From Halobiforma lacisalsi AJ5 (GTDB lineage: Archaea > Halobacteriota > Halobacteria > Halobacteriales > Natrialbaceae): a DNA stretch of 64,000 nucleotides. The notes beneath the pieces are model-generated. The model had not been told where the DNA came from. It did not search any database and worked only from the letters and a program-made list of their open reading frames with translations. Both the position numbers and the translations under genes were made by a program. The first letter of the stretch is position 1, and each line of letters begins with the position of its first letter. Where the stretch lies: contig NZ_CP019285.1 in NCBI RefSeq assembly GCF_000226975.2, positions 3,038,001-3,102,000 of the forward strand. The letters run 5' to 3'. Below, in pieces: positions 1-64,000 of the stretch.

Positions 1-68
1 AGCGCGTGCGACAGCGTCTCGGCGACGGTGTCGCTGCCGTCGGTCGGAATGAGGACGTCGTCGTACAT
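1..68 (-). CDS. Universal stress protein (UspA family), N-terminal fragment
   Basis: Only the first 22 codons lie in the window; the gene runs off the left edge. The start reads MYDDVLIPTDGSDTVAETL, the typical first beta strand and loop of UspA-type nucleotide-binding proteins (a hydrophobic strand followed by PTDGS). The ATG is the reverse complement of positions 66-68. UspA proteins are small cytosolic stress-associated proteins; nothing specific can be said from this fragment. It is transcribed away from the neighbouring MscS gene's upstream side and shares no overlap with it. Confidence 0.8.
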   Translation of the reverse strand, partial: MYDDVLIPTDGSDTVAETLSHA

Positions 69-140
69 CGCGTAAGGGTTGGGCAAAGAGAACCATAAAA
101 ACACCCACAAATCCCCCGTTCGCGGGAGTTTCCGGCGACG

Positions 141-1202
141 TTACTCCCCGGGGCCGCTCGAGTCTCCCGACTCGCGCGCTCCGTCGTCGGCTTCCGCTCC
201 CATCGGCGAGCCGTCGGACGGCGACGCGCGGGCGGGTTCGGGACGGGGTTCCGACTCCCGACCGTCGACCGCCATCCGCGCGACGCCGCTGGTCTCGTCG
301 AACACGTGGTGGCGATGGGGGTACGCGAACTCGACGTCCGCGTCCGCGAACCGCTCCCGGATCGCTGTCTGAACGCTCGAGCGAACGAGCGCCTGCTTGT
401 AGGGGTTCTTGATCCAGAAGTACAGGACGAGCGAGATCCCGTCGTCGGCGTACTGGTCGATCGCACACACCGGGGCGGCGGCGTACCGTGCGCTCCCGAT
501 CCGGATGTCCGGCCCGCCCGAGATAACCTCGTCGACGCTGCGGGCCGCCCGCTCGGCCGCGGTCCGGGCAGTCTCGAGGTCGCTCTCGTAGGTGATGTCG
601 AATCGCACCGAGATCCGGGTCCGTTCGTCCTCCGCGGAGTAGTTGACGACGTCTCGCTGCTGGATCTCGGAGTTCGGGATGACGATAAACGTGTTCTCGA
701 GGGTGAAGATCTTCGTGTACCGGATGGTGATGTCCTCGACGAAGCCACGGTGGCCCTGATCGACGACCTCGATCATGTCACCGATCTCGTATGGCTGGTC
801 CGCGAGGACGAAAAAGCCGTTTATCAGGCTTCCAACCAGCGGCGCGAGGACGACGGCGATCACGGCCGAGATGACGGTCACCGAGAGGAAGATTTCGCCG
901 CCGCTGACACCCAGGATGTACGCGACGACGATGAGCGTGACGAGCAGGACGGAGACCCTGACGCCGCGAAGCACCGTTCGCGTAACACTGGGGCGTTCGA
1001 TCCGCTGTGCGACCGTCCGGCCCGCCATCCGGACGACGAGTTTCGAGATGAACCAGCCGATCACGAGGACGACGAGCGCGAGGGCGATCTCCTCGAGGCT
1101 GGGGAACGAACTGGCGGCTTCGACGAGCCCGTCGGTCGCCTCGGACTCGGCGCCGGCACCGGGGTCGCCCCCGGACTCCTCTCCCTGGAGGTCGCCGTAC
1201 AT
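141..1202 (-). CDS. MscS-family small-conductance mechanosensitive channel
   Basis: A 353-residue membrane protein. A hydrophilic N-terminus is followed by three hydrophobic segments at about residues 36-57, 82-99 and 103-134. The third is a small-residue-rich helix that runs into GFFVLADQPYEIGD (about 129-142), the hallmark TM3/beta-domain junction of MscS. The soluble vestibule region follows, with IPNSEIQQRDVVNYS near 175-189. The last 40 or so residues are a low-complexity polar tail. The family opens under membrane tension and releases solutes after hypo-osmotic shock, a relevant role in a halophile. It stands alone and is divergent from the trmB-like gene. Confidence 0.93.
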   Translation of the reverse strand: MYGDLQGEESGGDPGAGAESEATDGLVEAASSFPSLEEIALALVVLVIGWFISKLVVRMAGRTVAQRIERPSVTRTVLRGVRVSVLLVTLIVVAYILGVSGGEIFLSVTVISAVIAVVLAPLVGSLINGFFVLADQPYEIGDMIEVVDQGHRGFVEDITIRYTKIFTLENTFIVIPNSEIQQRDVVNYSAEDERTRISVRFDITYESDLETARTAAERAARSVDEVISGGPDIRIGSARYAAAPVCAIDQYADDGISLVLYFWIKNPYKQALVRSSVQTAIRERFADADVEFAYPHRHHVFDETSGVARMAVDGRESEPRPEPARASPSDGSPMGAEADDGARESGDSSGPGE

Positions 1203-1344
1203 GGGAACACACTCAGCCCCGTGGTGGTTAAGGGTTCTGACCGGTCCGCCGCCATCCGCGTTATCGCGCCCGTGACGCTTTCTTCGGCGAAGTATCGCTA
1301 TCCGACGAGGACAACCCGATTTCGAAAACAGATGCTACTCGGTG

Positions 1345-1354
1345 TATAATAAAT
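1345..1354 (+). promoter_or_regulatory. TATA box of the TrmB-family regulator gene
   Basis: The sequence tataataaat ends 30 bases before the regulator's ATG. This is the spacing of an archaeal TATA box feeding a nearly leaderless transcript. A short G/C-rich segment with a direct gctactc/tcctac flavour flanks it and could hold a TrmB operator, but no symmetric site is convincing. Confidence 0.55.
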
Positions 1355-1384
1355 CATTTATCCGTAGGGGTCCTACAGCGGCGT

Positions 1385-2449
1385 ATGGCACCAGACGAAC
1401 TGCGCTCGACGGTCGAGCGCGTTGGGGACCGGTTCAACCTCGGCGAGTACGAGATCGATGCCTATCTCACCGTCCTGGAACAGGGACAGCTCACCGCGAG
1501 CGAGATCGCCGACAGGACCGAGATTCCACAGCCCCGCGTCTACGACACGGTCCGCAGCCTCAGCGACCGCGGCCTGGTCGAACTGCGGGAGTCCCGCCCG
1601 ATGAAAGTCGTCGCGATCGACCCCGCCGAAGCCTTCGACGACGTCCAGAGCTCCCTAGAGCAGATGATCGACGAACTCGAGGCCCGCTACACGGCCCCCG
1701 CCCGCGACACGGAGGCGGTGTCACTGGTCAAGTCCCGATCGACGATCCTGCGGTACTTCGAGGAGGTCATCGACTCCGCGGAGTACGAACTCTCCCTGTC
1801 GCTGACGCCGGACCTGCTGACACGGTTCCAGGACCAACTCGAGGCCGCCGTCGACGCGGGCGTCAGCGTCGACCTGATCGTGACGCCGGCGAGCGAAGCG
1901 CCCGCACCCGAGGAGTTCGACTATCTGTCGGTCGCGACGACGGCCCGTGCGCGCCGCGGGATCACGACCCCGGTCGTCGCCGTCGCGGACGGAAACTACT
2001 CCGTCTACGCGACCCAGGACGCGCTGCGCGACGACCAGGACCGCTATGGGGTCATCTTCAACCGCTCGGCGCTCGGCTTCCTCGTTTCCGGGTTCTTCGG
2101 GACCGTCCTCTGGACGACCGCGGAACGCACCCTCGCGGAGGACGGCACCGCGCGGACCTACCCGCGCAAGTACGCCTCGATCCGCCGCTGTGTCAAGGAC
2201 GTCATCGACGAGGGCGGCGAGTTCTACGCGACGATCGAAGGCCGCGACGTCGAGGTCGGCAGCACCCAGATCGTTCGCGGCCGGATCGTCGACGTCTCGT
2301 TCGAGGTCAGCGAGGAAGTCGCCAGCATGACCCTCGAGGACGAGGAGGGACGCGAAGTGACCGTCGGCGGCCGCGTCGCCGCGCTCGAGGACCTCGAAGC
2401 CCACGAGATCCATATCGGCCGCCACGAACCGCCGACGCTCGAGGAGTAA
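1385..2449 (+). CDS. TrmB-family sugar-responsive transcriptional regulator
   Basis: 354 residues. Residues about 18-80 form the winged helix typical of TrmB proteins, including the recognition-helix stretch [24 protein letters not shown]-like effector domain follows at about 115-260, and a small beta domain at about 270-350, as in TrmB sugar-sensing proteins. Family members bind a sugar and repress or activate transport and catabolic genes. The position, 316 bp upstream of and in the same direction as a complete sugar ABC transporter, makes that operon the likely target. A TATA box lies 30 bases upstream of this ATG. The ligand cannot be read from sequence. Confidence 0.92.
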
Positions 2450-2765
2450 CCCGGTTTCGTCGCCGGTCTCGGCGGTTCCCCGGTTCGACCGTCTCGCGTC
2501 GGTCGGAGTAATCGTCGGCTTTTCGTCCCGCTTCGGTCTCGCTCCCGTCTCGTTCCTCCGGTTTCCGTCCGGTTTTCGGTCCGACCTCGGGCACAGGTAT
2601 ACAGGGTACCGTCGCGCCTTCGCCATCGTGTCACCGATTTTGACCCCGATAAAAGTGATGGTATAATAACACGGCGTTACGAAACGCAGGACGGTATCCG
2701 TTCGAATCGGGTCGGGTCGTGCAAGCCAGTTCGTTAACCGTCCGAACGTCGTGTGATTAGTTCGG
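2450..2765. other. Intergenic region upstream of the sugar ABC operon
   Basis: No gene is seen. A TATA-like gtataataac lies at 2661-2670, about 100 bases before the binding-protein start, so the transcript would have a leader. The leader contains the short palindromic run cgttacgaaacg. The TATA element resembles the one in front of the TrmB gene (both contain gtataataa), which is consistent with shared control but does not prove it. Confidence 0.5.
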
Positions 2766-4232
2766 ATGGGAAACGACACCACAGGACGATGTCGTGAGGA
2801 ATCGTCCCGGCGCTCGTTCGTGGCCGGCGTGTCTGCGGTCGCCGCGGCCGGAACGACGGCGATCGCCGGTTGTCTCGGACGGGGTCCCGGATCGAACACC
2901 GTGGTGATGACCGCAGATTCGGGTGTCGAGGGGATCATACACAGCGAGGGGGACCAACCCTCGGTTCAACAGGCGCTCTGGGACGCCGGTCTCGACGAGG
3001 ACATCCGCATCGAGATCCAGACCGTCGTCAGCGACTCCGCATCCCGGATGCAGACGGCGCAAGCGGCGCTCGAGGCGGGTCGCGCCCCGCCGGACATCCA
3101 CATGATGGACAGCGGCTGGACGGTTCCGTTCGTCCTCCGCAATCAGACGGTCAACCTGACCGAAGAACTCCCCGGGGAGACGCTCTCATACGTCAACGAG
3201 AACTACCTCGACGCGATCCTTGAGACGGCCCGTCATCCCGAGTCCAGTGACCTCCACGGGCTACCGCTGTTCCCGGACCTCGGGTTTACCCTCTACAGAG
3301 AGGACTATCTCGAGGACGCTGGCTACGACACCAGTAGTTGGGCGACGGATCCGCCGCAGTGGGAAGAGTTCGCAAACGCGGTCAGCGACGCGAGGGAACA
3401 GGCAGGACTCGACTACGGGTACACGACGCAGGCGGCCGCCTACGAGGGGCTGTCCTGCTGTACGTTCAACGAGGTGATGACGAGCTGGGGCGGGGCGTAC
3501 TTCGGCGGCGTGAACAACCTCTTCACCGCCGGCGACCGGCCGATCACCGTCGACGAACAGCCGGTCATCGACGCGATTCGGATGATGCGCTCGTTCATCG
3601 AGGGCGAGAACCAGAACACCCTCGACGGCTACGCCCAGATCTGCCCGTCGCCGATCATCCAGTGGACCGAACAACAGTCGCTCAGCCCGTTCGACGCCGG
3701 CAACGCCGTCGCGAACCGGAACTGGTCGTTCGCGATCGCCCAGACCGGCGCGGAGGAGGCCTTCGGCGAGAACCTCGGAGTCACGACGTGCCCGATCGGG
3801 GTCCCCGAGGAGGAGGCCGAGTTCGACGGCACCGGCGGCACCGCCGCGGCGCTCGGCGGCTGGAACCTGGTCGTGAGCCCGTTCTCGGATCGCAAGGAGG
3901 AAGCGCTGCAGGTCCTCGAGGCGTTCGCCAGCGAGGAGGTCATGCTCACGGTCTTCGAACTCGGGGGATACCTACCGCCGAATCTCGATCTGGTCGCGGA
4001 GGCCAGCCCGGACGACGTTGGTCCGGTCGCCCGCTACGGCGACGTCGTGCAGGCGGCCAGCGACAACGCGATTCCCCGTCCCGCGACCGATCTCTGGCCG
4101 GAGCAGTCGGCGCTGGTCTACCAGTCGGTCAATTCGGCCTACCGCGGCGCGAAGGCGCCCGAGGCGGCCATGAACGACCTCGCGCAAGAACTCGAGCAGA
4201 GCGAATCGGAGGTGCAAACGAATGGCAACTGA
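2766..4232 (+). CDS. Sugar ABC transporter substrate-binding lipoprotein
   Basis: 488 residues. The N-terminus has a twin-arginine motif SRRSFVAG (14-21), a hydrophobic stretch, and a lipobox IAGC with Cys36, so the protein should be exported by Tat and lipid-anchored. The body has the layout of family-1 sugar-binding proteins, with motifs such as PPDIHMMDSGW, GLPLFPDLGFTLYREDYLEDAG and a C-terminal ALGGWNLVVSPFSDRKEEAL. It captures a carbohydrate for the permeases encoded next. The stop overlaps the next start by 11 bases, showing translational coupling. The substrate is not predictable. Confidence 0.93.
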   Translation: MGNDTTGRCREESSRRSFVAGVSAVAAAGTTAIAGCLGRGPGSNTVVMTADSGVEGIIHSEGDQPSVQQALWDAGLDEDIRIEIQTVVSDSASRMQTAQAALEAGRAPPDIHMMDSGWTVPFVLRNQTVNLTEELPGETLSYVNENYLDAILETARHPESSDLHGLPLFPDLGFTLYREDYLEDAGYDTSSWATDPPQWEEFANAVSDAREQAGLDYGYTTQAAAYEGLSCCTFNEVMTSWGGAYFGGVNNLFTAGDRPITVDEQPVIDAIRMMRSFIEGENQNTLDGYAQICPSPIIQWTEQQSLSPFDAGNAVANRNWSFAIAQTGAEEAFGENLGVTTCPIGVPEEEAEFDGTGGTAAALGGWNLVVSPFSDRKEEALQVLEAFASEEVMLTVFELGGYLPPNLDLVAEASPDDVGPVARYGDVVQAASDNAIPRPATDLWPEQSALVYQSVNSAYRGAKAPEAAMNDLAQELEQSESEVQTNGN

Positions 4233-5265
4233 TACCGATACGGATGGACTGACCCGCGGTGAAACCGGACGGAGTCAGGACCGAGAACGGACCGGTAACG
4301 CGGTCGTCAATTGGATGGAGGGGCTGAGCGAGACGGCCTACGCGTATCTGTTGTTGCTGCCGGCGTTCGCGTTGTTGACGCTCGTCGCGTTCTATCCGAT
4401 GATCCGGACGTTCGTTATGTCACTCCGGGCGGACCAGACGCGGGGCATAGATCCGCTCGGCGGATTCATCGGCATCGAGAACTACATCGACATCCTCACC
4501 GGGAACGCGCGGCTGGCACGGCAGTTCCTCGACATCGGGCTGACCTCGTCGTTCCCCTTCATCGAATTCGGCACGCCGTTCTTCCAGCAAGCACTGTTCG
4601 TCACGCTCGCGTTCGCGATCATCAGCGTCGTCATGGAGACACTGATCGGGTTCGGGCAGGCCTACGTGCTCGACCAGGACTTCCGGGGCCGACGCTGGGT
4701 CCGCGTCGCGATCATCCTCCCGTGGGCGGTTCCGATCGTCATTCAGGGGATGATCTTTTTCCTGATGTTCCAGCCGACCGTCGGATTCGGCTCGGACCTC
4801 ATGCAGAGCATCGGCGTCTTCAGCGGGACGCCGCTGGCCAACAGCCGGGACGCGTTCATCATCATCCTCGTGGCCGACATCTGGAAGTCCGCGGCGTTCA
4901 TGGCGCTGCTGATCCTCGCGGGACTGCAGAGCGTCGATCGGAGCCTGTACGACGTCGCCCGTGTAGCCGGAGCCTCGCCGTGGCAGCGGTTCAAACTGAT
5001 CACGCTGCCGCTGGTGATGCCGGCGCTGCTGGTCGCGATGCTGTTCCGAACCATGGACGCGATGCGCGTCTTCGGGCTGATCGAGTCGACGGCCGGCTGC
5101 ACGACCGTGCCCTCACTGACCTGCCTCGTCGTCGAGGCGATGTTCGGCGGCACGCGAATCTACGCGACGGCCGCCGCCGTCGCTTTCTCGACGGCACTGG
5201 TTATCGGCCTGATCATCGGCGGCTACGTCGTGCTCTTCCGCGACACCGAAGGAGGGATGTACTGA
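4222..5265 (+). CDS. Sugar ABC transporter permease (MalF/UgpA type)
   Basis: 347 residues with about six membrane helices, the first near residues 37-60. The EAA loop that docks on the ATPase is clear at about 238-262 (SLYDVARVAGASPWQRFKLI). The N-terminal tail begins TDTDTD and is hydrophilic. It is the first of two dissimilar permease subunits expected in a CUT1-type importer. It overlaps the binding protein upstream, and its TGA overlaps the ATG of the second permease (ATGA-type junction), so the four transporter genes form one operon. Confidence 0.94.
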   Translation: MATDTDTDGLTRGETGRSQDRERTGNAVVNWMEGLSETAYAYLLLLPAFALLTLVAFYPMIRTFVMSLRADQTRGIDPLGGFIGIENYIDILTGNARLARQFLDIGLTSSFPFIEFGTPFFQQALFVTLAFAIISVVMETLIGFGQAYVLDQDFRGRRWVRVAIILPWAVPIVIQGMIFFLMFQPTVGFGSDLMQSIGVFSGTPLANSRDAFIIILVADIWKSAAFMALLILAGLQSVDRSLYDVARVAGASPWQRFKLITLPLVMPALLVAMLFRTMDAMRVFGLIESTAGCTTVPSLTCLVVEAMFGGTRIYATAAAVAFSTALVIGLIIGGYVVLFRDTEGGMY

Positions 5266-6287
5266 TGTCCGATCCGAACGAACACACCGATCCGAACGAC
5301 ACTGGTGACCGACCGAGAGACCCGACGCTCCGCCGGCCCGACGGCGGACGAAACGTCCTCAAGGAAGGCCGCGACGCGGAACTCGACCGCGGCCCGCTCC
5401 AGCAGTGGGCCGCCAACTCCATCGAGAACCCCGAACGGGTCTACCGGGCACTGTTCTACGTCGCAGCGATTTTCTTCCTCTTCACGACCCTGTTCCCGTT
5501 CTACTGGCTGCTCATGGTCGCGCTGACGCCCGAAGGGCAGCTTCAGGACATCGTCTTCACGCCGAACGGGTTCAACCCCGGCGCCTTCATCGAGGTCTTC
5601 GAGGTCATCCCGTTCCACATCTACATGTTCAACAGCTTCATAATCGCGCTGGCCTCGACGGCCGTCGTCCTCGTCGTCGCCAGCCTCGCGGGGTACGCCT
5701 TCGGCCGCCTCGAGTTCCCCGGCCGGACGCCGCTCATGCTGCTGGTGCTGATCATTTCGTTCTTCCCGCCGGCGGCGTTCTTCATCCCGCTAAACGACCT
5801 CTTTAACACCTCGTTCTTCTTCCTCGAGCCGATCACCGGCGACGGGACCCTCTACAACACGCCGTTCGCGCTGGTGACGCCGCTGTCGGCGATCTTCATG
5901 CCGCTCGCCATCTTCATACTGACGACGTTCTACTCGCAGATCCCGGACGGGCTCGAGGACGCGGCCCGCGTCGAGGGGACGACCCGACTGGGCGCGCTGC
6001 TCAGGGTCATCATTCCGCTGTCGGCGCCCGGCGTCGCGACCGCCGGCGTGCTGACGTTCATCGCGGTTTACAACGAGTTCTTCTTCTCGTTCCTGATGAC
6101 CGACGGCCAGCCCCAGAACTGGGCGCCGATCCTCGACGGTATCCTCGCCTATCAGGGCCAGTACGAGGTGCTTTACCATCTAATGGCCGCCGCGAGTATC
6201 ATCGGGGTGATCCCGGTCGCGATCCTCGTGGTTATCGCACAGGAAAAGATCGTCAGCGGACTCACCGCAGGAGCACTCAAGGAGTAA
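5265..6287 (+). CDS. Sugar ABC transporter permease (MalG/UgpE type)
   Basis: 340 residues. The start chosen is the ATG overlapping the previous gene's TGA. It gives a polar, proline-rich N-terminal tail of about 50 residues before the first membrane helix. Six hydrophobic segments follow, and an EAA loop lies near 229-257 (DGLEDAARVEGTTRLGALLR). It pairs with the MalF-like subunit to form the translocation pore. Four bases separate it from the ATPase gene. Confidence 0.94.
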   Translation: MSDPNEHTDPNDTGDRPRDPTLRRPDGGRNVLKEGRDAELDRGPLQQWAANSIENPERVYRALFYVAAIFFLFTTLFPFYWLLMVALTPEGQLQDIVFTPNGFNPGAFIEVFEVIPFHIYMFNSFIIALASTAVVLVVASLAGYAFGRLEFPGRTPLMLLVLIISFFPPAAFFIPLNDLFNTSFFFLEPITGDGTLYNTPFALVTPLSAIFMPLAIFILTTFYSQIPDGLEDAARVEGTTRLGALLRVIIPLSAPGVATAGVLTFIAVYNEFFFSFLMTDGQPQNWAPILDGILAYQGQYEVLYHLMAAASIIGVIPVAILVVIAQEKIVSGLTAGALKE

Positions 6288-6291
6288 CACA

Positions 6292-7473
6292 ATGGCACGA
6301 GTACGACTCGAGAATATCACGAAACGGTACGGAGACGAAACGGCAGTCGACGACATCAGCCTCGAGGTCGAGGACGGTGAGTTCGTCACTTTCGTCGGCC
6401 CTTCGGGCTGTGGGAAGTCGACGACGATGGAGACGGTCGCGGGGTTGACCGAGCCCACCGAGGGTCGGGTCTACATCGGCGACGACGAGGTCACCGGCCT
6501 CGCCCCGAAGGATCGCGGCGTCGCGATGGTTTTCCAGAACATCGCGCTGTTCCCCCACATGGACGTCTACGAGAACATCTCGTTCGGCCTCCGACTGCGG
6601 AAGTACGACGACGAGGAGGTCCGTCGTCGCGTCGAGGAGGCCGCCGATATCGTCCAGCTCGAGGGGATGCTCGATCGAATGCCGGCGGAGATGTCCGGCG
6701 GCCAGCAACAGCGGGTCGGCATCGCCCGCGCGATCGTTCGCAATCCGGACGTGTTCCTGATGGACGAGCCGCTGGCGAACCTGGACGCGAAGCTGCGGGT
6801 CCACATGCGCACGGAGCTCCAGCGGCTCCATCGGGAACTGAACGCGACGATCATCTACGTCACCCACGATCAGGCCGAGGCGATGACGATGTCCAACCGG
6901 ATCGCCGTCCTGAACGACGGGAAACTCCAGCAGATCGCCCCGCCGCTGGAGTGCTACAACGAACCGACGAACCTGTTCGTCGCGGGGTTCATCGGCTCGC
7001 CGTCGATGAACTTCGCTGAGGGAACGCTCGTCGAGGGCGGCCTCGAGACGAATAACTTCAACATCGATCTCGATCCGGGTCGACTGTCGGGCGTGTCGGT
7101 CGGTGACGAGGTCACGCTCGGCGTCAGACCGGAAGACGTCCACCTGCGGCGGTACGCGGACTCACTGGCCGATCCGACGGATCCGATCGACGCCCGATCC
7201 GACGTCCTCGAGCCGATGGGCGACGAGGTCTTCGTCTACCTCCTGCTGGCCGAGGAGGCCGGCCGCTCGATGGCCGAGGATCCGGCGACCGCGTCCGACC
7301 AACTGCTGATGAGCATCACGCCGGATACCGACGTCCACGAGGGACAGGACCTCGAGGTCGTGCTCGATCGGTCGAAGCTACACCTCTTCGATGCGGCGAC
7401 CGGCGAAGCGCTGCTCCACGGACTGGTCGAGCGCTCCGGGCCCGAATCGGGCGAGGCGTCGAAAGCGGGCTGA
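6292..7473 (+). CDS. Sugar ABC transporter ATP-binding protein (MalK/UgpC type)
   Basis: 393 residues. The nucleotide-binding domain has Walker A GPSGCGKST (36-44), a Q-loop in MVFQN, the signature MSGGQQQR (about 134-141), Walker B VFLMDEP, D-loop NLDAK and H-loop VTHD (about 190). The C-terminal third is the OB/TOBE regulatory domain that marks CUT1 carbohydrate importers, with the GVRPEDVHL motif. It energises the two permeases encoded just upstream. The last gene of the tight transporter operon; the following dehydrogenase starts 113 bases later. Confidence 0.95.
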   Translation: MARVRLENITKRYGDETAVDDISLEVEDGEFVTFVGPSGCGKSTTMETVAGLTEPTEGRVYIGDDEVTGLAPKDRGVAMVFQNIALFPHMDVYENISFGLRLRKYDDEEVRRRVEEAADIVQLEGMLDRMPAEMSGGQQQRVGIARAIVRNPDVFLMDEPLANLDAKLRVHMRTELQRLHRELNATIIYVTHDQAEAMTMSNRIAVLNDGKLQQIAPPLECYNEPTNLFVAGFIGSPSMNFAEGTLVEGGLETNNFNIDLDPGRLSGVSVGDEVTLGVRPEDVHLRRYADSLADPTDPIDARSDVLEPMGDEVFVYLLLAEEAGRSMAEDPATASDQLLMSITPDTDVHEGQDLEVVLDRSKLHLFDAATGEALLHGLVERSGPESGEASKAG

Positions 7474-7586
7474 TCGCTTCCCCGCGACGCGGGTTGCCGG
7501 CGACGGAACAAAGTCGATCCAGTCCAAGATTCGATATAGCGATGACCAGTGTATAGGCTCGAAACCGAACGCCGGACCACAGAGAG

Positions 7587-8654
7587 ATGACAACCGATCG
7601 AACGGACATCAGGACGGGAATCGTCGGCCTCGGTAACATCGGACAGTACCACGCCGAGCGGTTGGTCGATCTGGACGTGCCGCTGGTCGGCGGCATGGAC
7701 GTCGCCACCGACGCCCGGACGCGGTTCGCGCGACGGTACGACGTCGACGTCTACGAGGACCATCGGGATCTGTACGACACGCTCGACGCCGTCGTCATCA
7801 CGACGCCGAACAAGTACCACGAGGAGTACGCGATCGACGCGTTCGAACACGACCTGCACGTGCTCCTCGAGAAGCCGCTGGCTCACTCGATGGAAAGCGC
7901 CGAACGAATCGCCGAGGCGGCACGGGAGGCCGACGGTCACTGCATGGTGGGATTCAACAACCGCTTCGCCAACGCGGTCCGGATCGTCAAGAACCGGCTC
8001 GACCGCGGCGATCTCGGCGAGGTTTCACACGTCGAGGCGAACTACGTCCGACGCCGCGGCATCCCGGGCCGTGGGTCGTGGTTCACCCGACGACAGATCG
8101 CCGGCGGCGGCGCACTCATCGATCTGGGCGTCCACGCGATCGACCTCGCGATGTATCTGCTCGACTACCCCGAGGTCACGGAAGTCAGCGGGATCGCCCG
8201 CAGCGAGTTCGGCTCCCGCGAGGAGTACGCGTACCTCGACATGTGGGCCGACGACGCGGGACCGGCGGGGTTCGACGTCGACGACTCCGCCAGCGCGTTC
8301 GTCCGCTGTGCGGACGACCAGTCGATCTCGCTTGAAGTCGCGTGGGCGACCAACCGGCCCGCGAACCACGAGTTCGTCGTCCGGGGCACCGAATCCGCCG
8401 CCCGGTTCGACCTGCTCGAGGGCGACCTCTCCTTTTACTCCGCGAGCAAGATCGGCCCGGACCACCTCGAGGATACGTCGATCGAGACGCGCCAGAACGA
8501 TACGCACACGGACGAACAGCGGACGTTCTTCGACCGTATCGCCGCGGACGACCCCGACGACGACAGCGTCGAGCAGGCGCTTGCCGTCCAGCGGATCGTC
8601 GACGCCATCTATCGCTCGAGCGAGGAGGGCCGAACGATTCCGATCGACGAGTGA
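7587..8654 (+). CDS. Gfo/Idh/MocA-family sugar dehydrogenase
   Basis: 355 residues. The N-terminal Rossmann fold carries GIVGLGNIGQYHAERL (about 10-25) for NAD(P) binding. The EKPLAHS motif near 95-101 supplies the family's catalytic lysine. The C-terminal alpha/beta domain carries GGGALIDLGVHAIDLAMYLL, the usual substrate-site segment with D and H. Family members oxidise sugars, inositols or sugar acids at a ring carbon. Its place between a sugar importer and a sugar isomerase-like gene suggests oxidation of the imported carbohydrate. The exact substrate is unknown. Confidence 0.92.
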   Translation: MTTDRTDIRTGIVGLGNIGQYHAERLVDLDVPLVGGMDVATDARTRFARRYDVDVYEDHRDLYDTLDAVVITTPNKYHEEYAIDAFEHDLHVLLEKPLAHSMESAERIAEAAREADGHCMVGFNNRFANAVRIVKNRLDRGDLGEVSHVEANYVRRRGIPGRGSWFTRRQIAGGGALIDLGVHAIDLAMYLLDYPEVTEVSGIARSEFGSREEYAYLDMWADDAGPAGFDVDDSASAFVRCADDQSISLEVAWATNRPANHEFVVRGTESAARFDLLEGDLSFYSASKIGPDHLEDTSIETRQNDTHTDEQRTFFDRIAADDPDDDSVEQALAVQRIVDAIYRSSEEGRTIPIDE

Positions 8655-8716
8655 CGAGTTGCGAAGAGGTGTCCGGGTGCCACCGTTTTATTGAAACCGG
8701 GACCGTTCGCCGATCC

Positions 8717-9685
8717 ATGGAGATCGGCGTTCATACCCCGCCGCTCGCGGATGAAACGCTCGCCGACGCCCTGGCCTATCTCGACGACCTGGGCGTCGAC
8801 ACCATCGAGCCCGGCGTCGGCGGCCACCCGGGAGAGGACCACCTCCCCCGGGCCGAGTACCTCGACGACGAGGACGCCCAGGCCGAGGTGCGTGACCTGC
8901 TAGACGACCACGACATGCGGATCAGCGCGCTCGCGACCCACAACAACCCGTTACATCCCGACGACGAGCGGGCCGAGGAGGCCGATACGGAACTCCGGGA
9001 GGCCATTCGACTGGCCGACCAGCTCGAGGTCGACGTCGTCACCTGCTTCTCCGGGCTCCCGGCCGGCGGACCGGACGACGAGGTCCCCAACTGGATCACC
9101 GCCCCGTGGCCGCCGGAACACGCCGATGCCCTCGAGTACCAGTGGGAGCAGGCCGTCGACTACTGGAGCGATCTGGCCGCGTTCGCCGACGACCACGGCG
9201 TCGACGTCGCGATCGAGATGCATCCGAATATGCTCGTCTACGAACCGCACGGGATGGCCCGACTGCGCGAGGAGACGAACGAACGCGTCGGGGCGAACTT
9301 CGACCCCTCACATCTCTACTGGCAGGGAATCTCGGTCACCGACGCGATCCGCTATCTGGGCGAACGCGACGCCATCCATCACGTCCACGCAAAGGACACG
9401 CGGATCTACGAGGCGATGGCCCGCGAGAAAGGCGTTCTCGACACGACCGCCTACGACGACGAACCCAACCGCTCGTGGCTGTTCCGCTCGGTCGGCTACG
9501 GCCACGACGAATCCCACTGGAAAGACGTCGTCTCGACCCTGCGGATGGTCGGCTACGACGGGGCGCTCAGCATCGAACACGAGGACTCGCTGACGAGTTC
9601 ACGGGAAGGCCTCGAGAAGGCGATCGAACTGCTCGAGCGAGTCGTCTTCGAGACCCAGCCTGGCGAGGCCTACTGGGCCGAGTGA
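8717..9685 (+). CDS. Sugar phosphate isomerase/epimerase-like TIM-barrel protein
   Basis: 322 residues from the ATG at 8717 (MEIGVHTPPLADETL); the frame is open further upstream but only this start fits the family. It has the xylose-isomerase-like AP-endonuclease-2 fold. Probable metal ligands are E in AIEMHPNML, D in GANFDPSHLYW, H in HHVHAKDTR and E in LSIEHEDS. Such proteins isomerise or epimerise free sugars, inositols or keto-sugars and often partner with Gfo/Idh/MocA dehydrogenases, as here. It starts 62 bases after the dehydrogenase, so co-transcription is likely. Confidence 0.9.
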   Translation: MEIGVHTPPLADETLADALAYLDDLGVDTIEPGVGGHPGEDHLPRAEYLDDEDAQAEVRDLLDDHDMRISALATHNNPLHPDDERAEEADTELREAIRLADQLEVDVVTCFSGLPAGGPDDEVPNWITAPWPPEHADALEYQWEQAVDYWSDLAAFADDHGVDVAIEMHPNMLVYEPHGMARLREETNERVGANFDPSHLYWQGISVTDAIRYLGERDAIHHVHAKDTRIYEAMAREKGVLDTTAYDDEPNRSWLFRSVGYGHDESHWKDVVSTLRMVGYDGALSIEHEDSLTSSREGLEKAIELLERVVFETQPGEAYWAE

Positions 9686-9703
9686 CTGGCGGATTCGGGG
9701 CCC

Positions 9704-10018
9704 TTACTCCAGGACTCGGTCGACGAGGGGACTCTCGTCGGAGCCTGATTCGTGGACGTCGACGCGGCCGTCGCCGTGGACGACGACGTCGTAGCCTTCG
9801 TACTCGAGCGCAACGACGGCGTTCCGCTGACCGGTCGCGTGAGACGTTCGAAAGAGCGAGTCGAGCGCTTCCGGGTTGACGACCGAATACAGAGGTTCGT
9901 ACTCCGGGGGCTCCATCTCGGTGGGATCGACGCCTTCCTGGGCGGCGATCGCTTCGATAATAGCCTGTGAGGGAGGCACCTCTCCGCTCGCCGTCGACGT
10001 ATTTCCGGGAGAGGACAT
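9704..10018 (-). CDS. Stand-alone HalOD1 (halobacterial output domain 1) protein
   Basis: 104 residues from the ATG at 10016-10018; the open frame continues upstream but the start at MSSPGN fits the domain. The core SQAIIEAIAAQEGVDPTEMEP followed by PLYSVVNPEALDSLF and a short beta hairpin ending VVVHGDGRVDV matches the small HalOD1 fold that haloarchaea use as an output domain on signalling proteins and as free-standing proteins. Function is unknown. It converges with the isomerase gene, with 18 bases between the two stops. Confidence 0.75.
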   Translation of the reverse strand: MSSPGNTSTASGEVPPSQAIIEAIAAQEGVDPTEMEPPEYEPLYSVVNPEALDSLFRTSHATGQRNAVVALEYEGYDVVVHGDGRVDVHESGSDESPLVDRVLE

Positions 10019-10203
10019 GTCTCGACGTAATAGATTCACGCGGATAAGAATGGTGCCCAATATCCTGACAATACGGTCGAGGGGGCACGCTGCCGTGATG
10101 TTACCGAAAGCAGTTACTGTTTTTATACGGATCACTGGAAACTACTGCTGGCCGAACCGCAAACCCCTGCGATCGGGCCGGGAAGCCGGTACAGCAGACC
10201 GAA

Positions 10204-11688
10204 TCAGTCACGCGCCCGCTCGAACGTCTCGATCGCGAGTTCCCGACGCTCCCCGTGATCGACGATCGGCGCCGGATACTCCGGGGCGATACGCTCCCGT
10301 TCTGCATCGGAGAGCGAGCCCCAGTCGTGGATCTCGTCGGCCGACGCGTCCCGCAGTTCCGGCACGTACTCGCGGATGTACTCCGCGTCTGGGTCGTAGT
10401 CCTGGCCCTGTTTGGTCGGATTGAAGACCCGGAAGTACGGCTGGGCGTCCATCCCCGTCGAGGCGGCCCACTGCCAGCCACCGACGTCGTTTGCCGTGTC
10501 GTGATCGGCGAGGTTGTACCGGAACCAGTCGTACCCCTTCCGCCAGTCGACGAGGAGGTCCTTGGTCAGGAACGCGGCGACGATCATCCGGACGCGGTTG
10601 TGGACCCATCCGTCCTCGCGAAGCTGTCGCATCCCGGCGTCGACGATCGGGTAGCCGGTCTTCCCGGCCTTCCAGGCGGCGAACTCGTCGGGGTCGTTCC
10701 GCCAGTCGATCTCGCCCGTCGCGTCGCTGAAGTTCTCGGAGACGATCTCCGGGTTGAACGCCAGCACGTGGGCGTAAAACTCCCTGAACGCGAGCTGTCG
10801 ACGAAACGCCGTCACCCCGTCCCGCTCGTCGTCGCTCGAGGCCCGGTCCATCGCCCGCTCGGTCGCCGCGTAGACGGCCCGGGGGCCGATAGTTCCCCAC
10901 TTGTAGTGGACTGAGAGCCGCGAGGTCGCCCCCGCCGCCGGGTAGTCGCGGCGGTCGTCGTACTCGTAGATCGGGCCCGCACAGAACGACGCGACGCGTT
11001 CGCGGGCCGTCGCCTGAGTCACTGGCCGGGTCGACGCCTTCGGCTCGTCGAACCCGAGATTCGCGAGCGAGGGCAACGGATCGGTGCCGTCGTCGCCGTG
11101 CAGGTCCGTGAGGTCGTCCGCAGCCGGCGGCTCGACGGGCGCGGGCTTCTCCCGGTCGCGCCACTTCTTCCAGAAATACGAGAAGACGGAGTAGTGATCC
11201 CCCTGGTTGGGCGTGATCGACCCCGGTTCGTGAATGATCGAGTCGTAGACCGTCTCCGTTTCGACCCCGTCGTCCTCGAGCGCGGCAGTGACGGCGCGGT
11301 CCCGTTCGGCGGCGAGTCCGCTATAGTCCTCGCCCCAGGTGACGGCTTCCGCGTCGTACTCGGCCGCGACTCGGGGGACGACCTCGCTGGCCTCACCACG
11401 GAACACGAGGAGGTCGCTGCCCAACTCGCGGTACCGGTCGCGAAGCCCCCCCAGCGCCTCGAGCAGACAGGAGACCCGGACCGGCGACGCGTGCTCGAGG
11501 ACGGTCGGATCGAGGACGAACAGGGGGACGATGTGGGCGTCCTCACCCGTGCCCTCACTCTCGCCCTCTCCCGTGCCCTCGCCCTCATCGTCGCGGTTTC
11601 CCATCGCCGCGGCGCGTCCCAACCCGCGGTTGTCCCGCACCCGCAGATCCTTGCGGTGCCAGTGAACGATCATATCGGATCTGACCAC
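10204..11688 (-). CDS. phr: Deoxyribodipyrimidine photolyase
   Basis: About 490 residues. The N-terminal alpha/beta domain starts MIVHWHRKDLRVRDNRGLGRAA, the classic photolyase opening; this favours the second Met (start at 11673) over the first. The C-terminal FAD-binding helical domain contains KTGYPIVDAGMRQL, GWVHNRVRMIVAAFLTKDL, WRKGYDWFRYNLADHD and ANDVGGWQWAASTG, with Asn in the position typical of class I DNA photolyases. It repairs UV cyclobutane dimers using blue light. A Gly/Glu-rich insert (GEGTGEGESEG) near residue 35 is low-complexity and unusual. Single gene, own promoter region. Confidence 0.94.
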   Translation of the reverse strand: MVRSDMIVHWHRKDLRVRDNRGLGRAAAMGNRDDEGEGTGEGESEGTGEDAHIVPLFVLDPTVLEHASPVRVSCLLEALGGLRDRYRELGSDLLVFRGEASEVVPRVAAEYDAEAVTWGEDYSGLAAERDRAVTAALEDDGVETETVYDSIIHEPGSITPNQGDHYSVFSYFWKKWRDREKPAPVEPPAADDLTDLHGDDGTDPLPSLANLGFDEPKASTRPVTQATARERVASFCAGPIYEYDDRRDYPAAGATSRLSVHYKWGTIGPRAVYAATERAMDRASSDDERDGVTAFRRQLAFREFYAHVLAFNPEIVSENFSDATGEIDWRNDPDEFAAWKAGKTGYPIVDAGMRQLREDGWVHNRVRMIVAAFLTKDLLVDWRKGYDWFRYNLADHDTANDVGGWQWAASTGMDAQPYFRVFNPTKQGQDYDPDAEYIREYVPELRDASADEIHDWGSLSDAERERIAPEYPAPIVDHGERRELAIETFERARD

Positions 11689-11799
11689 TCGAGAACTGAA
11701 AGCGTGCGGGGCATCAGTGTTGGCGTCGGCGTGCCATCGGTGCCGACGGGTTCCGAGACGGCGTGGGGCCTCGCTCGTTTTTCGGTCCAGAGTACCCCG

Positions 11800-12696
11800 T
11801 TAGTCGCGTTCGGGTCGCCCGTTGCGGCCGAGTCGACCGTCGAGGTACCCGCGGATCCCGCTGATCGCGCTTTCGATCGAGTAGTTGCGGGCGACGTAGA
11901 CGCTCGCGGCCGCCAGCGCCGTCCCGGCGACGACGTCGAGGAACCAGTGGATCCCCAGATACATCGTCGAGACGACGACGCTAATGGCGAGCACGCCCGA
12001 GATGGGTACCCAGAGCGGATACTTCTCACGGGTCTGCCAGGCGATGAAGAAGACGGTCATCGACAGCGACGAGTGCAGCGAGGGGAACACGTTGGTGTTC
12101 TGGTTCACCTGGTTCGTGAGCGTCCGCGACTGCGGGAACGCGTCGTACAGCAGCCCCTCGAACAGCGTCGGCTCGAGGTTGCGCGGCCCCATCGAAAGGA
12201 AGAGGACGTAACAGACGAGGCCGACACCGTAGTTCACCGCGAACGCGACGATCAGCGTCGATAGCTCCTCCATCTCCTCGAGCGCGAAGTACGCGACGAA
12301 CGGGAACAAAAGCAGGAACGCGTAGCCGTAGATGTAGACGAACACGAAGTAGGCCGTCACTTCCGGGGTCTGGAACGACTGGAGGACGACCACCGGATAC
12401 TCGGGGAAGACTACCCGTTCGAATTCGAAGAGATACGAGGTGACCGGGTTGCCGATCACTTCCCGCTCGAGACGCACGACGACGTCGACGGTCGCCCATC
12501 GGAGAAGCAACACGACCGCGAGCGCGGCAAGCGGCAACAGACAGGCCCTGAGTCGCCATCGAAAGTCGTTCAGGGCCGTCGCTACCGGTCGCGGCCCGAC
12601 GACGACCAGGGTCGCGACCGCGAGCATCGTCGCGACGACCAGGGCGAGTTCGAGGACGACGGCGGCGAGCGTCATTCGTCTCGAGGTAGGATCCAT
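11800..12696 (-). CDS. PAP2-family membrane phosphatase/phosphotransferase (Aur1-like)
   Basis: 298 residues with about seven membrane helices. The catalytic motifs are FPSLHSSLS (PAP2 motif 2, His) and YLGIHWFLDVVAG (motif 3, His and Asp). The first PAP2 motif is less obvious, as in the Aur1/inositol-phosphorylceramide-synthase-like branch. Likely to act on a lipid phosphate or transfer a phospho-alcohol head group at the membrane; the substrate is unknown. It begins with MDPTSRRMTLAA and a long hydrophobic helix. It lies between the photolyase and a binding-protein gene, all on the minus strand but with gaps of about 100 bp. Confidence 0.88.
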   Translation of the reverse strand: MDPTSRRMTLAAVVLELALVVATMLAVATLVVVGPRPVATALNDFRWRLRACLLPLAALAVVLLLRWATVDVVVRLEREVIGNPVTSYLFEFERVVFPEYPVVVLQSFQTPEVTAYFVFVYIYGYAFLLLFPFVAYFALEEMEELSTLIVAFAVNYGVGLVCYVLFLSMGPRNLEPTLFEGLLYDAFPQSRTLTNQVNQNTNVFPSLHSSLSMTVFFIAWQTREKYPLWVPISGVLAISVVVSTMYLGIHWFLDVVAGTALAAASVYVARNYSIESAISGIRGYLDGRLGRNGRPERD

Positions 12697-12799
12697 GACC
12701 CATTAATAGAACGTGGTTGGGGTCGGCGATGACCGACCTCGAGATGGGTCACGCACTGCGGGTCGGAGGACGGAACGTCCTCGAGTCGGCGGAATCCGT

Positions 12800-14725
12800 C
12801 TACTCGAGCAACTCTCCATCGGCGTAGCGGTAGCCGGCGTCCCGGAACAGCGACCGCACGAGTTCGACGTCGATCTCGCCGTCGGTTCCGGGGAAGTCGA
12901 TGATCTCGATGCCGTCTCCCTCGTCCCCGTCCTCGTTTTCGTCTTCGTTTGCGTCCTGATTTTGATCACCAGTTCCCCCACCGGACCGACCGTTCGGCCC
13001 GAACTCGTCGTCGGAGAGTCCGACGAGCGCCCCCAGCGAGGTCGCCGGCTCCGCGAACCCACCGAACAACTCGAGTGCAATGTGTTCCCGGTCGACGAGC
13101 CGGGAGACGATCTGCCGGAACCGGGGGTTACCGAGTTCCGGATGATGGTGGTTGTACCCGATCATGTAGAACGAATCGGCCCGCCCCGTAACCGTCGACA
13201 CGTCCTCGGCATCGGTGAACCGGCCGATATCTTCGGGTGGGATGCCGTCGCCTGTTATGTCGATCTCGCCATCGAGCAGCGAGTCCATCATCGTCCCGAC
13301 GTTCGGGTCGATCCGGAAGCTGATCCCGGAATACTGTGAGAATCCCTCGAGGAACTCGGGCCGGTCGTCAGACTCCCTGAATACGTGGTCCTCGACCGGC
13401 TCGAGTTCGATCCTGTCGATCGTGATGTCGGTGATTTCGAAGGGGCCGGAGCCGACCGGCTCCTCGTTGTCCGTCGTCAATGCTTCGGTGCGTTGATCGG
13501 CGACGGGTTCCGTCCGGTCGCGCCAGACGTGTGCGGGCAGTATCGGGATCGAAAACGCGGTGGTCGCAGCGGGTCGCAACGTCTCGCCGAAGGAAAACCG
13601 GACGGTGCGATCGTCGAGCCTGTCGACCGTCTCGACGATCGTCCCCCGACTCCGGTATCGCGGTGCCGGCACCCCGCCGTCGACCGTGCCCATGGAGGTG
13701 TCCGCCAGGAACCGGTAGGTGAAGACGACGTCGTCTGCCTCGAGGGGTTCTCCGTCGTGCCACTCCAGGCCCTCGCGGAGCGTCACGTCGGCCCGAAGTC
13801 GCGGTTCCGATCCGGTGCCACGCTCGTCCCAGGAAACCTCCTCCGCGAGCCACGGGACCCGTTCCGTTTCGGTCCCGGAGTCGGACCAGTTCGGCTGCGA
13901 TTCGGCTCCCGTGTCGTCGCCGTTCTCGTCGTCTACTCGAGTGTCCTCGCGCGACGGACCCGTCTCGACTCGGCGAACCAGCGGTTCGTACAGCAGTCCC
14001 AGCAGGCCATCGATTCGGTTCCGGTCGACGACGAGCGGATTCAGGCGCTGACCGAGCCGATCGCCGTAGACCCCGACCTCGAGCGGCCCGTCCCGGGCCC
14101 CGTCGGCGGGTTCGCGAGAGAGAAGGTCGAAGTAATCCCCAGGACGGGAGAGCGTCCGCCGGGCGTCGATTCCGGCGCGATGTCCGGCGATCTCGATCGG
14201 GAAACCGATGGTCGTGTACGGCACGGTGTCGCCGAGGTACTCGAGCAACTCGGCGATCGTCTCCCGGCGCTGGTCCCCGGTCTCGCGTCGCTGTCGCTCG
14301 AGAAGGTCGTCCGCGAGCACGTCCGAGAAGTGAAAGGGGTTTTGCCACCCCTGTTCGTTGACGAACTCGGAGTGTAACAGTCCCCGCAGCGCGTCGTACT
14401 CCTCGATTCCCGGGTGACGGGCGACGAAAACGTCGTACTCCTCGTCAAGGAGTACGTCCCGATAGAGGTCGGCTTCCGGAACCGGTTCGTGGGTCACGCC
14501 GATCCCGGCGTCGCGAAGGTTCTCGCGGAACTGGCTCACGATCTTGGCCGCCGCGAGGTCGTCGTCCGCGGGCACCGTCTTGATCGTCAGTTCGATCTGC
14601 TCGGAACCGGCGGTGCCCGCCCGTGACCAGAGCCGTTCCGAACAGCCCGCGAGTGCCGCGGCGATTGCACTCCCCGCCCCTGCGAGTGCCCCTCGTCGCG
14701 TCGCCGACGGCGCGCCTTCGTCCAT
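12800..14725 (-). CDS. Family-5 (peptide/nickel) solute-binding lipoprotein with circularly permuted lobes
   Basis: 641 residues from the ATG at 14725. The Tat motif TRRGALAG and lipobox LAGC (Cys28) indicate an exported lipoprotein. Residues about 44-203 look like the C-terminal part of a family-5 binding protein (AKIVSQFRENLRDAGIGV, then YDVFVARHPG). Residues about 214-641 look like the N-terminal and middle parts (LNPLVVDRNRIDGLLGLLYEPLV, LRADVTLREGLEWHDGEPL, ADDVVFTYRF), ending at RSLFRDAGYRYADGELLE, where a canonical protein would continue into its C-terminal part. The order is thus swapped. No permease or ATPase lies nearby, so partner and ligand are unknown. A TATA-like ctatac sits about 25 bases upstream. 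Confidence 0.85.
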   Translation of the reverse strand: MDEGAPSATRRGALAGAGSAIAAALAGCSERLWSRAGTAGSEQIELTIKTVPADDDLAAAKIVSQFRENLRDAGIGVTHEPVPEADLYRDVLLDEEYDVFVARHPGIEEYDALRGLLHSEFVNEQGWQNPFHFSDVLADDLLERQRRETGDQRRETIAELLEYLGDTVPYTTIGFPIEIAGHRAGIDARRTLSRPGDYFDLLSREPADGARDGPLEVGVYGDRLGQRLNPLVVDRNRIDGLLGLLYEPLVRRVETGPSREDTRVDDENGDDTGAESQPNWSDSGTETERVPWLAEEVSWDERGTGSEPRLRADVTLREGLEWHDGEPLEADDVVFTYRFLADTSMGTVDGGVPAPRYRSRGTIVETVDRLDDRTVRFSFGETLRPAATTAFSIPILPAHVWRDRTEPVADQRTEALTTDNEEPVGSGPFEITDITIDRIELEPVEDHVFRESDDRPEFLEGFSQYSGISFRIDPNVGTMMDSLLDGEIDITGDGIPPEDIGRFTDAEDVSTVTGRADSFYMIGYNHHHPELGNPRFRQIVSRLVDREHIALELFGGFAEPATSLGALVGLSDDEFGPNGRSGGGTGDQNQDANEDENEDGDEGDGIEIIDFPGTDGEIDVELVRSLFRDAGYRYADGELLE

Positions 14726-15202
14726 ATCATAGCAGGTACATCTCCACGATGTATAGGACTTACTCTCTGAACGACACCTCGAGGCTCGAGGCCGAGCGGG
14801 ACGAGCATTTCCCACCGCAGACGGACGGTGAGCGGCGGGACCGCGAAAACGGCCGGGAACCCGGAAACGTCGGATCACCGCATCGCCCACGGGAGGGGAC
14901 GACCGACGGACTGCACAGACAGGTACGAATGAGTGACTATTTTGAATTCCTGAGTATCAGTAATCGATGACTATATTGATTTCACGACGATATGCTCGCG
15001 ATGAACGTCTTTCCTTCAGTTATACGAGCACCATAACAATAGCCGTATTCGGATACCATCGGGGCGTGGCACCCGTTCCCACCTCGAGACGCAACCGATC
15101 GCTCGCCGACGGGATTCGAACGTGTACGCGACGCCGACTGCAGCCGACGAGGGACTCGCCGATCGGTCGCGTCGGGTTCGGGAACGACCACGAGAGACAA
15201 CT
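14726..15202. other. Divergent intergenic region between the binding-protein gene and cetZ
   Basis: No gene is recognised. The segment 14930-15060 is AT-rich for this genome and must hold promoters. A TATA-like element near 14750-14757 (reverse strand) suits a leaderless transcript of the binding protein. No TATA at leaderless distance from the cetZ ATG is seen, so cetZ may have a leader of about 150 bases. Confidence 0.45.
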
Positions 15203-16360
15203 ATGAAACTCGCACTCATCGGCTTCGGACAGGCAGGCGGGAAGGTCGTCGACGAGTTCCTGGCGTACGACGAGGCGATCGGCGGCGGATTCATCAACTC
15301 CGCGATCGCCGTCAACTCCGCGACGACGGACCTCAAGGGACTCGAGTACGTGCCGAAAGAGAACCGCGTCCTCATCGGACAGGCCCGTGTCAAGGGCCAC
15401 GGCGTCGGCGCCGACAACGAACTCGGCGCGACCGTCACCGAGGAGGACATCGACGAGATCCAGGGGGCGATCGACCGGATCCCGGTCCACGAGATCGACG
15501 CGTTCCTGATCGTCGCCGGAATGGGCGGCGGGACGGGATCGGGCGGCGCGCCCGTCCTCGCGAAACACCTCAAGCGGATCTACAACGAACCGGTCTACGG
15601 ACTGGGCATCCTCCCTGCCACGGACGAAGGGGGTATCTACACGCTCAACGCGGCGCGTTCGTTCCAGACGTTCGTCCGCGAGGTCGACAACCTGCTGGTC
15701 TTCGACAACGACGTCTGGCGCAGCGCCGGCGAATCCGTCCAGGACGGCTACGATCGGATCAACCGCGAGATCGTCGAACGGTTCGGACTGTTGTTCGCGG
15801 CCGGCGAAGTCGACGATGACGACGACGTCGCCGAGAGCGTCGTCGACTCCTCGGAGATCATCAACACCCTCGAGGAGGGCGTCTCGACGATCGGCTACGC
15901 CCGCGAGGAGGTCGATACGTCGGGCGGACTGCTCTCGTCGTTCCGCGGCGACGAGGAGTTCGACGAGGGACAGGCGACGAACCGGATGACGAGTCTCGTC
16001 CGCAAGGCGACGCTCGGCCGGCTCACGCTTCCCTGCGACGTCTCGAGTGCCGACCGTGGGCTGGTCGTCGCGACCGGCCCCGCGGAGCACCTCAATCGGA
16101 AGGGCGTCGAACGCGGCCGCCAGTGGCTCGAGGACGAGACCGGGAGCATGGAGATCCGCGGCGGCGACTACCCGCTGTCGGACCGCGACGAGGTCGGCGC
16201 GATCGTCCTTCTGTCGGGCGTCACCGACGTACCGCGGGTCGACCAGCTCCAGGAGGTCGCCATCGAAGCACAGGAGACGACCGAGTCGGTGCGCGCGAAC
16301 GCCCAGGACGAGTTCGCCTCGCTGATGGACACCGGCGGGGAACTCGACGCGCTGTTCTAA
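15203..16360 (+). CDS. cetZ: CetZ tubulin/FtsZ-superfamily cytoskeletal GTPase
   Basis: 385 residues. The protein opens MKLALIGFGQAGGK, with the nucleotide-contacting GQAGGK loop. The tubulin signature GMGGGTGSGGAP lies at about 108-119. GLGILPATDEGG and the following NAARS stretch match CetZ rather than FtsZ1/FtsZ2. The start chosen is the ATG directly before KLALIGFG; the frame is open upstream but unrelated. CetZ proteins are haloarchaeal GTP-dependent filament formers that control rod shape and motility. This genus usually has several paralogues; which one this is cannot be decided here. Single gene. Confidence 0.95.
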   Translation: MKLALIGFGQAGGKVVDEFLAYDEAIGGGFINSAIAVNSATTDLKGLEYVPKENRVLIGQARVKGHGVGADNELGATVTEEDIDEIQGAIDRIPVHEIDAFLIVAGMGGGTGSGGAPVLAKHLKRIYNEPVYGLGILPATDEGGIYTLNAARSFQTFVREVDNLLVFDNDVWRSAGESVQDGYDRINREIVERFGLLFAAGEVDDDDDVAESVVDSSEIINTLEEGVSTIGYAREEVDTSGGLLSSFRGDEEFDEGQATNRMTSLVRKATLGRLTLPCDVSSADRGLVVATGPAEHLNRKGVERGRQWLEDETGSMEIRGGDYPLSDRDEVGAIVLLSGVTDVPRVDQLQEVAIEAQETTESVRANAQDEFASLMDTGGELDALF

Positions 16361-16502
16361 TCCGATCGCCGCGGCCGACGAACGTTTTCGCCGTCGCTTC
16401 GACTCAGCCGTTCTCACGGTCTCCTGTCCTCGAGAGCCACGACCGGAGGGAACTTTAAGAGAGTTGACTGTGTCCGTACGAGCAGGACGGTCGGACACTA
16501 CC

Positions 16503-17531
16503 ATGACAGACACAGACACAGACACAGACAGAAGCCTTCACCTCCCGGTCGCTGCACAGCCGAGCGTCGATACCATCGTCGACTACGCTCGACGCGGAGA
16601 AGAACGCGGCTACGAGTACGCCTGGCTCCCCGAAACGTGGGGCCGGGACGCCCCGACAGTGCTCACGAACATCGCGCGCGAGACCGAGACGATCGGCCTC
16701 GGGCCGAGCATCGTCAACGTCTACTCCCGGTCGCCGGCCCTGCTCGGCCAGACCGCGACGACCCTCCAGGAGGTCGCCGATGGCCGTCTCCGGATGGGGA
16801 TCGCCCCCAGCGGCCCCGCCGTCATCGAGGGCTGGCACGGCGTCGACTTCGACCGCCCGCTACGGCGGACCCGCGAGTACCTCGAGATCATGCGCGCGGT
16901 CATGTCCGGCGAGACTGTCAACTACGACGGCCAGATTTTCTCGCTGTCGGGCTTCCGACTGCGCTGTGATCCGCCCGAAGACCCCGTGCCGATCGACGCC
17001 GCCGGCATGGGCCCCAAGTCGGTCGAACTCGCCGGCCGGTTCGCCGACGGCTGGCACGCAACCGTCTTCACGTCCGACGGCCTCGAGGATCGACTCGAGG
17101 ACCTCCGCCGTGGCGCCGACCTGGGCGACCGCGACCCGGAGGACGTCCGCGTCACGCTCTCGCTGACGGCCTGCGCGCTCGAGGACGGCGAGCGCGCCCG
17201 CGAACTGGCGCGCGAGCACCTGGCGTTCTACGTCGGTGCGATGGGCACGTACTACCGCGAATCGCTCTCCCGACAGGGGTACGAGGACGAGGCCAACGAG
17301 ATCGCTGCTGCCTGGGCAAGTGGCGACAAAGAGGGTGCCCTCGAGGCGATTCCGGAGGCGTTGCTCGACGCGATCGGGGCCGCCGGAACCCCCGAACGAG
17401 CCCGCGAGGAACTCCGGAAGTTCGAGGAGATCGACGGCCTCGACGATATCGCGATCGGCTTCCCCCGCGGAGCGACCCCCGAAGAGATCGAGGACACGAT
17501 CGACCACCTCGCGCCCGCGTCGAAGCACTGA
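16503..17531 (+). CDS. LLM-class F420-dependent oxidoreductase (Mer-like)
   Basis: 342 residues from the ATG at 16503. The first residues TDTDTDTD come from an acagac tandem repeat. The luciferase-like TIM barrel follows: LHLPVAAQPSVDTIVDYARRGEERGYEYAWLPE, then TIGLGPSIVNVYSRSPALLGQTA and DGRLRMGIAPSGPAVIEGWHG. The family reduces or oxidises substrates with coenzyme F420, and haloarchaeal members are commonly annotated as methylenetetrahydromethanopterin-reductase-like, though haloarchaea lack methanogenesis. The substrate is therefore unknown. A single gene with about 140 bp upstream. Confidence 0.88.
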   Translation: MTDTDTDTDRSLHLPVAAQPSVDTIVDYARRGEERGYEYAWLPETWGRDAPTVLTNIARETETIGLGPSIVNVYSRSPALLGQTATTLQEVADGRLRMGIAPSGPAVIEGWHGVDFDRPLRRTREYLEIMRAVMSGETVNYDGQIFSLSGFRLRCDPPEDPVPIDAAGMGPKSVELAGRFADGWHATVFTSDGLEDRLEDLRRGADLGDRDPEDVRVTLSLTACALEDGERARELAREHLAFYVGAMGTYYRESLSRQGYEDEANEIAAAWASGDKEGALEAIPEALLDAIGAAGTPERAREELRKFEEIDGLDDIAIGFPRGATPEEIEDTIDHLAPASKH

Positions 17532-17713
17532 CCTGCGCCGTCACCGGTCCTCGCTCGTTCGACCGGCGTTGCCCCGGTCCATGACACAGCAGCGCCTCGA
17601 GAGCCGATTTCTTCCGACATCGACCGTCGGATGGGTCCTCGCGAACTAAACGAATTCCTGAAAGTTCCGTTAGCGAGAGAATAACGAACTATGATATTGG
17701 CTTCGAGTCCTCC

Positions 17714-17905
17714 ATGGGCAGCCAGAACCGTTCGGGGCGTACCACGGGGTCGACGATGCGAGAGGCAGTCAAATCGGTTCTCTTCCGCGGCGATGGGGCG
17801 ACGACGATCGAAGAGTGCCGGCGCTGTGGAAAGACGATCGACGGGGCAGAGGGGGACTGTCCGGCTTGCGGCTGTGCCGATTTCGTCGAGTATCGAATTC
17901 AGTAA
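17714..17905 (+). CDS. Small zinc-ribbon protein
   Basis: 63 residues. The C-terminal half has two Cys pairs, CRRCGK and CPACGC, separated by nine residues, a compact zinc ribbon. The N-terminal half is basic and polar. An internal ATG at 17756 (MREAVKSVLF) is an alternative start that would drop 14 residues. Haloarchaea encode many such orphan zinc ribbons; the function is unknown. It converges with the MptE gene 57 bases further on. Confidence 0.65.
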   Translation: MGSQNRSGRTTGSTMREAVKSVLFRGDGATTIEECRRCGKTIDGAEGDCPACGCADFVEYRIQ

Positions 17906-17962
17906 CGCATCGGCTTTTCAGTCGGTTGCCTATCTGTCCCAGTAGCAACACCCCAACGGGAG

Positions 17963-18664
17963 CTACTCCCCGGATGGAAGCGGACCCGTCTCGATCCCGT
18001 CACGTCGTCCGTCGAGCACGCCGAACCGCTCCTCCCGCCGCGACTCGAGCCAGTAGAGGAGCCGTTCGGCCCACTCGAGTTTGCGGGCCTTGATCGGGCT
18101 CACGTCGGGGTCGTCGAAGTCCCAGCCGACGAAAACGAGGTCGACCGCCCCGAGCCAGTCGGCCAGAAACGCCGCGCGATCGCCGTCGGTGAACCCGCCT
18201 GGGTTTACGACGTGATCCGCCGGAGCCGCCTGCGTGGTCGGGAGGACGAACGCGTCCACGCAGTCGGGGACCACCGACCGGAGCGCGGGGACGTTATCCC
18301 CGTGGGCGTGGACCGCAACCGGTACTCCCTCCCGGGTCAACCGACGGACAGTCTCCGGGTTCTTGTCGAGGTCCGTGATCAGACAGTCGACCTCGAGGCC
18401 CCGGTCCCGAAGCACGTCCGCGGCCGTCGACGCCGCGAACACGACGTCGGCGTTCTCCGCGCGCTCGAGTTCGGCGTCACGCGTCAGTGAGGGGCCGGCC
18501 CCGGCGATGGCGACCCTCGCGCCGTCGGCCGCCGACAATCGATCGACGTCGAATGAGCCGGTGAGCGACGCGAGGAGATCACGCGCCCGCTCGTCCTCGG
18601 CGCGGTCGAAGCCGAAATCCTGCAGTATCGCCTCGTAGACCGGTTCCCAGTCGTCGAACTCCAT
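17963..18664 (-). CDS. mptE: 6-hydroxymethyl-7,8-dihydropterin pyrophosphokinase, archaeal MptE type (DUF115)
   Basis: 233 residues from the ATG at 18664 (MEFDDWEPVYEAILQDFGFD). Conserved segments are VAIAGAGPSLTRD, FAASTAADVLRDRGLEVDCLITDLD, VPVAVHAHGDN and VFVGWDFDD, matching the archaeal DUF115/MptE family. MptE transfers pyrophosphate from ATP to 6-hydroxymethyl-dihydropterin in folate/tetrahydropterin synthesis, replacing bacterial FolK. It stands alone; the frame remains open upstream but without similarity. Confidence 0.88.
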   Translation of the reverse strand: MEFDDWEPVYEAILQDFGFDRAEDERARDLLASLTGSFDVDRLSAADGARVAIAGAGPSLTRDAELERAENADVVFAASTAADVLRDRGLEVDCLITDLDKNPETVRRLTREGVPVAVHAHGDNVPALRSVVPDCVDAFVLPTTQAAPADHVVNPGGFTDGDRAAFLADWLGAVDLVFVGWDFDDPDVSPIKARKLEWAERLLYWLESRREERFGVLDGRRDGIETGPLPSGE

Positions 18665-19150
18665 ACTCGTTCTCGGTCGGCGCTGCGCGCTCGAGACACT
18701 CGGCTCTACCGGTCGTGACCTGCATAGTCCGCGACGCCATCCCCTCTGCGTCGCTACTGGTCGGCGTAATGCCACAATAATTCCGTGTTGTGGGCCGGGG
18801 GTCGCCTCCGAAGTACCCCTACCCGGGAGGCCGCCCGGCGTCCACTCCCTCATTTCGAAGCATCCGGCATAAGCTTTCTCTTACTGTAGTATATTCTCTA
18901 TTTCTACCGACAACGATCATATTCCCCCGTTCGACCCGTTCAATCGACCGAACTAGGAACGAGATTCCCTTGGTTCCCCGCTCGGTAATATCGTATTACC
19001 ACGTAACTTGGAGACCCCCCTACAGCCGGACGGGTCAGTGTCCGATCGTGTTCGGTCAAGCGGGGATGGGCCTCGACTCGAGCACACGAGTCGTACGAGG
19101 AGAACGAAAAGAACTGGAGTCGGAGCGCCCGGTCCGTCGTTCGGGTGGAG
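18665..19150. other. Intergenic region between mptE and orc1/cdc6
   Basis: No gene is recognised. The part 18860-18960 is AT-rich. A perfect 7-bp inverted repeat with a 3-base spacer sits at 18984-19000 (ggtaata-tcg-tattacc). The region lies upstream of mptE and downstream of orc1/cdc6, so it holds the mptE promoter, and the palindrome could be an operator. Confidence 0.4.
18984..19000. repeat. Perfect inverted repeat (7-bp arms)
   Basis: The arms ggtaata and tattacc flank tcg. The arms are AT-rich in a GC-rich genome, so chance occurrence is less likely. It could be a protein-binding palindrome or a weak hairpin in the 3' flank of orc1/cdc6. No function is assigned. Confidence 0.5.
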
Positions 19151-20380
19151 CTACTCGTCGTCTTCGAGGACCGCCAGTCGTGCATCCCGGAGGAGGACCT
19201 TCTTGACGATCGACGGGTTCTCGAGCAGCCGATGTTTCGCGTGGGCACCGCGTCCGCGTCCCCGGCCCTCGCGTTCGGACTGGATCACGTTGAGGAAGTT
19301 CTGTTCCTGGAGGATCTCCTGGACCCGTCGCTCCGAGAGCACGTCGAAGTCGAGCCGGCGAGCGATCTCCTTGTACTGGTTGTAGATGATCTTCGTCGGG
19401 AACTCCTTCTCCGAACTGTTTTCGGTGAGGATCGTCAGCGCGTAGAGGATCGCCTTCGCCTGCTGTGGCGAGCCCTCGATCAACTCGTTGAACCGGTCGG
19501 CTTCGGTCTTCTCCTTGGCGTCCCGGACGTGGTCGGCGGTGACGCGACTGTCGTTTTGCTTCTTCGCGATCCGGCCGGCGTTCCGGAGGATATCGATCGC
19601 CTTGCGGGCGTCCCCGTGTTCCTGGGCCGCGAGCGCGGCCGTCAGCGGGATCACGTCGTCCGAGAGGACGCCGTCGTGGAACGCGTCGCGTCGCTTCTCC
19701 AAGATCTCGACGAGCTGGTTCGCATCGTAGGGCGGGAAGACGAGTTCGTCCCGGGAGAGGCTGGACTTGACCCGTTCCGAGAGGTGATCGGGGAAGTCGA
19801 TCTTGTTCGAGATGCCGATGATCCCGATGCTCGAGTCCGAGATCCGCCGATTCTCGCCCGCCCGGGAGAGCTTCCGAAGGACCTCGTCGTCCTCGAGCAT
19901 GTCGATCTCGTCTAAGATGACGATGGTCACGTCCGTACAGCGGTCGACGGCCTGCCAGAGCCGTTTGTAGTAGTCGCCCGTCCCGAGCCCCCGGTCGGGA
20001 ATCGTCACGCCGCTGTCGTCGGGTTCGTTGACGATCTGTGCGATCGTCTTGATGATCGACGCCTCGGTGTTTTGCTCCCCGCAGTCGATGAAGGCGTACT
20101 TCACCGTGACGCCGTCGTGCTGGGCCTCCGAGATCACCCGCTGGGTGACCGACCGCGAGATGAGCGACTTGCCGGTACCGGTCTTGCCGAAGATGAACAG
20201 GTGGTTCGGCTCGCTCCCGAAGATAGCTGGATTCAGGGCGTCCGCGACCCGTTGCATCTGCTCGTCACGCCCGACGATCCGGTCCGGACCGGGCAGGTGC
20301 GTGATCTCGAGCAGCCGCTCGTCGGCGAAGACCGGATCGTCGTACCGAAAGAGTGGATCACGATCGTCGTTCGCGGACAT
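19151..20380 (-). CDS. orc1: Orc1/Cdc6 replication initiator (AAA+ ATPase)
   Basis: 409 residues. The AAA+ module has Walker A GKTGTGKS (65-72), Walker B IVILDEID (153-160) and sensor-1 segment GIIGISNKIDF. The lid includes HGDARKAIDILRNAG. A C-terminal winged helix (about 305-395) recognises origin repeats. The protein binds ORB elements, opens the origin and helps load MCM. Its gene lies directly beside a non-coding region with repeated ORB-like elements, the usual arrangement of an archaeal initiator and its cognate origin. A TATA-like element sits about 30 bases upstream, giving a leaderless transcript. Confidence 0.96.
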   Translation of the reverse strand: MSANDDRDPLFRYDDPVFADERLLEITHLPGPDRIVGRDEQMQRVADALNPAIFGSEPNHLFIFGKTGTGKSLISRSVTQRVISEAQHDGVTVKYAFIDCGEQNTEASIIKTIAQIVNEPDDSGVTIPDRGLGTGDYYKRLWQAVDRCTDVTIVILDEIDMLEDDEVLRKLSRAGENRRISDSSIGIIGISNKIDFPDHLSERVKSSLSRDELVFPPYDANQLVEILEKRRDAFHDGVLSDDVIPLTAALAAQEHGDARKAIDILRNAGRIAKKQNDSRVTADHVRDAKEKTEADRFNELIEGSPQQAKAILYALTILTENSSEKEFPTKIIYNQYKEIARRLDFDVLSERRVQEILQEQNFLNVIQSEREGRGRGRGAHAKHRLLENPSIVKKVLLRDARLAVLEDDE

Positions 20381-20407
20381 TGCAGTACCGGGAGCCTACC
20401 AACTGGA

Positions 20408-20420
20408 CTGAAATAAAGCT
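20408..20420 (-). promoter_or_regulatory. TATA element of orc1/cdc6
   Basis: On the minus strand this reads agctttatttcag and ends about 28 bases before the initiator's ATG, the spacing for a leaderless archaeal transcript. The half-ORB at 20432-20444 lies just upstream, so Orc1 binding could affect its own transcription. Confidence 0.5.
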
Positions 20421-20585
20421 ATGGAGATCGATCGCGGATGTAAAAGCGAAGCCTGAGAACCTGTCGAGTGCCTATTCGTCCCGAGCGGTCGAAATTCATC
20501 CGACTGCCTTCCTCGCGCTTCTAATCGATCGAGGGGGACCGTCGGTTCGCTTCGTCGGCGCGATCGATACTCGGCGACGGAGACC

Positions 20586-20608
20586 GACACCCCCCTCGCG
20601 GATGTAAC
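20586..20608 (+). repeat. ORB-like origin repeat 1
   Basis: A 23-bp repeat ending tcgcggatgtaac. It differs from repeat 2 at three positions. It lies in direct orientation, proximal to orc1/cdc6. The IS target duplication begins inside its last two bases (20607), so the insertion sits at the very edge of this repeat. Confidence 0.75.
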
Positions 20609-20614
20609 GGCCGA
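20607..20614 (+). repeat. Left target-site duplication of the IS1595-type element
   Basis: acggccga, identical to positions 21491-21498. An 8-bp duplication is the size made by IS1595-family elements. Confidence 0.9.
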
Positions 20615-21490
20615 CGCTCATCCCGATGACTCGTAACTCAGGATTTTGCTGAACCAGTCGGTGTCATCGTTCAGCAAGAGGCCGAGAAAGTTGAGATAGC
20701 CCTGAAGATGATGCTTCGAGACACCTCTGAACTTCGCCAGCCACTGGCGAAGGAAGCTATGGCGGGTCTCGCCGCTGTCTCGTCGATGTCATCGTAGATC
20801 GTGTAGTCGTCGGTACAGAGAATCACCGTCTCATCGCCTCGGTCGGCAATCTCCTCGTCGACATCTTCGAGATTCTCTCGAACCAGAAATTCAACTCGTC
20901 CGTCGCTCCGACGGACGAGTGTCACGACCGGCGGTTTGTCCGACTCGAAGCTTCCTCGCCCCTTTTTTTGAGTCCGCGCTTGCGCGGACTCTCCTCTTTC
21001 TTCTCAATCCCTTTCTCGCCTGCTGTCACGTAGATCTCATCAGCTTCACACACCTCTGAAAGCGTCAGGTCGTCCAGTTCACCGCACATCTCTTGGAGAT
21101 CATGGCGGAAGTTCAACACCGCCTCGTAGTCCCGCTCCAAGTCCGATGCGATCTGTGTCGTCGGCACAGATCGCATCTCCTTGATCATGTAGAACATCTC
21201 CTCGATGGGGAACTTCCGATGCTCGAAGACCGAATTCGTGAGGTCGTTGAAATATGTCTCACACCCCTTGCAACGGTACTGTTGAGCGCCTTTCCCCGTC
21301 GTCCCCTTCTTGATGACTGGGTTGCTCTCCCCGCAGTAGACACACGACACCGTCGCGCCGAATCGGGCGCGACGGAGTCGCTCGTAGCAGTCGTCCGGAT
21401 TGGGAAGGAACACTTCTACCGAGTCCCTGTCCATCAACAGCAACCAACGAACTCCTCGCTACTGGAAGTTACGACTGGTCGGGATGAGCG
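20615..21490 (-). mobile_element. IS1595-family (ISH4-like) insertion element, decayed
   Basis: An 876-bp element bounded by 8-bp direct repeats acggccga. Its imperfect terminal inverted repeats of about 24 bp start cgctcatcccga at both ends, and the inner part differs at three positions. It encodes one transposase on the minus strand, which is frameshifted and internally deleted, so the element cannot transpose by itself. It is somewhat shorter than the roughly 1-kb intact relatives known from haloarchaea. It sits within the replication origin between ORB-like repeats 1 and 2. Confidence 0.9.
20618..21434 (-). pseudogene. IS1595-family transposase pseudogene (frameshift plus internal deletion)
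   Basis: The N-terminal 170 codons are intact: two zinc-binding Cys pairs (CVYCGES, then CKGCETYF), SVFEHRKFPIEEMFYMIKEM, and the catalytic region start CEADEIYVTAGEKG. At an A7-G4 run near 20960-20970 the frame slips by one base; the downstream frame continues TLVRRSDGRVEFLVRENL and VILCTDDYTIYDDIDE. Near 20770-20782 a stretch of coding sequence is missing and the frame changes again to HSFLRQWLAKFRGVSKHHLQ, the normal C-terminus, stopping at 20618. The missing part should include the last catalytic acidic residue, so the enzyme is dead. Confidence 0.88.
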
Positions 21491-21498
21491 ACGGCCGA
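21491..21498 (+). repeat. Right target-site duplication of the IS1595-type element
   Basis: acggccga, matching positions 20607-20614. Confidence 0.9.
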
Positions 21499-21644
21499 AA
21501 TCTGGATCGACGGGGCTGGGGAAACGAGATCTGGTTCGAATAACCGACCGAAATCGCGTCTCGAAATAGAATCCACGTCCGTTCGACCGCAAAACTAGAT
21601 CCCTCGCTCGAGCGGGGGCCCTCGAACCGGCCGTTTGGCACACA

Positions 21645-21667
21645 CACACCACCGTCGCGGATGTAAC
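21645..21667 (+). repeat. ORB-like origin repeat 2
   Basis: A 23-bp repeat, cacaccaccg then tcgcggatgtaac, in direct orientation. It is identical to repeat 3 (inverted) except at the last base. An extra CA run precedes it. Confidence 0.8.
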
Positions 21668-21738
21668 GTTGACTAGGTGGGGGTGGGTGGAAGAAATCTG
21701 GCGATATTTCCATTTTCGCTCGACCACACCCGATATTT

Positions 21739-21761
21739 TACATCCGCGACGGTGGTGTGTT
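21739..21761 (-). repeat. ORB-like origin repeat 3 (inverted)
   Basis: The reverse complement of repeat 2 with one difference at the outer base. Repeats 2 and 3 face each other across 71 bp that contain a G-rich run and an AT-richer core, the paired layout expected for Orc1 binding around a melting site. Confidence 0.8.
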
Positions 21762-21792
21762 CCCGAACAGAACTCCCCCACACCCAATAGCG

Positions 21793-21815
21793 GTTACAAA
21801 CGCGAGGGTGGTGTG
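21793..21815 (-). repeat. ORB-like origin repeat 4 (inverted, diverged)
   Basis: Same orientation as repeat 3, 31 bp further on. It keeps the gttaca end and the gggtggtgtg end but differs in the middle (aaacgcga instead of tccgcgac). Confidence 0.7.
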
Positions 21816-22016
21816 TGCCCCATCCACGGGACCCAGAACAGCGAACCGACGCTCTCGAGAGGCCATACTTCGTCTCTTCCTCCCGAGTCGTCCCGTTCTC
21901 ACCCTTCTTTCATGGTTCCCGCTATCGGTAACACCGATCTCCACACCTCTCCCGACTCTTCTGACTTCTCTACATTCTCCTCGCTTTAATTACTCTCACT
22001 AGTCTCTCTAGATTGT

Positions 22017-22038
22017 ATCTAGAATCTAGAATCTAGAA
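22017..22038. repeat. AT-rich heptamer tandem repeat (possible unwinding element)
   Basis: Three copies of atctaga run without interruption inside the AT-richest part of the origin region (about 21965-22055). Short AT-rich repeats beside ORB elements are candidates for a DNA-unwinding element; this is an inference from position and composition. Confidence 0.5.
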
Positions 22039-22226
22039 ACTATATGATGAAATGAAGAGGAAGAAGAGGTGACTGGGACGACCGACAACGGTCACGTCGT
22101 CCCTCCGCTCACGACCGTCCTGACCTTCTTCGGTCTCCAACGCCTCGAACCCTGTCGCTTCGAGTCCGTCTCGATCCGTCCCCGAAACCGAAACCCGTAA
22201 CCTCGCGCTCCCGCCTGACTCTAGCA

Positions 22227-23009
22227 ATGACCGAACCGTCGTCACCGACGGACGACTCGAGCACGCCGTCCGATCCGACCCGTCGAACGCCGCCGGCCGT
22301 CGCCGTCGTCGACGCGCAGTCACCCGGCAACGTTGGAACCATCGCCCGGGCAATGAAGAACTTCGGCTTCGAGGACCTCCTGCTGATCGATCCGCCGGAA
22401 CTGGACCCCGAGGGCGAGGCCTACGGGTTCGCCGGTCACGCTCGGGAAGACGTTCTCCCGAACGCGACGGAGATCACCTTCGACGAACTGGTCTCGAACT
22501 ACCACACCATCGGCTGTACGGCCGTCACCAACGAGGACGACCGGAGCCACGTCCGCTTCCCGTTCTCGACCCCCGCCGACCTCGCCGACCGGCTGCCGAC
22601 CGTGGAGGCACCCACCGCCCTCGTCTTCGGGCGTGAACGCGTCGGGCTCACCAACGAGGAGCTCGCCGAGATCGACGAGATCTGTTCGATCCCGGCCGAC
22701 GAGGAGTATCCCGTGCTCAACCTCGGCCAGGCCGCGACGGTAACTCTCTACGAACTGCGGACGCTGACGCTCGCGGGGGACGAGACGCAACTACCGGATC
22801 TCGAGCGCGTTCGCGCGCCCGAGGAGACGGTCGATCGCCTGTACGACCAGTGGGGCGATCTCCTCGAGGAGATCAACCACCCGGAGGAGAAACGCGAGAA
22901 GACGATGCGGATGCTCCGCAGAATCTACGGCCGGGCTGATCTCACCGCGCGCGAGGCGAACACCCTCCTCGGGCTGTTGCGGCGCGCGACGGAACGTCCC
23001 GAGCGGTAG
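22227..23009 (+). CDS. trmJ: tRNA 2'-O-methyltransferase, TrmJ-like (SPOUT/SpoU family)
   Basis: 260 residues. The three SpoU motifs are present: NVGTIARAMKNFG (motif 1, about 35-47), LVFGRERVGLTNEEL (motif 2) and LNLGQAATVTLYEL (motif 3), which form the knotted S-adenosylmethionine site. The C-terminal helical tail (EEINHPEEKREKTMRMLRRI) is typical of archaeal TrmJ, which methylates the ribose of nucleotide 32 in tRNA. The N-terminus is Ser/Thr/Pro-rich. It reads away from the origin. An rRNA target cannot be excluded from sequence alone. Confidence 0.88.
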   Translation: MTEPSSPTDDSSTPSDPTRRTPPAVAVVDAQSPGNVGTIARAMKNFGFEDLLLIDPPELDPEGEAYGFAGHAREDVLPNATEITFDELVSNYHTIGCTAVTNEDDRSHVRFPFSTPADLADRLPTVEAPTALVFGRERVGLTNEELAEIDEICSIPADEEYPVLNLGQAATVTLYELRTLTLAGDETQLPDLERVRAPEETVDRLYDQWGDLLEEINHPEEKREKTMRMLRRIYGRADLTAREANTLLGLLRRATERPER

Positions 23010-23016
23010 CGCCGGT

Positions 23017-23841
23017 TCAGGACTCGAGAACGAGGCGGTCGTCGGTCGCGGAGATCCGGAGGTCGAACACCTCCGAAAGCAGGTTGATCGTCGGTCCGGA
23101 CTTGGTCTCCGGATCGCAGTAGAAATGTGAGAACGCGTCGGCGCTGTCGACTCGCGAGGTAAGCAGGTGGAGGAACTTGAACAGCGTCTCCAGTTTGCTC
23201 TTGACGAGCAGTTCGGAAAGGATCTCGAACGACAGCGAGATGGTCGTTTCCGGCGAGTTGTGCTCGGCGATGACCCGCGAGATGGTCTCCCCGATCCCGT
23301 CCAGTCCGATCCCAGGATCTAGTTGAACGATCTCGAGGGGCACGTCGCGAAGGTCGAGGTCGTCGGCCGAGGACAGCGGTTGCCGTTTCGTCGTCAGCAC
23401 GATCGTTCGGTCGGGCCACGACGACTGGTGAGCCTCGAGCAGGCGAAGGCGATCCGCGACGGCCGTCGTCACGAGGATCGCGACGTCGTAGGGGGCGAAG
23501 AAGTGGACCCTGGCGTTGTTGGCGCCCGTGCTGTCCGGCGATGCGAGGACCAGCGTGTTCCCGGTGCCATCGACCTCGCTGGCGACGTGCGTTCCCGACT
23601 GCACGCGTCCCTCGACGTGCTCGTAGAGATGGCGCTTGAACGCCCCGACGGCCTCGTCCTTGTCGTGTTTCAGGGTGGCCGCCCCGCACCGAGGACAGTT
23701 CCAGCCGATCTGGTACCCCTCCCTGTAGAGCGACCGACGGTTGTGCTCGAGCAGGTGCGAACTCACCGCGTCGCGGGTCGTCCCCTCCGACGGCGACCAG
23801 ACCGTAAACTCGCACTGACGACAGTCCCACCTATAGACCAT
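23017..23841 (-). CDS. Haloarchaeal zinc-finger plus KaiC/RecA-remnant-like protein
   Basis: 274 residues. The N-terminus holds two Cys/His finger-like units: CRQCEFTVWS with a downstream SSHLLEHNR, and CPRCGAATLKHDKDE with KRHLYEHVEG. The rest resembles the alpha/beta domain seen in haloarchaeal DUF7504-type signalling proteins (TISLSFEILSELLVKSKLETLFKFLHLLTSR), which look like KaiC/RecA cores lacking a P-loop. No catalytic motif is visible. It is convergent with trmJ, with 7 bases between the stops. A regulatory role is a guess. Confidence 0.65.
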   Translation of the reverse strand: MVYRWDCRQCEFTVWSPSEGTTRDAVSSHLLEHNRRSLYREGYQIGWNCPRCGAATLKHDKDEAVGAFKRHLYEHVEGRVQSGTHVASEVDGTGNTLVLASPDSTGANNARVHFFAPYDVAILVTTAVADRLRLLEAHQSSWPDRTIVLTTKRQPLSSADDLDLRDVPLEIVQLDPGIGLDGIGETISRVIAEHNSPETTISLSFEILSELLVKSKLETLFKFLHLLTSRVDSADAFSHFYCDPETKSGPTINLLSEVFDLRISATDDRLVLES

Positions 23842-23990
23842 ACATCCTCCCCCGCTCCGTGCCGGCCGTGATTGGGCCGGTATGCCGTTGGACAGTACGT
23901 ATCATGTTTCGGCGAACGTGATGGAGGGGCTCGAGGCGGAGACCGCGAAGGTGGGGAGACGACCGGCAGGGCGGAATGCCATCGGAGAGA

Positions 23991-25289
23991 TCATTCGTTC
24001 GAATCCGAGTCGTCCACTGCGTCGGTCGACGAGCCGCTTCCCCGCTCGCGCTTTTTCGCCGTGTAGTCCGACGGATCCGAGACGTACGTGTACTCCACCG
24101 AGTTCGTGACGGCTTCCCGGGAGGGGCGGTTCGCTTCGGCCCGCTTTTTCCGGACGAACTCGGCCCGGGACGTCGCGGCTTCGGAGACGTCGTCGCGCTC
24201 GAGGAACTCCCGGAGTCGCTCGAGCAGGCTCGGGTCCTCGAGTTCGACCAGCGTCGAGAGCGCGAACTTCGCGGTGAGTTCGTCCTCGTCGTCGAGCGCG
24301 CGAATCAGGTAGTCGACGACCCCGTCGGGATACTCCCGTTCGTTCTCGGCGACGCGGCCGAGCAGCCAGGTCGCGTTCCGCCGGATGTAGGCCGGCTGGT
24401 TCCCCTGCAGTATCGTCAGGAGTTGCGCCGCGAGATCCGGCGGCGAGGCGTCGAAGATCCCTTCGGCCACCTCGTGTCGAACGTCGTGGCTCCGTTCCGC
24501 GGGGGCGTTCGCGAGCAACTCGAGTATCGTCCGCGTCGCCGTCCGGCGGACGAGTTCGGAACCGTCCTCGAGGGCCTCGACCAGTAGTGGTAGCGGCTCC
24601 AGCGAGCCGAATCGATCGAGTTCGCCGACGGCGATGACTCGAACGGACTCCGTCTCCGAGCGCGCGGCGGGCGCGAGCGCTTCGACGGCCCGCCGCGTTC
24701 CGATCGAGGCAAGCGCCGCTGCCGCAGCGCGACGCACCTGATTCTGGGGGTCGTCCAGCCGCGACGCGAGCGCGTCGATAGCACGCGGGTCCCCGATCTT
24801 TCCACAGGCCTCGGCCGCTTTCGTTCGAACGCGAACGTCGGCGTCGGCGACGGCGTCGACGAGGGCCGGTACCGCGGTGTCGTCGCCGATGCGACCGACG
24901 GCGGCAGCCGCCACCATCCGGAACTCGGACTGGTCGGCGGCGAGCCAGTCGGTGACCCGGTCGACGTCCATCCACTTCGGCGGATCGTTGACCTCGCTCG
25001 CGGCGACCTCCTCGATCAGCCGCTCCAGGTAGCCCTCGTCGCGGAGGTACATCGCATCGATCGCGGCCGCACGTACGTCGTCGCTCTCGTCGTTCTTGGC
25101 CGTCCGGAGCAACGCCGTCCCGATCCGTTCCTCGCTCTGTGAATTCGTTCCCGTCCGAAGGCCGCCGAGTAGCTCCGCCGCTCGGTACCGGATGATCGGC
25201 TTCTCCGCGTCCGCCAGGTACTCGAGAAGCTTCAGTTCTTCCGAATCGCGTGCCAACTCGTACAGGAACGCCGTATCTCCCTCGCGCAT
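23991..25289 (-). CDS. HEAT-repeat protein
   Basis: 432 residues from the ATG at 25289 (MREGDTAFLYELARDSEEL). About nine HEAT/PBS-lyase-like repeats are visible, for example EKPIIRYRAAELLGGL, ESDDVRAAAIDAMYL, DADVRVRTKAAEACGKIGDPRAIDAL and ENQPAYIRRNATWLLGRVAEN. The C-terminal 60 residues are polar and charged, ending in Ser/Asp runs. HEAT solenoids scaffold protein-protein contacts; the short PBS-lyase-type repeats also occur in haloarchaeal taxis and signalling proteins. No enzymatic motif. Upstream gap of 245 bp with its own promoter. Confidence 0.85.
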   Translation of the reverse strand: MREGDTAFLYELARDSEELKLLEYLADAEKPIIRYRAAELLGGLRTGTNSQSEERIGTALLRTAKNDESDDVRAAAIDAMYLRDEGYLERLIEEVAASEVNDPPKWMDVDRVTDWLAADQSEFRMVAAAAVGRIGDDTAVPALVDAVADADVRVRTKAAEACGKIGDPRAIDALASRLDDPQNQVRRAAAAALASIGTRRAVEALAPAARSETESVRVIAVGELDRFGSLEPLPLLVEALEDGSELVRRTATRTILELLANAPAERSHDVRHEVAEGIFDASPPDLAAQLLTILQGNQPAYIRRNATWLLGRVAENEREYPDGVVDYLIRALDDEDELTAKFALSTLVELEDPSLLERLREFLERDDVSEAATSRAEFVRKKRAEANRPSREAVTNSVEYTYVSDPSDYTAKKRERGSGSSTDAVDDSDSNE

Positions 25290-25534
25290 GATCTGAATTT
25301 CCCCTGAAGTCCCGGCTACGCTCCGGATTGTCGGTCGAATCGCCGACGGCAATCGACCGCAACCCGAACCGATTGCTGTTCGAGAAATTATCACTCGATT
25401 ACATAGTTGTTTGGGATCGGTACGTGTGATAGTTGGTTGGGATCGGGACGCATAACGCGTATTCGTCCCTACGGACGCCATGCCCCACTTCGCGGGGACG
25501 CTCGGGACGAACGGCGAGAAAGGAAGCGAGGAAG

Positions 25535-26179
25535 CTACCGGCTCTCGAGCACTCGACCGCGGCGCTCCGATTCGACTGCTGGTGTCTCGAATGCGGCGAA
25601 CTCGCCGGTCGCCGTCGCGGTGCCGACCCACTCGCACTCGGCACAGGCGTACAGCCCCTGGCCATCGACCAGTGAGCTACCACATTCGGGGCAGGCTCCG
25701 TCGTTCGCTGCGGGTTCCACGGTTGGCTCCTCCCCCAGCGGCGTCGGAAGCTCGCCGGTCCGGAGCGTCGCGATGGCCTCGTCGGACGTGTACGTTTCAT
25801 CCCCGTCGGCCTCCGAGTGCGGGAAGACGCCCACGAACTCGTCGTCAGCGTAGACCTCGAGACAGAGCAATGGCGTGACCAGCAACTCCCGCGTCTCGCC
25901 GGTCACCTGCGAGGTGCTGGTCCGTTCCCTGAACGGCGGGCGGATGCTCACCCCGCGGCGATCGGCCCACGACTCGAACCGCTCGTATGCCTTGAGGACC
26001 TCCTGGTGCGGGCTCGTCTCCGAGCGCGTGACCTCCTTGGGCCAGCTGCGCAACAGCAGGTCGTCGATCGCTCCCTCGGACTCGCAGGCCCGCAGCGTTT
26101 CGATCTGGCTGTCGACGGGCTCGAGCAGTAGGGGTGCGCGGACGTGGGCCACGATCGTACGTGTCGGTGCAGTCATCAT
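25535..26179 (-). CDS. Haloarchaeal HTH/zinc-ribbon domain protein of unknown function
   Basis: 214 residues. The N-terminal two thirds match a haloarchaeal family annotated as HTH-domain-containing: a ferredoxin-like start TRTIVAHVRAPL, then AYERFESWADRRGVSIRPPFRER, and a beta-rich part TPLLCLEVYADDEFVGVFPH. Near the C-terminus CPECGSS and CAECEWVG form a zinc ribbon. No catalytic residues are seen. It may be a small regulator. It lies between the HEAT-repeat gene and an EamA transporter, same strand, gaps of 245 and 79 bp. Confidence 0.65.
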   Translation of the reverse strand: MMTAPTRTIVAHVRAPLLLEPVDSQIETLRACESEGAIDDLLLRSWPKEVTRSETSPHQEVLKAYERFESWADRRGVSIRPPFRERTSTSQVTGETRELLVTPLLCLEVYADDEFVGVFPHSEADGDETYTSDEAIATLRTGELPTPLGEEPTVEPAANDGACPECGSSLVDGQGLYACAECEWVGTATATGEFAAFETPAVESERRGRVLESR

Positions 26180-26258
26180 TCGTACGGCCCACGTTCCCGC
26201 TGATAAATCTTTCTAGGATGTTAAACGATAACAAACAACTTCCCCGTCGGAAGAGCGC

Positions 26259-27293
26259 CTAGTCGGCGGACTCGGGCTCCGACTCGGGCGTTCCGCCGTC
26301 GGTTCGCGGCTGCGCTCGCTCGCTCGAGACGGTCGGCGTTCGGCCGCCGTGACGCGCCGCGGTCGGCTTCCAGCGGGAGCGCAGGAGCCGTCGGATCGCC
26401 CGTCGCTTGATCAGCACGAACCCGACGAGGATCGTCAGCAAGCCGACGATCGTCAACGAGTCGACGACCGACCCGAGGACGAGCCAGCTGATGACGATCG
26501 CGACGGCCGGCTCGGCGTACCCGACCAGGTTGACCTGCGTGGGGCCGCTCCGGTCGAGCAACTCGAAGTACAGCAGGAACGCGAATACGCCGGAGACGAA
26601 GGTGAGATAGACGTAGGAGACGATCGCGGTCGTCGTCAGTTCGATCGCGGCGATCGACTCACCCCGCAGGAACCCCCAGCCGAGCAACACGGCGGAGCCG
26701 AGGATCATCGCCCAGGCCTCGAGCGACTCGATCGGGAGATTCGACTCGATCGGCCGTACGAGGACGCCGCCCAGCGCGAACGCGATCGCCGAGGCGAAGA
26801 CGAGGGCAGCCCCGACCGTCGCGTCCGCGCCGAGCATCGAGGGCGTCGGCTGCACGACCATGATCACGCCCAGCAGTCCGAGGGCGAACCCGACCAGACC
26901 GACGGGCCCAAGCCGTTCGCTCGGCAGTACGACACCGGCGAACGCGACCGTGAGGATCGGGGCCGTACTGACGAGCGTTGCGGCGACGGCTCCCGAAACG
27001 TACAGTTCGCCGACGTACAGCAGTCCGTGATAGAGCGCGATGACGAACGTCCCGGCGACGCCGACGGCGAGCCACTCCCCACGATCGGCGGGCCAGACGT
27101 GGTTCGTGGTAAGGACGGCGTATCCCAGAACGATCACGCCAGCCAGGGCGTACCGCAGCCCGGCGAACAACAGCGGCGGGACGTATTCGAGCCCGATCTC
27201 GATCGCGACGAACGACCCGCCCCAGCAGATCGCGAGTATCGAAAACAACACCAACTCGAGGTACTTCTCTGGAACTAATCCGGATATCTTCAT
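26259..27293 (-). CDS. EamA-family (DMT superfamily) transporter
   Basis: 344 residues with about ten membrane helices arranged as two EamA repeats. The first begins LVLFSILAICWGGSFVAIEIGL and the second begins near ALVFASAIAFALGGVLVRPIES. A charged C-terminal tail of about 45 residues follows the last helix. EamA carriers export amino acids or metabolites or act as nucleotide-sugar-type exchangers; the substrate is not predictable. It diverges from the adjacent Lrp/AsnC regulator, which may control it. Confidence 0.88.
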   Translation of the reverse strand: MKISGLVPEKYLELVLFSILAICWGGSFVAIEIGLEYVPPLLFAGLRYALAGVIVLGYAVLTTNHVWPADRGEWLAVGVAGTFVIALYHGLLYVGELYVSGAVAATLVSTAPILTVAFAGVVLPSERLGPVGLVGFALGLLGVIMVVQPTPSMLGADATVGAALVFASAIAFALGGVLVRPIESNLPIESLEAWAMILGSAVLLGWGFLRGESIAAIELTTTAIVSYVYLTFVSGVFAFLLYFELLDRSGPTQVNLVGYAEPAVAIVISWLVLGSVVDSLTIVGLLTILVGFVLIKRRAIRRLLRSRWKPTAARHGGRTPTVSSERAQPRTDGGTPESEPESAD

Positions 27294-27472
27294 ATGGGAT
27301 TCAGAATAGGTGGTTGTACTTAGTCCCTTCTACAACAAGGCCACTAATCTCGGATTGACAATCATACATATGGATTGCATTCAAACACCCTCCATATTGC
27401 GGTGGCACGTTGTAGATTTCTCCAATATCATCAGTCGAAGGACACTTGTTCTCCACCCTCGAGTGTGCGCGT

Positions 27473-27955
27473 ATGGACGAGCGCGATGTGCGACTGTTGA
27501 AGGCGATTTCCGAACTCGGAACTGGAAGCCCGGAACAGCTCCACGAGGAAACGGACATCCCGGTCTCGACGATCCATTATCGGCTCTCCAACCTCCGTGA
27601 GGAGGGCATCATCACGAACGACCGGTACGACCTCGACCTCGAGAAACTCGGGCTGGGCGTGACCGTCATCGTCGAGGTCCACGCCGACTACCAGGGCTCA
27701 TACGAGTCGTTCGCGGATCGGCTCCTGACGGTCGAAGGCGTTACGAACGTCTACTTCACGATGGGCGAGACGGACTTCATCGTCGTCGCTCGTCTGAGCA
27801 GCAGCGAGACCGTCGAGCGGCTGATCGCCGAATTCGAGCAACTCGAGGGCGTCGAGCGTACCGACTCGACGTTCGTCATCTCGGCGATCGAGGAACGGGA
27901 CGCGTTACAGAGCTACGAACTGGAGACGTTGCTCGAGGAACTCGTCGACGACTGA
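27473..27955 (+). CDS. Lrp/AsnC-family transcriptional regulator
   Basis: 160 residues from the ATG at 27473 (MDERDVRLLKAISELGTGSPEQLHEETDIPVSTI, of which the helix-turn-helix spans about residues 1-50). A ligand-binding RAM/ACT-like domain follows at about 62-145, with TVIVEVHADYQG and EGVTNVYFTMGETDFIVVARL. These proteins are octameric DNA-binding regulators that sense amino acids. Divergent orientation to the EamA transporter (179 bp between) makes that gene a plausible target. It converges with gatE. Confidence 0.92.
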   Translation: MDERDVRLLKAISELGTGSPEQLHEETDIPVSTIHYRLSNLREEGIITNDRYDLDLEKLGLGVTVIVEVHADYQGSYESFADRLLTVEGVTNVYFTMGETDFIVVARLSSSETVERLIAEFEQLEGVERTDSTFVISAIEERDALQSYELETLLEELVDD

Positions 27956-27989
27956 GACGCCGACTGGCGTCGAACAGAAGGTGGGGAGA

Positions 27990-29864
27990 TCAGGCGCGCT
28001 TCTGGATCTCCTCGCGCAGCAACTGACTCACGAGGTCGCCGTCGGCTTTCCCGCGAAGTGCGCCCATGCACTCGCCCATGAGTCCCGAGAAGGCCTGCAT
28101 CCCCTCTTGCTCGACCTGGGCCTCGTTTCGCTCGACGACCTCGACGACAGCTTCCCGGACCTCTTCCTCGTCCGCACCGCCGAGCCCTTCTTCCTCGGCC
28201 GCCTCCTCGGCGGTCCGATCGGGGTCCTCGGCCAGCGCGGTCAACAGGTCCGGCACGCCCTCGTTGGGAAGCTCGCCGTCCTCGACCAGTTCGAGCACGC
28301 CGCGCAGATGTCCATCCTCGAGGTCCGCTACGGGGACGTCGTCGCGACGGAGTTCGGTCAGGGTCGACTCGAGCGTCGACGCGGCCAGTGTGGGGTCGAT
28401 CCCGTCGGAGACGACGTCCTCGAACAGCGGCATGTGCTTCCCGTAGGCGACCTGTTCGGCCAGTCCTTCGCCGAGGTCGTACTCCGCCTGGTAGCGCTCG
28501 ACCTTCTCGGTTAGCAGTTCGGGTTCGGGAACGTCACTCGGGTCGGGCTCGACTGGTGGTACGTCCGTCTCGGGGTACATCCGCGCCGCGCCCGGGAGCG
28601 GTCGCAGGTAGCGGGTCGTCCCGTCGTCGTTCGCGCCACGAGTCTCTTCGGGAACGCCCTCGAGGGCGGTTGCGGCGCGTTCGACGACGGCCTCGATGGC
28701 GGCCTCGGCCGTGTCGGTATCGTCGGCGACGATGGCGACGGCGTCCTCCGGCCCCGCGTCGACCGCGTCCCTGAGTGCCTCGACCTCCTCCTCGGTGACG
28801 CCGTAGGCCGGCAGTTCGTCGGTGTGGAAGATGCCGCCCGCGCCGTGGCGCTTCGCGTGGTCGGAGAACTCCGTGCCCAGACGGCGGTCCGGGGCGATCT
28901 CGCGGCCGACGAGGCCGTCGAAACCGTACAGCGGAACGGCCATCACGCTGCCGCCGGAGCCGAGCGCGCCCCGGATGACGCCGCTGTCCGTGTCCTCGAA
29001 GACCGCCGTGACGTCCTGCGTGTCGCCGATCGAGGCGTCCCGGTCGGCCAGTTCGTCGGCGATCTCGACGAGTTCGGCCTGCCGGGCGACCTCGTTGCGG
29101 ACGATATCGTCGATGTCGTCCAGGCTCTGGACGCCCTTGATCTCGACGCGAGCGCCCTCCGCGATCGAGACGTTGACGTCCTGTCGGATCGTCCCGAGGC
29201 CACGCTTGACCTTGCCCGTCGAGCGGAGCAACATCCCGATCCGCTCGGCGGCCTCGAGCGCCTGCTCGGGCGTCGAGATGTCCGGCTCGGTGCCGATCTC
29301 GACCAGTGGGATGCCGAGCCGGTCGAGGCTGTAGCGAACCCCGTCGTCGGTCTCTTCGACGCGCTGGGCGCTTTCCTCCTCGAGCATGAGGTCCTCGACG
29401 CCGACGGTCCCCTCGCTCGTCTCGATCTCGCCGTCGGTCGCCATCAGCGTCGACCGCTGGAAGCCCGACGTGTTCGAGCCGTCGACGACGATCTTGCGCA
29501 TGACGTGGGCCTGATCGACCGGCTCCATGTCCAGCAGCTGGGCGATTTCGAGGACCGTCTCGAGGGCCTCGTCGTCGAGTTCGTGGGGCGGCTCGTCGTC
29601 CTCCTCGACGAGACAGGTGGTGTCGTACGCGAGGTACTCGAACTCGCGGTCGACCTTGCTCTCCTCCAGGGCGGCCTCGTCGATCTCGCCGAGTTCGCTC
29701 CGTGTGGGGTGGAGGTAGCGGGTGAAGGTACGCTCGGCCTCCTCTGGCTCGCGGAGGTCGGTCGGACACTGACAGAACAGCTTCGTCGCCGTATCGAGTT
29801 GCTGGTGGATCTCCAGCCCGGCGACGAGTCCGAGCTCGTCGTAGTCGTACTCGGTCTCGCTCAT
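27990..29864 (-). CDS. gatE: Glu-tRNA(Gln) amidotransferase subunit E
   Basis: 624 residues. The start MSETEYDYDELGLVAGLEIHQQLDT matches GatE, and VAGLEIHQQL is its signature. KRGLGTIRQDVNVSI and RVEIKGVQSLDDI follow in the GatB/E cradle domain. An AspRS-like inserted domain unique to GatE precedes the C-terminal YqeY-type tail. With GatD it converts Glu-tRNA(Gln) to Gln-tRNA(Gln), an archaea-specific pathway. The gene is single here, with gatD elsewhere. Confidence 0.96.
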   Translation of the reverse strand: MSETEYDYDELGLVAGLEIHQQLDTATKLFCQCPTDLREPEEAERTFTRYLHPTRSELGEIDEAALEESKVDREFEYLAYDTTCLVEEDDEPPHELDDEALETVLEIAQLLDMEPVDQAHVMRKIVVDGSNTSGFQRSTLMATDGEIETSEGTVGVEDLMLEEESAQRVEETDDGVRYSLDRLGIPLVEIGTEPDISTPEQALEAAERIGMLLRSTGKVKRGLGTIRQDVNVSIAEGARVEIKGVQSLDDIDDIVRNEVARQAELVEIADELADRDASIGDTQDVTAVFEDTDSGVIRGALGSGGSVMAVPLYGFDGLVGREIAPDRRLGTEFSDHAKRHGAGGIFHTDELPAYGVTEEEVEALRDAVDAGPEDAVAIVADDTDTAEAAIEAVVERAATALEGVPEETRGANDDGTTRYLRPLPGAARMYPETDVPPVEPDPSDVPEPELLTEKVERYQAEYDLGEGLAEQVAYGKHMPLFEDVVSDGIDPTLAASTLESTLTELRRDDVPVADLEDGHLRGVLELVEDGELPNEGVPDLLTALAEDPDRTAEEAAEEEGLGGADEEEVREAVVEVVERNEAQVEQEGMQAFSGLMGECMGALRGKADGDLVSQLLREEIQKRA

Positions 29865-29928
29865 TGCCGGTGACTCGGTGACGGAGGGGTAAAAAACCGT
29901 CCAGTTCGCGGTTCCGGCCGTCGAACGG

Positions 29929-31470
29929 TCAGTCGGCCGTCGATTCGGCGGCCGAGTCGACGCGGTCGGAGCCGATCCCCTCGAGCGCCCGCGACAGGCC
30001 CTCGAGCACCGTTTCCGGGGTCGCTTCTACGACTCCGTCCCGGTCGGAATCGCGAAGCCGCTCGTACCGTTGGCGGGCCGTCTCGCCCGCGAAGTTGCGC
30101 TCCTCGAGCGGTCGTCGATCCGTGACGACCAGCGCCGCCGGTTCGGCCGCCTCGAGGGTCTCGAGCACGACGCCCGCCGAGCCCAGCACGGGATCGGCCA
30201 GCACCGTTGCGTCGGCGGTCCGGATCCGTTCGGCGAGCGTTTCCCGGCGAGCCTCGGACAGCGCGGCGTGTGGCTCTGCCTCGATGACCTCGACTTCGAT
30301 CTCGGCCGCGAGGCGGTCGGCGGTTTCGGTGACGACGCCCGGTGTTACGGGACCGACGGACGTAGTAAGGGTGATCGGGCGATCGGACCCGTCGAACGCG
30401 GTCTCGAGGCGCGCAAGCACGCCCGCGGCGGTCGTTCCCGTTCCGAGAACGTGAATCGCGAGGTCGGCCTCGACGTCGACGATCCGTCCGCCGTCGCCCT
30501 CGAGTCGGGCGGCGTCGGCGGACCGCTCGGTGCTCGGTCCGCGTTCGCCCCGATCGCCGGTGTCGACCGTCGCCGATTCGACGGCCGCCAGCGCATCGTC
30601 GCTGTCGGGCAGCGCCGTCACCGTTTCCGTCCCCGTCACCGGGTTCGGGGTCACCGTCGCCGTCGCGTCGAACGCGTCCGCGAGCGCCTCGCTCGTGAGT
30701 ACCTCCGCGGGCGAGCCAACGCTTCTCACGCCGCCGTCGGTGACCATCACCAGTCGATCGCAGTACCGCGCGGCGAGATCGAGGTCGTGGATCGCCGCGA
30801 CCGCGGTCCGGCCGTCGGCGACCAGCTCGCGGACCAGCTCGAGCGTCTCGATCGCGTGGTTGACGTCGAGGCTCGCGGTCGGTTCGTCCAGCAGGAGTGC
30901 GGGCGTCCCCTGGGCGATCGCTCGCGCGAGGACGACCCGCTGGCGCTGGCCGCCGCTGATCTCGTCGATCGGGCGGTCGGCGAGTTCGACCGTGCGAGTG
31001 TGCTCGAGCGCCCGGGCGACCGCGTCGCGATCCTCGGGGGTCGGCGGTGAGAACCGCGAGCGGTGGGGATGTCGCCCCATCTCGACGACGTCCCTGACGG
31101 GGAACGAAAACGAGAGCGTGGTGTCCTGCGGGACGACCGCGACGAGCCGGCTCGACTCCCGCGAGGGGACGTCGTGGACGTCGACGCCGTCGACCGTCAC
31201 CCGTCCGGCATCGGGCTCGAGCGCCCCGCTGATCGTGCGCAGCAGGGTGGTCTTCCCAGCTCCGTTCGGGCCGACGAGTCCGACGAACTCGCCCGGTCGA
31301 ACCGTCGCGGAGACGTCCTCGAGGACCGAGAGCTCGCCGAACGAGACGGACACGTCTTCGATAGCGATCGTCGCGGGGTCGACGTCGAACAGTGAGGCGG
31401 CGCTGTGGCTCCCGTTCTCTCGGTCGCCGCTCCCGTCTCCGTCGCTCCGAACGCCGAACGGATCGATCAC
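29929..31470 (-). CDS. btuD: BtuD-type ABC transporter ATP-binding protein with C-terminal extension
   Basis: 513 residues, about twice the usual length. Residues about 35-285 are a FecE/BtuD-type ATPase: Walker [10 protein letters not shown] (67-75), signature ISGGQRQRV, Walker [13 protein letters not shown] and H-loop AIHDL. After an acidic linker, residues about 330-500 form an extra alpha/beta domain ([20 protein letters not shown], then [39 protein letters not shown]), seen in haloarchaeal BtuD proteins. It powers corrinoid or siderophore uptake with the BtuC permease, whose gene it overlaps by 4 bases. Confidence 0.9.
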
Positions 31471-32522
31471 AGCGCGTGCACCTCCCGTTTGGTGAGCAGA
31501 TAGAGGAAAAACGGCGCGCCGAGCGCGGCCGTCACGATCCCGACGGGGACGATCGGCGTCCCGACCTCGAGACCCAGCGGAAGCGGCAGGGTGTCGAGTC
31601 GGGCGATCGTGTCGGTCGCGACGAGAAACGAGGCCCCCGCGAGCGCGCTGGTCGGCAGCAGAATCCGGTGGTCCGGCCCGACGATCAGGCGCATGATGTG
31701 GGGGACGATCAGGCCGACGAAGCCGATGACGCCGGCGACGGCCACCCCTGCGGCGGTGACGATGCTGGCCAGCGCGAGCAGGAGGAGCTTGGTCCGCTCG
31801 ACGTCGACGCCGAGGTGGTGGGCGTCCTCCTCGCCCAGCAAGAGGACGTTCATCTCGCGTGCGTACGCGCCGAGGACGACCGTCCCGACGACGGCGACCG
31901 GCAAGGCGAACGTGACGTCGTCCCAGCTACTCCGGTGGAGGTGGCCCATCATCCAGACGACCGCCTCCCGCAGGTTCTCGCCGCTGAGAACCAGCATGTA
32001 CGAGATCACCGCGCCGAGAAACGCCTGGACCGCGACGCCGGCCAGCAACAGGGTCGCGACCGGCGTCCGCCCGCCTTCGGTCGCGACCGCGTAGACGAAC
32101 AGCGCGGTTCCGATCGCCCCGACGAAGGCGGGCACGTGGACGCTCGAGAACGGCAACAGGGCGGGGAACGCGATGGCGGCGACCGCTCCGGCTGCCGCGC
32201 CGGTCGAGACGCCGATGATCGACGGATCGGCGAGCGGATTCCTGAAGAACCCCTGCATGACCGTCCCCGCAGCAGCGAGCGAGAAGCCGACGACCGCGCC
32301 GAGGGCGATCCGTGGCAGTCGCACGTCCGTGACGATGGTCTGGTGGGCGGAGGGAACGTCGTAGGCGACGATCCCCGTGAGATTGAGCACCGCTTTCGAG
32401 ACGGTGAGCGGGTCGATCCGGACGGGTCCGAGCATCGCGCTGCCGATCACGGTTCCGGCGAGGAGGACCGCAAGCGCCAGCGACCAGGTGAGGATCCGTC
32501 CGGAGACCCGGGGGATTCGCAT
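31467..32522 (-). CDS. btuC: BtuC/FecCD-type ABC transporter permease
   Basis: 351 residues from the ATG at 32522 ([20 protein letters not shown]). About ten hydrophobic helices follow the FecCD pattern, with [43 protein letters not shown] and, further on, [23 protein letters not shown], both family hallmarks (quoted in part). It forms the channel for vitamin B12, heme or siderophore import with the BtuD ATPase downstream and the BtuF-like binding protein divergently encoded upstream. Confidence 0.92.
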
Positions 32523-32546
32523 GTCTGAAACCCCGATTGCATTAGT

Positions 32547-32556
32547 CAAATATTTG
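32547..32556. promoter_or_regulatory. AT-rich palindrome in the btuC-btuF divergent promoter
   Basis: caaatatttg is a perfect 10-bp palindrome midway in the 59-bp gap between the divergent permease and binding-protein starts. It can serve as a TATA element in both directions and places control of the importer in one short shared segment. No riboswitch is visible in the available space. Confidence 0.5.
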
Positions 32557-32581
32557 TTGGAGTGCCGTCTGTACTCCGGCG

Positions 32582-33829
32582 ATGCGAAAGTCACTGGTCG
32601 TTATCGTCGCGGTATCGATGGCCCTCGCGTTCACGGTTGCTCCCGTCGCCGGAGCCGGTTTGGCGGCCGAGAGCGGACCGAACGCGGCGGCGGTGAGCGC
32701 ACAGGAGTCGCCGACCTGCGAGTTCCCGTTCGAGGCGACCGACGCGACGGGCGAAACCGTCACCATCGAGGAGGAACCCGACGCTGTCGTCGCCTTGCAG
32801 CCAAGCGACGCACAGACGTTGTTCGAGATCGGCGCAGCGGACAAGGTCGTCGGCATGCCCGTCGGGCAGTACACCGCCTACCTCGAGGCCGACGAGGACC
32901 TCGACATCACCGAGGACGACGGCCTCACGCCGATCGTCGAGGAAGTGATCGCCGAGGAACCCGACGTCGTCCTGGCGGCCAACACCCTCGAGGACGACCC
33001 CGTAGTCGACCAGCTACGTGACGCCGGGCTGACCGTCTTCGTCTTCCCGACCGGCGAGTCCCTCGACGGCGTCGCCGAGAACGTCCGCTGGACCGGCGAG
33101 ATCACCGGCGAGTGCGAGGGAGCCGAGGAGACCCTCGACTGGATGGACGAGACGCTGGCCGACATCGACGACGCGGTCCCGTCGGAGGACCGCCCACTGG
33201 CTTACTACGAGATGGGCGACGGCTTCACCGCCGGCGAAGGGACCTTCTCCCACGAACTCCTGACGACGGCCGGCCTCGAGAACCTCGGCGCGGAGATCGG
33301 TATCGAGGGCTGGCAGATGGTCGACGACGAGCAAGTCATCGAGGAAGATCCCGACTGGATCGTCTACGGCGAATCCTGGGGCGAACCGCCGGTCAGCGAG
33401 GGCGTGATGGAGACCTCGGCCTACCAGAACGAGCGGTTCGTCGCGGTGAACGACCAGTACATGAACCAGCCCGGCCCGCTCGTCGTGGTGGCGATCGCCG
33501 AGCTGGTCCACGAGGTCCACCCCGACGCGTACGAGGAGGCCGGCCTCGCCGACGACGACCGGATCGCAGAATACGGCGACCTCTCGAGCGACGAGGGCGA
33601 GGGCGATGGCGATGGCGATGGCAATGGTGACGAGACCGACGGCAGTGATAACGACGATGCCGACGAGTCGGACTCCGAAACGTCGGACGAGGAGGATACC
33701 GGCGACACCGACGCCGACGACACCGCGGAATCGGGCGACTCCATCCCCGGCTTCGGCGTCCCGGTCGCCGTCGCCGTCCTCGCGATGCTCGCGGTCGTCG
33801 GAGCCGCTCGCTCCGCTCGAGGAGCGTAA
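32582..33829 (+). CDS. btuF: BtuF-type substrate-binding protein with PGF-CTERM-like anchor
   Basis: 415 residues. A Sec-type signal peptide occupies about 1-30. The binding fold spans about 45-335, with [25 protein letters not shown] and [21 protein letters not shown], matching periplasmic corrinoid/iron-chelate binding proteins. An Asp/Glu/Gly linker of about 50 residues includes a GDGDG run from tandem gatggc units. The C-terminus is [20 protein letters not shown] followed by RSARGA, a PGF-CTERM sorting signal. The protein is likely processed by archaeosortase and lipid-anchored outside the cell. It partners with the divergent BtuC/BtuD genes. Confidence 0.9.
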
Positions 33830-33928
33830 CCCGGTTTCGCTTTCGTACCCCGTTCCGTCGCGAGCCACGGCCGATCGCGGGACGCGGAGTTCACAAGCGT
33901 TTACTCGTCGGCCTGCACACACCAACGC

Positions 33929-34210
33929 ATGGTCGAGAACGTTATCTGGCCCGCTTACCTCGACGCGTCGCTCTCCCGCTCGGAGGGCCGTCGCGTCTCC
34001 GAGGACCTGGCCGTCGAGGAACCGACGGTCGACGAGATCGCGAAAGCCGTCCAGCAGATCGGATACGACGCCACGATAGAGCGGGACAAGTCCTACTCCC
34101 GCGAGCACTGGGCCCAGCGGGGCCGGGTCGTCGTCCGCGGCGCCGACGACTCGACGAAGAACGACCTCGTCCAGGCCGTGGCAGCGTACGTCGCCGCAAT
34201 GCGCGAATGA
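33929..34210 (+). CDS. srp19: Signal recognition particle subunit SRP19
   Basis: 93 residues, normal for archaeal SRP19. [20 protein letters not shown] and [20 protein letters not shown] are the RNA-binding alpha/beta core, and RGRVVVRG lies near the C-terminus. SRP19 binds SRP RNA and helps SRP54 assemble for co-translational targeting. Its TGA overlaps the ATG of gar1, so the two RNA-binding-protein genes are translationally coupled. Confidence 0.94.
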
Positions 34211-34458
34211 GCATGCGTCGCGTCGGTACCGTCGTTCGAACGGCACAGGGACTCGCGGTGTTGCGGGCCGACGAGAGCGATGGGGACGACGACCGCTTCC
34301 GGAACGAAGTCGGTACCCCCGTCCTCGACGACTCGCTCGAGGAAGTCGGCCGCGTCGTCGACGTCTTCGGTCCCGTCGATCGACCCTACCTGGCCGTCTC
34401 ACCGGGCGACGACGTACATCTCCCGTCGCTGGTCGGTGGGACGCTGTACGCACGATAA
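34207..34458 (+). CDS. gar1: H/ACA ribonucleoprotein subunit Gar1
   Basis: 83 residues. The beta-barrel core is visible as [46 protein letters not shown] (quoted in part) and a final GTLYAR. Gar1 binds Cbf5 in H/ACA particles that guide pseudouridylation of rRNA. The start is the ATG inside the srp19 stop overlap; an internal ATG two codons on is an alternative. The srp19-gar1 pair is a known haloarchaeal arrangement. Confidence 0.92.
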
Positions 34459-34479
34459 TTCCTCGCTTCTCGAGTCCGG

Positions 34480-34959
34480 TCAGGGGAGCTCGCCGTCCGG
34501 CTCGTAGCAGTTGAACCGAGTGTGTACCGACTGGACGACCTCACCTTCCGGATCGATCACCTCGAGATCGAAGTCCCCGTGCTGTGGCGGCGCGCCGATC
34601 CGGACGGCGTACAGCTCGCCGTCCTCGTCGAGGGCGGGATCGATATCCGGCTCGAGGGCGCTCATCTCTCGATTGTCCCTGATCGGCACGTCCGCGATGA
34701 GGTCGCCGTCGCGGTTGCGTACGACGACCGCGTCGACCGACTCGTCGGTTGGTGCGTCGGCGTCGACGAGGATCCCGAGTGCGAGTTCCTCGTCACCGCG
34801 GATCACTTTCGCGCGTTCGAGGGGACCGTCCTCGAGGTTTGCACCCTTACTGGAACACCGGGCGATCGCTTCGTCGCTTCCGAGGCAACCGGCGGTCACG
34901 ATCGGTACTCCGGCAGCGAGTCCGGTGACGAAATCGCGTCGCGATATGCTGGAGGGCAC
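34480..34959 (-). CDS. Tat-exported lipoprotein of unknown function
   Basis: 159 residues. The signal is SRRDFVTG (Tat) followed by VTAGC (lipobox, Cys24). The mature part is acidic and beta-rich, with two further Cys (C34 and the one in FNCYEP) that could pair. Repeated features resemble a single Ig-like domain: VVVRNRDGDLIADVPI and FDLEVIDPEGEVVQSVHTRF. Not recognised as a named family. It converges with gar1 (21 bases) and diverges from the presenilin-like gene. Confidence 0.7.
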   Translation of the reverse strand: MPSSISRRDFVTGLAAGVPIVTAGCLGSDEAIARCSSKGANLEDGPLERAKVIRGDEELALGILVDADAPTDESVDAVVVRNRDGDLIADVPIRDNREMSALEPDIDPALDEDGELYAVRIGAPPQHGDFDLEVIDPEGEVVQSVHTRFNCYEPDGELP

Positions 34960-35125
34960 ACCCCACTGTACGTGTTAGACTATCAATGTTTCTTCGATTC
35001 TGTCCCTCGTATTCGGTAACTCGACGCTGGTGATAACGGGGACTTGGTTCGATCCGGCCGGCGATCCGCTCGGCGATCCGCCGCCAACGAAAACACCCAT
35101 ACGACCGGGGTGCAAACGGCGCGTT

Positions 35126-36196
35126 ATGAACGACCGGACGCGTATTCTCGGAGCCGTCGGCGTGACGGTTCTCCTCTTCCTCGGCGTGCAACTCGGCGCG
35201 CTGGCGCTGATCGAGCCCTTCTACGAGTCCGAGCGCCAGGCCGTCGAGAACCCCGAGGACCCGACCAACAGTGTCGTCTACTTCGGCATCATCCTCGCCG
35301 CGACCGCGCTCATGCTCGCGGCGTTCAAGTTCGACCAGCAGTGGCTGATCCGCGCGCTGATCGTCGGGGTAAGCGTGATGCTCTCCTGGTTCGTCTTCAG
35401 CGAGTTCGTCCCGCCGACGGTGACCGTCGGCTCGGTCAACGCCCTCGCCGCCCTCGCGGCGGCCGGCGTCGGGGCCGCGCTCCTCCTCTATCCCGAGTGG
35501 TACGTTATCGACCTCACCGGGATGTTGATGGGCGCCGGCGCGGCCGCGCTGTTCGGCATCAGCTTCGGCCTCCTCCCGGCACTGCTGTTGCTGACCGTCC
35601 TCGCGGTCTACGACGCGATCAGCGTCTACGGTACCGAACACATGCTCGACCTCGCGGAGGGCGTGATGGACCTGAAGATCCCCGTCGTGCTCGTCATCCC
35701 GACGACGCTGTCCTACTCCTACCTCGAGTCGGGCGCGGGCGAACCCGAGACGCTCGAGTCACTCGACGACGAGGCCGCCTCCGACGGCGGTGACAACCGG
35801 AGTCTCGAGGCAGACGGCGAGATGGATCCCGAACTCAAGCCGGATCCCTCGGTGTCGGAGGAGGGGGACGAGGACGCGGACCAAGACGACGGAGGGAAAC
35901 TCGAGCGTGACGCCCTGTTCATCGGGCTGGGCGACGCAGTTATCCCGACGATCCTGGTCGTCAGCGCGGCCTTCTTCCTCGAAGTCGGCACGCTCGGCCT
36001 TCCCTGGATCGCGCTGAACCTCCCGGCGCTGGGGGCATTACTCGGCACGATCGCGGGCCTGCTGGTGCTCATGTACATGGTCCTGAAAGGCCGCGCGCAC
36101 GCCGGCCTGCCGCTGCTCAACGGCGGCGCGATCGGGGGGTACCTGCTCGGCGCGCTCGCGAGCGGGCTGTCGATCGCGACCGCGCTCGGCTTCTAA
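35126..36196 (+). CDS. Presenilin-family intramembrane aspartyl protease (PSH type)
   Basis: 356 residues with about nine membrane helices. The two catalytic aspartates are D163 in AVYDAISVYG (YD motif) and D270 in FIGLGDAVIP (GxGD motif); the PxL region is GLPLLNG near residue 327. Between them lies a 60-residue acidic loop (about 203-262). The start is the ATG at 35126, giving a short cytoplasmic N-terminus and immediate helix. It should cleave membrane-spanning substrates such as remnant signal peptides. Its stop overlaps the convergent downstream gene's stop by 4 bases. Confidence 0.93.
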   Translation: MNDRTRILGAVGVTVLLFLGVQLGALALIEPFYESERQAVENPEDPTNSVVYFGIILAATALMLAAFKFDQQWLIRALIVGVSVMLSWFVFSEFVPPTVTVGSVNALAALAAAGVGAALLLYPEWYVIDLTGMLMGAGAAALFGISFGLLPALLLLTVLAVYDAISVYGTEHMLDLAEGVMDLKIPVVLVIPTTLSYSYLESGAGEPETLESLDDEAASDGGDNRSLEADGEMDPELKPDPSVSEEGDEDADQDDGGKLERDALFIGLGDAVIPTILVVSAAFFLEVGTLGLPWIALNLPALGALLGTIAGLLVLMYMVLKGRAHAGLPLLNGGAIGGYLLGALASGLSIATALGF

Positions 36197-36915
36197 TCGC
36201 CCTCGAGATTCACTTCGACGCCGTCCCCGTGTTCGATCGCCTCGATCAGCGTGTCGATCCGTTCGGCCTCGGCCCCTCGATCGAACCCCGTCTCGTCGGG
36301 GTAGACGCCGACGATGACCAGGTGGTCCCCGCCCCGATCCGGGCGCGCGACCTCGACGACGGCGTCGACGGATATCTCCCGCAGCGTCGCTTCCCCCTCG
36401 AAGGTCTCGACCGTCGTCGTGTCGTCGAGCACCGTGACCGAGCGGCGATCGACGGGATCGTCGCCGACCTCGAGTTCGCCGTACCGGTCCTGGACGCGTT
36501 CGGCGATCTCGGCGCGGCTCATGTCGCCGACGGGATTGAAGTTCTCGCCGGCGACGCTGACCTCGGGGGTCGTCAGGAGACCGAAGACGCCGGCCTCGAC
36601 GCCGTCCGTGTTCTCGTCCTCGTCGCCGTCACTCTCGTCGCCGTCGCCGCCGAACGGATCCAGCGGGAGATCGATCGTCCGGACGTACTCGCTGGCGTAG
36701 TTCGTCACCTCGACCGTCTCGCCCGCCACGGATTCCGTCCTGACGGACTCTTCGGTCCCGCGGTAGTCGTACCCGACCTCCGTCGCGACCGACTCGGGAA
36801 CGATCGCCGGCGACGCCGACACCGTCGTCACGTCCTCGAGCAGGTCGCCGAGACAGCCAGTCGAGGCGACGACGCCGCCGGACGTAAGCGCCGCGACGAA
36901 CTGCCGTCGGTGCAT
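36193..36915 (-). CDS. Tat-exported lipoprotein (DUF6517-like)
   Basis: 240 residues. MHRRQFVAALTSGGVVASTGC supplies RRQF (Tat-like) and a lipobox with Cys21. A Val/Glu/Asp-rich body has VATEVGYDYRGTEESVR, an acidic insert (GGDGDESDGDEDEN), TTPEVSVAGENFNPVGDMS and a C-terminal VEVARPDRGGDHLVIVGVYPD. It fits the haloarchaeal DUF6517 lipoprotein family. Role unknown. The stop overlaps the presenilin-like gene's stop by 4 bases. Confidence 0.75.
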   Translation of the reverse strand: MHRRQFVAALTSGGVVASTGCLGDLLEDVTTVSASPAIVPESVATEVGYDYRGTEESVRTESVAGETVEVTNYASEYVRTIDLPLDPFGGDGDESDGDEDENTDGVEAGVFGLLTTPEVSVAGENFNPVGDMSRAEIAERVQDRYGELEVGDDPVDRRSVTVLDDTTTVETFEGEATLREISVDAVVEVARPDRGGDHLVIVGVYPDETGFDRGAEAERIDTLIEAIEHGDGVEVNLEGD

Positions 36916-37000
36916 ATCGGCTCCTCGACGTTCGGCGGGATAAGTCTCGGGCAGGCTATCACGCCCGTAGATGACGGGAGTCGGTGAACGGGACTCGAGC

Positions 37001-37036
37001 GGGGCAGGGCGGAGCAGGGCGGAGCAGGGCGGAGCG
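37001..37036. repeat. GC-rich 10-bp tandem repeat
   Basis: About 3.5 copies of ggagcagggc lie in the 153-bp gap between the lipoprotein gene and the manganese catalase stop codon. Likely a slippage repeat with no evident function. Confidence 0.7.
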
Positions 37037-37068
37037 GGGAGGGGGCGAGATCTGGTGCTGATACCCAG

Positions 37069-37902
37069 TCAGTCGCCGTCGGACCCGTCCGGTTCCGGGT
37101 CGCTGTACGTCTTCGGATCCGGTGCCGGCGGCACCCCGTCGCCGTCACCCGGCTGTTCGGCGAGGTAGGAGAACTCGCCGTTCCCGTCGGGCGCGGTTCC
37201 CTGGGTCCACGGGAAGCCCGGATCCTCCTGGGGATCCCGGCGCGTCGAGATGAATGCGTAGTTGACGTCCTGATTCTCCTCCTCCTGCGGGAAACTCGCC
37301 GGCACCGGGACCGGATCGTCGAGGCTCTCGAGGGCCTCGAGCCACTGGTTCTGGTGCATGGTGTCCCGGGCGATGAGATAGGAGAGCATGTCCTTCATGC
37401 CGGGGTCGTCGGTGTACTCCCAGAGGCGGGTCGCGAGGGTGCGGCCGGTCGCCTCGGCCATCACGTTCGCGTAGAGGTCGCCCGCGAGGTTCCCCGAGGC
37501 GGCGACGTAGGCCCCGTCGAACGGCACGCCGTTGCTGTCGACCGGCATCGCGGAGAGTCCGGACGAAAGGAACTGCCGGGGGTTCTGTCCGGTCATCGCT
37601 GCGGCGGCGGCCGCCGTCTCCTCCGTTTCCTCGCGCATCTGCTTCGGCGAACCCCGGAGGTTCTTCGTGACCGCCGTCGCGAGCATCTCGATGTGGCCCA
37701 GCTCCTCGGTGGCGGTCTCCATGAGCAGCTTCCGGTAGGCCTCGTACTCTTCGGGCAGCGCCCACGCCTGGAACATGTACTGCAGGGCGACGCGCATCTC
37801 GCCCTCCTGGCCGCCGATCGCCTGCTGGAGGAGTTTCGCGAAGTGTGGGTCCGGTTCTTCGACGGTGACCTCGTACTGTAACTCCGGTTCGTGGAAGAAC
37901 AT
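37069..37902 (-). CDS. Manganese catalase family protein
   Basis: 277 residues. The ferritin-like four-helix core has probable di-manganese ligands: E35 in GQEGEMRVALQYMFQ, E67 and H70 in TEELGHIEM, Glu in NVMAEATGRT and His in RDTMHQNQW. These match non-heme manganese catalases, which dismutate hydrogen peroxide. The C-terminal 50 residues are acidic and proline-rich, as in halophilic members. Single gene, divergent from the Tat-signal protein upstream. Confidence 0.92.
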   Translation of the reverse strand: MFFHEPELQYEVTVEEPDPHFAKLLQQAIGGQEGEMRVALQYMFQAWALPEEYEAYRKLLMETATEELGHIEMLATAVTKNLRGSPKQMREETEETAAAAAAMTGQNPRQFLSSGLSAMPVDSNGVPFDGAYVAASGNLAGDLYANVMAEATGRTLATRLWEYTDDPGMKDMLSYLIARDTMHQNQWLEALESLDDPVPVPASFPQEEENQDVNYAFISTRRDPQEDPGFPWTQGTAPDGNGEFSYLAEQPGDGDGVPPAPDPKTYSDPEPDGSDGD

Positions 37903-38073
37903 TCGGACGAACGGATATCGAGTCCGTCCATGAAGATTTCACTTGCGAACCGACGGATAATTACGATCGGTGAACTACCTTCCGTGCGTGAAAAGGTCGG
38001 TTCAGCGAAGGTCAACCCGACCCGGAACAAACCTTTTTTCGCCCCTCGGTGACGGTGTCGTAGGCCGATCTCG

Positions 38074-38568
38074 ATGCCAAAGAACCACGACACCGAGACG
38101 AAGACGACCCGAACCGGACCCTCCCGGCGTCGCGTCCTCGAGTACGGCGGCGTCGCGGTAACGGGTGGTATCGTCGGCACGACGGGAGCCGCTGGGGCGA
38201 CCGGCGACGACGTGAACGAGGCTCCGACCGGGGACGAATCGTCCTCATCCCCGTCCCCTCACAGTGCCGTCGACGGCGCGATGTTCGCCTACCAGTACGC
38301 CCCCGGGCGGGTCAGAGTCCCCGAACGGGACCTCGAGTGGCGGCCGTCGGCGCTCGCCCCGTCGTACCGGACCCACGTCGTCAGTTACGAGCGGTCGCCG
38401 TCGCTTCGAGCGTTCCTGTTTACGGACGGGGGGCTGTCGACGGAAACCGACGGGAACGGATTCGACACGTTTGCCCTCCGGGACGTATCCGGTTGCCCCG
38501 CGGGATCCGGATCCGTCCCCCTGACCGGCGTCGAACTCGAACTCGAATTCGAACGCGAGCACGAGTGA
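38074..38568 (+). CDS. Tat-signal protein of unknown function
   Basis: 164 residues. A Tat motif SRRRVLEYGG lies at about residues 17-26, followed by a hydrophobic, alanine/glycine-rich stretch ending near AGATG, without a lipobox Cys. A Ser/Pro-rich linker is followed by about 100 residues including FAYQYAPGRVRVPERDLEW and VVSYERSPSLRAFLF. No family is recognised. Single Cys near the C-terminus (SGCPAG). It is read divergently from the manganese catalase. Confidence 0.6.
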   Translation: MPKNHDTETKTTRTGPSRRRVLEYGGVAVTGGIVGTTGAAGATGDDVNEAPTGDESSSSPSPHSAVDGAMFAYQYAPGRVRVPERDLEWRPSALAPSYRTHVVSYERSPSLRAFLFTDGGLSTETDGNGFDTFALRDVSGCPAGSGSVPLTGVELELEFEREHE

Positions 38569-38770
38569 CGGGACCGGTGGTCGCCCGCGTTCGCACTCAT
38601 GTCTCCGGTATCGCCGCTGCGTTCGTCGCAGTGTTCCGTTCCCGCTACCGAGCCAGTAGTCGCTGCCGTCGCCGTCACCGTCGCTCGAGGCGGTTCCCGG
38701 TCGACGCGATCCGGCCGGACCCGTCGACCGTCGTCAACCGTCCAACGACAGCCGGGGTGAGTGACCACGA

Positions 38771-38959
38771 ATGACCGATGGTAGCGAGAAACGCCGGGCC
38801 GCCGCCCGGTGTGATCGGTGCGGAACGATCGGGCTCGTCAGGATCTGGGAGAACGGCCGAATCGAACCGGTCAGCGGCCGCGGTATCTGTGACTGTGCCG
38901 ATCCGGCGCTCCGGATCCTCGAGGGGGAGGAGGTCGACGATCTCGAGGACGAACCGTAA
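38771..38959 (+). CDS. Small zinc-binding protein
   Basis: 62 residues with two Cys pairs, CDRCGT (14-19) and CDCADP (near 40-45), enough for one zinc site. The C-terminus is acidic (GEEVDDLEDEP). A typical haloarchaeal orphan mini-protein with no assigned role. It converges with cysS. Confidence 0.6.
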   Translation: MTDGSEKRRAAARCDRCGTIGLVRIWENGRIEPVSGRGICDCADPALRILEGEEVDDLEDEP

Positions 38960-38983
38960 GCGCCGGCGAAAAATAGCGTTCCG

Positions 38984-40477
38984 TTACTCGGACGGCAGCC
39001 GGTAGGTCGGCCCGTCGTCGGTATCCTGAACCTCGATCCCCAGGGCCTCGAGTTCGTCGCGCAACTCGTCGGCCCGCTCGTAGTTGCCGTCCTCGCGTTC
39101 CTGCTCGCGGACGTCGAGCACGAGGTCGACCACGTCGCCGGCGAGGTCGGCCTTCCCCGTCGTCTCGCCCGTGAAGGAGAGCCCGAGGACGCCGCCCAGT
39201 TCCTTCAGGGTCTCGACGGCCTCGCGAAGCCCGCGGTAGTCGTACTCCTCGCGGCCTTCGAGGTGGCTGTTGATCGCCGTCGCGACCTCGAGCAGCGCCG
39301 ACTGGGCCTCCCGGGTGTTGAAGTCGTCGTTCATGGCCTCGACGAACGCTTCGCGGGCGTCCCCGACTGTGGCGCGGAACTCCGCGTCTTCGACTTTCGT
39401 CCGGGCGTCCGGCGAGTCGACGGCGTCGAGGGCCGCCTCGTAGGCGCGCTCGAGTCGCTCCCAGCGTTCCTCGGCCTCGGCGATCGTCTCGTCGGAGTAC
39501 AGCTGCGTGCTGTTGTACGACCCCGCGGTCAGGAACGTCCGCAGGACGTTCGTTCCCCAGCGTTCGACCGCGTCCTCGACGGTGACGAAGTTCCCCAGGC
39601 TCGAGGACATCTTCTCGTCGTCCATCTCGAACAGCTCACAGTGGAGCCAGTAGTTCGCGAACGTCGCGTCGGTCGCCGCCTCGGACTGGGCGATCTCGTT
39701 TTCGTGGTGGGGGAAGACGAGGTCGCGGCCGCCGACGTGGAGGTCCAGCGTCTCGTCGAGGTGGGTCATGCTCATCGCGGAGCACTCGATGTGCCAGCCG
39801 GGCCGTCCCTCGCCCCACGGCGAGTCCCAGGTCTGGGCGGTCTCGCAGGCCTGTTCCGGCTCTGCCGCGCCCTCGTGGCGGTGTTCCTCGATCGCGTCGG
39901 CGTCGACGCCGCCGGCCTTCCAGAGCGCGAAGTCCGCGGGATGGCGCTTCTCCGAGCGCTCGTCGGGGTCGCCCTGGGACTCGATCTCCTCGAGTTCCTG
40001 GTTCGAGAGCTTGCCGTAGTCGTCGAACTGCGTTACGTCGAAGTAGACCGACCCGTTCGACTCGTAGGCGTACCCCTTCTCGACCAGGGTTTCGACCAGG
40101 TCGATGATCTCCGGGACGTGTTCCGATACGCGGGGATAGACTTCCGCCCGCAGGAGGTTCAGTGAGCGCATATCCGAGAGGGTGCGCTCGATGTAGCTTT
40201 CGGCGACCTCGCTCTCGTCCTCGCCCAGGCCGTCCTCGCCGACGCGGGCGACGATCTTCTCGTTGACGTCGGTGAAGTTCTCGACGTGACGCACGTCGTA
40301 CCCGAGGAACTCGAGCCAGCGGTGCATGACGTCGACGTGGACCCACGACCGCGCGTGGCCCAGATGGGGCGGGTCGGAGACCGTCAGGCCACAGTAGTAG
40401 AGCAAGACGTTATCGGGGTCCTGTGGCTCGAACGGCTCCGTTTCGCCCGTCAACGTGTTCGTCACGTGTAGGGTCAT
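38984..40477 (-). CDS. cysS: Cysteinyl-tRNA synthetase
   Basis: 497 residues from the ATG at 40477 ([16 protein letters not shown]). The class-I signatures are HLGH (38-41, HIGH motif) and KMSSS (about 286-290, KMSKS). C29 in YYCGLTV and the downstream Cys/His residues form the zinc site that selects cysteine. The C-terminal anticodon-binding helical domain ends in YRLPSE. It charges tRNA(Cys). The frame is open further upstream but without similarity, so the family start is used. Confidence 0.96.
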
Positions 40478-40634
40478 TACCCGTATTTGCCCCGGACGAT
40501 AGTTAAACGGTGTGATGCAACTCAACTCGGCCGCTCCCGGGGATTCGACGGAGTCGCTCGAGGGCCGCCCGACGCCCGGGGCCCCCTGGTGATCGACGGG
40601 AGATTTATCCGTCGGACTAGCTAGCGGATAAGTC

Positions 40635-43600
40635 ATGAGTACTCGATCGGATCCCGCAGCGAGCGCCTTCTGGGGGGATGCCGACGACGACGTGGCGCTC
40701 GAGCGGTACCGGACGCTCGTCGAGACGATCGACGACGGGATCTATCAACTCGACGCCGACGGGCGGTTCGTCGCGGTCAACGACGTCATCGTCGAGACGA
40801 CCGGTTACGATCGTGAGGACCTCCTCGGGGAACACGTCTCCCTGCTTCTCGACGAGGACGACGTCGACGCCATCGAACGCGAGCTGGCCGAGGCCGTCGC
40901 GACTGGCTGTGACGTCTCCACGTTCGAACTCGCCGTCCGGACGGCGGACGGCGACCCCCTTCCCTGCGAAGTCCGGATCTCTCCCCTGGCGGACGACGAC
41001 GAACTGTGCGGCTCGATCGGCGTCGTCCGTGTTCGCGGCCGCTCGGAACCGATCCGGTGCCTCGAGTCCTTCGAGGCGGCGAAACTGGAGCGATCCTACG
41101 GATCGGTCGGGACCATCCCGGACGAGACCAACGTGGGGGTCGTCGTTCTCAACGACGCCGGTGAGGTCAAGTGGATCGACGAGACGGTCGAGGAGTACCT
41201 CGGCCTCGAGCGCGGGCGGGTCCTCGGTCGGGACCACCGGTCGGTGATCGAGGGGACGGTCGCCGACCGGCTCGCGGATCCCGAAGCGTTCGCCCAGCGC
41301 GTGCTGGCGACCTACGAGGACGACAGCTATCTCGATCGCTTCGAGTTTCGCGTGACCGATGCGGGCGACGATCCCCGCTGGCTCGAGTACCGGAGCAAGC
41401 CGATCGAGTCCGGCGAGTACGCTGGCGGCCGGATCGAACTCTACTACGACATCACCGACCAGAAACGGTCCGAAAGCGAACTGCGCGAGAGCCGGGAGGC
41501 GTTCCAGTCGCTCGTCGACGCCGTCGAGGAGTACGCGATCTTCCGGCTCGATCCCGAGGGGACCGTCATCAGCTGGAACGAGGGGGCGAAACGGATCAAG
41601 GGGTACGACCGCGAGGAGATCGTCGGCGAGCACTTCTCGACGTTCTACACGCAGGAAGACCGCGCGGAGGGGATCCCCGAGCGAAACCTCGAGCGGGCGA
41701 CCGAGAACGGCTCCGTTGAGGACGAGGGGTGGCGCGTCCGCAAGGACGGCTCGCGGTTCTGGGCGAACGTGACGATCACGCCCGTGTTAGACGCCGACGG
41801 CACTCACCGGGGCTATTTGAAAGTGACCCGTGATATGACCGATCGCTGGCAGCGCGAACAGGAACTCGAGAGCGAGCTTCAGCGGGTACTCGGGAGGGTT
41901 TCCGACGCGTTCTACGCCGTCGACGACGAGTTCCGGTTTACCCACGTCAACGACCGCGCCGCGGAATTGCTCGAGCACTCCGAGGAAGAACTCCTCGGCG
42001 AGCGGATCTGGGACGTGTTTCCGGACCTCGTCGATCTCGACGAGGTCTGGAACGCCTTCCACACGGCCATGGAGAGCCAGGAGCCGACCAGCTACGAACT
42101 CTACTACGACACGCTGGATTTCTGGGTAGAAGCGAACCTCTACCCCTCCGAGAGCGGGATCTCCGTGTACTTCCGCGACGTCACCGACCGCGTCGAACGC
42201 GAACGGGATCTCGAGCGGACCGAACGGCGCTTCGAGGCGATCTTCGAGGACCCCAACATCCTCGTCGGGCTGCTCGAACCGGACGGGACGGTGCTTGACA
42301 TCAACGGAACCGCGATGGACTACGTCGACGCGGACCTCGAGGACGTGACCGACGAGCCCTTCTGGGAGACGCCGTGGTGGGGAGAGGGCGACGGGGTCCA
42401 GGACCGGGTCCGGGAGTGGACCGAGCGCGCGGCCGCCGGCGAGTACGTCGAGTTCGAGACCGACCTCACCAGGCCGAACGGCGACTGGTACACGCTCAAT
42501 GGCGTGTTTCGGCCGGTGACGAACGACGACGGCGAGGTCGTCTCGATCATCGTCTCGGATCGGGACATCACCGAACGTAGGCGACGCGAACGGGAACTCG
42601 AGGAGTCCGAACAGCGCTACCGGACCCTCGCGGAGTACTTCCCGAACGGCCTCGTCACGCTGTTCGATCACGACCTCGAGTACACGCTCGCCGCCGGCCA
42701 GGGGTTCGACAAACTCCCGGTCGACCCCGACGACCTCGAGGGACGGAGCTTCGACGACGTCTGGCCCGCCGAAACGACCGAGACGCTCGAGCCCGCGTTC
42801 CGGGCGGCGCTGAACGGCGAGCAGCGCTCGGTCGAACTCGAGTACGCCGGCCGGGAGTGGGTGCTGTACGTGGTTCCGATCACCGACAACCGGGGCGACG
42901 TCTTCGCCGGCGTGACGATGGCCCACGACATCACCGAGCGCAAGGAGTACCAGCGGAAACTCGAGGAGACGATCGATCAACTCGAGGAGTCGAACAAGCG
43001 ACTCGAGCAGTTCGCCTACGCCGCTTCTCACGACCTGCAGGAGCCCCTGCGGATGGTCTCGAGCTACCTCCAGCTTATCGGGAACCGCTACGCCGATACC
43101 CTCGACGAGGACGGGACGGAGTTCCTCGAGTTCGCAATCGACGGCGCGGACCGAATGCGCGACATGATCGACGGCCTGCTTGCCTACTCCCGGGTCGAGA
43201 CACAGGGCGAGCCGATCGAGCCCGTCGAACTCGACCCGATCCTCGAGGACGTTCTCGCGGACCTGCAACTCCGGATCGAGGAGACCGACGCCGAGATCAC
43301 GGCCGAACCGCTTCCGCGGGTCGAGGGCGATGCCAGTCAACTGCGACAGGTGTTCCAGAACCTGCTGGGGAACGCACTCGAGTACAGCGGAGACGGGCCC
43401 CCGCGGGTCCACGTTGACGCCGAGCGCCGGGGCGACGAGTGGCGGATTTCGGTCCACGACGAGGGCATCGGGATCGACCCCGACGATCAGGAGTCGGTCT
43501 TCGAGGTGTTCAACCGGCTGCACAGCCGTGACGACCACCCCGGAACCGGGATCGGACTGGCGCTGTGTCAGCGGATCGTCGAGCGCCACGATGGCGAGAT

Positions 43601-43676
43601 CTGGGTCGACTCCGAGCCGGGCGAGGGGTCGACGTTCTCGTTTACCCTACTGGCGGCCGACGACGGAGACCGGTAG
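40635..43676 (+). CDS. Cytosolic sensor histidine kinase with six PAS domains
   Basis: 1013 residues and no membrane helix. Six PAS-type units can be traced at about 20-145, 150-275, 290-405, 415-530, 535-655 and 660-785 (for example VDAVEEYAIFRLDPEGTVISW and IFEDPNILVGLLEPDGTVLD). The HisKA helix pair has the phosphoacceptor in AASHDLQEPLRM (about 795-806). The HATPase domain has the N-box QNLLGNALEY and the G-boxes DEGIGIDPDD and GTGIGLALC. It should autophosphorylate in response to an intracellular signal such as redox or light. No response regulator lies beside it. It is followed by a second kinase whose HisKA core is strikingly similar. Confidence 0.93.
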   Translation: MSTRSDPAASAFWGDADDDVALERYRTLVETIDDGIYQLDADGRFVAVNDVIVETTGYDREDLLGEHVSLLLDEDDVDAIERELAEAVATGCDVSTFELAVRTADGDPLPCEVRISPLADDDELCGSIGVVRVRGRSEPIRCLESFEAAKLERSYGSVGTIPDETNVGVVVLNDAGEVKWIDETVEEYLGLERGRVLGRDHRSVIEGTVADRLADPEAFAQRVLATYEDDSYLDRFEFRVTDAGDDPRWLEYRSKPIESGEYAGGRIELYYDITDQKRSESELRESREAFQSLVDAVEEYAIFRLDPEGTVISWNEGAKRIKGYDREEIVGEHFSTFYTQEDRAEGIPERNLERATENGSVEDEGWRVRKDGSRFWANVTITPVLDADGTHRGYLKVTRDMTDRWQREQELESELQRVLGRVSDAFYAVDDEFRFTHVNDRAAELLEHSEEELLGERIWDVFPDLVDLDEVWNAFHTAMESQEPTSYELYYDTLDFWVEANLYPSESGISVYFRDVTDRVERERDLERTERRFEAIFEDPNILVGLLEPDGTVLDINGTAMDYVDADLEDVTDEPFWETPWWGEGDGVQDRVREWTERAAAGEYVEFETDLTRPNGDWYTLNGVFRPVTNDDGEVVSIIVSDRDITERRRRERELEESEQRYRTLAEYFPNGLVTLFDHDLEYTLAAGQGFDKLPVDPDDLEGRSFDDVWPAETTETLEPAFRAALNGEQRSVELEYAGREWVLYVVPITDNRGDVFAGVTMAHDITERKEYQRKLEETIDQLEESNKRLEQFAYAASHDLQEPLRMVSSYLQLIGNRYADTLDEDGTEFLEFAIDGADRMRDMIDGLLAYSRVETQGEPIEPVELDPILEDVLADLQLRIEETDAEITAEPLPRVEGDASQLRQVFQNLLGNALEYSGDGPPRVHVDAERRGDEWRISVHDEGIGIDPDDQESVFEVFNRLHSRDDHPGTGIGLALCQRIVERHDGEIWVDSEPGEGSTFSFTLLAADDGDR

Positions 43677-43795
43677 TCCCGGCCGAGAGGACGAAACAGA
43701 ATCCGCCGACGACGGTCACTCACGACTGCTTATACGTGTTTGACCGGCGCTTTTATCCCGCGTCGTCCGCTTCCACGAACACCGGTCTCCCAACA

Positions 43796-45757
43796 ATGAG
43801 CAAGAGCCCTTCCCCCGCCACTGACGACGTTCTCGGCCTCGAAAGTCCGCTCGAAGCACTGGAAACGAGCTCCGACTTCCGGGGCCCCGTCGAGCCGATG
43901 GATGGCGAGTTCTGTAACGATCATTTCGCCCTGATCTACGAGTCCCCGGCCGACCAGTTCGCCGCCGTCGTCCCGTTTCTCAGACAGGGACTCGAGCGGG
44001 GCGAGCGGTGCGTCTACGTCACTGACGAGGCGTCCGAAGCGGAGGTTCGGGCCGCGCTCCGGGACGGTGGAATCGACGTCGAGTCCGCGACCGAGTCCGG
44101 CGCGCTCGTCGTCGAGACGTTCCAGGACACCTACCTCAGGGACGGGGCCTTCGACGTCGACGGAATGATGTCGTTCTACGAGGACGTTATCCAGGAGACC
44201 ACCGAGGAGTACGAGGCGTTCCGGCTGGCGGCCGAAATGTCGTGGATCCTCGAGGACGACGTCTCGATCGAGGACTCGATGGCCTACGAGAGCAAGGTGA
44301 ACGAACTGTTCGACGACGAGGACGCCATCGCGGTCTGCCAGTACGACCGGACCGAGTTCCCGGCCGAGGTGATCCGCGACGTCGTCCGCGTTCATCCGCA
44401 CCTCATTTACGACAATACGGTCTGTCACAACTTCTACTACACCCCGCCCGGGGAGTTCTGCGGGCCGAACCGGCCGGCACACGAACTCGATCGAATGCTC
44501 GGGACCCTCCTCGATCGAACCGAGGCGAAAACCGAGTTGCGGGACCGAAAGCGCTACCAGCAGCGGCAAAACGAGATCATCTCCGATCCCGACCGCTCGT
44601 TCGAGGAGAAACTCGACGCGCTGTTCGACCTGGGCTGTGAGCGGTTCGACCTCGATCTCGGCAGGATATCCCGCGCCGATCCCGACGAAGACAGGTTCGT
44701 GGTCGAACGCCTGAGCGGCGACCACGATCGGTTCGAACCCGGCGTCGAACTGCCGCTGTCCGAGACCCTCTGTGCGCTGCCGGCCCGAAAGAAAGGTGTC
44801 ACGGGCATTACTGACCCCGAACTCGAGGGATACGACGACATCGCAACGTGTCGAGAGTTCGACGTTCGGGCGTACCTCGGTACGTACATCGAGATCGACG
44901 GCGGGTCAGACCGGACCTTCGCCTTCGTCGGGTCCGAGACGCGGGACAAACCGTTCTCCGCGGACGAACGTGAGTTCCTCCGCTCGATGGGCCAGTGGGT
45001 GAAGTACGAACTCGAGCAACACGAGCGCGAACGCGAACTCGAGCGGACGGTCGACCGCCTCGAGACGTCGAACGAACGCCTCGAACAGTTCGCCTACGCC
45101 GCTTCCCACGACATGCAGGAACCGCTGCGAATGGTCTCGAGCTACCTCCAGTTGATCGAGCGCCGCTCGGACGACCTCTCGAAGGAGACCCGCGAGTTCC
45201 TCTCGTTCGCCATCGACGGCGCCGACCGGATGCGTGCGATGGTCGACGGATTGCTCGCCTACTCCCGGGTCCAGTCCGACGGCGACCCGCTCGAGCCGGT
45301 CGAGCTCGAGGACGTACTCGCGGACGTCCGTAGCGACTTGCAGCTTCGGCTCGAGGAAACCGACGCCGACCTCGACGCGGAGCCGCTGCCACGCGTCCGA
45401 GGTGATGGGGACCAGCTCCAGCAACTGTTCCGGAACCTGATCGAGAACGCGATCACCTACTCCGGCGACGAACCGCCGCAGGTCGACGTCACGGCCGAAC
45501 GGAACGACGACGAGTGGACGGTTTCGGTCCACGACCAGGGGATCGGGATCGACCCTGCCGAGCAGGATCGGATCTTCGATCTCTTCGATCGGCTCCACAG
45601 CCGCGAGGCCTACGACGGAACCGGCATCGGGCTGGCGCTGTGCGAGCGGATCGTCGAGCGCCACGGCGGGGAGATCCGGGTCGATTCCGAGCCGGGCGAG
45701 GGGTCGACGTTCTCGGTGACGCTGCCGGCTGCGACCACCGGTGCGACTGACCCGTAA
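43796..45757 (+). CDS. MEDS-GAF sensor histidine kinase
   Basis: 653 residues from the ATG at 43796. Residues about 40-220 form a MEDS domain (FALIYESPADQFAAVVPFLRQGLERGERCVY, quoted in part; VCQYDRTEFPAEVI), found in hydrocarbon-sensing and methanogen/methylotroph sensors. Residues about 255-400 look like a GAF domain. A coiled-coil linker rich in Arg/Glu precedes HisKA with AASHDMQEPLRMVSSYLQ and a HATPase domain (RNLIENAITY, GTGIGLALCE). No membrane helix. The kinase core closely matches the previous gene, 119 bases upstream, suggesting duplication with exchange of sensor domains. Confidence 0.92.
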   Translation: MSKSPSPATDDVLGLESPLEALETSSDFRGPVEPMDGEFCNDHFALIYESPADQFAAVVPFLRQGLERGERCVYVTDEASEAEVRAALRDGGIDVESATESGALVVETFQDTYLRDGAFDVDGMMSFYEDVIQETTEEYEAFRLAAEMSWILEDDVSIEDSMAYESKVNELFDDEDAIAVCQYDRTEFPAEVIRDVVRVHPHLIYDNTVCHNFYYTPPGEFCGPNRPAHELDRMLGTLLDRTEAKTELRDRKRYQQRQNEIISDPDRSFEEKLDALFDLGCERFDLDLGRISRADPDEDRFVVERLSGDHDRFEPGVELPLSETLCALPARKKGVTGITDPELEGYDDIATCREFDVRAYLGTYIEIDGGSDRTFAFVGSETRDKPFSADEREFLRSMGQWVKYELEQHERERELERTVDRLETSNERLEQFAYAASHDMQEPLRMVSSYLQLIERRSDDLSKETREFLSFAIDGADRMRAMVDGLLAYSRVQSDGDPLEPVELEDVLADVRSDLQLRLEETDADLDAEPLPRVRGDGDQLQQLFRNLIENAITYSGDEPPQVDVTAERNDDEWTVSVHDQGIGIDPAEQDRIFDLFDRLHSREAYDGTGIGLALCERIVERHGGEIRVDSEPGEGSTFSVTLPAATTGATDP

Positions 45758-45784
45758 CGAACTCCCCTGCCGTCCCGCGCTCGA

Positions 45785-46315
45785 TCACCCGCTCTCGTCT
45801 CCCTCCGGTCGAACCCGACTCCGATCGAGCGCGTCTTCCACCGCCCGGACCGCGTTCGCCCCCTCGAGCCGGTCGACCACGAGGGTCATCGTTCCCTCGG
45901 CGACCCCTGCCGCCTCCGGCACGATTCCCTCGACGGCGAGCCGCTCGAGCGCGTCAGCGAGCGCGGCCGTGTCGACGGCTCCGGTCGCGACGATCGCGGT
46001 CCGATCGCCGTCGCTCGGTCCGAAGCCCGTCCCGCCGACTGTGACGACAGGCTCGGGGTCGCCCGAATCTCTATCTACGCCGCTGTCGACGGGGCCGATT
46101 CCACTCTCCATTCTGACCCGCACGTCCCGCGACTCCGTCTCGTGAGCCGGCAATTCGTCTGCGTACCGGCGCAGCGCGGTCGCGATCGCGTCCGTCTCGC
46201 CGTCGACCTCGAGGAAACGCGCGGCGGCGGTGTAGTTGACCACGCCGGCCCGCAGCGCCGCCACGAGGAACGGATGGCGATCGAGTTCCGCCCGGGTCTC
46301 GGCTGCCAGTGACAT
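45785..46315 (-). CDS. Haloarchaeal DUF7523-like protein
   Basis: 176 residues from the ATG at 46315 (MSLAAETRAELDRHPFLVAALRAGV). The N-terminus resembles a winged-helix segment (VNYTAAARFLEVDGETDAIATALRRYADEL). The C-terminus resembles a ligand-binding ACT-like unit (TAIVATGAVDTAALADALERL, then GTMTLVVDRLEGANAVRAVEDAL). This layout suits a small haloarchaeal regulator, but no targets are known. It overlaps nothing and is divergent from the BolA gene. Confidence 0.7.
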   Translation of the reverse strand: MSLAAETRAELDRHPFLVAALRAGVVNYTAAARFLEVDGETDAIATALRRYADELPAHETESRDVRVRMESGIGPVDSGVDRDSGDPEPVVTVGGTGFGPSDGDRTAIVATGAVDTAALADALERLAVEGIVPEAAGVAEGTMTLVVDRLEGANAVRAVEDALDRSRVRPEGDESG

Positions 46316-46422
46316 GTGTACGTGCTCGAGAGCGGCCGCGGGGCGCATAAACGCGACGACCGCCGGGACGATGGGGTTCCGGGACCGCGGCGCTTTTGCC
46401 CCGAGCGCCCGACGGAACGAGT

Positions 46423-46677
46423 ATGAACCCACCAGCCGTCGAGGAACTCATCGAATCGGAACTCGAGGACGCCGACGCGACCGTCACCTACGCCCGGGAC
46501 GAACACGACGACGACCACCTCGCAGCGACGGTCGTCTCCCCGGCGTTCGACGGCCTGCCGCTGGTCCAGCAACACCAGCTAGTGTACGACGCACTCGACG
46601 ACCACATGACGACGGACATCCATGCCCTGGAACTGTCGACGTACACGCCAGAGGAGTACGACGAGGTCGACGCCTGA
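46423..46677 (+). CDS. BolA-family protein
   Basis: 84 residues from the ATG at 46423. The class-II KH-like BolA fold is indicated by IESELEDADATVTYARDE and the conserved QQHQLVYDALDDHMTTDIHALEL. BolA proteins act with monothiol glutaredoxins in iron-sulfur trafficking in other lineages; the archaeal role is undefined. Single gene. Confidence 0.85.
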   Translation: MNPPAVEELIESELEDADATVTYARDEHDDDHLAATVVSPAFDGLPLVQQHQLVYDALDDHMTTDIHALELSTYTPEEYDEVDA

Positions 46678-46771
46678 TCGCCCCACGGTGGCCCGCGACG
46701 GTACCGTCGCGTCCGCCGAGCGTACCCGAGAGACCCGCAGCTTTATCCTGCTATCCTGATAGGATATCCGT

Positions 46772-47233
46772 ATGGAATCGCTCAATCCGCGCATTCGACT
46801 CCTCTGGATCGCCCAGGGGGTGCTCGTGGCGGCGGTCCTCGGCGTCGTTCTCGCCGCCGTCGACCAGTGGGTCCGTCCGGTGCCGACGGTCGCGCTGGGT
46901 GCCGTCGTCGCGCTCGTTCTCGGCGCCGGAACCCTCTACGCGATCCGTCTCTACCAGATCTGGCAGTTCGAACTCCAGAACGACGCGCTCTATCTCGAAC
47001 GCGGCGTCGTCACGCTCGTCGAGACCGCGGTGCCGTTCGTCCGCGTCCAGCACGTCGACACCCAGTTCGGGCCGATCGAACGGGCGCTCGGGCTCTCGAG
47101 CGTCGTCGTCTACACCGCGGGCTCGCGGAACGCTGACGTCCGGATTCCCGGGCTGACGCCGGACCGCGCCCGCGAACTTCAGGACGCGCTGCGTGACCTC
47201 GCGATCGAGAGCGAAGCCGACGACGCAGTCTAA
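46772..47233 (+). CDS. Bacterial-type PH-domain membrane protein (YdbS-like)
   Basis: 153 residues. Two membrane helices lie at about 12-33 and 38-60. One bPH2 domain follows: LQNDALYLERGVVTLVETAVPFVRVQHVDT, quoted in part, and FGPIERALGLSSVVVYTAG. It matches the small YdbS half of the YdbS/YdbT pair. One base separates its stop from the next start, so the two are coupled. In Bacillus the pair protects against some membrane-active agents, but a role in archaea is not established. Confidence 0.87.
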   Translation: MESLNPRIRLLWIAQGVLVAAVLGVVLAAVDQWVRPVPTVALGAVVALVLGAGTLYAIRLYQIWQFELQNDALYLERGVVTLVETAVPFVRVQHVDTQFGPIERALGLSSVVVYTAGSRNADVRIPGLTPDRARELQDALRDLAIESEADDAV

Positions 47234-47234
47234 C

Positions 47235-49010
47235 ATGAACCGGCTCCACCCACTCAGCGCCGCCACGTACGCCCTCCAGTACGGGTTCTTCTGGCTCTGG
47301 ATCCCCGTCGTCTTCGTCGTCGTGCTCTCCGGTATCTTCGATCCGATACGCGCCGCGTGGGTCCCCATCGCCGCGCCGCTCGGGTTCCTCTTCGGGACCG
47401 CCTACGGGGTCGTCTACTACTACCGGTTCGGTTACGAGATCACCTCGGACACCGTCGACGTCGCTTCCGGCGTCGTTGCTCGACGGGATCGAGAGATTCC
47501 CTACGGCCGTATCCAGAACGTCGACATCAGACAGAGCGTTTTCCAGCGCCTGTTCGGCCTCGCCACGGTCTCGATCGAAACGGCCGGCGGCGGCGACACT
47601 GAGGCGACGCTGAACTTCGTCAGCGAGACCGAGGCCAACCGCCTCCAGGCCGAGATCCGCCGTCGAACCGCCGACGCGAAGGATCGCCGACAGGAGCGAA
47701 AGCGGGACCGATCCGTCGCCGAGGAGGACTCGACCGTCGTCGGCCCGGAGCCACCGGAGGTCGAGGAAGGGGACGCGTCCGTCCCGCCGGAGGGCGCCTC
47801 GAGCGGCCCCGACGCCGACCGCCCGCCCGGAACCGGCGAAGAACCGCGAGCGGCCGAGGACGGGACTCGAGTTCGCTCACGACGTCCGGGGGAGGAACCC
47901 GCGGAAGAGGGCAGCACTCTCGGCCCGGTCGCCGACCGCGACCGGCGGGAGGACCCGACCAGACACCCCCAGCAACGGCCGCTGTTCGACCTCGAGCCGC
48001 GGGAACTGCTCCTGTACTCGTTCACGTCGTTCCGTCCGGCGGCCGTCGCCGCGGTCCTCTTCGTGTTCTTCTTCGCGACGGAGGCCATCCTCGAGGCGTT
48101 TATCACCGCCGCCCAGCCGTTCGGCGGTCCGGCGGACCTCGGGACCGGTGACCCGGCGAGTTACGGGATCCTGACGATCGTCTCGGGGAGCATCAGTATC
48201 GTGGTCACCTACGCGATCAGCGTCGCGTACACGTTCGCGACGTACTACGACTTCCAACTCGGCCGAGTCGGCGACGACTTCGTCTACGAGCGGGGGCTCC
48301 TCCAGCGCTACAGCGGCTCGATTCCGGCCGAGAAAGTACAGTCAGTCACCGTGACCGACAACCCCCTCCAGCGGCTGATCGAGTACGGCGGGCTGTGGGT
48401 CGAGACCGCCGGCTACGGCCCCGACAGCAACGGCGGGAGCCAGTCGGCCGTCCCGCTGGCGAAACACGGCCGCGTCTACCGGTTCGCCGAGAACCTCACC
48501 GGCGTCGAGACGCCGTCGTTCGAGAGCCCGTCGCCGATCGCCCGCCGCCGGTACGCGGTACGGTATTCGCTCGTCGCCGCTGCATTCGTCGCGATCGCGT
48601 TCGGCGTTTCTACCCTGACTCCCTTCGAGAGTTGGTACGTCGCGGCGGCCGCGTTCCTGGCGGTGCCGCCTGCGGCGCACCTCCGGTACGTCCACATCGG
48701 GTACTACGTCGGCGACGACCACCTCGTGATCCGAAACGGGTTCTGGCGCCGGCGGACGACCGTGATCCCCTACTACCGGATCCAGACGGTTTCGGCTCGC
48801 CGTTCGATCTTCCAGCGGCGCCTGGGCCTCGCCTCGCTGGTCGTCGACACCGCGAGTTCGCGGTCGTTCTTCTGGTCGTCGACGACGATTTACGACGTCG
48901 ACCTCGAGGACGCCCGGGCGGTTCGCGAGGCCAGCCGGGAGCGACTCCAGACTGCGCTGCGCGAGCGGGCCGAGGCTGACGACGTCGGCCTCTCGGTCGA
49001 CTTCACCTGA
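47235..49010 (+). CDS. Triple PH-domain membrane protein (YdbT-like)
   Basis: 591 residues from the ATG at 47235. Three bPH2 domains alternate with membrane helix pairs. PH1 is near 75-145 (VASGVVARRDREIPYGRIQNV), PH2 near 345-400 (ERGLLQRYSGSIPAEKVQSV), PH3 near 495-560 (RNGFWRRRTTVIPYYRIQTV). A long polar, acidic and arginine-rich linker (about 150-250) separates PH1 from the next helices, which is longer than in bacterial homologues. It pairs with the YdbS-like protein one base upstream. Confidence 0.87.
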   Translation: MNRLHPLSAATYALQYGFFWLWIPVVFVVVLSGIFDPIRAAWVPIAAPLGFLFGTAYGVVYYYRFGYEITSDTVDVASGVVARRDREIPYGRIQNVDIRQSVFQRLFGLATVSIETAGGGDTEATLNFVSETEANRLQAEIRRRTADAKDRRQERKRDRSVAEEDSTVVGPEPPEVEEGDASVPPEGASSGPDADRPPGTGEEPRAAEDGTRVRSRRPGEEPAEEGSTLGPVADRDRREDPTRHPQQRPLFDLEPRELLLYSFTSFRPAAVAAVLFVFFFATEAILEAFITAAQPFGGPADLGTGDPASYGILTIVSGSISIVVTYAISVAYTFATYYDFQLGRVGDDFVYERGLLQRYSGSIPAEKVQSVTVTDNPLQRLIEYGGLWVETAGYGPDSNGGSQSAVPLAKHGRVYRFAENLTGVETPSFESPSPIARRRYAVRYSLVAAAFVAIAFGVSTLTPFESWYVAAAAFLAVPPAAHLRYVHIGYYVGDDHLVIRNGFWRRRTTVIPYYRIQTVSARRSIFQRRLGLASLVVDTASSRSFFWSSTTIYDVDLEDARAVREASRERLQTALRERAEADDVGLSVDFT

Positions 49011-49095
49011 CGCCGGCCGGTGGACTGTACGCGTACAGCCACGCGACGCCGCCGGTTTCGGTGGATTTTACCCCGCCGGCCGAGAGGCTCCGCGT

Positions 49096-50511
49096 ATGGG
49101 AGGCGAAGACGACTACCGAATCGAGGAGGACAGCCTCGGCGAAATGCAGGTTCCCGAAGACGCCTACTGGGGCGCCCAGACCCAGCGCGCGATCGGGAAC
49201 TTCCCCATCTCGGGGATCACGTTCAGCCGGCGATTCGTCCGTGCACTCGGCGTCGTCAAGAAGGCCGCCGCACAGGCCAACCGCGACCTGGGCCTGATCG
49301 AGGACGACGTCGCGGAGGCGATCGTCGACGCCGCCGACGAGGTCATCGAGGGCGAACACGACGACCAGTTCCCCGTCGACATCTTCCAGACCGGTTCGGG
49401 CACCTCGTCGAACATGAACGCAAACGAGGTCATCGCCAACCGCGCCGCCGAGATCATGGGCGCTGAAATCGGCGACCGCGTCGTCCACCCCAACGATCAC
49501 GTCAACTACGGCCAGTCCAGCAACGACGTCATCCCGACCGCGATGCACGTCGCCTCGCTCGAGGCGGTCGAGAAGGACGTCATCCCGGCGCTCGATACGC
49601 TCCGTGAGGCCCTCGAGGAGAAAGAAGAGGAGTTCGACGACGTCGTCAAGACGGGCCGCACCCACCTCCAGGACGCGACGCCTGTCACGCTCGGACAGGA
49701 GTTCTCCGGCTACCGCACGCAGGTCGAGAAGGGCCTCGACCGGGTCGACAGGATCCGCGACCACCTCGCGGAACTCGCCCTCGGCGGGACCGCGACCGGG
49801 ACGGGGCTGAACACCCATCCCGAGTTCCCCGGCCGCGCTGCCGAGTACATCACCAAAGAGACCGGCGTCCAGTTCCGCGAGGCCGACAACCACTTCGAGG
49901 CCCAGGCCGCCCACGACGCGATGAGCGAGGCCCACGGCGCGCTCCGCGTAGTTGCGGGCTCGCTCAACAAGATCGCCAACGACCTGCGCCTGCTCGCCTC
50001 CGGTCCCCGGAACGGACTCGGCGAGATCGAACAGCCCGAGAACCAGCCCGGGTCCTCGATCATGCCCGGCAAGATCAATCCGGTCGTCGCCGAGGCAGTC
50101 AACCAGGTCCACAAGCAGGTCGTCGGCAACGACGCGGCCGTCTCCGCCGGCGCCGCCGAGGGTCAGATCGATCTGAACCTCTACAAACCCGTCCTCGCAC
50201 ACAACTTCCTCGAGTCCGCCGAACTCATCTCGAACGCGAGTCAGGTCTTCGCCGAGCGGTTCGTCGACCCGCTCGAGGCGAACCGCGACCACTGTGAAGA
50301 GCAGGTCGAACAGTCGATGGCGCTCGCCACGTCGCTCAACGTCCACATCGGCTACGACAAGGCAAGCGAGGTCGCAAAGACCGCCCTCAAGGAGGACAAG
50401 ACCGTCCGCGAGGTCGTCCTCGAGAAGGGCTACCTCACGGAGGAGGAGGCCGACGAGGTGCTCGACCCGGCGAAAATGACCGAACGCGGTATTCTGGGTC
50501 AGGACGACTGA
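49096..50511 (+). CDS. fumC: Class II fumarate hydratase
   Basis: 471 residues. Family signatures are GSGTSSNMNANEV (about 97-109), KTGRTHLQDATPVTLGQEF, and the mobile loop GSSIMPGKINP (about 320-330) with the catalytic serine. It interconverts fumarate and malate in the citric acid cycle. The start is the ATG at 49096 (MGGEDDYRIEEDSLGEMQVP), which gives the usual N-terminus. Single gene, directly after the YdbT-like gene but with 85 bp between. Confidence 0.96.
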   Translation: MGGEDDYRIEEDSLGEMQVPEDAYWGAQTQRAIGNFPISGITFSRRFVRALGVVKKAAAQANRDLGLIEDDVAEAIVDAADEVIEGEHDDQFPVDIFQTGSGTSSNMNANEVIANRAAEIMGAEIGDRVVHPNDHVNYGQSSNDVIPTAMHVASLEAVEKDVIPALDTLREALEEKEEEFDDVVKTGRTHLQDATPVTLGQEFSGYRTQVEKGLDRVDRIRDHLAELALGGTATGTGLNTHPEFPGRAAEYITKETGVQFREADNHFEAQAAHDAMSEAHGALRVVAGSLNKIANDLRLLASGPRNGLGEIEQPENQPGSSIMPGKINPVVAEAVNQVHKQVVGNDAAVSAGAAEGQIDLNLYKPVLAHNFLESAELISNASQVFAERFVDPLEANRDHCEEQVEQSMALATSLNVHIGYDKASEVAKTALKEDKTVREVVLEKGYLTEEEADEVLDPAKMTERGILGQDD

Positions 50512-50778
50512 GCCGTCGCCGCGTCCCGCCGAGCCGTTCCGATTTCTAACCGCTCGGTTGCGGCGTCCCGACTCCGTTCCAGTTCGACGGCGACGGAGCG
50601 TGTGAACGCCTCACGTGACAGTTCTCGTCGTACTCGCGTTCCGGTACTCTCGCTGGCCGGGAGTTCTTTCTTCCGATCACGAAACGGGGAAATCGGGGTA
50701 TAGGGCCCTAATCACGCGCGAATTCGACGTAATAAAAGAACCCAAGCAGTTTTGGTGGAGGCTCGCGTCAGACGAAAT

Positions 50779-51012
50779 ATGCACACTTGTCGCAACTGCA
50801 ACCAGTCCTTCCGGACCGAGCTCGCCCTCGAGCTCCACCGAGACACCTGTAAGAAAGGACAGCTCTTCTGTCAGGAATGCGGCGACCGGTTCCGGGAAGG
50901 CGACGCCACACAGGACGGATGGCACTACGAATGTCCGAACGAGGACTGTGACGGCGAGGGACTACAGGACGACCTGTATCACGTAGACGACGTACGAACC
51001 GCGACGCACTGA
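50779..51012 (+). CDS. Small multi-zinc-finger protein
   Basis: 77 residues from the ATG at 50779. A C2H2-like finger opens the protein (CRNCNQSFRTELALELHRDTC), followed by a second Cys-rich unit CQECGDRFREGD with HYECPNEDC. A TATA-like gtaataaaag lies about 40 bases upstream. Haloarchaea carry many such small C2H2/zinc-ribbon proteins, some of them regulators of biofilm and growth. Target unknown. Confidence 0.8.
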   Translation: MHTCRNCNQSFRTELALELHRDTCKKGQLFCQECGDRFREGDATQDGWHYECPNEDCDGEGLQDDLYHVDDVRTATH

Positions 51013-51176
51013 CCCGGTCCGGAGACGTTCCTTTTCGCTCGCCGCCCGCTTTCGCCTCTTCCGTCGTCGCTCGACTCGGACACTCCCTCGTCCCTATCAA
51101 ATAAACGTCCGTGTCAAACTCCTGGCGCTGGGAACGACGACCCATCATTATCGTTCCGGGAGTCGGCCGCTCGAGT

Positions 51177-53102
51177 ATGACCCACTGGTACCGACGTCTC
51201 GAGGTCGATCTGACCGACGGCGATGGCGACACGACGGAACTGTCCGAGGAGTTCGTCCGGAAGTATCTGGGCGGTGCGGGCTTTACGACGCGGATCCTCT
51301 ACGATGAGGTCGGGCCGGACGTCGATCCGCTCGATCCGGCCAACGTCCTCGCGGTCGCGCCCGGCGTCCTCGTCGGCCCGTCGGTCCCGACCGGCTCGAA
51401 GACGACGTTCGGCTTCAAGTCACCGCTGACCGGGGGCTACGGCAAATCGCTGGTCGGCGCGAAGCTCGGCGATCAGCTCAAACGAGCCGGCTACGACGTC
51501 CTGACGATCTCGGGCGCGTGCGAGGAGCCGTCGATCCTCGTCGTCGAGGACGAAGACGTCCGACTCGAGTCGGCCGAGGACCTCTGGGGGCTCGACACTC
51601 GAGAGGCCAAAGACCGGATCGAGGAGCGCTACGGCTCCGAGTTCCGGACGGCCATCATCGGGCCGGCGGGGGAACACGAGTCCCGCATCTCGATGATCGA
51701 GTGCGAGGACCGTCAGGCGGGCCGCGGCGGACCCGGTGCGGTCATGGGCTCGAAGAAGCTCAAGGCGATCGCCGTCAGCGGGTCGAAGGACCTCCCCGTC
51801 GCGCGGCCGGAGGAACTCGAGGAGTACAACCGCAAGTGGCGACTCGAGACGACCGGCCGTGGCGAGATCGAGATCTCCGGGACCGGCGACGCCTCGGTCG
51901 ACGTCCAGTACGGGACCGGCGAGGCCCTGGACGCGAAGAACACGGCGCTGGGGATCTTCCCGACCCGGAACTGGCAATCGGGCTACTTCGAACGGGCCTA
52001 CGAACGGCTCGAGGACCCCTCGGAGGAGCGCATCTCGCTCGATCCGCGCGCGTGGACCGAGGAGTACGTCGACACCAAGCGCCCCTGTCCGTACTGTACC
52101 AAGCCCTGTAGCCAGTTCTTCGAGGCCGAGGACACCGACTACGGCGACATCGAGGTCGACGGGCCGGAGTACGAGACCCAGTACGCGCTCGGGGGCAACG
52201 TCGAGGTCGACGACATCGAGGCCGTCTCGAAGGCAAACGAGATCTGCGATCGCCTGGGTCTCGACACCATCGACGCCGGGAACGCGATCGCCTGGGCGAT
52301 GGAGGCCGACGAACGCGGACTGCTCGAGGACCTCGATACCGATGTCGACCTCGAGTTCGGCGACGCCGAGGCCGTCCTCGAGACGCTGCGCCGGATGGCC
52401 CGCGCCGAGGGTGACCTCGGCCGACTCCTGAAGGACGGCCACGTCCGTGCGGCCCGCCGCGCGGGCGGCGGCGAGGAGTTCGCCGTCCACGTCAAGAACC
52501 AGGCCCCGGCCGGGTTCGAACCCCGCGGCATCAAGGGAATGGCGCTTGCTTTCGGCGTCTCGCCGCGCGGGGCCGACCACCTTACGTCCTGCCTGTACGC
52601 CCTCGAGATGAACGGGGACTTCTGGGAGTTCGAGGGCTACGACCGGACGCGGATGGACGGGAAGGCCCTCGCGCTCAAGTCCATGGAGGACTTGATGGCG
52701 GTCTACGACATCACCGGGGTCTGCAAGTTCACCCGCGGGCTCACGCTCGAGGAGGGGGTCCGGGAACTACTGAACGCCGCGACCGGCTTCGATCTCTCCC
52801 GGTCCGAATTGTTGACCGCCGGCGAGCGGATGTACAACCTCTCGAAGGCGTTCAACGTCCGCGAGGGCTTCGACCGGGACGACGACCGGCTTCCGCCCCG
52901 CTTCACGGAGGAAGTGCCCAACGGCCCGAACGAGGGCGAATCGATCGACGAGGAACTGTACGAACGCGAACTCGACCGCTACTACACGGCCCGCGGCTGG
53001 AACGCCGACGGCGTACCACTGACCGAAACGCTCGGTGAACTCGATCTCGAGGACGTCGCCGGAGAGGTCGGCGTCGCGAACGAACTCGCCGTCTCGAGGT
53101 AA
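51177..53102 (+). CDS. Aldehyde:ferredoxin oxidoreductase-family tungstoenzyme
   Basis: 641 residues from the ATG at 51177 (MTHWYRRLEVDLTDGDGD); the longer open frame upstream lacks similarity. The [4Fe-4S] ligands are C304, C307 and C311 in CPYCTKPC plus C516 in TGVCKF. The tungstopterin domain includes RGGPGAVMGSKKLKAIAVSG. The family oxidises aldehydes to acids with ferredoxin. The aldehyde substrate cannot be predicted. No MoaD-like or ferredoxin gene is adjacent. Size is normal for the family. Confidence 0.93.
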   Translation: MTHWYRRLEVDLTDGDGDTTELSEEFVRKYLGGAGFTTRILYDEVGPDVDPLDPANVLAVAPGVLVGPSVPTGSKTTFGFKSPLTGGYGKSLVGAKLGDQLKRAGYDVLTISGACEEPSILVVEDEDVRLESAEDLWGLDTREAKDRIEERYGSEFRTAIIGPAGEHESRISMIECEDRQAGRGGPGAVMGSKKLKAIAVSGSKDLPVARPEELEEYNRKWRLETTGRGEIEISGTGDASVDVQYGTGEALDAKNTALGIFPTRNWQSGYFERAYERLEDPSEERISLDPRAWTEEYVDTKRPCPYCTKPCSQFFEAEDTDYGDIEVDGPEYETQYALGGNVEVDDIEAVSKANEICDRLGLDTIDAGNAIAWAMEADERGLLEDLDTDVDLEFGDAEAVLETLRRMARAEGDLGRLLKDGHVRAARRAGGGEEFAVHVKNQAPAGFEPRGIKGMALAFGVSPRGADHLTSCLYALEMNGDFWEFEGYDRTRMDGKALALKSMEDLMAVYDITGVCKFTRGLTLEEGVRELLNAATGFDLSRSELLTAGERMYNLSKAFNVREGFDRDDDRLPPRFTEEVPNGPNEGESIDEELYERELDRYYTARGWNADGVPLTETLGELDLEDVAGEVGVANELAVSR

Positions 53103-53583
53103 CTTCGGTTCTCGCTTCTCCCGTCGCGGATCACTTCAGCCCCATGGTCGCGTCGACTCGAGGGCCATTCCCGGGGCCTTCGATTTTCGTTGCCGTTTGG
53201 GCCTCGCTCGAGTGAGAGGTTCGCTCGAGATTCGGTATAGCGATATGTGGTTTAGCAGTTCTGTCTACGACGGTATTCCACGACCTATCTGAATCGATAA
53301 GCAGCATTTTAGACTCCAAGGGGACCTATATCGAGGGGTTCGGTCTGTGGCTGTTCTCACACTATCCCGGTGTAGTCAGGGTTACTGAAAGGGCGCTGAT
53401 GGCGAAGTCCACGGAAACGGGATCGAAAACCCGATGATACACGGAGATGCCGTTCAGCGCTGCTGAAGAACTCCACGGAGGAGTACGAAGAGAAACCGGA
53501 CACGCCGAAATCGGGAGTCTCGACCGAAGATGCTGGGGTTCGTGAGTCGGCCGAAATCGCACCACGCTTGGGCTCCTATCGGC
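53103..53583. other. Intergenic region without a recognised gene
   Basis: 481 bp. A 62-codon minus-strand frame at 53131-53319 lacks similarity to anything I recognise. A copy of a recurring motif, tatagcgata, lies at 53236-53245. GC content falls here, marking the start of the accessory region. Confidence 0.4.
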
Positions 53584-53826
53584 TTATTCGTCGACGACCT
53601 CGGTCGCATCGATCCACTCTTCGACGAGCCATCCGATCGTAAACACGAGAACGGCGACGGTCCCTACTGCGACAACGAGAACTCCCCCGAACGGGACAGC
53701 GGGATCACGAGCACCGCCTGCAATCGACATGATGAACGCAGTAAAAAGCATGATTCCCGCGACAGCCACGATAACGTAGTTACCGATGGAGGGCCGGTTC
53801 TCAGCCGGAACTGTTACGCCCGTCAT
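53584..53826 (-). CDS. Small two-helix membrane protein
   Basis: 80 residues with two hydrophobic segments (about 16-37 and 45-68) separated by a short loop with Ala/Arg/Asp. The N-terminus (MTGVTVPAENRPSIG) is polar and the C-terminus acidic. A tactttta element about 24 bases upstream of the ATG suits a leaderless transcript. Helices rich in Val, Ile and Gly are seen in many small haloarchaeal membrane proteins. Function unknown. Confidence 0.6.
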   Translation of the reverse strand: MTGVTVPAENRPSIGNYVIVAVAGIMLFTAFIMSIAGGARDPAVPFGGVLVVAVGTVAVLVFTIGWLVEEWIDATEVVDE

Positions 53827-54928
53827 AGTTTAAAGAAAATGAACTATCGTAAAAGTACGACGAAGGCTCCCTGTCCGGAGCCGTCGGCTCTCGGACGGGT
53901 TCAGTCGGCCCGAAGTCGGTTCACTCTCTCCGGCCCCGTCACTGTCCACCCACCACTTCCAGCAAACCCGCTCAGTCGGCGAGACCCCCGTCTCGAACCC
54001 GATCTTAGTCCGAACCCAGTTGTTCCGTACGTTGGCTGTGAAAATTCCTTACTGCGGCTGTTAGGCGGGTTAGATCCGAGTGAGAACTACTATTCAGCCG
54101 GGGGAGGGAGGACCTAAAACCTCCGTGCACCGCTTCTCTGGTCACTCGCATCCACCACGTCCAGCGTCTTCCTTCACTCGATCCGGCGAATTTCGAACTC
54201 GTGGCGTAACCTCATCACACCGGACGAGCGACAGGGGTCTCTCTGGCGAACCGTGTGGTACCATCACCGGCCCTCGCGAGCGGCCCGATGTCGAGGATTA
54301 CACCCTGCCTCCAGCCGGGCCTCCACCGTCGAACGAGGGCCGAAGGAAGTACGCTCCAATTCGAGAGTGAGTTGTTGGCAAGGGGTGCGAACAACTCTTC
54401 GTGAACTGGGTGGGCCGTATCGAGGAGATCGATCGAGACCGGTTGCAGAGGGAATGGAAGACGGATCGTTCACGGACTAGCGAACCTGTACCGGAACGAC
54501 GGAAACGGAAACGTTCCGATGGGTTTGAGGACCGCGTCCACGCCGACTCGAGCTGGACTCTCGCGGCGAAGCCTTCCATCTCCTCTACCGGAGTCGAAGC
54601 CCTCACTTCTCCAGTGGATGAAGTCCTCCGTCTTCACCGAAATTACGGCTCGATCTTTTCGTGGTTACCGATATTTCTCACTCCGGTGACCGATATGCAC
54701 CACGGTGACGAGAGGGAGACCATCGTCCTTCTTTCCCCTGCCATATACTAAATATCGAATTATGGGCCTAACAGGGCGCGATTTAGATCCTTATTGATAG
54801 GCCGAATAATCTATACATCCGAAAATATAGGGCTGAAAACGCCAGGTCTTTCGTCCTCTCAGTAGAGATAAACTTACTTAGCCCAAATAACGGGAAGGTT
54901 GAAGGTCACGGCGTTTGATCGGTAGCAC
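53827..54928. other. 1.1-kb region with no recognised gene, upstream of the integrase locus
   Basis: No frame looks coding: those present are short and basic, with Ser/Arg/Pro-rich translations of the kind produced by non-coding GC-rich DNA. A hairpin lies at 53873-53896. The right third (54720-54900) is AT-rich and probably contains the promoter of the DUF5805-like gene. An untranslated RNA or a decayed gene is possible, but I cannot support either. Confidence 0.45.
53873..53896. repeat. Short hairpin (terminator- or RNA-like)
   Basis: gtccg pairs with cggac at the ends, and an inner agcc-gtc-ggct stem closes the loop. It sits 47 bases upstream of the small membrane protein's start on the other strand. 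No poly-T follows, so a terminator is not established. Confidence 0.35.
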
Positions 54929-55321
54929 ATGAGCGATTCGGCGGACACATCTAGAAAAGCCGTCAAAACCTACGTCCCGGCCTACCAGAAAGAGGAGTGG
55001 CAGTCCCACGCAGACGAACTCGGCATGAGCCAAAGCGAGTTCGTGAGGACGATGGTCCAGGCCGGTCGACGAGGGTTCGAACCCGACCGCGAGGAACCCA
55101 ATTCTCCCGACGCTGACCCTGGGGGTAACGGCCTCGAAACACAGGTTCTCGAATTACTGTCCGCTGACACGTACTCCTGGGACGAGTTGTTGGAAGCGGT
55201 CAGCGACGACATCGAGTCGCGACTCGACGAAGCCCTCGAGGAGTTGCAGTCGCGAAACGAGATTCGATATAGTGGTCGCCGCGGCGGGTACACTACCGTC
55301 GGTGATAGCGATGGCAACTGA
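54929..55321 (+). CDS. DUF5805-like DNA-binding protein, partner of the adjacent integrase
   Basis: 130 residues. The N-terminal half resembles a ribbon-helix-helix-like unit (KTYVPAYQKEEWQSHADELGMSQSEFVRTM, quoted in part). The C-terminal half (TQVLELLSADTYSWDELLEAV then LDEALEELQSRNEIRY) looks like a winged helix. This matches the haloarchaeal DUF5805 family, frequently encoded next to tyrosine recombinases. Its last codons overlap the integrase start (ATG at 55311), so the pair is co-translated. It may help the integrase bind or control its own operon. Confidence 0.78.
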   Translation: MSDSADTSRKAVKTYVPAYQKEEWQSHADELGMSQSEFVRTMVQAGRRGFEPDREEPNSPDADPGGNGLETQVLELLSADTYSWDELLEAVSDDIESRLDEALEELQSRNEIRYSGRRGGYTTVGDSDGN

Positions 55322-56369
55322 CCCTCGTGACGTCGAGGCGGCGACCGACGTGGCGGAGCCGATCGAGTACTTCCTCGACGACCAGCGGTACCACGGCAAG
55401 AGCGAACGCACCCTCGAGGCCTACGACCGGGTACTCCACCAGTTCGAGGAGTTTCTCCGGGAGCGGTTCGACGACGTTGACGGGGTACGCGACGCCGAGA
55501 GGCGGGAGTGTATGGCCTGGATCCACTCGCTGCGCGGGGAGTTCGAGCCCAGCACGATCGCGACCTACGCGTCCTATCTCAACCGGTTCTACGACTACAT
55601 GAATCGCGTCGGCGTCTTCGATGACAACCCGATGGCGCTTGTCATGGAGGAGATGTCCGAATCCATCGACACGGATCCAACACGACGCGACGTCTCCGTG
55701 CCGGAAATGCGGTCGTTCGTCGGCTCGATCACTCACCCGCTCGAGCGAGCGGTCGTCGTCACCCTGCTGAAAACGGGGATGCGCGTCGGCGAACTCTGTA
55801 ACCTGGATCTGCGGGACCTACGGCTCGACAGCGGGACTGTGGAACTGGATCTCGAGTGGACCCCGCGGGTCCAACTGGATCGGCGCCCCGACTCGCTGTT
55901 CGTCTCGGCCGATCCTTCCCGGGGAACGACCATTAACGGTGAGGAGCGGACGGCCTCGAACAAGCGAAAGCGTGATACGGTGGTCCCGGTCGACGCCGAA
56001 CTCCGGCGCGTGCTGCTCGAGTGGCTGGCGATTCGACCGGATCCGATCTCGGAGGCCCGGCCGCTGTTCCTCGATACCGGCGACTCGTGGGGACAGCGTC
56101 TCGAGCCATCCGACGTGCGCTATATCGTCAAAAAACACGCCGAGGACCGGGGCTGGTACCGGAAAGGCGGCGGGACGACCGAGAACGTCACGCCCCATTA
56201 CTTCCGGCACTTCTTCACTACCCATCTGCGGGACCGGACCGGGGATCGCGGTATCGTCCAATACCTCCGCGGAGACGTCGCGAGCGACGTGATCGACACC
56301 TACACCCACAACTGGGGTGATCGAGTCCGGGAGACGTACCTCGAGCACATCTACGCCGTGACTAGCTGA
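55311..56369 (+). CDS. Tyrosine recombinase/integrase (XerC/D-like)
   Basis: 352 residues from the ATG at 55311, which overlaps the DUF5805-like gene. The N-terminal SAM-like core-binding domain spans about 12-100 (SERTLEAYDRVLHQFEEFLRERF). The catalytic domain has R158 in TGMRVGELCNLDL, H296 and R299 in PHYFRHFFTTHL, and the nucleophile Y331 in IDTYTH. All key catalytic residues I can place are present. It could be the integrase of the degenerate island to its right or a resident chromosomal recombinase; no attachment site is seen next to it. Confidence 0.9.
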   Translation: MATDPRDVEAATDVAEPIEYFLDDQRYHGKSERTLEAYDRVLHQFEEFLRERFDDVDGVRDAERRECMAWIHSLRGEFEPSTIATYASYLNRFYDYMNRVGVFDDNPMALVMEEMSESIDTDPTRRDVSVPEMRSFVGSITHPLERAVVVTLLKTGMRVGELCNLDLRDLRLDSGTVELDLEWTPRVQLDRRPDSLFVSADPSRGTTINGEERTASNKRKRDTVVPVDAELRRVLLEWLAIRPDPISEARPLFLDTGDSWGQRLEPSDVRYIVKKHAEDRGWYRKGGGTTENVTPHYFRHFFTTHLRDRTGDRGIVQYLRGDVASDVIDTYTHNWGDRVRETYLEHIYAVTS

Positions 56370-56613
56370 GATTCGAGCGTCGTTTCTGGTTCTCTCCGGT
56401 GGCTCATCCACATCTTTGGAGAGTAGTCACTATCTTTGTACTAAATAATGTTGTCCCAAATCGTTCTAATAAATCCTATATCGCTATATTGAATGACCTC
56501 AGAGCTAATGGAGATACCTCTATGACAAGCACAGCTTTATTCCAGTGAGAGAGCACCCGAACCGGATGTTTAGACCGTATTGTCCGCTACCTGATACTGG
56601 TAGGTGACAGATT

Positions 56614-57084
56614 CTAGAAAGAATCGAGGCTTCGTTGGTCGTCCGTGACGCCTTTCCGACCGCCGCCACGAATCGACCTTGGATCAACGATCTCCCCAGA
56701 TTCGAGGCAGCGTTCGATCCACTCGGCACGCTGACCGCCGTCCTCAAGATGATCGTACGGGTAGTGGGTGTCACCTTCAGTCAACCGATCAGTGACGACG
56801 CGAAGGGTTCGACGAAACATATCGTTCGTGTCCTGGTTGAGCAGCGAGGGATCGGCCAGCACCCAAACATCACCGTTCCACTCGAGATTGCGGCGATCGA
56901 CATCGACTGACTTGGCGAGGTCGACTATGTCAACGTCGGTCGGTGGGTTCGCGTCTGTCTCTGGTTGCTCGAGGCCGCCTGCAGCGAGCTGCCGCCAGTC
57001 ATCAGCGAACTCATGACACCACTCTCGGCGCGTGCATGAAGCGTGCTCGAAGGAAACGAGGCAACCAGAACAGCGAATTGGGAA
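56614..57084 (-). pseudogene. Remnant of a Cys-rich accessory gene lacking a start
   Basis: A continuous frame of about 157 codons runs from a TGA near 57085 to a stop at 56614. The upstream end reads FPIRCSGCLVSFEHASC then TRREWCHEFADDWRQLAAGGLEQP. The downstream end reads NLEWNGDVWVLADPS and TQD-like tail residues ending DDQRSLDSF. There is no ATG before the Cys-rich part; the first in-frame GTG is at 56862. CxxC plus CxxxxxxC spacing suggests a zinc site. It is either a truncated gene or one with an unusual start. Family not recognised. Confidence 0.45.
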
Positions 57085-57139
57085 ATAAGACTTTAAATTT
57101 CATTTTATAAATATAATAGTGTTGGAGAATGTGTGGTGG

Positions 57140-57424
57140 CTAGTAATAACCCATGAATATGGAAATTAGCCCGATGATAGTAATAATAACCGTTACAGTG
57201 GGAAATATTGTCGCACACTCATTGAGTCCACCATCTGGAGAATAAATAAGAACCCCCCATTCAAAATCGTGATAAACGAACTCCTCTGGTGGCGTTCCTT
57301 CAATACGCCCTACGTCTGTACATTCGGACAGAGGAATATCGGGAAACCGGACTGCTGTGAGTACCATTCCTCCTATCGATAGTAAAAGAAGGATACTTCC
57401 AGTGGTTGACCACCAGTTACTCAT
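57140..57424 (-). CDS. Small AT-rich two-helix membrane protein
   Basis: 94 residues with hydrophobic helices at about 7-24 and 72-92 (TVTVIITIIGLISIFMGYY) and an extracytoplasmic-type loop with two Cys (ECTDVG and ECATIF) that could pair. Codon usage is AT-rich, unlike the core genome, indicating transfer. It starts 80 bases downstream of the split protease gene on the same strand, so the two may have formed one transcription unit. Family unknown. Confidence 0.55.
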   Translation of the reverse strand: MSNWWSTTGSILLLLSIGGMVLTAVRFPDIPLSECTDVGRIEGTPPEEFVYHDFEWGVLIYSPDGGLNECATIFPTVTVIITIIGLISIFMGYY

Positions 57425-57504
57425 GTAATAAGATAGCGGGTCTGGGGCCTTATTTTTGGTGTTTTTGACATTTGGGCAACCTGAGTTAGTTAGAATTTTC
57501 AGAG

Positions 57505-58619
57505 TTAGTCATCGTACTGATCTCCAAAAGTAATATTGAATTCATCCATTATACTTGTGAATAGGATCCCTCTCGCGTTCCCTGTTACTGTTGCACCACG
57601 ATGGAGTCCAGCTAGGTAAAATGGGTACGGGTCATCTCCATCAATATGGTAGTGGGGGCCTCCTGAGTCACCTTCATCACGGTCGGCTGTTGTTGTGAAG
57701 TAATCATTACTTGCAGAAACATTAGATATGGTTCCCGCAACATGTCCTGTAGCAATTCCAAGTTTACTTAGCCCCTCTTCCCCCTCATTATCTTGAATCC
57801 AGTCATGGTGAAGATACCCTTCAACTGGATTGGAATATGTGTCTCCCTCTCCATCTGACATTTCATCGGTTACGTCGACATCATCAAGCTGGACCGTAGC
57901 AGCATCCATTCGGGTCCCAAAATAGGGGTTGCTACTATATGATATTTTGTCACTTTCGCCGGCTTCGAAATTCCTTGTGGGCTGCCCAAATACTCGACCC
58001 TCACCTGCATCAAAACAATGTGCAGCAGTAATATATACATCTTCTTCTAAGTCTTCATCGTAAACTCCGATACAGCCTGTACATCCTCCCCAATCATCGC
58101 TATCATCGTAATCCGGATCATCAACCTGTGCAACCTCAATCTGTGTTGCACCAGGAAGTGGTCGATAGTAACTCCCACCGTAGTCTGGCGAGATCTCACC
58201 TCCCTCAAGCATATCTGTTTCTGCAAACCCAGATTCTTCTTCAATAATTACAGGAACCTCACGCTGTTTGGTTATTGTTTTTGTACTGTCTTCTATCCCA
58301 TATTCCAATTTTACAGAAATTTGATCAGGGACATACTGTACAACAGACTCAGTTACATCTGTTTCCTCCGATAACTTTTTTCTTCGTTTCTCGTTGTTTA
58401 TTTGAACAGAGACAACTCGTTCACTATCTTTAGTAGTCACAACAATATCAATACCTTCTGAATCGACTCTCTCAGCATTTAATCGGTTGATTAGCTGTCT
58501 ACCAGCGCGGTATCGGCTTTGGGTATAAACCCATTCATCACGAGGAATTGTGTAGAAATCGGCATCAGCTTTGTCCTCACTTTGAGTCGGGTCACCTTCA
58601 CGGACATATTTTATCCGTG
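57505..58619 (-). pseudogene. Trypsin-like serine protease, 3' fragment (split by IS66)
   Basis: The fragment holds the whole catalytic domain. Counting from the first Met of the open frame that reads in from the IS, His209 lies in TAAHCF, Asp247 in RMDAATV and Ser327 in GDSGGP, the S1 chymotrypsin-type triad. A non-catalytic N-terminal region of about 180 residues with an acidic stretch precedes it. Cys188 and Cys191 (GCTGC) could pair with Cys210. AT-rich compared with neighbours. The start it now uses would come from inside the IS end, so no signal peptide is present; with the 5' fragment at 60225-60443 it makes a complete exported protease. Confidence 0.88.
58612..58619. repeat. Left target-site duplication of the IS66 element
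   Basis: tatccgtg, identical to 60225-60232. Eight bases is the standard IS66 duplication. Confidence 0.95.
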
Positions 58620-60224
58620 GTACGTGTTTACCCCGAAGTCTCAACAGCCGGTTCAGTGTGAGCCCGTGATATCATCTCATTGTTGTTGACGACTCGGCGA
58701 AGTTCTTCGTAGGGATTGCGTCCCTGCTGGCGCCATGTCGCCAGCAGGGACAAGATCGTCTCGTGAACGAACATACCTCGATCGTTACGGAGTGTCCCGA
58801 TGATTTTCCGGAGAACGACTGGTTCACGAAGTGCGTTCTCAGCTGCGTTGTTCGTCGGGGAGACCGCTGGCTCACCGACGAAGGTGAGCCAGTGGTCGAT
58901 CCCTCCTTCGATTTTCCCGAGTAGTGTTGCCACTGGTTCGTCGGTTACTGACCGCCCCACGAGCGATCTAAGCCCGTTCTGGCATGAGCGGTGCATCTGT
59001 GCTCTCTCACGAAGACTCGGGTCGGTCTCCAGCCACGACTGGAGACCGACGAACATCTGCTTGAGATACCGGTAAACGGGTTCTGCCTCCTCGTGGTCAC
59101 TAGCAGCGTCTTCAGCTTCTCGGAGAAGATGTGCCCAGCACCGCTGAAGGTTACTGCTGAACGCTGGATACGCCGTCCACCCATCGCAGATGACCGTTCC
59201 CGGGAAGTCCTCGCCGAGGACTTCCGCGGGAACATCACTTCCACGACTCTCCCTTACGGCGTATAGCGTGTGCTCGCTCGTCCGAAACGTCCAAATCCAC
59301 GCCTGCTCACCCTCGCGTTTGATACCGGTTTCGTCAACGTGAACGATCTCTGCTTGCTGAATCTGTCTTCGAATCTGTTCGTATTCGCAGCGACCGGCGC
59401 GCGCAGCGCGCTCGGTCGCGTGCCACGCGGACGCGCCCGAGAGTTCTAATCCATGCAGTTGCTCGAACCGGTCAGCGATTTTCCGGTAGGGGAGGCGGTG
59501 ATCGTACCGAGAAAGTGCTGCTTGAGAGATGACGTTCACCCCGAACTGCCCCTCATCGGGGCAGTCGGGGTGTGTAGCAACGGTTTCTGTTCCACAAGAG
59601 CTGCACTGGTAGTAGTGACGGTTGTACCGGGTGATTTCTGGTGGCTGTGGATCGGGAACCTCCTCGACGAGTCGGGGGCTGACGCCCACCGACTCGTCGA
59701 AGTGTTCGCCACACTCGGGACAACAGTCACAGGTGACATCGATCTCTTTGTCGGGATCTGCTGTTGCACGCCACTCAGGGTCGTGACCGTCCTTCCGTCC
59801 GGGAGTACCGCCATCGGTTCGAACATTCTCGTCTTCGTCGTCCTGCGAGGTCGGGGACTCGTCAGTCCCCGACCGTCGCTTACTGGGCGGTGTATGCGGA
59901 TTTTCGTATTTGCGAAGGCGTGTTTCGAGTTCTTCTATCCGCTCGTCCTTCTGATCGATTTTCTTGTCCTTTCGCTTGTTCTCCCGTTCGAGTTCTTCGA
60001 CTCGTTGCTCAAGTTGGAGAAGCCGAGAAAGGAGCTCTTCTTTGGTGAAATCGTCTGCGTTCACAGACTCCACCAACCAGTAGTGACAGCAGAAGTAACG
60101 GGATGGGCTCCGGTGCGGAGCCCATCCCTGAGAATCGTATCCGAGGTCTGCTGCCTGTTCATATCGCGTCCGTTGAACGCTTCCTACGAGAGAGTACCGA
60201 AATCAGCCCGGGCTAAACACATAC
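58620..60224 (-). mobile_element. IS66-family insertion sequence, apparently intact
   Basis: 1605 bp between perfect 8-bp direct repeats. The terminal inverted repeats are gtacgtgtttaccccg at the left end and gtatgtgtttagcccg read inward from the right end, two mismatches in 16. A single minus-strand transposase fills most of it; the accessory genes found in bacterial IS66 elements are absent, as in other single-gene archaeal members. The perfect duplication and intact gene point to a recent insertion into a serine protease gene. Confidence 0.93.
58628..60076 (-). CDS. IS66-family transposase
   Basis: 482 residues. An N-terminal coiled coil (LQLEQRVEELERENKRKDKK) is followed by a zinc-binding region with CPECGEHF and CSSCGTETV. 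The catalytic DDE residues are D in VHVDETGIK, D in VICDGWTAYP and E in NNAAENALRE. The frame is complete, ending within the left inverted repeat at 58628. The protein catalyses cut-and-paste or replicative movement of its element. Its start is an ATG about 150 bases inside the right end. Confidence 0.93.
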   Translation of the reverse strand: MVESVNADDFTKEELLSRLLQLEQRVEELERENKRKDKKIDQKDERIEELETRLRKYENPHTPPSKRRSGTDESPTSQDDEDENVRTDGGTPGRKDGHDPEWRATADPDKEIDVTCDCCPECGEHFDESVGVSPRLVEEVPDPQPPEITRYNRHYYQCSSCGTETVATHPDCPDEGQFGVNVISQAALSRYDHRLPYRKIADRFEQLHGLELSGASAWHATERAARAGRCEYEQIRRQIQQAEIVHVDETGIKREGEQAWIWTFRTSEHTLYAVRESRGSDVPAEVLGEDFPGTVICDGWTAYPAFSSNLQRCWAHLLREAEDAASDHEEAEPVYRYLKQMFVGLQSWLETDPSLRERAQMHRSCQNGLRSLVGRSVTDEPVATLLGKIEGGIDHWLTFVGEPAVSPTNNAAENALREPVVLRKIIGTLRNDRGMFVHETILSLLATWRQQGRNPYEELRRVVNNNEMISRAHTEPAVETSG

Positions 60225-60232
60225 TATCCGTG
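60225..60232. repeat. Right target-site duplication of the IS66 element
   Basis: tatccgtg, matching 58612-58619. Confidence 0.95.
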
Positions 60233-60443
60233 GAACCTTCTCTTCTGGATCATCGGTGAGGTCAGCTAATGCCTCCTGGCTCAGGAGGGTAACTCCCGTT
60301 GCGGAGATACCTAGACTCGCTAAGTTACTCATGAATCGCCGTTTTCCCATGAGGTGTAAGTCGGTACTGTTCTGTACAGGTGAACTCTGCTCGCTCTCCA
60401 CTTTCTTTCTTGAATTTCTGCGATCGCTGGTATCGTCTTCCAT
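60225..60443 (-). pseudogene. Trypsin-like serine protease, 5' fragment with Tat signal
   Basis: The frame from 60443 reads through MGKRRFMSNLASLGISATG (internal Met at 60350, the more likely start), a Tat-type signal peptide, then SQEALADLTDDPEEKVPRI, where the IS66 target duplication begins. Removing the IS and one duplicate copy joins VPRI in frame to KYVREGDPTQSED of the 3' fragment, restoring a protease of about 410 residues (441 from the first Met). The protein would be exported folded by Tat and act outside the cell. Confidence 0.88.
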
Positions 60444-60547
60444 TGCAAACTATCGTTAGTTCCTGATAATAGAAGAGATTAATCTCTGGGATAATATTCA
60501 TTATATGAATATATTCCCACACCAAGAAATCTCACTTCAGGAGATAT

Positions 60548-61329
60548 TCAAGAGAGTGTTAGCAGCGTACCCTCGGCTTCATGTTTTGAATACCAGTCTC
60601 TCGCCCACGTAACTGCGGCCCTATCCTCAGAATCAATGACGCCACGAACAACACCAATATCGTCGTGAATAACGACAAGAACATGTTCGACAGGTTCTGT
60701 GATCACGACGACCCCCATTGGGATTTTACCAGAGTACGAATAGGCGTCGAAATTCCCGGTGTTGATGAGGGTTTTGAATTTGTCACTGAGTTTCGTTTGT
60801 ATGTGTTCAGTCGCCTCTCTTCCGAAGACAAACTCAGCATCCAGTCGGTTCACTCTCGTCTGAGTCAAATACGTCTCAACCATAGGCGAGAAAATAGTCG
60901 GCACGACACCACTAATCTTGGTCGCCTCAGAGACTTGTTCTTCAAGATATTCGTACACACGATCTGGTCTTGTCTCCCCGATTACAAGTGTCGTTGCATC
61001 ACGAGCGACGGACGGATCAAGAACCGTTCCAATCTCCTGTCTTGTTTTGAGTAATCGCTTCGATTCTGCAAATGTCCGGACGATTTCATTGGTTCGCTTA
61101 TACTGTGTATAGATGATTTCGCCAAACGTTGTCGGTGCATACATACCATCCTGTTTTTTGACTAGATCGTGATCTTCGAGTTGTTTGAGCCACGGTAAAC
61201 CGTCGACTGTGAGGCGTCTACCTCGTCGACCAGTTGGTTTTGATAAGCCGGGCCATCGATGAGTCGTTTGAATATCGACGACCGTTTGTGGAGGACCATG
61301 TAGGCGGCGTGCGCTTTCTCCGTATCCAT
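60548..61329 (-). pseudogene. FilR1-domain winged-helix transcriptional regulator, frameshifted
   Basis: The gene starts at the ATG at 61329 (MDTEKAHAAYMVLHKRSS) and encodes a winged helix (DGPAYQNQLVDEVDASQSTVYRG). Near 61190 one base is missing after cgtgg; the other frame continues LKQLEDHDLVKKQDG, then MYAPTTFGEIIYTQYKRTNE and a C-terminal sensor domain (IPMGVVVITEPVEHVLVVIHDDIGVVRGV, quoted in part) typical of FilR1/DUF1724 regulators. The C-terminal part is open from 61144 and could be made alone without DNA binding. Effector and target are unknown. Confidence 0.82.
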
Positions 61330-61578
61330 AATTCTATGTATTGTGAAAATTCACTTATAGCTACTGGAGATAACGATAAGAGATAACTAACACAGTGGTA
61401 TTCAATATGGCATAGTCAAGCCAGATAACGTACGACATTCGCACTCTGTGTGCATAATCAACAGGTGAAGCGACGGAAAAGAAACCACGTGTTGTCGAAT
61501 ACCCAATCGATAGTAATGAGTTATACTTTCACTCCGGTAGCGTATACTTTTTATTCGAACTCAGGAAAGTATGGGGTA

Positions 61579-63192
61579 ATGACAAACAGGTTCCCGGAAC
61601 AAAACACCTCTCTGTCTACTGAATCCGTCTCTGGTGATGCTGATTCGTGGGAGGAACGGAATCGTAATCTTCTCGGCTCGATTGACCTAGATAACATTTC
61701 CCGAGAGCCTGGAGAAAACCCGTATAATAGTTTCTACTCTGCTGATCCAGTTGATCCAAAACACTCTACCCATCGAGCTGCTCTCATCACCGCCCACGAA
61801 ATTATCGACGATCTCAACGATGAGATCGACGTGGCCAATGCCGTGACGAACGCGAATATTCCACTCGAGAAATTCAACGATCCCTACTGGGATGACCACC
61901 CAGAAATCTACGAGTTCGAGGTAATGCGCCGGTCGTTCATCTACGCCGAACTCCGAGGAATCCGTTATCACCAGGATCTCGCGGACTTCCTCGAGCGCAA
62001 CCCCACGATCGCGTTCACACTGGGCTTCGAACCGGACTTCGGTGACGAAAACGAGTATCCTGCCCTCAAGGTGTATCACACGCCAGAGACGCCTCATCAG
62101 ACGACGATCACCCGGTGTGCGAATCGTCGATTCCTCGCTCGAGCGGAGAAGTTCATCACGGACGTCGCCGACGAGGTCGAAGCCTACTGGCATCGACACA
62201 CCCACCTCGTCGAGATGCATGAGCTGTGGAGCGAGAACGATGACGTGAATCCCGGCGAGTCGGAGGAAAAACTCGACCCAGATGGTCTCACGAAAGAGCA
62301 GATCCGCCGGCTCGTGAACGAGTTGATGCGCCACGTCTGTCCGAATATTAGCTTCCAACGCGGGAAGAGCAAGGAGATCCGCAAAAACCTCTTTCTCGAG
62401 GTGATCGCCCACTGCGGGCTGACGAACTCGAGTGTCTACGGTGGCGGCGACGTCTTCGATATCTACGCTTGCCCCGAGGACGGCGAACTGCCCCACGGCA
62501 AGACCTTCTTCGACCACATGAAGGGGCTACGTCTCGAGGAGATGCTCGAGATGTTCGACGCCGCAATCGAAAGTATGGTCGGCGGGGCACAGGATATCGG
62601 CCTCTACGACCGGCCCGTCGACATTGCAATCGACGTGACGACCGTCGAGTACACCGGTATCGGGAAGACGTTCAGCTTCGAAACGATCGCCGATCCCGAC
62701 AACGATGACTGGGGCGCTCGCGAGCGGTCGGAAGTGAAAGAGGCGATCGAAGAGTGGGACCTCGAGCCGATCGTCGGCGAGGACCCAGCGGACATCAAGC
62801 ACGCGAACTTCGACGACCCAGATAAACGGGCTGCTGCCAAGCGCGTACGGGACTGTGTGCAGTGGGTGAACGGCACGAAAAAGCAAGACGAGGATATCGA
62901 ATACGGCTTCCAGTTCGCCGCTGCGGCATTCGCTGAGCATACCTGTCCGATGATCTACGGGGTGGAGCCGATCGACAGTCGGAGTGGAGAGGAGCTAGCC
63001 AACCACGTCAGTCAGTTCGTCGAGCGAGCGCAGGACCTCGTGGTAGTGGATACGGTGTACATGGACGCCGCCTACGGGCGGTGTTCAGAAGTCCACAACC
63101 AGTTGTCTCGGGATGGAGTTCGCTGGTGAGCCGCTCATCAAGTTCGAGGTGTTCGTGGCCGCCGTAGCGAACTTCATGCGGCCAGTCGACTG
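61579..63192 (+). pseudogene. Large DDE-type transposase with internal deletion (family unassigned)
   Basis: The first 516 codons are open from the ATG at 61579: RRSFIYAELRGIRYHQDLADF (N-terminal transposase domain), a long helical region, IAIDVTTVEYTGIGKTFSFE (first catalytic Asp) and VVVDTVYMDAAYG (second Asp). The frame then ends DGVRW at 63129. Just beyond, another frame reads GEPLIKFEVFVAAVANFMRPVD and stops at 63192, which looks like the normal C-terminus. The stretch between, expected to hold the third catalytic residue, is missing. The element is inactive. No terminal inverted repeats or target duplication could be matched, so its limits are unknown. An earlier Met at 61516 is possible. 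Confidence 0.75.
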
Positions 63193-63202
63193 AACTGGCC
63201 GC
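63178..63202. repeat. Perfect 9-bp stem hairpin at the transposase end
   Basis: gcggccagt and actggccgc flank a 7-base loop that contains the stop codon of the transposase's C-terminal remnant. It may limit read-through into the chromosome or be part of the element's end. Confidence 0.6.
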
Positions 63203-63508
63203 CGTTTCGGGTTCGAAATCCGATAGTGGCGACACTATTCTGTGATTCAGTTTTCGCCGTTTTCTTATCAGATTCGACTAGATAGCTGATTCTAGTTTTC
63301 TGAGAGGCCATGTTTTCACCCGGATTGGCCCCGATAGAACTTTTGTTCACTGTTAGCTGTGCTTGGAGGAACCCGTTTCTCGATTAGCTGACCTCAGTTT
63401 GGGCGATCGAATCGAAGGCAAATCTCGGGGTCGTAACACGGCTCGAGCGGGAAAACGACGGGGAGACGTAATCGGGGCTGTCGATCGGCTACTCCCGGGA
63501 CCTCGGAC
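63193..63508. other. Gap between the transposase remnant and the last gene
   Basis: 316 bp, AT-rich at the left and GC-rich at the right. No gene is recognised. A T-arm-like sequence at 63207-63223 is not accompanied by the rest of a tRNA. Confidence 0.4.
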
Positions 63509-64000
63509 TCACTCCTGAACCGCCAGCTCCGTCTCGAGGTCCGGGCCGTTCAGTAGCGAGCGAACGGCGGCGGTCGCCCTCGAAACTTCGGGCGGACTCT
63601 CGAGCAATACCGTCTCGCTGGGGAACAGTTGCTCTCCCAGCAACAGGCCGTGTTCGCGGGCCGTCGATCCGGTGACGGTAAGATACACACCGAGGCCCGT
63701 CTCGGCGATGGCGGCCTCTTCTTCCTGGCCTTCCTCGGGGTAACGGAACTCGACTCCCTCGAGCGCGCGCGTTCCGAGCACCGCGCGAACCAGCCGTTCG
63801 TACCGGGGTTCGATACATAGCGGGCCTTCGTAGGACTCGAGGAACTCGCGGTCGAGAGCGCCGGAAGAGGGTGCGACGTCGGGCGTCGCCATCAAGGTGT
63901 GGTAGACGGTGTCCCCGAGCCCGGTCACGACGCGGACGTCGCTCTCCGCGGGGTCGATTCGGGCGTTCACGTCCTCGATCCGACCGACGGGATCGGGACG
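63509..64000 (-). CDS. Unidentified conserved-looking protein, partial at the window edge
   Basis: 163 codons are visible and the frame is open to the window edge, so the N-terminus is missing. Segments include VVTGLGDTVYHTLMATPDVAP, LDREFLESYEGPLCIEPRYERLVRAVLGTRALEGVEF and a C-terminal LLLGEQLFPSETVLLESPPEV (quoted in parts). The pattern is acidic alpha/beta, normal GC content for the core genome, with no catalytic motif I recognise. A GTG at 63970 is a less likely start. It marks the return to core DNA right of the island. Confidence 0.7.
   Translation of the reverse strand, partial: RPDPVGRIEDVNARIDPAESDVRVVTGLGDTVYHTLMATPDVAPSSGALDREFLESYEGPLCIEPRYERLVRAVLGTRALEGVEFRYPEEGQEEEAAIAETGLGVYLTVTGSTAREHGLLLGEQLFPSETVLLESPPEVSRATAAVRSLLNGPDLETELAVQE

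Follow-up and report, generated by a model that had tools for sequence, protein, structure and literature searches.

A circular permutant among the family-5 binding lipoproteins, encoded beside a PAP2-type membrane enzyme in Halobiforma lacisalsi AJ5

In which order are the parts of the binding lipoprotein encoded at this locus of Halobiforma lacisalsi AJ5 arranged, and with what does it work if no transporter lies beside it? We analyzed a stretch of 64,000 nucleotides (the window) of contig NZ_CP019285.1; its features are listed in Table 1. An initial annotation, made from sequence alone, had described the gene product as a natural circular permutant of a peptide-binding protein, in which a Tat signal and lipobox are followed by what is normally the C-terminal part, and which ends at a DAGY segment where canonical proteins run on into that part. 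Canonical order in a profile alignment, or an unrelated fold for the N-terminal 200 residues, would have refuted that reading.

Table 1 Features of the binding lipoprotein gene and its downstream neighbor in the window
Feature	Residues or length	Window position	Strand	Remarks
Permuted family-5 substrate-binding lipoprotein ORF	641 aa	12800-14725 (coding 12803..14725; stop 12800-12802)	minus	
Tat signal peptide and lipobox LAGC	aa 1-28	14642..14725	minus	From the sequence; lipidation of Cys28 inferred
C-terminal-like segment, in first place	aa 44-203	14117..14596	minus	PF00496 positions ~271-345 onward
Linker, ancestral C-terminus to ancestral N-terminus	aa 204-214	14084..14116	minus	Variable, gap-rich in alignment
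N-terminal and middle segment, in second place	aa 215-641	12803..14083	minus	PF00496 positions 3-248
Acidic low-complexity insertion	aa 576-609	12899..13000	minus	Most homologues have a short version or none; modeled with low confidence
New C-terminus, helix VELVRSLFRDAGY and YADGELLE	aa 620-641	12803..12868	minus	F627, G631 and Y632 conserved
PAP2_3 (PF14378) multi-helix membrane phosphatase/phosphotransferase	298 aa	11800-12696 (coding 11803..12696)	minus	E 1.6e-18; directly downstream
PAP2 motif GPRN, C1-like	aa 170-173	12178..12189	minus	Conserved 85/85
PAP2 motif PSLH	aa 205-208	12073..12084	minus	Conserved 85/85
PAP2 motif TMYLGIHWxxD (His250, Asp254)	aa 244-254	11935..11967	minus	H250, W251 and D254 conserved 85/85

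The whole window protein matches PF00496 (SBP_bac_5) with 144.4 bits (E 6.4e-42), exceeding the curated cut-off of 32.4 bits, and does so in two stretches. When the halves were scanned alone against Pfam, the first matched through residues 31-103 (profile positions 271-345, E 0.0055) and the second through residues ~290-566 (positions 3-248, E 6.8e-38), which is the reverse of the profile's order. Because the first half scores only weakly by itself, half-specific profiles were built from 31 homologues of the window protein, and it is on these that the case for this protein rests. Without iteration, the profile of the N-terminal half matches residues ~420-570 of canonical proteins with E values as low as 2.6e-12; that of the second, N-like half matches residues ~70-390, the N-terminal two thirds, of ordinary family-5 proteins. 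The iterated profile recovers the window protein with E 4e-36, and with iterated profiles 96 family-5 ORFs could be sorted into 38 permuted and 57 canonical proteins, leaving one undecided. The window protein is a permuted variant of SBP_bac_5 and not an ordinary member, as it meets the family score and lacks the canonical order, and it almost certainly has a circularly permuted mature domain, the order of its segments being rotated at profile position ~286/287. The claim of the initial annotation that the C-terminal part comes first therefore held: aligned separately to SBP_bac_5, residues 44-203 and 214-641 fell in swapped order.

A mis-called start or a split gene can be ruled out as the source of this arrangement, since in all window-type homologues examined the twin-arginine motif and the lipobox cysteine immediately precede the C-terminal-like segment. 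R10, R11, G27 and C28 are invariant in the alignment of 31 homologues. The protein is an archaeal Tat lipoprotein by these two signals, with lipidation itself inferred from sequence; such a lipobox is typical of archaeal binding proteins, as in SBP_bac_5/cluster C. The new C-terminus, with a helix at residues 620-629 in the AlphaFold2 model, corresponds to the point at which canonical proteins continue into the moved segment, as had been claimed, and the tail GEIDVELVRSLFRDAGYRYADGELLE is kept across the family, with PF00496 coverage of the second segment extending to position 284 in both paralogues from the same genome.

The AlphaFold2 model (pLDDT 82, pTM 0.81) is confident outside the signal peptide and the acidic loops and lends partial support to a two-lobe binding fold; an unrelated fold for the N-terminal 200 residues did not appear. 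In a Foldseek search its top PDB matches were all family-5 proteins (AppA 1xoc, TM1226 and NikZ). Because Foldseek aligns in sequence order, these scores do not cover the moved segment, which was not superposed, and with canonical PDB proteins the window protein aligns in order through its second half alone. No permuted family-5 structure was present among the listed PDB matches, all of which have canonical order. In ordinary family-5 proteins such as OppA and DppA, the site of the cut falls after the helix that ends in AGY and before the strand that follows it, within the lobe that does not hold the N-terminus. The lipid anchor of the permuted proteins would thus move to the other lobe, an inference by analogy with OppA and DppA and not from coordinates.

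The clearest proof of permutation comes from close relatives in which both orders occur. Of the seven family-5 genes in the genome of H. lacisalsi AJ5, four are permuted and three canonical, and four of the seven are linked to ABC transporter genes. One permuted gene (L145) is the first in a dpp-type ABC operon. By plain BLASTP, its residues 49-231 match residues 579-761 of the canonical orthologue L178 (71% identity, E 2e-90), and its residues 233-654 match residues 155-578 of the same protein (63% identity, E 0). The two are thus rotated versions of each other, with a mismatch of no more than a few residues. Across 243 Halobacteriales genomes, this orthologue family gave permuted unbroken matches in 16 genomes and showed the canonical order in about 30. 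A second pair, L206 (permuted) and L221 (canonical), shares 73% identity in both segments, and their signal peptides, N-terminal in both, are 81% identical. A fixed signal peptide combined with a rotated mature domain indicates circular permutation of the mature part. Homology of both halves to one and the same unpermuted protein in swapped order, which defines a circular permutant, is met at the profile level by the window protein and at 63-73% identity by these relatives. The initial reading of a natural circular permutation therefore held; the permutation recurs in family-5 proteins and is not unique to the window protein.

How often the order has changed was examined in a careful tree of 45 orthologues, in which supported branches force at least three changes. 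A single origin within the L145 orthologue family was rejected by an AU test in which all permuted members were held to one clade (p = 0.00096). Nor can the mixture be put down to recombination of one half, because trees of the N-segment only and the C-segment only both mix the orders, with L206 remaining beside L221. Canonical outgroups suggest that the canonical order is ancestral in this family, with reversions among canonical members not excluded. In a separate careful tree of 67 proteins, L181 (second ORF, permuted) nests among its canonical relatives L180 and L202. A different cut was seen in a family-5 protein of a metagenome-assembled genome (L234:2909-4909, genome G050), in which the first ~100 mature residues are now C-terminal; its residues 107-587 match L178 273-761 and its residues 591-666 match L178 172-248.

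The likely route, which is inferred, is that the mature domain was duplicated in tandem within the gene and the outer parts, then redundant, were lost. In the window protein the signal peptide has kept its position, the ~160 residues of the ancestral C-terminus now lead and the ancestral start comes next, with the chain ending after the DAGY helix; the same cut also arose separately elsewhere among family-5 proteins. Permutation by duplication predicts a tandem-duplicated intermediate (PMC3320104). One ORF (L185:3514-8259, genome G039) encodes one Tat signal followed by two mature family-5 domains in tandem that are 69% identical, and it may be an intermediate of the expected kind, located in another subfamily. 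In this it resembles the saposin/swaposin and DNA methyltransferase cases of permutation by duplication (PMC3320104), but here the signal peptide is fixed and only the mature domain rotates.

The only precedent for a permuted binding protein found in the open-access literature searched belongs to another class. TpMglB-2 (Tp0684) of T. pallidum, termed "Type Ic / Cluster Bc", is likewise a lipid-tethered ABC binding protein with a natural circular permutation, but it has a class I sugar-binding fold and a different cut, and no PAP2 partner has been reported (PMC4990184). Unlike TpMglB-2, the family-5 permutants include close orthologues of both orders, have several origins and have members in two domains of life. 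To explain the permutation, the authors of the TpMglB-2 study proposed tethering or the gain of the permuted part from another gene (PMC4990184). Tethering cannot account for permutation in general, since by eye none of the four bacterial permuted family-5 members examined has a lipobox. The open-access literature searched, which leaves subscription papers aside, yielded no report on permuted family-5 proteins or on a pairing of binding proteins with PAP2 proteins.

The initial annotation had noted that no transporter genes are adjacent, and this held: no ABC transporter genes adjoin the window gene. It had missed the conserved PAP2 gene downstream. The product of this gene is a PAP2_3 enzyme by its profile match and its conserved catalytic His/His/Asp residues, and its phosphatase/phosphotransferase activity is inferred. 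Its model has a pLDDT of 88.7, and its nearest folds are Aur1 (E 7e-4), IPC synthase and LpxE. It shares the PF14378 match and the PSLH and H...D motifs with the known PAP2_3 enzymes Aur1/IPC synthase, LpxE and PgpB; it differs from known PAP2 enzymes in its C1 motif and its binding-lipoprotein neighbor, and its substrate has not been identified. Among known PAP2 enzymes we found none that is partnered with a binding lipoprotein.

A PAP2 gene on the same strand lies directly downstream of 84 of the 89 permuted proteins of the window type. The five exceptions comprise one gene near a contig end, two second copies beside a pair, one with its PAP2 gene ~2.2 kb away and one without a PAP2 gene. 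Genomes carry up to three such pairs, and both paralogues of the window protein in its own genome also have a PAP2_3 gene immediately downstream. A tandem two-gene repeat of binding protein and PAP2 occurs in that genome (L006:8583-14561; G000:C1 ~3598600-3604600). Since the 4.4-Mb genome has only six PAP2_3 matches (four of them strong, three of these in pairs), we estimate from gene numbers that chance adjacency is likely well below one percent per locus. In Natrialbaceae the surroundings, including CetZ and photolyase genes, are often conserved too; elsewhere only the pair itself persists, and its retention where other flanks differ argues for a working link.

Several other genes were observed at these loci. 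Divergently upstream of the window gene, at 15206-16357 on the plus strand, is what we take, by eye and not by profile, to be a CetZ-type tubulin homologue, and the order cetZ, binding protein, PAP2, photolyase is conserved in many Natrialbaceae and not elsewhere. A membrane protein of ~410 residues without a Pfam match is encoded at L095:6642-7883 and about 18 other loci, mostly directly upstream of the pair on the same strand, and in one case (L113) between its two genes; it is possibly a third component outside Natrialbaceae. An LssY-like identity was suspected for an upstream gene conserved at other loci, but it has no Pfam match. Long frames that appeared to fuse the binding protein and PAP2 in one chain (L117, L118, L119 and L120) proved to be GC-rich read-through.

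The PAP2-linked proteins form one clade (100/100) in a careful tree of 67 proteins, and this clade sits inside a larger one (95/95) made up almost entirely of permuted proteins, among them ABC-linked archaeal proteins and four alphaproteobacterial ones. The deepest history of the larger clade is unsettled, because a long-branched canonical protein (L129) falls inside it, beside the PAP2-linked group. The PAP2-linked lineage is too diverged for a canonical sister to be named. The bacterial permuted proteins, located by tblastn, are colinear and in one piece with a permuted query, and the two annotated members, in Ketogulonicigenium and Nitratireductor, whose order was verified, head operons with permeases and ATPases. 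Cognate ABC permease/ATPase genes accompany the permuted relatives L125, L126, L145 and L243. Two of these, the archaeal L125 and the alphaproteobacterial L243, lie in ABC operons near M28-type peptidase genes (by eye for L125, from annotation for L243), which may suggest a common peptide-related substrate. The window type was found only in the order Halobacteriales, where full-length matches to a junction-spanning profile stop among 197 sampled genomes of the phylum. Restriction to Halobacteria is thus true of the PAP2 type in this sample and false of permutation as such, given the alphaproteobacterial members.

We propose that the window protein comes from an old permuted lineage, some of whose members, in both Halobacteria and Alphaproteobacteria, are linked to ABC transporters, and that in its branch the transporter would have been replaced as neighbor by a PAP2_3 membrane enzyme. 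It resembles OppA, DppA, AppA and NikA (SBP_bac_5/cluster C, PF00496) in profile homology over most of the chain, in its Foldseek matches and in its export signal; those proteins, however, have canonical order and an ABC permease partner, whereas the window protein is rotated and has a PAP2 partner. By inference from the two families, the lipoprotein would face outward and close on its ligand, and the active site of such a PAP2 enzyme would likewise lie at the outer side of the membrane; the two proteins would then act at the same surface. The lipoprotein would bind an extracellular ligand and work with the Aur1/IPC-synthase-like enzyme on the outer face of the membrane. Such a partnership is likely, but it is inferred, without ligand, activity or interaction data. 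Delivery of a phosphorylated substrate or acceptor to the enzyme ranks first among the possible roles, followed by regulation of PAP2 and then by service to a distant ABC transporter, and yet as an exact role it falls a little short of being probable. For the explanation as a whole, a permuted binding protein of old lineage with a PAP2 partner, the evidence leans modestly in favor.

Four alternatives were considered. In the first, which remains possible, the lipoprotein serves PAP2 as a sensory or regulatory subunit, and closure of its lobes on ligand switches the enzyme without delivering substrate. The strict pairing and close spacing of the genes would fit this, as would the fact that the fold neighbor Aur1 has been solved in complex with a partner subunit, Kei1; against it, Kei1 is not SBP-like, and no direct evidence separates regulation from delivery. 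The second, that the lipoprotein is an orphan serving an ABC transporter encoded elsewhere, with PAP2 acting in an unrelated step, is unlikely. Permuted relatives do head full dpp-type operons in archaea and bacteria, and the genome has its ABC-linked family-5 genes, but most PAP2-type loci have no adjacent ABC gene, the near-constant PAP2 neighbor is kept where flanks differ, and the pairs are found in multiple copies. The third is domain shuffling, in which the C-terminal piece of a different binding protein was joined to a truncated one; acquisition of the permuted part from another gene was suggested for TpMglB-2 (PMC4990184), and the halves of the window branch are too diverged to exclude it. 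It is nevertheless improbable, as both halves of L145/L178 and of L206/L221 match the same canonical protein at roughly equal identity (63-73%) and the two orders intermingle in the tree of either half. Finally, a chance resemblance of an unrelated N-terminal domain of 200 residues, to which only the weak stand-alone Pfam score lends support, is all but excluded by the profile matches to canonical C-termini, the iterated match of the window protein and the aligned invariant residues.

The preferred reading, a permuted binding protein partnered with PAP2, is broader than first stated, with permutation recurring in a large family and in two domains of life, and with a PAP2-linked branch outside the transporter context. 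Both the permuted class and its partnership have been hidden by public annotation, which names the pair an ordinary "ABC transporter substrate-binding protein" and a "phosphatase PAP2 family protein". A bolder reading, which taken jointly might as readily fail as hold, is that family 5 is a hot spot of permutation, in which rotation at the same point occurred several times and was perhaps reversed, in archaea and bacteria, with the signal peptide fixed and through tandem-duplicated intermediates, and that one old permuted lineage left ABC transport altogether and, together with an Aur1-like PAP2 enzyme, became a surface system of two genes. Natural circular permutations are otherwise mostly known from comparing distantly related proteins; here, the order differs between orthologues that share 73% identity, making the cause, route and cost of permutation directly testable in haloarchaeal lipoproteins.

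Follow-up and report, generated by a model that had tools for sequence, protein, structure and literature searches.

An IS1595-type insertion in the initiator-repeat array of an orc1/cdc6-linked origin of Halobiforma lacisalsi AJ5

Results

The window analyzed here is a 64,000-nt stretch (C1:3038001-3102000) of the Halobiforma lacisalsi AJ5 genome, which comprises 4.38 Mb on three contigs. It contains an orc1/cdc6 initiator gene and a TrmJ-like RNA methyltransferase gene (Table 1), separated in the ancestral arrangement by 962 bp that hold five initiator repeats. The initial annotation had listed four ORB-like repeats, overlooking ORB0. The exact 12-mer TCGCGGATGTAA occurs at five sites genome-wide, four of which lie in this gap, and, as in origins adjacent to orc/cdc6 genes, an AT-richer spacer is located between inverted ORBs. 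A lone full-length ORB was also observed at C1:2808245 (reverse; L142 5246), intergenic and remote from any orc gene. By ORF reading, its gap lies near ribosomal protein L1/L11-like genes, making it a possible Orc1-regulated site.

Table 1. Features of the origin gap and the inserted element (positions are those of the window)
Feature	Position	Strand	Remarks
orc1/cdc6 initiator gene, 409 aa	19151-20380	-	TIGR02928, 415 bits (cut-off 181.3); near-identical in congeners
ORB0 repeat core, located 52 nt 5' of the orc1 start codon	20432-20443	+	exact TCGCGGATGTAA
ORB1 with C-string	20587-20607	+	ACACCCCCCTCGCGGATGTAA; in 47/50 relatives
Left target-site duplication	20607-20614	.	ACGGCCGA
IS1595-type insertion sequence, 876 bp, non-autonomous	20615-21490	-	
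Junction of 71-bp internal deletion, part of catalytic region removed	20775-20785	.	comparison with relatives
ORFB, DDE part, -1 frame relative to ORFA	20785-20961	-	NF033547 23.9 bits, PF12762 17.0 bits, both below cut-off
A7 run immediately 3' of the stem; site of the transposase shift to the -1 frame	20963-20969	-	
Conserved stem-loop GAGTCCGCGC-NN-GCGCGGACTC in the transposase gene	20970-20991	-	22/392 genomes; reversed control 0
ORFA, zinc ribbon and first transposase part	20922-21443	-	NF050000 31.7 bits (cut-off 28); NF033547 45.9 bits (below cut-off 75)
Right target-site duplication	21491-21498	.	ACGGCCGA
ORB2, left arm of core inverted pair	21646-21666	+	23-nt perfect inverted repeat with ORB3
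Core spacer, G-rich tract by ORB2 and AT-richer part by ORB3	21667-21737	.	lowest 30-bp GC 0.37
ORB3, right arm of core inverted pair	21738-21758	-	
ORB4	21794-21814	-	
Cluster of five CTAG sites	21999-22036	.	motif of a conserved haloarchaeal orphan methyltransferase
TrmJ-like RNA methyltransferase gene, bounds the origin gap	22227-23009	+	TIGR00050 183.3 bits (cut-off 167.15)

The insertion sequence is flanked on both sides by perfect 8-bp copies of ACGGCCGA. A repeat search placed its inverted ends at 20608-20638 and 21467-21497 (31 nt, 87% complementary), a span that includes part of the duplication. The initial annotation was accurate on these points, having described an 876-bp element with matching inverted ends and an 8-bp duplication, inserted into the ORB array and shifting ORB1 by approximately 0.9 kb from the other three repeats it listed. 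The first base of the duplication is the last A of the ORB1 repeat core TCGCGGATGTAA (20596-20607), so ORB1 remained intact in sequence after the insertion. The element parts ORB0 and ORB1, on the orc side, from an undisturbed core composed of the ORB2-ORB3 inverted pair, 83 bp apart, and ORB4.

The expected empty orthologous site, with a single copy of the duplication (ACGGACGA), is present in H. haloterrestris, the nearest named relative (orc1 product 100% identical, orc1 DNA 1198/1227); the sequence across the junction is TATGTAACGGACGAAATC. Upon alignment of the window, minus the element and one duplication copy, with H. haloterrestris, 593 of 634 flank bases were identical, with 2 gap columns. 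A BLAST search with the element through 74 upstream regions from relatives (some species present twice, e.g., H. haloterrestris and H. nitratireducens) returned no match, an outcome that does not refute the initial annotation. Given the exact duplication, the single-copy empty site, and two further genomic copies, a chance likeness does not account for the apparent insertion. The event appears to be recent and later than the split from H. haloterrestris, since a second copy of the element in the same genome is identical over 706 bp.

That second copy (C1:3465961-3466668, L002; 706/706 bp) sits in what reads as a tnpB-like gene, flanked by the 8-bp duplication TCATTGGT and lacking the left end. 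Internal sequence stands in place of the left inverted repeat, and transposition may have made use of a cryptic end inside the element. The third copy, at C2:93659-94160 (L004 1200-2040), is 0.5 kb long and internally deleted, matching the origin element at 343/343 positions and, in a second block, at 97%. It has no target duplication, and its neighbors are CRISPR-like repeats (GCTTCAATCCCACAAGGGTTCGTCTGAAAC) and a transposase gene of the ISH3 family.

In keeping with the IS1595 family, the element has terminal inverted repeats, an 8-bp target duplication, and an N-terminal zinc ribbon that scores above the NF050000 cut-off; PF12760 for the same ribbon gave 25.2 bits, slightly below its cut-off of 25.4. 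The IS1595 transposase model NF033547 matched three pieces of the split and deleted gene (45.9, 23.9, and 24.5 bits, all under 75), while PF12762 matched a single piece at a sub-cut-off score. According to a published description, members of the family usually have one transposase gene (PMC8101967). Two overlapping ORFs in a -1 relationship are instead found here, as well as in otherwise open copies elsewhere, and because the description reads "usually," we class the element as an IS1595-type variant and not as a typical member. The size of the internal deletion follows from L043, which has 71 nt extra, and from other relatives that align on both sides of approximately 70 nt. This deletion and the frame loss remove autonomy, and with 71 bp of the catalytic part missing, we take the element to be transposase-dead. 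Neither DNA comparison nor a PF12762 search revealed a full close relative of the element in the genome.

The transposase gene also contains a reading-frame signal. ORFA passes to the -1 frame at GAGTCCGCGC-AA-GCGCGGACTC-AAAAAAA-GGGG, and open copies elsewhere have the same arrangement, such as L047 from the multi-copy genome G096. Simple decay was thus rejected as the cause of the frame change. The exact stem pattern was detected in 22 of 392 genomes and 17 of 95 genera, with no hit for the reversed control in any of them, and an A-run of three to seven residues lies on one side of the stem in all 22 example loci. The predicted RNA stem (71 nt) has a z score of -2.86. Even in the L232 copy, with approximately 50% protein identity, the stem is kept exactly. 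Compared with the window at equal residues, codons of that copy are identical at 7/7 stem positions versus 35/73 upstream positions. Loci carrying both stem-loop and A-run are the one in the window (20963-20991, minus strand), L045-L047, L049, L208-L224, and L232.

To describe the frame relationship, we surveyed 41 loci from 33 genomes; of the two protein motifs, one was missing from 15 loci, leaving 26 that were scored. ORFB was in the -1 frame in 18 (16 genomes), in frame in one (G118), and in the +1 frame in seven, belonging to G001, G006, G131, and G334. Genomes are the better count, as loci overlap within a genome (G000 was counted three times), and the -1 arrangement was found in 16 of the 21 scorable genomes. 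Among the counter-cases, the G118 copy (L043) is in frame with A5 and has an early stop, the +1 copies of G001, G006, and G131 are interrupted elsewhere too, and the +1 copy of G334 has an open ORFA. Apart from these exceptions, the slip site and stem are conserved beyond protein need, and the ORFs overlap in the -1 frame.

We then compared repeat spacing among relatives. Among 54 loci examined, a strict core pair was identified in 51 (the window and 50 relatives); L066, L067, and L033 lacked such a pair and fall outside the spacing counts. Scoring did not extend to L098-L101, L103-L105, L107, the approximately 50%-identity loci L108-L141, or G loci repeating named species. The ORB2-ORB3 spacing was 74-84 bp (median 83, sd 1.5, n = 50 relatives) and the ORB3-ORB4 spacing 52-56 bp (median 54, sd 1.0, n = 50), with window values of 83 and 56. 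The ORB1-ORB2 spacing ranged from 77 to 350 bp (median 176, sd 48.5, n = 47), and the window spacing, 1059 bp, is threefold the strict natural maximum. In this origin family, the core, formed by the inverted pair and ORB4, thus appears rigid, and the interrupted orc-side spacing appears free.

An ORB0-type repeat occurs 47-66 nt upstream of orc1 in all 51 scored loci, mostly at exactly 52 nt, and the fixed distance in nearly all relatives suggests that ORB0 autoregulates orc1. ORB1, judged by the strict rule with a full C-string, was detected in 47 of 50 uninterrupted relatives. Two Halostagnicola loci have a weak ORB1 in its place, at spacings of 602 and 225 bp; Natribaculum breve has ORB0, ORB2, ORB3, and ORB4 but lacks ORB1 even in weak form. 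This presence of repeat 1 in uninterrupted origins does not refute the initial annotation.

Beyond ORB4, CTAG sites are concentrated in relatives as well. The 488 bp past ORB4 contain at least two CTAG in 40 of 48 loci and at least four in 34 of 48, with a mean of 5.0 versus 0.31 in the following DNA; some species are represented twice among these 48 loci (e.g., H. haloterrestris and H. nitratireducens). H. haloterrestris is one of the eight exceptions, with six CTAG farther on. CTAG ranks first of 256 tetramers past ORB4, with 234 occurrences versus 84 expected (46 loci). Our genome has about nine distinct triple-CTAG places, counting five copies of one repeat once. Four are upstream of orc genes, at C1:977008, the window orc1, C1:3961322, and C2:203789, the clusters of the other three loci being at C1:975762, C1:3962894, and C2:205095. 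After the insertion, the window cluster is still on the same side as the core. A conserved orphan methyltransferase has CTAG as its motif, and the role of this enzyme has been called open (PMC6471742). The high density of CTAG at halobacterial origins was already published (Blow et al. 2016, cited in PMC5867850), with H. volcanii as a partial exception (PMC5867850). We therefore do not present the clusters as a discovery; only their fine position is new here.

The oriC1 Orc/Cdc6 is reported to be conserved in all haloarchaea, with families grouped at 80% identity or more (PMC3528665). Orthologs of the window Orc at 82% or more were found in 28 of 37 genomes of its own family; elsewhere the best match was 75%, in 1 of 24 genomes. 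Because this Orc is largely confined to one family's genomes, its origin is distinct from the universal haloarchaeal oriC1, and we rejected that name. The initial annotation's placement of the element "inside the replication origin" thus holds with respect to the ORB array, although the insertion did not enter the core with its inverted pair and the origin is of another type than the universal one. Two other Orcs of the genome are also non-universal, with matches in 12/41 and 8/41 genomes (E <= 1e-150). The Orc at C1:977008 may be the universal oriC1 initiator; its gene (C1:977008-978525) is a 718-aa frame whose domain match is split in two by an insertion. GC skew over 60 stretches of 20 kb displayed no clear extremum at the window locus.

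Discussion

The insertion at this origin is an ordinary IS event with an informative location. We consider it probable that a defective IS1595-type element recently entered the accessory spacer of an orc1/cdc6-linked origin, at which initiation most likely continues. The element would presumably have moved in trans, by means of a transposase no longer found in the genome, and the 8-bp duplication left ORB1 intact. An orc-side arm, consisting of ORB1 and a probably autoregulatory ORB0 in the promoter region, is now separated from a core in which the ORB2-ORB3 pair, accompanied by ORB4, would flank the unwinding stretch. As core spacings are rigid and the ORB1-ORB2 spacing varies, the element most likely occupies a tolerant spacer. 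Initiation is expected to persist because the core spacing is untouched and Orc1 on the inverted pair is the requirement in studied archaeal origins, which belong to other origin families than this one. The minimal oriC1 of Haloarcula hispanica comprises an AT-rich stretch bounded by two inverted ORBs (PMC3936714), and in Sulfolobus, ORB2, ORB3, and the intervening motif are the required parts (PMC12141716). ORB1, if it acts at all, would then be a spacing-tolerant auxiliary or titration site.

The initial annotation offered three alternatives for the displaced repeat: it is dispensable, the spacing is flexible, or the cell uses another origin. Sequence does not separate these. Flexible spacing agrees with the natural range, which extends to 602 bp when the weak repeat is included, while dispensability is illustrated by one genome only, Natribaculum breve. 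Complete dispensability of ORB1, with a neutral displacement, would be a stronger form of our preferred explanation and compatible with it. The wide variation in spacing and the N. breve origin point in this direction, yet 47 of 50 relatives retain ORB1 with its full C-string, which suggests that the repeat is kept for a reason. We regard this stronger form as a rather doubtful possibility, and the same retention counts to some degree against the preferred explanation itself. Also weighing against continued initiation here are the 1059-bp spacing, the missing clear origin signal in the GC skew, and the fact that the functional studies concern other origin families. In addition, the two other chromosomal orc loci with upstream CTAG clusters, C1:977008 and C1:3961322, could be the origins actually used. 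Since several orc loci are present on the chromosome, and origin redundancy has been reported in haloarchaea (Haloferax mediterranei, PMC4595724), the insertion might have weakened or silenced the origin, with replication proceeding from other orc-linked origins. The preservation of all five repeats and of the core spacing speaks against this scenario, although the recent date of the insertion makes intact repeats weak evidence either way; on balance, we find weakening or silencing improbable.

Targeting of the origin by the element, for instance of DNA that is initiator-bound or unwound, might be proposed from the overlap of the duplication with the edge of ORB1. Such contact is unremarkable in itself, since the ancestral 962-bp gap offers 954 possible 8-bp targets, of which 140 (15%) overlap a repeat. 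Of the other two copies, one lies in a tnpB-like gene and the other beside CRISPR-like repeats, and none of the 74 regions from relatives carries the element at this origin, leaving directed insertion very unlikely. An assembly artefact is more improbable still, given the perfect duplication, an internal structure unlike that of the other copies, and a flank order matching that of the sister species. Continued initiation from an undisturbed core remains the explanation we prefer.

Of the two findings, the reading-frame signal has the greater novelty. Conservation of the stem-loop and A-run suggests programmed slippage or frameshifting. More specifically, a haloarchaeal IS1595 lineage may make its transposase only by recoding, in which a near-invariant 10-bp stem-loop 5' of an A-run would induce transcriptional slippage or -1 ribosomal frameshifting, fusing the zinc-ribbon ORF to the DDE ORF; it would be an archaeal counterpart of the Roseiflexus switch. 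We are evenly divided on this proposal. Some copies have A_AAA_AAG in phase, making -1 ribosomal frameshifting a rival to slippage. A nascent stem-loop allows RNA polymerase to slip in the Roseiflexus IS630 element (PMC5009743), and the same review names IS1, IS3, IS5, and IS630 as frameshifting families; a term search of its text gave no mention of IS1595. A literature search at the depth of listings and passages, ISfinder aside, likewise returned no report of IS1595 frameshifting or slippage. A working signal would extend stem-loop-dependent control of transposases to an archaeal example and account for the broken appearance of these genes in annotations.

For the origin, the empty-site sister and the filled-site strain constitute a natural experiment, their gaps differing chiefly by one element. 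As this difference is chiefly one of arm-to-core distance, the need for the orc-side arm is directly testable. The comparison of 50 relatives additionally sorts the rigid parts (core pair and ORB4) from the free part (orc-side arm).

Comparison with known systems

Like the H. hispanica oriC1 (PMC3936714), the origin described here has inverted ORBs with C/G-strings and a G-rich tract in the spacer and adjoins orc1/cdc6. It differs in that its orc-side arm is split by an IS and its Orc is not of the universal oriC1 family. The inserted element shares the 8-bp duplication, short inverted ends, zinc ribbon, and IS1595-type DDE pieces with the IS1595 family. Unlike usual members of that family, the element and its haloarchaeal relatives have two overlapping ORFs that meet, in the -1 frame, at a stem-loop and A-run, and the present copy is deleted and dead. 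A frame change that fuses DNA-binding and catalytic ORFs recalls IS1, one of the families named as using frameshifting (PMC5009743), although the protein here is of IS1595 type and the stem lies 5' of the run. A parallel in layout is the Roseiflexus IS630-type element, whose transposase production depends on an inverted repeat placed immediately 5' of a homopolymer slip site (PMC5009743). The haloarchaeal arrangement, known from DNA sequence, differs from it in IS family and in domain of life and has an A-run in place of U5C5.
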